Shown here piece by piece: positions 1 through 8,606 of a DNA stretch of 8,606 nt (position 1 is the first letter of the stretch; each line of letters starts with the position of its first letter). Both the position numbers and the translations under genes were made by a program. The DNA is taken from the NCBI GenBank assembly GCA_021789095.1, contig JAJYJX010000111.1:1-8606 (forward strand), written 5' to 3'. The notes below the pieces were generated by a model, which saw only the letters and a program-made list of their open reading frames with translations, searched no databases and had not been told where the DNA came from. This stretch comes from a bacterium. Its GTDB lineage: Bacteria > JAMCPX01.

Positions 1-161
1 ACCCTGCCCTGCGTGTCTCTGATCCATGTCCCGTCGGACCAGACGGCAGTGTGTGCCACCGATTGGGTGCCTGCCTTGCTCCCCGTGCATCCGGAGTAGG
101 AAACGACGCTTCCGAGCGTCGCGAAGAACAGAGATGCGAAGAATAACGATATATTCTTCAT
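1..161 (-). CDS. N-terminal part of an exported protein, possibly a lipoprotein (runs off the left edge)
   Basis: Reading leftward from ATG at 161, the frame stays open for 53 codons to the window edge. It begins MKNISLFFASLFFATLG, a short Lys-bearing n-region followed by a hydrophobic core, which is a typical Sec signal peptide. A cysteine follows at residue 25 in the context YSGC. This resembles a lipobox but has Tyr at the -3 position, so lipidation is uncertain and cleavage by signal peptidase I is also possible. After it comes a Ser/Thr/Gly-rich linker and then VWSDGTWIRDTQGR, which I do not recognise. No good Shine-Dalgarno sequence sits close to the ATG; the nearest purine stretch is about 22 nt upstream. 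The stop codon of a possible 40-residue ORF lies one base before the ATG, so re-initiation is possible. The function is unknown because most of the protein lies outside the window. Confidence 0.6.
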   Translation of the reverse strand, partial: MKNISLFFASLFFATLGSVVSYSGCTGSKAGTQSVAHTAVWSDGTWIRDTQGR

Positions 162-162
162 A

Positions 163-285
163 TTAGAGTGATTTTTTATTACATCCTTCCATACATGTCA
201 AACCTTTTATCGCGGGCTTGATACCTTGCGTATGAGATGTTAGGAACAAAAGACATACGAACAACCACAAAACCACACGCCGCAA
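163..285 (-). CDS. Possible 40-residue membrane or secreted peptide ending next to the exported-protein gene
   Basis: A TTG-started frame encodes two arginines, then the hydrophobic run VVLWLFVCLLFL, then a polar tail with Lys residues and two Cys (CMEGC). That charge-plus-core layout is what a signal peptide or small membrane peptide looks like. Its TAA ends one base before the ATG of the downstream exported protein, which would suit translational coupling. Against it, there is no convincing ribosome binding site, the start is not ATG, and a TATAAT-like sequence overlaps the start (285-290, minus strand). If that sequence is the -10 box, transcription would begin inside the frame. It may be a chance ORF in the leader of the next gene. 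Confidence 0.25.
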   Translation of the reverse strand: MRRVVLWLFVCLLFLTSHTQGIKPAIKGLTCMEGCNKKSL

Positions 286-346
286 TTATATATACCCAAT
301 CGTCAGGCTCTCACAATAATCAATTCCCTGCTATTGACTCACTCCA

Positions 347-368
347 ATCTTCATGAACCTTCCTGATA
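347..368. repeat. Copy 1 of a 22-nt direct repeat (ribosome-binding-site and start-codon region)
   Basis: Matches 1794-1815 at 21 of 22 positions in the same orientation. Read on the minus strand it contains a purine-rich Shine-Dalgarno sequence (AGGAAGG), then TTC, ATG and AAGAT. In this copy the frame from ATG at 354 closes after seven codons (MKIGVSQ, TAG at 331-333), so no gene is left behind it. In the other copy the same module starts an exported-protein fragment. Confidence 0.6.
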
Positions 369-424
369 TTTTTTTACTAACGGGTCAGATATATAATGTC
401 GAGGCAATCTTTTAAATGTAGCGG

Positions 425-682
425 TCAGGCAGCTTTTGTCTTGCCTATATTCTCAAGAACCCACATCCTTACAAGCTCAAGATAGCCTATGCCCTTGCTG
501 TTTGCTATCTTCTTTAATTTCTTAATTGTAGCATCATCAAGTCTCAGTGAAACAAGTTTTTTCTTTGGACGTGTGAATTGCACTCTAACCTCTTTTGTTT
601 CTGACAGATAGTCTGTGCTGTCATGGGTTGACCAAAAATCGGCCTCTTTTTTTTCTGATTTAAACTTTGGTATTCTTTTCAT
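425..682 (-). CDS. BrnA/CopG-type ribbon-helix-helix antitoxin
   Basis: An 85-residue protein with the hallmark N-terminal segment of the CopG-type antitoxin family associated with BrnT-like toxins: IPKFKSEKKEADFWSTHDST, then DYL (residues 4-26). A ribbon-helix-helix region follows: beta strand KLVSLRLDD (about 42-50), then helix ATIKKLKKIANSKG and helix LELVRMWVLENI. In this family the N-terminal part wraps the toxin and the ribbon-helix-helix dimer binds the operon promoter. The start is well supported: CGGAGG lies about 9 nt upstream, and ATGA makes a 4-nt overlap with the toxin remnant, the usual toxin-first order of brnT-brnA operons. The antitoxin looks intact although its toxin partner is truncated. 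The family assignment is confident; whether it is still expressed is not known. Confidence 0.85.
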   Translation of the reverse strand: MKRIPKFKSEKKEADFWSTHDSTDYLSETKEVRVQFTRPKKKLVSLRLDDATIKKLKKIANSKGIGYLELVRMWVLENIGKTKAA

Positions 683-915
683 TTCTCTTGCCTCCGCTTA
701 TATAGAGATTTCTCTCTCTCAGTCATATCTCTTGCTGTTATTGTCCTGAATATACCCTTGCCTTTATTTACCCCAACGATAAAAACGTATCTGCCGCTGT
801 ACGTAGACCCATATACGAGATACCTCATATCAGCAGTCCTCCTCACATAGGGTCTATTCATACAAGTAAAAATAGGGACAGCGACCGTTTTCTGTGTACA
901 AACATACATAAGCAA
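679..915 (-). pseudogene. 5'-truncated BrnT-family toxin, upstream end replaced by transposon-end sequence
   Basis: The C-terminal part is clearly BrnT-like: RYLVYGSTYSGRYVFIVG, then a short loop and TITARDMTEREKSLYKRR, matching the last strands and the conserved ARxMTxxEKxxY helix of this RelE-fold ribonuclease family. Full members have about 85-95 residues and begin with a W-D-x-x-K...KH segment followed by a helix ending near this protein's NRPYV. Here that first third is absent. The codons before Met19 (position 861) are translated from the RAYT end repeat (QKTVAVPIF corresponds to 866-892), so they are not native toxin sequence. A 60-residue product could still start at 861. It overlaps the antitoxin start by 4 nt. 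I infer the toxin is inactive because the N-terminal region carrying conserved residues is gone. Confidence 0.75.
869..892 (+). repeat. Left terminal inverted repeat of the RAYT element
   Basis: A 24-nt sequence with core GGGACAGCGACC flanked by an AAAAT arm and a TTTTC arm. Its inverted partner is at 1657-1680, with one mismatch (G887 pairs with the position that is A on the partner copy's complement). It forms a weak internal hairpin of about 8 bp including a wobble. It lies inside the reading frame of the toxin remnant. Confidence 0.85.
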
Positions 916-946
916 ACATCGTAAGCGAACCTTCCTGGTAAGATTG

Positions 947-1612
947 CTATTTCTCTTTCCCTGGTCTGCCCCATTTCATGGCCCTTACTCTTCTCCCAAG
1001 TAATCCCTCTATACCCGCTACGAAGCCTTCATCCCCACATGGACGCCCTGTCAATGAGTGCATCCGTATATCTTTTATAGCCTCATTATCATCCTCATTT
1101 CCCAGAAATACAAGCCAATCCTTCGCTCCTACCCCGATAGGATAATCGATACTTACTATAGGATCTGTTACACGGTTCATATGTCCCAATGTGCTTGACC
1201 AGATATATTTCTCAGGGCTGTTCACTATCTTTGCGCGCACAGGATTGTTTTCAACATACCGGATAGCTGCCCGTAAATGTCTCTCATCCAATGCACAGGA
1301 GAAAAACCGCCCCTGCCACAGGTGACCCTTGAGTTCCTTTTTCCTGTGGAAATACTGGGAGTACCGCATGTGTAGGGTATTAAAAGTACGTGCAAGAGAA
1401 TCAGCACGGAGTGGAACACACACAAAATGGACATGATTGGTCATCAGGCAATATGCCCCTATCTTTAATCCATACTGCTCGCTGTATACCTTGAGCCATA
1501 ATTTGTATCTGAGAAAATCGGCTTCATTATCGAAGACACGCTGGCGATAATTCCCGCGCTGCGTTACATGATATGGATAGTCCTTAACAACAACTCTCGC
1601 TATTCTGGGCAT
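947..1612 (-). CDS. REP-associated tyrosine transposase (RAYT, Y1/IS200-like HUH family)
   Basis: A 221-residue protein with the whole RAYT layout. HVTQRGN lies at 15-21; the metal-binding HUH-type motif MTNHVHF has His60 and His62; GHLWQGRF is at 97-104; and RYVENNPVRA is at 118-127. Tyr119 in that last motif is the probable nucleophile. The C-terminal TGRPCGDEGF...LLGRRVR module is typical of RAYTs with a DNA-binding tail. In this family the enzyme cuts single-stranded DNA at palindromic REP-like hairpins through a phosphotyrosine link. The length is normal and no stops or frameshifts are seen, so it may be functional. The start has no clear Shine-Dalgarno sequence; another ATG four bases upstream is out of frame. 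The gene is alone inside its inverted repeats and points toward the toxin remnant, so read-through could transcribe the antitoxin. Confidence 0.9.
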   Translation of the reverse strand: MPRIARVVVKDYPYHVTQRGNYRQRVFDNEADFLRYKLWLKVYSEQYGLKIGAYCLMTNHVHFVCVPLRADSLARTFNTLHMRYSQYFHRKKELKGHLWQGRFFSCALDERHLRAAIRYVENNPVRAKIVNSPEKYIWSSTLGHMNRVTDPIVSIDYPIGVGAKDWLVFLGNEDDNEAIKDIRMHSLTGRPCGDEGFVAGIEGLLGRRVRAMKWGRPGKEK

Positions 1613-1623
1613 CCATTTCTGTT

Positions 1624-1647
1624 ATTATATTTCTTCGTAATTGTCAA
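1624..1647 (-). promoter_or_regulatory. Possible promoter of the RAYT gene with abnormal spacing
   Basis: Read on the minus strand, an exact TTGACA (1642-1647) is followed by an exact TATAAT (1624-1629), immediately upstream of the transposase start. The spacer is only 12 bp against the usual 16-18, so as a sigma70 promoter this would be weak or non-functional. It may be a coincidence of AT-rich sequence. Confidence 0.25.
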
Positions 1648-1801
1648 AGTATAAACGAAAATGGTCGCTGTCCCTATTTTCGGTATAGATCCCGAGATTT
1701 GTCCATGCAAATACGAATACTAAAAAGGCAGCCGTTGACTTTAACAAAGAAGGTTTGAAAATATCCTTATGAAAACCGATCTTGTGAGAGATGATCTTCA
1801 T
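1625..1801 (-). pseudogene. N-terminal stub of an exported or membrane protein, cut by the RAYT element
   Basis: A strong start is present: AGGAGGG lies 3 bases before ATG at 1801, a little close but near-perfect in sequence. The protein begins MKIISHKIGFHKDIFKPSLL, basic and polar, then has a hydrophobic segment AAFLVFVFAWTNLGIY (about residues 24-39). This looks like a signal peptide or membrane anchor. After about residue 40 the codons come from the element's inverted repeat (ENRDSDHF), and the frame ends at TAA 1625-1627, giving 58 residues in all. The native gene therefore survives only as about 40 codons plus its control region. A TTGACA box at 1846-1851 (minus strand) lies a plausible distance upstream. 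The downstream domains, and so the function, cannot be known from here. It is not the missing N-terminus of the toxin. Confidence 0.55.
1657..1680 (-). repeat. Right terminal inverted repeat of the RAYT element
   Basis: The complement of this 24-mer equals the copy at 869-892 except for one base. It contains GGTCGCTGTCCC flanked by GAAAAT and TATTTT. The reading frame from the exported-protein stub at 1801 runs straight into it. Confidence 0.85.
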
Positions 1802-1815
1802 GAACCCTCCTGATA
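1794..1815. repeat. Copy 2 of the 22-nt direct repeat
   Basis: Identical to 347-368 at 21 of 22 positions in the same orientation. It spans the Shine-Dalgarno sequence and first codons of the exported-protein stub. The two copies are 1,447 bp apart and bracket the toxin-antitoxin remnant and RAYT element. Confidence 0.6.
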
Positions 1816-1822
1816 AATACTA

Positions 1823-1851
1823 CTGCTATAAAAACACCAATATTCTGTCAA
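1823..1851 (-). promoter_or_regulatory. Possible promoter for the exported-protein stub
   Basis: On the minus strand an exact TTGACA (1846-1851) is followed by TATAGC (1825-1830) at 15-bp spacing, or by TAGCAG (1823-1828) at 17 bp. The -35 box is perfect but the -10 box is poor. It sits about 25 nt before the start codon at 1801. Confidence 0.35.
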
Positions 1852-1882
1852 GATAATTCGTATTTCATTGTAAAAGAAAACG

Positions 1883-1973
1883 AAGGGCGCACACAGGCGT
1901 GTACGTCCTCGATGCCAAGTCGCCGGCAGCCCCACCTTGTTCAAAAAACGTCCGTTTTCCGAACGCCCTTTTT
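1883..1973 (+). ncRNA. GC-rich structured element with terminator-like end (possible small RNA or leader)
   Basis: In otherwise AT-rich non-coding DNA, AAGGGCG (1883-1889) can pair perfectly with CGCCCTT (1964-1970), which runs into five T. Inside are a 4-bp ACAC/GTGT hairpin (1891-1902), a GCCGGC palindrome (1922-1927), and a local hairpin CGTCCG-TTTTC-CGAACG (1949-1965, one mismatch) that competes with the closing stem. The layout resembles a small transcript ending at an intrinsic terminator, or an attenuator. No promoter is obvious before it and I recognise no known riboswitch class. It could also be a dispersed genomic repeat. Confidence 0.3.
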
Positions 1974-2027
1974 AAATCTTGTTTTTAGAGTGAACCCCCT
2001 GCCCTGTTTTTGACACCTTTTTTTCCC

Positions 2028-2062
2028 CCACCCCTTTTTGACGTTTACAGGGTGGTTTTTTT
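2028..2062 (+). terminator. Terminator-like hairpin with T tract
   Basis: CCACCC (2028-2033) pairs with GGGTGG (2050-2055) across a 16-nt loop and is followed directly by seven T. It faces plus-strand transcription although no plus-strand gene lies upstream in the window, so it may end the putative structured transcript at 1883-1973. The large loop weakens the case. Confidence 0.4.
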
Positions 2063-2235
2063 ACCAGTACCTGCCACGGGAATGATGTGATTTTTGTCCT
2101 TGCTTTTGTTTGAGTTCGTGAGTAGGGTCGCCTTATTTAAAGTCCCGTGCCTGTATCTGAATCCCGTAAATGACCGAAAAAAACATTATTAAAAACTTTT
2201 CTTTAATCCGTGTACATGTTTGTATTATATGTCTG

Positions 2236-2263
2236 TTGATAGAAATTTTATGATGATTATGAT
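2236..2263 (+). promoter_or_regulatory. Probable purB promoter
   Basis: TTGATA (2236-2241) and TATGAT (2258-2263) are separated by 16 bp; each box differs from the sigma70 consensus at one position. Transcription would begin near 2270, giving purB a leader of about 115 nt that contains the foldable segment described separately. This is inferred from sequence alone. Confidence 0.45.
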
Positions 2264-2273
2264 AATTCAGGAA

Positions 2274-2326
2274 AACCCGTTAGAAAGGACGCAGCGAACA
2301 AACCGCGCTCTTGAACTTTTGGGGTT
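2274..2326 (+). promoter_or_regulatory. Foldable leader segment upstream of purB
   Basis: Three nested stems can form: AACCC (2274-2278) with GGGTT (2322-2326); AAAG (2284-2287) with CTTT (2316-2319); and GC-A-GCG (2291-2296) with CGCGC (2304-2308). The outer stem includes the GGGG that would act as the ribosome binding site of a 10-codon ORF just downstream. It does not match the purine riboswitch consensus as I know it. Confidence 0.3.
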
Positions 2327-2329
2327 ACT

Positions 2330-2362
2330 ATGATGAGAATTTACTCAGAACAGGTACAATAA
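2330..2362 (+). CDS. Possible 10-codon leader ORF before purB
   Basis: ATG at 2330 gives MMRIYSEQVQ and stops at TAA 2360-2362, 22 nt before purB. GGGG at 2321-2324 lies 5 nt upstream and could be its ribosome binding site; it would be hidden when the leader stem forms. The sequence is not rich in any one amino acid, so classic attenuation is not indicated. It may be a chance frame. Confidence 0.2.
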   Translation: MMRIYSEQVQ

Positions 2363-2384
2363 AAGATAAGTATGAGGAGATATT

Positions 2385-3677
2385 ATGATAGAAAGATACA
2401 GTCGTAAGCAGTGTACCAACATATGGACAAACGAGACCAAATATCAGATATGGCTGGATATAGAACTCGCTGCGTGTGAAGCATATGCAAGGGCAGGTAA
2501 GATCCCCAAAGCATCCCTTGAACAGATAAAATCAAAGGCTAAGTTCGATGCAAAAAGGGTAGACGAGATAGAGCTTGTTGTAAAGCATGATGTGATCGCA
2601 TTGCTTACCGCCGTGAAGGAGTCGGTCGGGGAAAACGCAAGATTCATTCACATGGGGCTTACATCATCGGATGTACTGGATACTGCCTTTGCCGTACAGC
2701 TTGTCAGGGCGGGTAAACTCATACTCGAGGATATGGATGTACTGCTGAGAATCCTTAAGGAGAAGGCGTTTAAATACCAGTCAATACCCATGATAGGCAG
2801 AACGCACGGCATACACGCAGAACCTATAACATTCGGACTAAAGTTCGTATCCTGGTATGAAGAGATGAAGAGAAACAGGCAGCGTTTCGAAAGGGCAGTG
2901 GAAAACGTAAGGTACGGGAAGATAAAGGGTGCTGTTGGAACCTACGGCAACATAGATCCGGTCATAGAACAATACGTGTGCAAAAAACTAGGATTAAATG
3001 TGGATCCGTGTTCAACTCAGGTCATAGCAAGGGACAGGCACGCTGAATACTTTGCAGTACTCGCAATACTTGCAGGAGGTATTGAGAGGATTGCCCTGGA
3101 GGTAAGACACCTTCAGCGCACAGAGGTAAGGGAAGCGGAGGAATATTTCACAGAGGGACAGAAAGGGTCATCGGCAATGCCGCACAAGCGCAACCCGATC
3201 CTTTCCGAGAACCTTACGGGACTCTCAAGGGTCATACGATCGTACATGGTATCCGCCATGGAAAATATACCCCTATGGCATGAAAGGGACATCAGTCACT
3301 CATCCGTTGAAAGGATTATAGCTCCCGATGCAACAATACTCATGGATTTCATGCTCAACAGGGTCACATGGCTTATAGAGCACCTCGTAGTGCACGAAGA
3401 CAGAATGAAGGCAAACCTGGATATTACCAAAGGGCTGTATGATTCAGAAAAGGTTATGCTCGCGCTTATCGATAAAGGCATGGCAAGGGAAGAAGCATAT
3501 GCCATTATTCAGAAAGCGGCCTTCACAGCCTTTGACGAAGAACAGGATTTTGCAGATGTGCTTTTATCGGACAAGAGGGTTTCATCACTCTTAACGGCAA
3601 ATGAACTGCAAAAAATGCTTGGGGTGGAAACCCACTTCAAGTACATAGACTATATCTACAAGCAGGTATTTTTGTAG
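2385..3677 (+). CDS. purB: Adenylosuccinate lyase
   Basis: A 430-residue cytoplasmic enzyme of the fumarase/aspartase superfamily. It splits adenylosuccinate to AMP and fumarate, and SAICAR to AICAR and fumarate, acting twice in purine synthesis. The signature GSSAMPHKRNP is at 261-271, on the mobile catalytic loop with the catalytic Ser. His68 (in VVKHDV) and His141 (in GRTHGIHAEP) fall at the same numbers as the catalytic histidines of the B. subtilis enzyme. GLTSSDVLDTA is at 91-101. The length is normal for the shorter bacterial type. The start is fixed by GAGGAG at 2374-2379, 5 nt upstream. The enzyme is a homotetramer in known members, with active sites built from three subunits. bioB follows 118 nt after its stop, with a hairpin and promoter-like sequence between them, so purB may be a single-gene unit or partly read through. 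Confidence 0.97.
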   Translation: MIERYSRKQCTNIWTNETKYQIWLDIELAACEAYARAGKIPKASLEQIKSKAKFDAKRVDEIELVVKHDVIALLTAVKESVGENARFIHMGLTSSDVLDTAFAVQLVRAGKLILEDMDVLLRILKEKAFKYQSIPMIGRTHGIHAEPITFGLKFVSWYEEMKRNRQRFERAVENVRYGKIKGAVGTYGNIDPVIEQYVCKKLGLNVDPCSTQVIARDRHAEYFAVLAILAGGIERIALEVRHLQRTEVREAEEYFTEGQKGSSAMPHKRNPILSENLTGLSRVIRSYMVSAMENIPLWHERDISHSSVERIIAPDATILMDFMLNRVTWLIEHLVVHEDRMKANLDITKGLYDSEKVMLALIDKGMAREEAYAIIQKAAFTAFDEEQDFADVLLSDKRVSSLLTANELQKMLGVETHFKYIDYIYKQVFL

Positions 3678-3706
3678 ATAGGAAAGTTTGTCCATTCGTT
3701 CGGGGC

Positions 3707-3725
3707 ACCCATCCGGGAGATGGGT
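3707..3725. promoter_or_regulatory. Perfect hairpin between purB and bioB
   Basis: ACCCATC (3707-3713) and GATGGGT (3719-3725) form a perfect 7-bp stem with a 5-nt loop. No T tract follows, so it is not a standard terminator. It lies just upstream of TATAAT (3740-3745), over the place where a -35 box would be, so it could equally be a protein-binding palindrome. It does not resemble the BirA operator. Confidence 0.4.
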
Positions 3726-3733
3726 AAAACAGA

Positions 3734-3762
3734 TTGTTGTATAATTTTTTGTGTGGTATAGA
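3734..3762 (+). promoter_or_regulatory. Possible bioB promoter
   Basis: Two weak options overlap here. TTGTTG (3734-3739) and TATAGA (3757-3762) are 17 bp apart. Alternatively an exact TATAAT (3740-3745) lacks a recognisable -35 box. Either would start transcription of bioB-bioF separately from purB. Confidence 0.3.
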
Positions 3763-3795
3763 TGACGAAACTCTTATAACATGCGGGAGGCAGAC

Positions 3796-4776
3796 ATGGT
3801 TCCATCTTTTGATTATGTAATAGAGCATAAGGGCATTTCGGAACAGGAAGCGAAAAAGCTCAGTATACTCACACACGAACATATGGCAAAGCTTTTTGAA
3901 GTAACAAACGCCCTGAGACAGCATTTCAAGGGCAACGGTGTAAACATCTGTTCCATAATAAATGCGAAATCCGGCTTATGCCCTGAAGACTGTACATTTT
4001 GCGCCCAGTCAGCGCATTACAAAACAGCAGCAAAAAGATATCCGTTATTGAAGCCCGATATTATAGTTGAAAAGGCCAGGAATGCTGTTGGCTGGGGGGC
4101 AAGGGGGTTTTCAATAGTAACGAGCGGATACGGTATAGATAACCAGTCCGATCTCGATGAAGTTGCCAATGCGATAAAAGGTATTGCAGAACATACACCA
4201 ATGTACGGATGTGCCTCCCTTGGCATACTTACAAAACATGAATTGAGCTATTTAAAGGATGCAGGACTCGTAAAGTACCATCATAACCTTGAAACCTCGA
4301 GGTCGTTTTTCCCCGGGGTCTGCACCACCCATCCATACGACGATGACATAGAAGCTGTAAAAAATGCAAAACAGGCAGGGTTGAATGTTTGCAGCGGGGG
4401 TATATTCGGGCTAGGTGAATCATGGGATGATCGTATTGAACTTGCATTTACTCTTAAAGATCTCAATGTTGATTCCGTACCGATAAACTTTTTAAATCCT
4501 ATAAAGGGCACACCTCTCGAAGGGAAAACCCTTTTAACTCCAATAGAATGCCTGAAAATAATAGCCATATTCAGGTTGATTCTGCCTGAGAAAGACATCG
4601 TTATATGCGGCGGCAGAGAGGTGAATCTCAGGGATATGCAATCCATGATCTTCTATGCGGGTGCAAACGGCATGATGACAGGCGGATATCTTACAACATC
4701 GGGTAGGCCCGTAGAAGATGATTTACGAATGATCCACGATCTTGGTTTTGAGGTATCAAAACCCATAACAGTATGA
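3796..4776 (+). CDS. bioB: Biotin synthase, apparently of the anaerobe (Type II-like) class
   Basis: A radical SAM enzyme that inserts sulfur into dethiobiotin to close the thiophane ring, the last step of biotin synthesis. I chose ATG 3796 over the in-frame ATG at 3781 because GGGAGG (3785-3790) is 5 nt upstream of it and nothing precedes 3781; this gives 326 residues. The [4Fe-4S]/SAM motif is C62-P-E-D-C66-T-F-C69. Of the four ligands of the sacrificial [2Fe-2S] cluster in E. coli BioB (Cys97, Cys128, Cys188, Arg260), three have counterparts here: Cys139 (GCASLG), Cys199 (NVCSGG) and Arg274 (GGREVN). The first is Ser106 (GFSIVTSG). An extra Cys176 lies in PGVCTTHPYDD. This pattern suggests the oxygen-sensitive class reported to use an auxiliary 4Fe-5S cluster. 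The gene overlaps bioF by 4 nt. Confidence 0.95.
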   Translation: MVPSFDYVIEHKGISEQEAKKLSILTHEHMAKLFEVTNALRQHFKGNGVNICSIINAKSGLCPEDCTFCAQSAHYKTAAKRYPLLKPDIIVEKARNAVGWGARGFSIVTSGYGIDNQSDLDEVANAIKGIAEHTPMYGCASLGILTKHELSYLKDAGLVKYHHNLETSRSFFPGVCTTHPYDDDIEAVKNAKQAGLNVCSGGIFGLGESWDDRIELAFTLKDLNVDSVPINFLNPIKGTPLEGKTLLTPIECLKIIAIFRLILPEKDIVICGGREVNLRDMQSMIFYAGANGMMTGGYLTTSGRPVEDDLRMIHDLGFEVSKPITV

Positions 4777-5960
4777 CCGATCCATTAGATACGCTGTCCG
4801 GGGCACTTGAGGAAATAAAGCAAAAGGGCCTTTTGAGATCCATGCATACTATAGAAAGCATGCAGGGACCTGTCGTTAAAATAAATGGCAGGGACGTCAT
4901 CCTCATGTGTTCAAACAACTATCTCGGTCTTGCAAACCATCCGGAGCTTATAAGGACGGCCGCATCTGCAGCCAGGAAGTATGGTGTCTCTGCAGGAGCA
5001 TCAAGGCTTATATCAGGCAATATGTCTGCGCATGAACAACTCGAACATGACACGGCCGGGTTCAAAAGGACAGAGTCCGCCCTTGTTTTCAATTCCGGTT
5101 ACCACGCCAATACAGGAATCATATCAGCCGTAGCAGATGCGGATACCGCAGTATTATCGGATGAATTAAACCATGCATCAATTATAGATGGAATAAGGCT
5201 AAGCAGGGCACAGGTATATATATACAAACACCGTAATGTAAATATGGTAGAAGATATGCTCAGATCTATAAACAACGAAAGCCATGACAATAAGCTATCA
5301 AAGAAACTCATAGTAACAGACAGTGTTTTCAGCATGGACGGAGATATTGCACCTTTAAAGGAACTCGTAATGCTTGCTGAAAAATATAATGCGATAATCA
5401 TGATCGATGAGGCACACGCAACAGGAGTGCTCGGCAAGAACGGTGCAGGTGCGGCAGAGATGCTGGGTGTGAGTAGCGGCATACACATACAGATGGGCAC
5501 GTTCAGCAAGGCACTGGGGAGTTTCGGTGCTTATGCAGCTGGAAGCAGGCCATTCACCGATTTCATTATAAACAGTGCACGCTCATTTATCTTCACGACA
5601 GCTTTGCCCCCGGCTGTCTGCGCTGTAAGTTCAAAAGCTATTCAACTCGTACAAAAACATCCTGAACTAAGACAAAAACTCACCGACAATATCAATTTTT
5701 TAAGGAACGGTCTGAGAAGCATAGGTTTTAATATCGCCCATGATCCGACCCCGATTATATCTCTCATAATAGGCGATGCCGATAAAACCATGCAATTATC
5801 ATCGATGCTCCTTGGGAAAGGGGTCTTTGTTTCAGGCATAAGGCCGCCGTCTGTCCCTGACGGGACATCAAGATTACGGTTGACGGTCACTGCAGCACAC
5901 ACAAGGCAAATGCTTATAAAGGTTCTCGACGCAATAAAAAACGTCTGCAGTTTCATATAG
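4773..5960 (+). CDS. bioF: 8-amino-7-oxononanoate synthase (alpha-oxoamine synthase family)
   Basis: A 395-residue PLP enzyme that condenses pimeloyl-ACP (or pimeloyl-CoA) with L-alanine to form 8-amino-7-oxononanoate, the first committed step of biotin ring assembly. The PLP-binding lysine is K246 in GTFSKALGSFGAY. D212 and H215 lie in IDEAHATGVLG, and H134 in LNHAS stacks on the cofactor in homologues. The substrate-side motif SNNYLGLANHPE is at 47-58 and the glycine-rich GVSAGASRLISG at 71-82. The close relative glycine C-acetyltransferase (Kbl) has the same motifs; adjacency to bioB decides the assignment. The ATG lies in the bioB stop (ATGA) and has no nearby Shine-Dalgarno sequence, so translation is probably coupled. 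bioA and bioD are not adjacent; the next gene has its own promoter. Confidence 0.88.
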   Translation: MTDPLDTLSGALEEIKQKGLLRSMHTIESMQGPVVKINGRDVILMCSNNYLGLANHPELIRTAASAARKYGVSAGASRLISGNMSAHEQLEHDTAGFKRTESALVFNSGYHANTGIISAVADADTAVLSDELNHASIIDGIRLSRAQVYIYKHRNVNMVEDMLRSINNESHDNKLSKKLIVTDSVFSMDGDIAPLKELVMLAEKYNAIIMIDEAHATGVLGKNGAGAAEMLGVSSGIHIQMGTFSKALGSFGAYAAGSRPFTDFIINSARSFIFTTALPPAVCAVSSKAIQLVQKHPELRQKLTDNINFLRNGLRSIGFNIAHDPTPIISLIIGDADKTMQLSSMLLGKGVFVSGIRPPSVPDGTSRLRLTVTAAHTRQMLIKVLDAIKNVCSFI

Positions 5961-5971
5961 ACTCAAAAGCC

Positions 5972-6002
5972 CAAGGAGCGAAGTTCACTTGTTCGTTCCT
6001 TG
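5972..6002 (+). terminator. Strong hairpin after bioF, lacking a T tract
   Basis: CAAGGAGCGAA (5972-5982) pairs with TTCGTTCCTTG (5992-6002) over 11 bp with one G-T pair and a 9-nt loop, starting 11 nt after the bioF stop. No run of T follows, so it may act as a 3'-end stabilising structure or a pause site and not as a classical intrinsic terminator. Confidence 0.45.
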
Positions 6003-6077
6003 AGAAGGATTAATTTGGGGGTAGACATGTATTCCGCCATCCGGATACCTTTCTTCGATTAAATTATACTGTTTTTA

Positions 6078-6106
6078 TTGACATACAGTGAAATAATTTT
6101 TATTGA
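6078..6106 (+). promoter_or_regulatory. Probable promoter of the SDR gene
   Basis: An exact TTGACA (6078-6083) is followed after 17 bp by TATTGA (6101-6106), in a very AT-rich stretch about 35 nt before the start codon. The -35 box is perfect and the -10 box is weak. Its presence supports the dehydrogenase being transcribed separately from bioB-bioF. Confidence 0.4.
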
Positions 6107-6139
6107 TTATATTATCAAAAAATTAAAGGAGGTAAGGTT

Positions 6140-6982
6140 ATGGGACTTCTGGATGGGAAGGTGGCAATAATCACCGGCTCCGGTTCAGGGATTGGTAGAC
6201 AGCATGCTCTTGCAATGGTAAAGGAAGGGGCAAAAGTTGTTATTAATGATCTTGGAGGCACACGAGATGGCTCTGGTTCTTCATCAAAGGCTGCCGATGT
6301 AGTTGTTGATGAGATCAAAAAAAAGGGCGGTTCTGCAGTAGCAAATTATGATTCTGTGGCAACAATGCAAGGTGCAGCTAATATTGTTAAAACAGCAATA
6401 GACGCTTTCGGTAAACTGGATATTGTTGTGAACAATGCCGGTATTCTGCGCGACAAAACACTTCTTAAGATGACAGAGGAAGAATTCGATATAGTAATAG
6501 CAGTACATCTGAAAGGTACTTTTGCCGTAACCCAGGCTGCAGCAAAGGTTTTAAAGGAACAGGGACAGGGAGGAAGAATCATCAATACAACATCCATAGC
6601 CGGACTTATGGGTAACTTCGGCCAGACAAACTACAGCGCTGCAAAAGGCGGTATTTATTCTATAACAAAGACAGACGCACTGGAGCTTGAAAAAGCTGGT
6701 ATAACAGTAAATGCGGTTGCGCCCATTGCATACACGCGAATGACAGAGGACCTGCCAATGTTCGCAGGACAGGAAAAGGATCTTGCTCCGGAGCATATTT
6801 CTCCTGTTGTTGTATTCCTGGCTTCAGACCTGTCAAAGGGTATAACAGGCAAGATATTCGGCGTACAGGGGAGAAGGATATACCAGTTCTATATGAAGAT
6901 GACAGACGGTGTTACAAAATCTGAAGGTATGTGGACACCCAAGGAAATTCTCGACAACATAAACAAGATTCTCGCAGAATAA
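6140..6982 (+). CDS. Short-chain dehydrogenase of the multifunctional-enzyme-2 (hydroxyacyl-CoA dehydrogenase) type
   Basis: A 280-residue NAD(P)-dependent oxidoreductase. The Rossmann motif TGSGSGIG is at 12-19, NNAG at 98-101, and the catalytic set is S152, Y165 and K169 (YSAAK). The cofactor-strand end is VINDLGG (34-40), followed by the GSGSSSKAADVVVDEI insertion, and VHLKGTF is at 122-128. These are features of the 3R-hydroxyacyl-CoA dehydrogenase domain of peroxisomal multifunctional enzyme 2 (HSD17B4), and not of FabG. The C-terminal tail (GRRIYQFYMKMTDG...MWTPKEI) also fits bacterial stand-alone members of that group. The likely role is NAD-linked oxidation of a hydroxyacyl-CoA in fatty- or aromatic-acid breakdown, but the substrate is not shown. 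The start is firm: AAGGAGGT (6126-6133) lies 6 nt upstream. It is a single-gene unit ended by the terminator at 6996. Confidence 0.85.
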   Translation: MGLLDGKVAIITGSGSGIGRQHALAMVKEGAKVVINDLGGTRDGSGSSSKAADVVVDEIKKKGGSAVANYDSVATMQGAANIVKTAIDAFGKLDIVVNNAGILRDKTLLKMTEEEFDIVIAVHLKGTFAVTQAAAKVLKEQGQGGRIINTTSIAGLMGNFGQTNYSAAKGGIYSITKTDALELEKAGITVNAVAPIAYTRMTEDLPMFAGQEKDLAPEHISPVVVFLASDLSKGITGKIFGVQGRRIYQFYMKMTDGVTKSEGMWTPKEILDNINKILAE

Positions 6983-6995
6983 TAATTTCTTTGCA

Positions 6996-7030
6996 GGGGC
7001 GCCCCCCGAAACGCAGGACGCCCTTTTTTT
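6996..7030 (+). terminator. Rho-independent terminator of the SDR gene
   Basis: GGGGCG (6996-7001) pairs with CGCCCT (7019-7024), ending in a G-T pair, across a 17-nt loop. The sequence runs into seven T (7024-7030). It lies 13 nt after the SDR stop. On the minus strand no T tract follows, so it would not terminate the convergent transporter gene. Confidence 0.7.
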
Positions 7031-7053
7031 CATGACTATACGTGTAGCAAGTT

Positions 7054-8226
7054 TTACAGCACTATCAGCATTCCGATCGCCGCTATAATGCCCATCAGTC
7101 CGCCGAAATAGAATGTGAATTGCGGTCCGAGCGTGTCCCATATAAGTCCTGCGAGCAGGGAGGCCGGAAACAGGCCTATGCCGACAAGCGTTGCATGTAA
7201 GCCTATCAACGTAGCCCTGAGATCCTTTGGCGCTATATCTGAAATCAGTGCCTTTTCCACACCTTCTGTAAATGCTATATAAAGGCCGTAGATGGAAAAC
7301 AGCATCCACATGGCAGAACTGGTACTGGACAAACCAAATCCCGTGTAAACAATAGCATAAACAAAGTAACCGGAAACGATCAGTGTTTTTCTTCCGATCC
7401 TGTCTGAAAGTCTTCCGGCAGGCCATGAAATAATGCCGTAAACAAGATTGTAAACGAGATATAGAAAAAGCACACCTTCAACTGAAAACCCTATGCCTTT
7501 TGCCCGCATCAGTAAAAATTGGTTTGAAGAGTTTCCGAGCGTAAATATAAAGGTTACAATAAGAAAGGCTTTTAATCTTCTGTCGAGTTTCGACCATTTC
7601 AATGAAAGGTTATGTGCCAGAGGCTTGCCAGTGCCTGTTTCTTTTACAAGGAATAATATTGCAACACCTATAGCAGCAGGGATAAGGCTTATCAGTATGA
7701 TTGTTTTGAATGCAGGCAGATAAGATTGAATATTCTGTACCGTGTGCAAGCCCTCATTAAGCCCGAGGTGCCTCATGATAATAATGGCTATTATAACACC
7801 GAAGATAGCGCCAAGGGTGTCCATGGCTCTATGAAGCCCGAAGGATGCACCTCTTTTTTCAGAACTGCTTGATTCTGCTATAATGGTATCTCTGGGTGCT
7901 GTTCTTATGCCTTTGCCGAATCTGTCCAGTGTTCTGCCTATAAATACAAAACCCCAGTCTTTTGCCAGCCACATAAAAAACTTGCCAATCGGAGAAAATG
8001 CATATCCAAGGATCGCAAGCGATTTCCTTTTTCTTATCCTGTCTGATATAGCACCTGAAAAAACTTTAACCACGCTTGCAGTGCTCTCTGCAATACCTTC
8101 AATAAGCCCGATAAGTGCCGGGCTTGAACCAAGGGCAAGCAGGTAAAGCGAGATGATTGGATAGATCATCTCGCTCGAAATATCCGTGAAAAGCGAGGTC
8201 AAACCTGTAACTATTATATTCCACAT
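7054..8226 (-). CDS. MFS transporter, 12-helix drug or metabolite exporter-like
   Basis: A 390-residue inner-membrane protein with twelve predicted hydrophobic helices in two halves. The family motif A occurs in the loop after helix 2 (GAISDRIRKRK, from residue 58) and again in the second half (GRLSDRIGRK, 271-280), the duplicated mark of the major facilitator superfamily. GRTLDRFGKGIRTAPRD (97-113) and the N-terminal SLFTDISSEMIYP place it in a widespread bacterial subfamily often labelled permease or arabinose-efflux-like. I cannot name the substrate. The start at 8226 is the first ATG after an in-frame stop. No clear Shine-Dalgarno sequence precedes it, so expression may be low. It converges on the SDR gene with 71 nt between, and is unlikely to be linked to it functionally. 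Confidence 0.85.
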   Translation of the reverse strand: MWNIIVTGLTSLFTDISSEMIYPIISLYLLALGSSPALIGLIEGIAESTASVVKVFSGAISDRIRKRKSLAILGYAFSPIGKFFMWLAKDWGFVFIGRTLDRFGKGIRTAPRDTIIAESSSSEKRGASFGLHRAMDTLGAIFGVIIAIIIMRHLGLNEGLHTVQNIQSYLPAFKTIILISLIPAAIGVAILFLVKETGTGKPLAHNLSLKWSKLDRRLKAFLIVTFIFTLGNSSNQFLLMRAKGIGFSVEGVLFLYLVYNLVYGIISWPAGRLSDRIGRKTLIVSGYFVYAIVYTGFGLSSTSSAMWMLFSIYGLYIAFTEGVEKALISDIAPKDLRATLIGLHATLVGIGLFPASLLAGLIWDTLGPQFTFYFGGLMGIIAAIGMLIVL

Positions 8227-8285
8227 AGGTATTTATGCTTAACAATTGGGGTTACCTAGCGCAAGAAAAATCTAAGGAAATTGTT

Positions 8286-8363
8286 TTAACCCGGGAAGTT
8301 CAATAGTGACGGATTGAAATTTTCGGACAGCCTCTTTACAACGTGGTCTTCAAATACTTCCAT
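8286..8363 (-). pseudogene. Possible C-terminal fragment of a gene cut by the palindromic repeat
   Basis: The frame reads MEVFEDHVVKRLSENF, then NPSLLNFPG and stop at 8286-8288, 60 nt before the transporter gene. The mixed helical composition looks protein-like, and the frame is open upstream into the MITE-like repeat (via ATGACGAAACTACAG). This would fit a gene whose 5' part was displaced by the repeat. There is no ribosome binding site of its own. At 25 codons it may equally be chance. Confidence 0.2.
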
Positions 8364-8378
8364 AGCATTCTGTAGTTT

Positions 8379-8490
8379 CGTCATTCCTGCGAAAGCAGGA
8401 ATCCAGAAGTCATGCTCGTTCGTAATTGGGAGTATTTTTAATTTATATGACAACAGTAAAGGACTGGATTCCCGTCTTCACGGGAATGAC
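8379..8490. repeat. MITE-like paired palindrome ('VIPAKAGIQ' repeat, dRS3-like)
   Basis: Two hairpins face each other. The left end (8379-8406) contains ATTCCTGC-GAAA-GCAGGAAT (8383-8402), an 8-bp stem on a GNRA loop. The right end (8464-8490) contains ATTCCCGT-CTTC-ACGGGAAT (8468-8487), also 8 bp. The outer GTCATTCC and GGAATGAC, and the inner GGAATCCAG and CTGGATTCC, make the two ends inverted copies around a 57-nt AT-rich core. Sequences of this form are scattered through many proteobacterial and related genomes and often give spurious 'VIPAKAGIQ...SRLHGND' translations, as here. It encodes nothing itself and would need a transposase elsewhere to move. Confidence 0.85.
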
Positions 8491-8569
8491 AACTTAGGTT
8501 CCATGATGTTTGTACTAATTAAACCATAACATATTATAAAATATAGCTTATTATAGCCTCAATTATTTC

Positions 8570-8599
8570 TTGACAAGAATACTAATAATTGTTTATCTT
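8570..8599 (+). promoter_or_regulatory. Promoter-like sequence pointing out of the right edge
   Basis: An exact TTGACA (8570-8575) is followed after 18 bp by TATCTT (8594-8599), in AT-rich DNA. A gene on the plus strand would begin just beyond the window. The region from 8491 to the end has no coding frame of note. Confidence 0.4.
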
Positions 8600-8606
8600 A
8601 TATATA

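Follow-up and report, generated by a model that had tools for sequence, protein, structure and literature searches.

A biotin synthase gene with the ligand pattern of the Type II class, and terminal oxidases in genomes that share it

The bioB-bioF locus

The window, by which is meant the whole 8,606-nucleotide stretch of DNA that was analyzed, contains two genes of biotin synthesis on the forward strand. The features that define this locus are as follows:

3796..4776, + strand: bioB, biotin synthase with the Type II ligand pattern; 326 aa when read from the start that the sister genes share
3785..3790, + strand: Shine-Dalgarno-like GGGAGG before the ATG at 3796, read from the sequence
4773..5960, + strand: bioF, 8-amino-7-oxononanoate synthase (TIGR00858, 469 bits; cut-off 426)

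Read from its first ATG, the bioB open reading frame occupies 3781-4776 (+) and comprises 331 aa. Comparison with sister genes points to a start further downstream. L002, L003, and L005 have GGAG and then ATG at the same place as window position 3796, and L004 is otherwise similar at this site with GAGGT in place of GGAG; an ATG equivalent to that at 3781 was found in none of the four sister genes compared. The start at 3796, giving 326 aa, is preferred because the sister genes have the Shine-Dalgarno-like motif and ATG there and lack the ATG at 3781. This start and the residue numbering that follows from it had been adopted in the preliminary description, and the sister genes make them the better choice.

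The encoded protein scores 412 bits against the BioB equivalog model TIGR00433, above the cut-off of 225, and contains both a radical SAM domain (PF04055, 76 bits) and a BATS domain (PF06968). It is the only BioB in the genome from which the window derives. The bioB and bioF genes overlap by 4 bases, and L002, L003, and L005 share the gene order purB-bioB-bioF, whereas L004 shares bioB-bioF. Away from this pair, the same genome carries bioA (542 bits) and bioD (166 bits), whose predicted products complete the late biotin pathway. BioB is thus accompanied by the pathway context expected of a biotin synthase, in the form of the overlapping bioF and the presence of bioA and bioD.

Searches of the window detected no tRNA and no riboswitch or other Rfam family. 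A gene at 947-1612 (-) resembles those of REP-associated tyrosine transposases (65 bits, below the cut-off of 80) and is flanked by a 24-nt inverted pair at 869-892 and 1657-1680 that is 96% complementary; elsewhere in the draft genome, the core motif of this pair recurs just once, as a near-copy. At 425-915 (-), a CopG-type antitoxin gene adjoins a BrnT-like toxin ORF whose similarity to the BrnT profile is confined to the C-terminal half (positions 37-77), and the 5' part of the BrnT-like ORF seems to have been lost at the transposase element. At 8380-8490 lies a palindromic repeat, dispersed in the genome and made up of GTCATTCCTGCGAAAGCAGGAATCCAG and a distal inverted arm; it has 29 copies there at ≤3 mismatches (0 for the reversed control) and in frame reads VIPAKAGIQ.

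Cluster-site residues and relation to Type II structures

In all BioB enzymes, the cluster bound by the CxxxCxxC motif reductively cleaves SAM, and the resulting 5'-deoxyadenosyl radical abstracts hydrogens from dethiobiotin. The auxiliary cluster of the E. coli enzyme is a sacrificed [2Fe-2S] held by Cys97, Cys128, Cys188, and Arg260. The Type II class of biotin synthases was reportedly described in a 2024 JACS study on the enzymes of Veillonella parvula (8VDW) and Blautia obeum (8VCW), whose structures were released in January 2024. Two papers citing this study describe the Type II class as BioB of anaerobes with a [4Fe-5S] auxiliary cluster, whose ligated sulfide is proposed to be used in biotin formation (PMC11138216, PMC11099021). 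An obligately anaerobic host is an association reported for the class rather than part of its definition. With residues counted from the start at 3796, the two cluster sites of the window BioB contain the following:

3979..4002, + strand: CxxxCxxC motif of the radical-SAM [4Fe-4S] cluster, Cys62, Cys66, and Cys69 (invariant columns in the 54-sequence alignment A1)
4111..4113, + strand: Ser106 in GFSIVTSG, at the E. coli Cys97 position (alignments; Ser also in 8vdw and 8vcw)
4210..4212, + strand: Cys139, at the E. coli Cys128 position (alignments)
4321..4323, + strand: Cys176 of the CTTH motif (PGVCTTHPYDD), Type II-specific candidate cluster ligand (Cys also in 8vdw and 8vcw)
4390..4392, + strand: Cys199 in VCSGG, at the E. 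coli Cys188 position (invariant column in A1)
4615..4617, + strand: Arg274 in GGRE, at the E. coli Arg260 position (≥90% conserved in A1)

Every one of these residues had been named in the preliminary description, and all are present by translation and alignment. In the four columns of the auxiliary site, the window BioB has S/C/C/C, as do 8vdw and 8vcw, whereas E. coli 1R30 reads C/C/I/C. Alignment with the E. coli and Type II enzymes placed Ser106 in the Cys97 column, occupied by Ser in both Type II structures and by the Cys of FCMGA in 1R30; the window protein therefore lacks the Cys that characterizes Type I BioB. The CTTH site reads DICTTH in 8vdw, NICTTH in 8vcw, and NIITTRTY in 1R30, with Ile opposite Cys176, and the phmmer alignment of the window BioB to 1R30 has no gap from CTTH to CSGG. 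Only 8vdw and 8vcw, and not 1r30, combine the Ser with the CTTH Cys and the two cysteines equivalent to Cys128 and Cys188. All six members of the family are identical at the auxiliary-site columns, and they group together as a supported clade with a single ligand pattern when the ligand columns are left out of the tree building. More broadly, the absence of Cys at the first site with Cys at the other three was found in 38 of the 84 aligned rows, including the two Type II structures. Judged from the six family members and the 38 rows, the Ser/Cys/Cys/Cys pattern is not due to chance.

Overall sequence and fold gave the same ranking. The best PDB sequence matches were 8vdw (319 bits) and 8vcw (243 bits), followed by E. 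coli 1r30 (182 bits); identity is 43-46% to 8VDW, 37-38% to 8VCW, and ~30% to 1R30. An AlphaFold2 model of the window BioB (pLDDT 96.2) was compared with the same structures by VIA-align, yielding Z scores of 49.4, 46.8, and 41.7 and rmsd values of 1.4, 1.5, and 1.7 for 8vdw, 8vcw, and 1r30, respectively, and the structure ranking from Foldseek agreed. The BioB fold, the radical-SAM motif, and the conserved Arg are common to the window BioB and both Type II structures. The E. coli enzyme also shares the fold, the radical-SAM cluster motif, and the equivalents of Cys128, Cys188, and Arg260, but differs in having its own Cys97 where the window BioB has Ser and Ile in place of the CTTH Cys. Because 8VDW and 8VCW share its pattern, the window BioB is assigned to the published Type II class as a new member, and the gene very probably encodes a working biotin synthase of that class. 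The class membership suggested in the preliminary description is thus supported by both the ligand pattern and the nearest sequences and folds. The same holds, by homology, for its proposal that Cys176 is the substitute ligand: a Cys occupies the same alignment column in 8VDW and 8VCW, and a role for Cys176 in binding the auxiliary cluster is strongly implied. The window BioB would extend the published class by one more lineage.

Proposed auxiliary-cluster chemistry and ligand diversity

By homology with the Type II enzymes, the auxiliary cluster of the window BioB would be held by Cys139, Cys176, and Cys199, replacing the E. coli set of Cys97, Cys128, Cys188, and Arg260. The cluster would be a [4Fe-5S] cluster, with the extra sulfide, rather than a sacrificed [2Fe-2S], serving as the sulfur source for biotin. 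Homology is the basis for naming the kind of cluster, for the role given to Cys176 as a ligand, and for the source of the sulfur; the sequence, the ligand pattern, the predicted fold, the operon, and the genes of the pathway were observed directly.

The same residues might instead serve a Type I mechanism in which the ligands have been shuffled: a [2Fe-2S] cluster would be bound by Cys139, Cys176, Cys199, and Arg274, with Ser106 standing in for Cys97, and sulfur would be sacrificed as in E. coli. Arg274 is kept, the E. coli site likewise has three Cys and one Arg, and changes of ligand set are frequent in the family (17 changes on the tree), all of which would be compatible with such an arrangement. 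We nevertheless consider it improbable, since both Type II structures are matched residue for residue at the ligand sites and lie nearer to the window BioB than 1r30 does in sequence and in fold. Even less credence is given to the reading that the protein is a paralogue resembling BioB, such as HydE, PylB, or a different radical SAM enzyme, and makes no biotin. The fold is common to HydE and PylB, but the TIGR00433 cut-off is exceeded by a wide margin, the scores from the models for HydE and PylB fall well short of their own cut-offs, and a HydE or PylB origin was rejected on these family scores; the overlap with bioF, the presence of bioA and bioD, and the single copy in the genome are also at odds with a paralogue.

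Beyond the Type II pattern, nine combinations of auxiliary-site residues occur in the 84 aligned rows, and on the tree built without the ligand columns they require at least 17 changes. Among them are proteins that have Cys in all four columns, proteins in which Asp takes the Cys128 site, and proteins that lack the CTTH Cys. The four-cysteine BioB proteins (Gastranaerophilales, Blastocatellia, and some Planctomycetota) resemble the window BioB in their CTTH Cys and in the equivalents of Cys128 and Cys188, but differ from it in also keeping the Cys97 equivalent. Asp at the Cys128 site was found in Calditerrivibrio, Dormibacterota, and some Planctomycetota. The abstract of the 2024 Type II study is said to report unexpected variation in coordination already, and the ligand diversity is therefore not claimed here as new. 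BioB homologues with Asp in the column of window Cys139 (L020, L024, L033, L015, L099, L095, L030, L034-L037, and L040) occur with or without a Cys at the Cys97 position, and this Asp may bind the cluster in place of Cys. Six others (L090, L096, L098, L100, L103, and L091) have only one or two Cys at the four auxiliary columns, which could reflect either a different cluster chemistry, shifts in the alignment, or a function other than that of BioB.

Type II BioB and oxygen respiration

The draft genome containing the window (2.15 Mb, 92% complete) encodes an Fe/Mn superoxide dismutase and an NO reductase of the cytochrome-c type (NorB; 428 bits against 3o0r). Neither the class III ribonucleotide reductase NrdD nor a canonical aa3 or bd oxygen reductase was found in this 92% complete draft. 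A COX1 match in the genome (L113) was rejected as an oxygen reductase because its best relatives, to judge from the score against 3o0r, are NorB proteins. A bd-like ORF at 760-2160 (-) of contig G000:C139 (L118) matches CydA weakly, contains the c-haem motif CSACH, and is matched by no NCBIfam model; it could be an unrecognized oxygen reductase or another membrane oxidoreductase, and similar weak CydA matches occur in several sister genomes.

Close relatives of the window's genome have terminal oxidases, a difference from the Type II enzymes of known structure. Four sister genomes combine the same BioB pattern with such an oxidase. G001 and G005 carry CtaD of an aa3-type cytochrome c oxidase (654-657 bits, slightly below the NCBIfam cut-off of 671), with CoxIII- and SCO-like neighbors by inspection, and G004 and G006 carry CydA (592-605 bits). 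The strict pattern was present in 23 of the sampled genomes; a strong haem-copper match was found in 5 of these, a CydA match in 9, and neither in 9, at thresholds of our own choice (290 bits to PF00115 for haem-copper oxidases and 300 bits for CydA). Only the haem-copper cases are clear evidence here, since strict anaerobes often have bd oxidases too. Contamination of binned genomes is a possible source of the oxidase genes, because most of the sampled genomes are metagenome bins, although the ratings for G001 are 99% completeness and 0% contamination. Across 50 genomes, haem-copper oxidases were found in 11 of 23 with Cys at the Cys97 site and in 9 of 27 without (Fisher p = 0.39), a comparison that contains only 2-3 phylogenetically independent pairs, and no conclusion on an association is therefore drawn.

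The preliminary interpretation had gone from Type II membership and a Cys176 ligand to the statement that the BioB pattern marks an anaerobe. Its first two parts stand, the second by homology, and the last step is not supported, given that sisters with the same BioB have CtaD or CydA and that the gene content of the window's own genome points neither way; the bioB gene says little on whether the host is a strict anaerobe. We tentatively raise a broader reading, to which we give somewhat less than even weight: Type II BioB would be kept and used in oxygen-respiring organisms, such as the sisters with aa3 or bd oxidases, so that [4Fe-5S] would not be confined to strict anaerobes, and the auxiliary ligands would be labile, with four-cysteine forms as intermediates and forms with Asp for Cys128. 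The Type II motif should, with due caution, not be taken as proof of strict anaerobiosis, and lineages that combine Type II ligands with an aa3 oxidase offer good cases for studying the oxygen tolerance of the [4Fe-5S] enzyme. A separate COX1 match, at G094:C3:14026-15366 in a Lentisphaeria metagenome bin (the genome of L039), contains 10 in-frame TGA codons, and its contig is possibly mitochondrial and misbinned.
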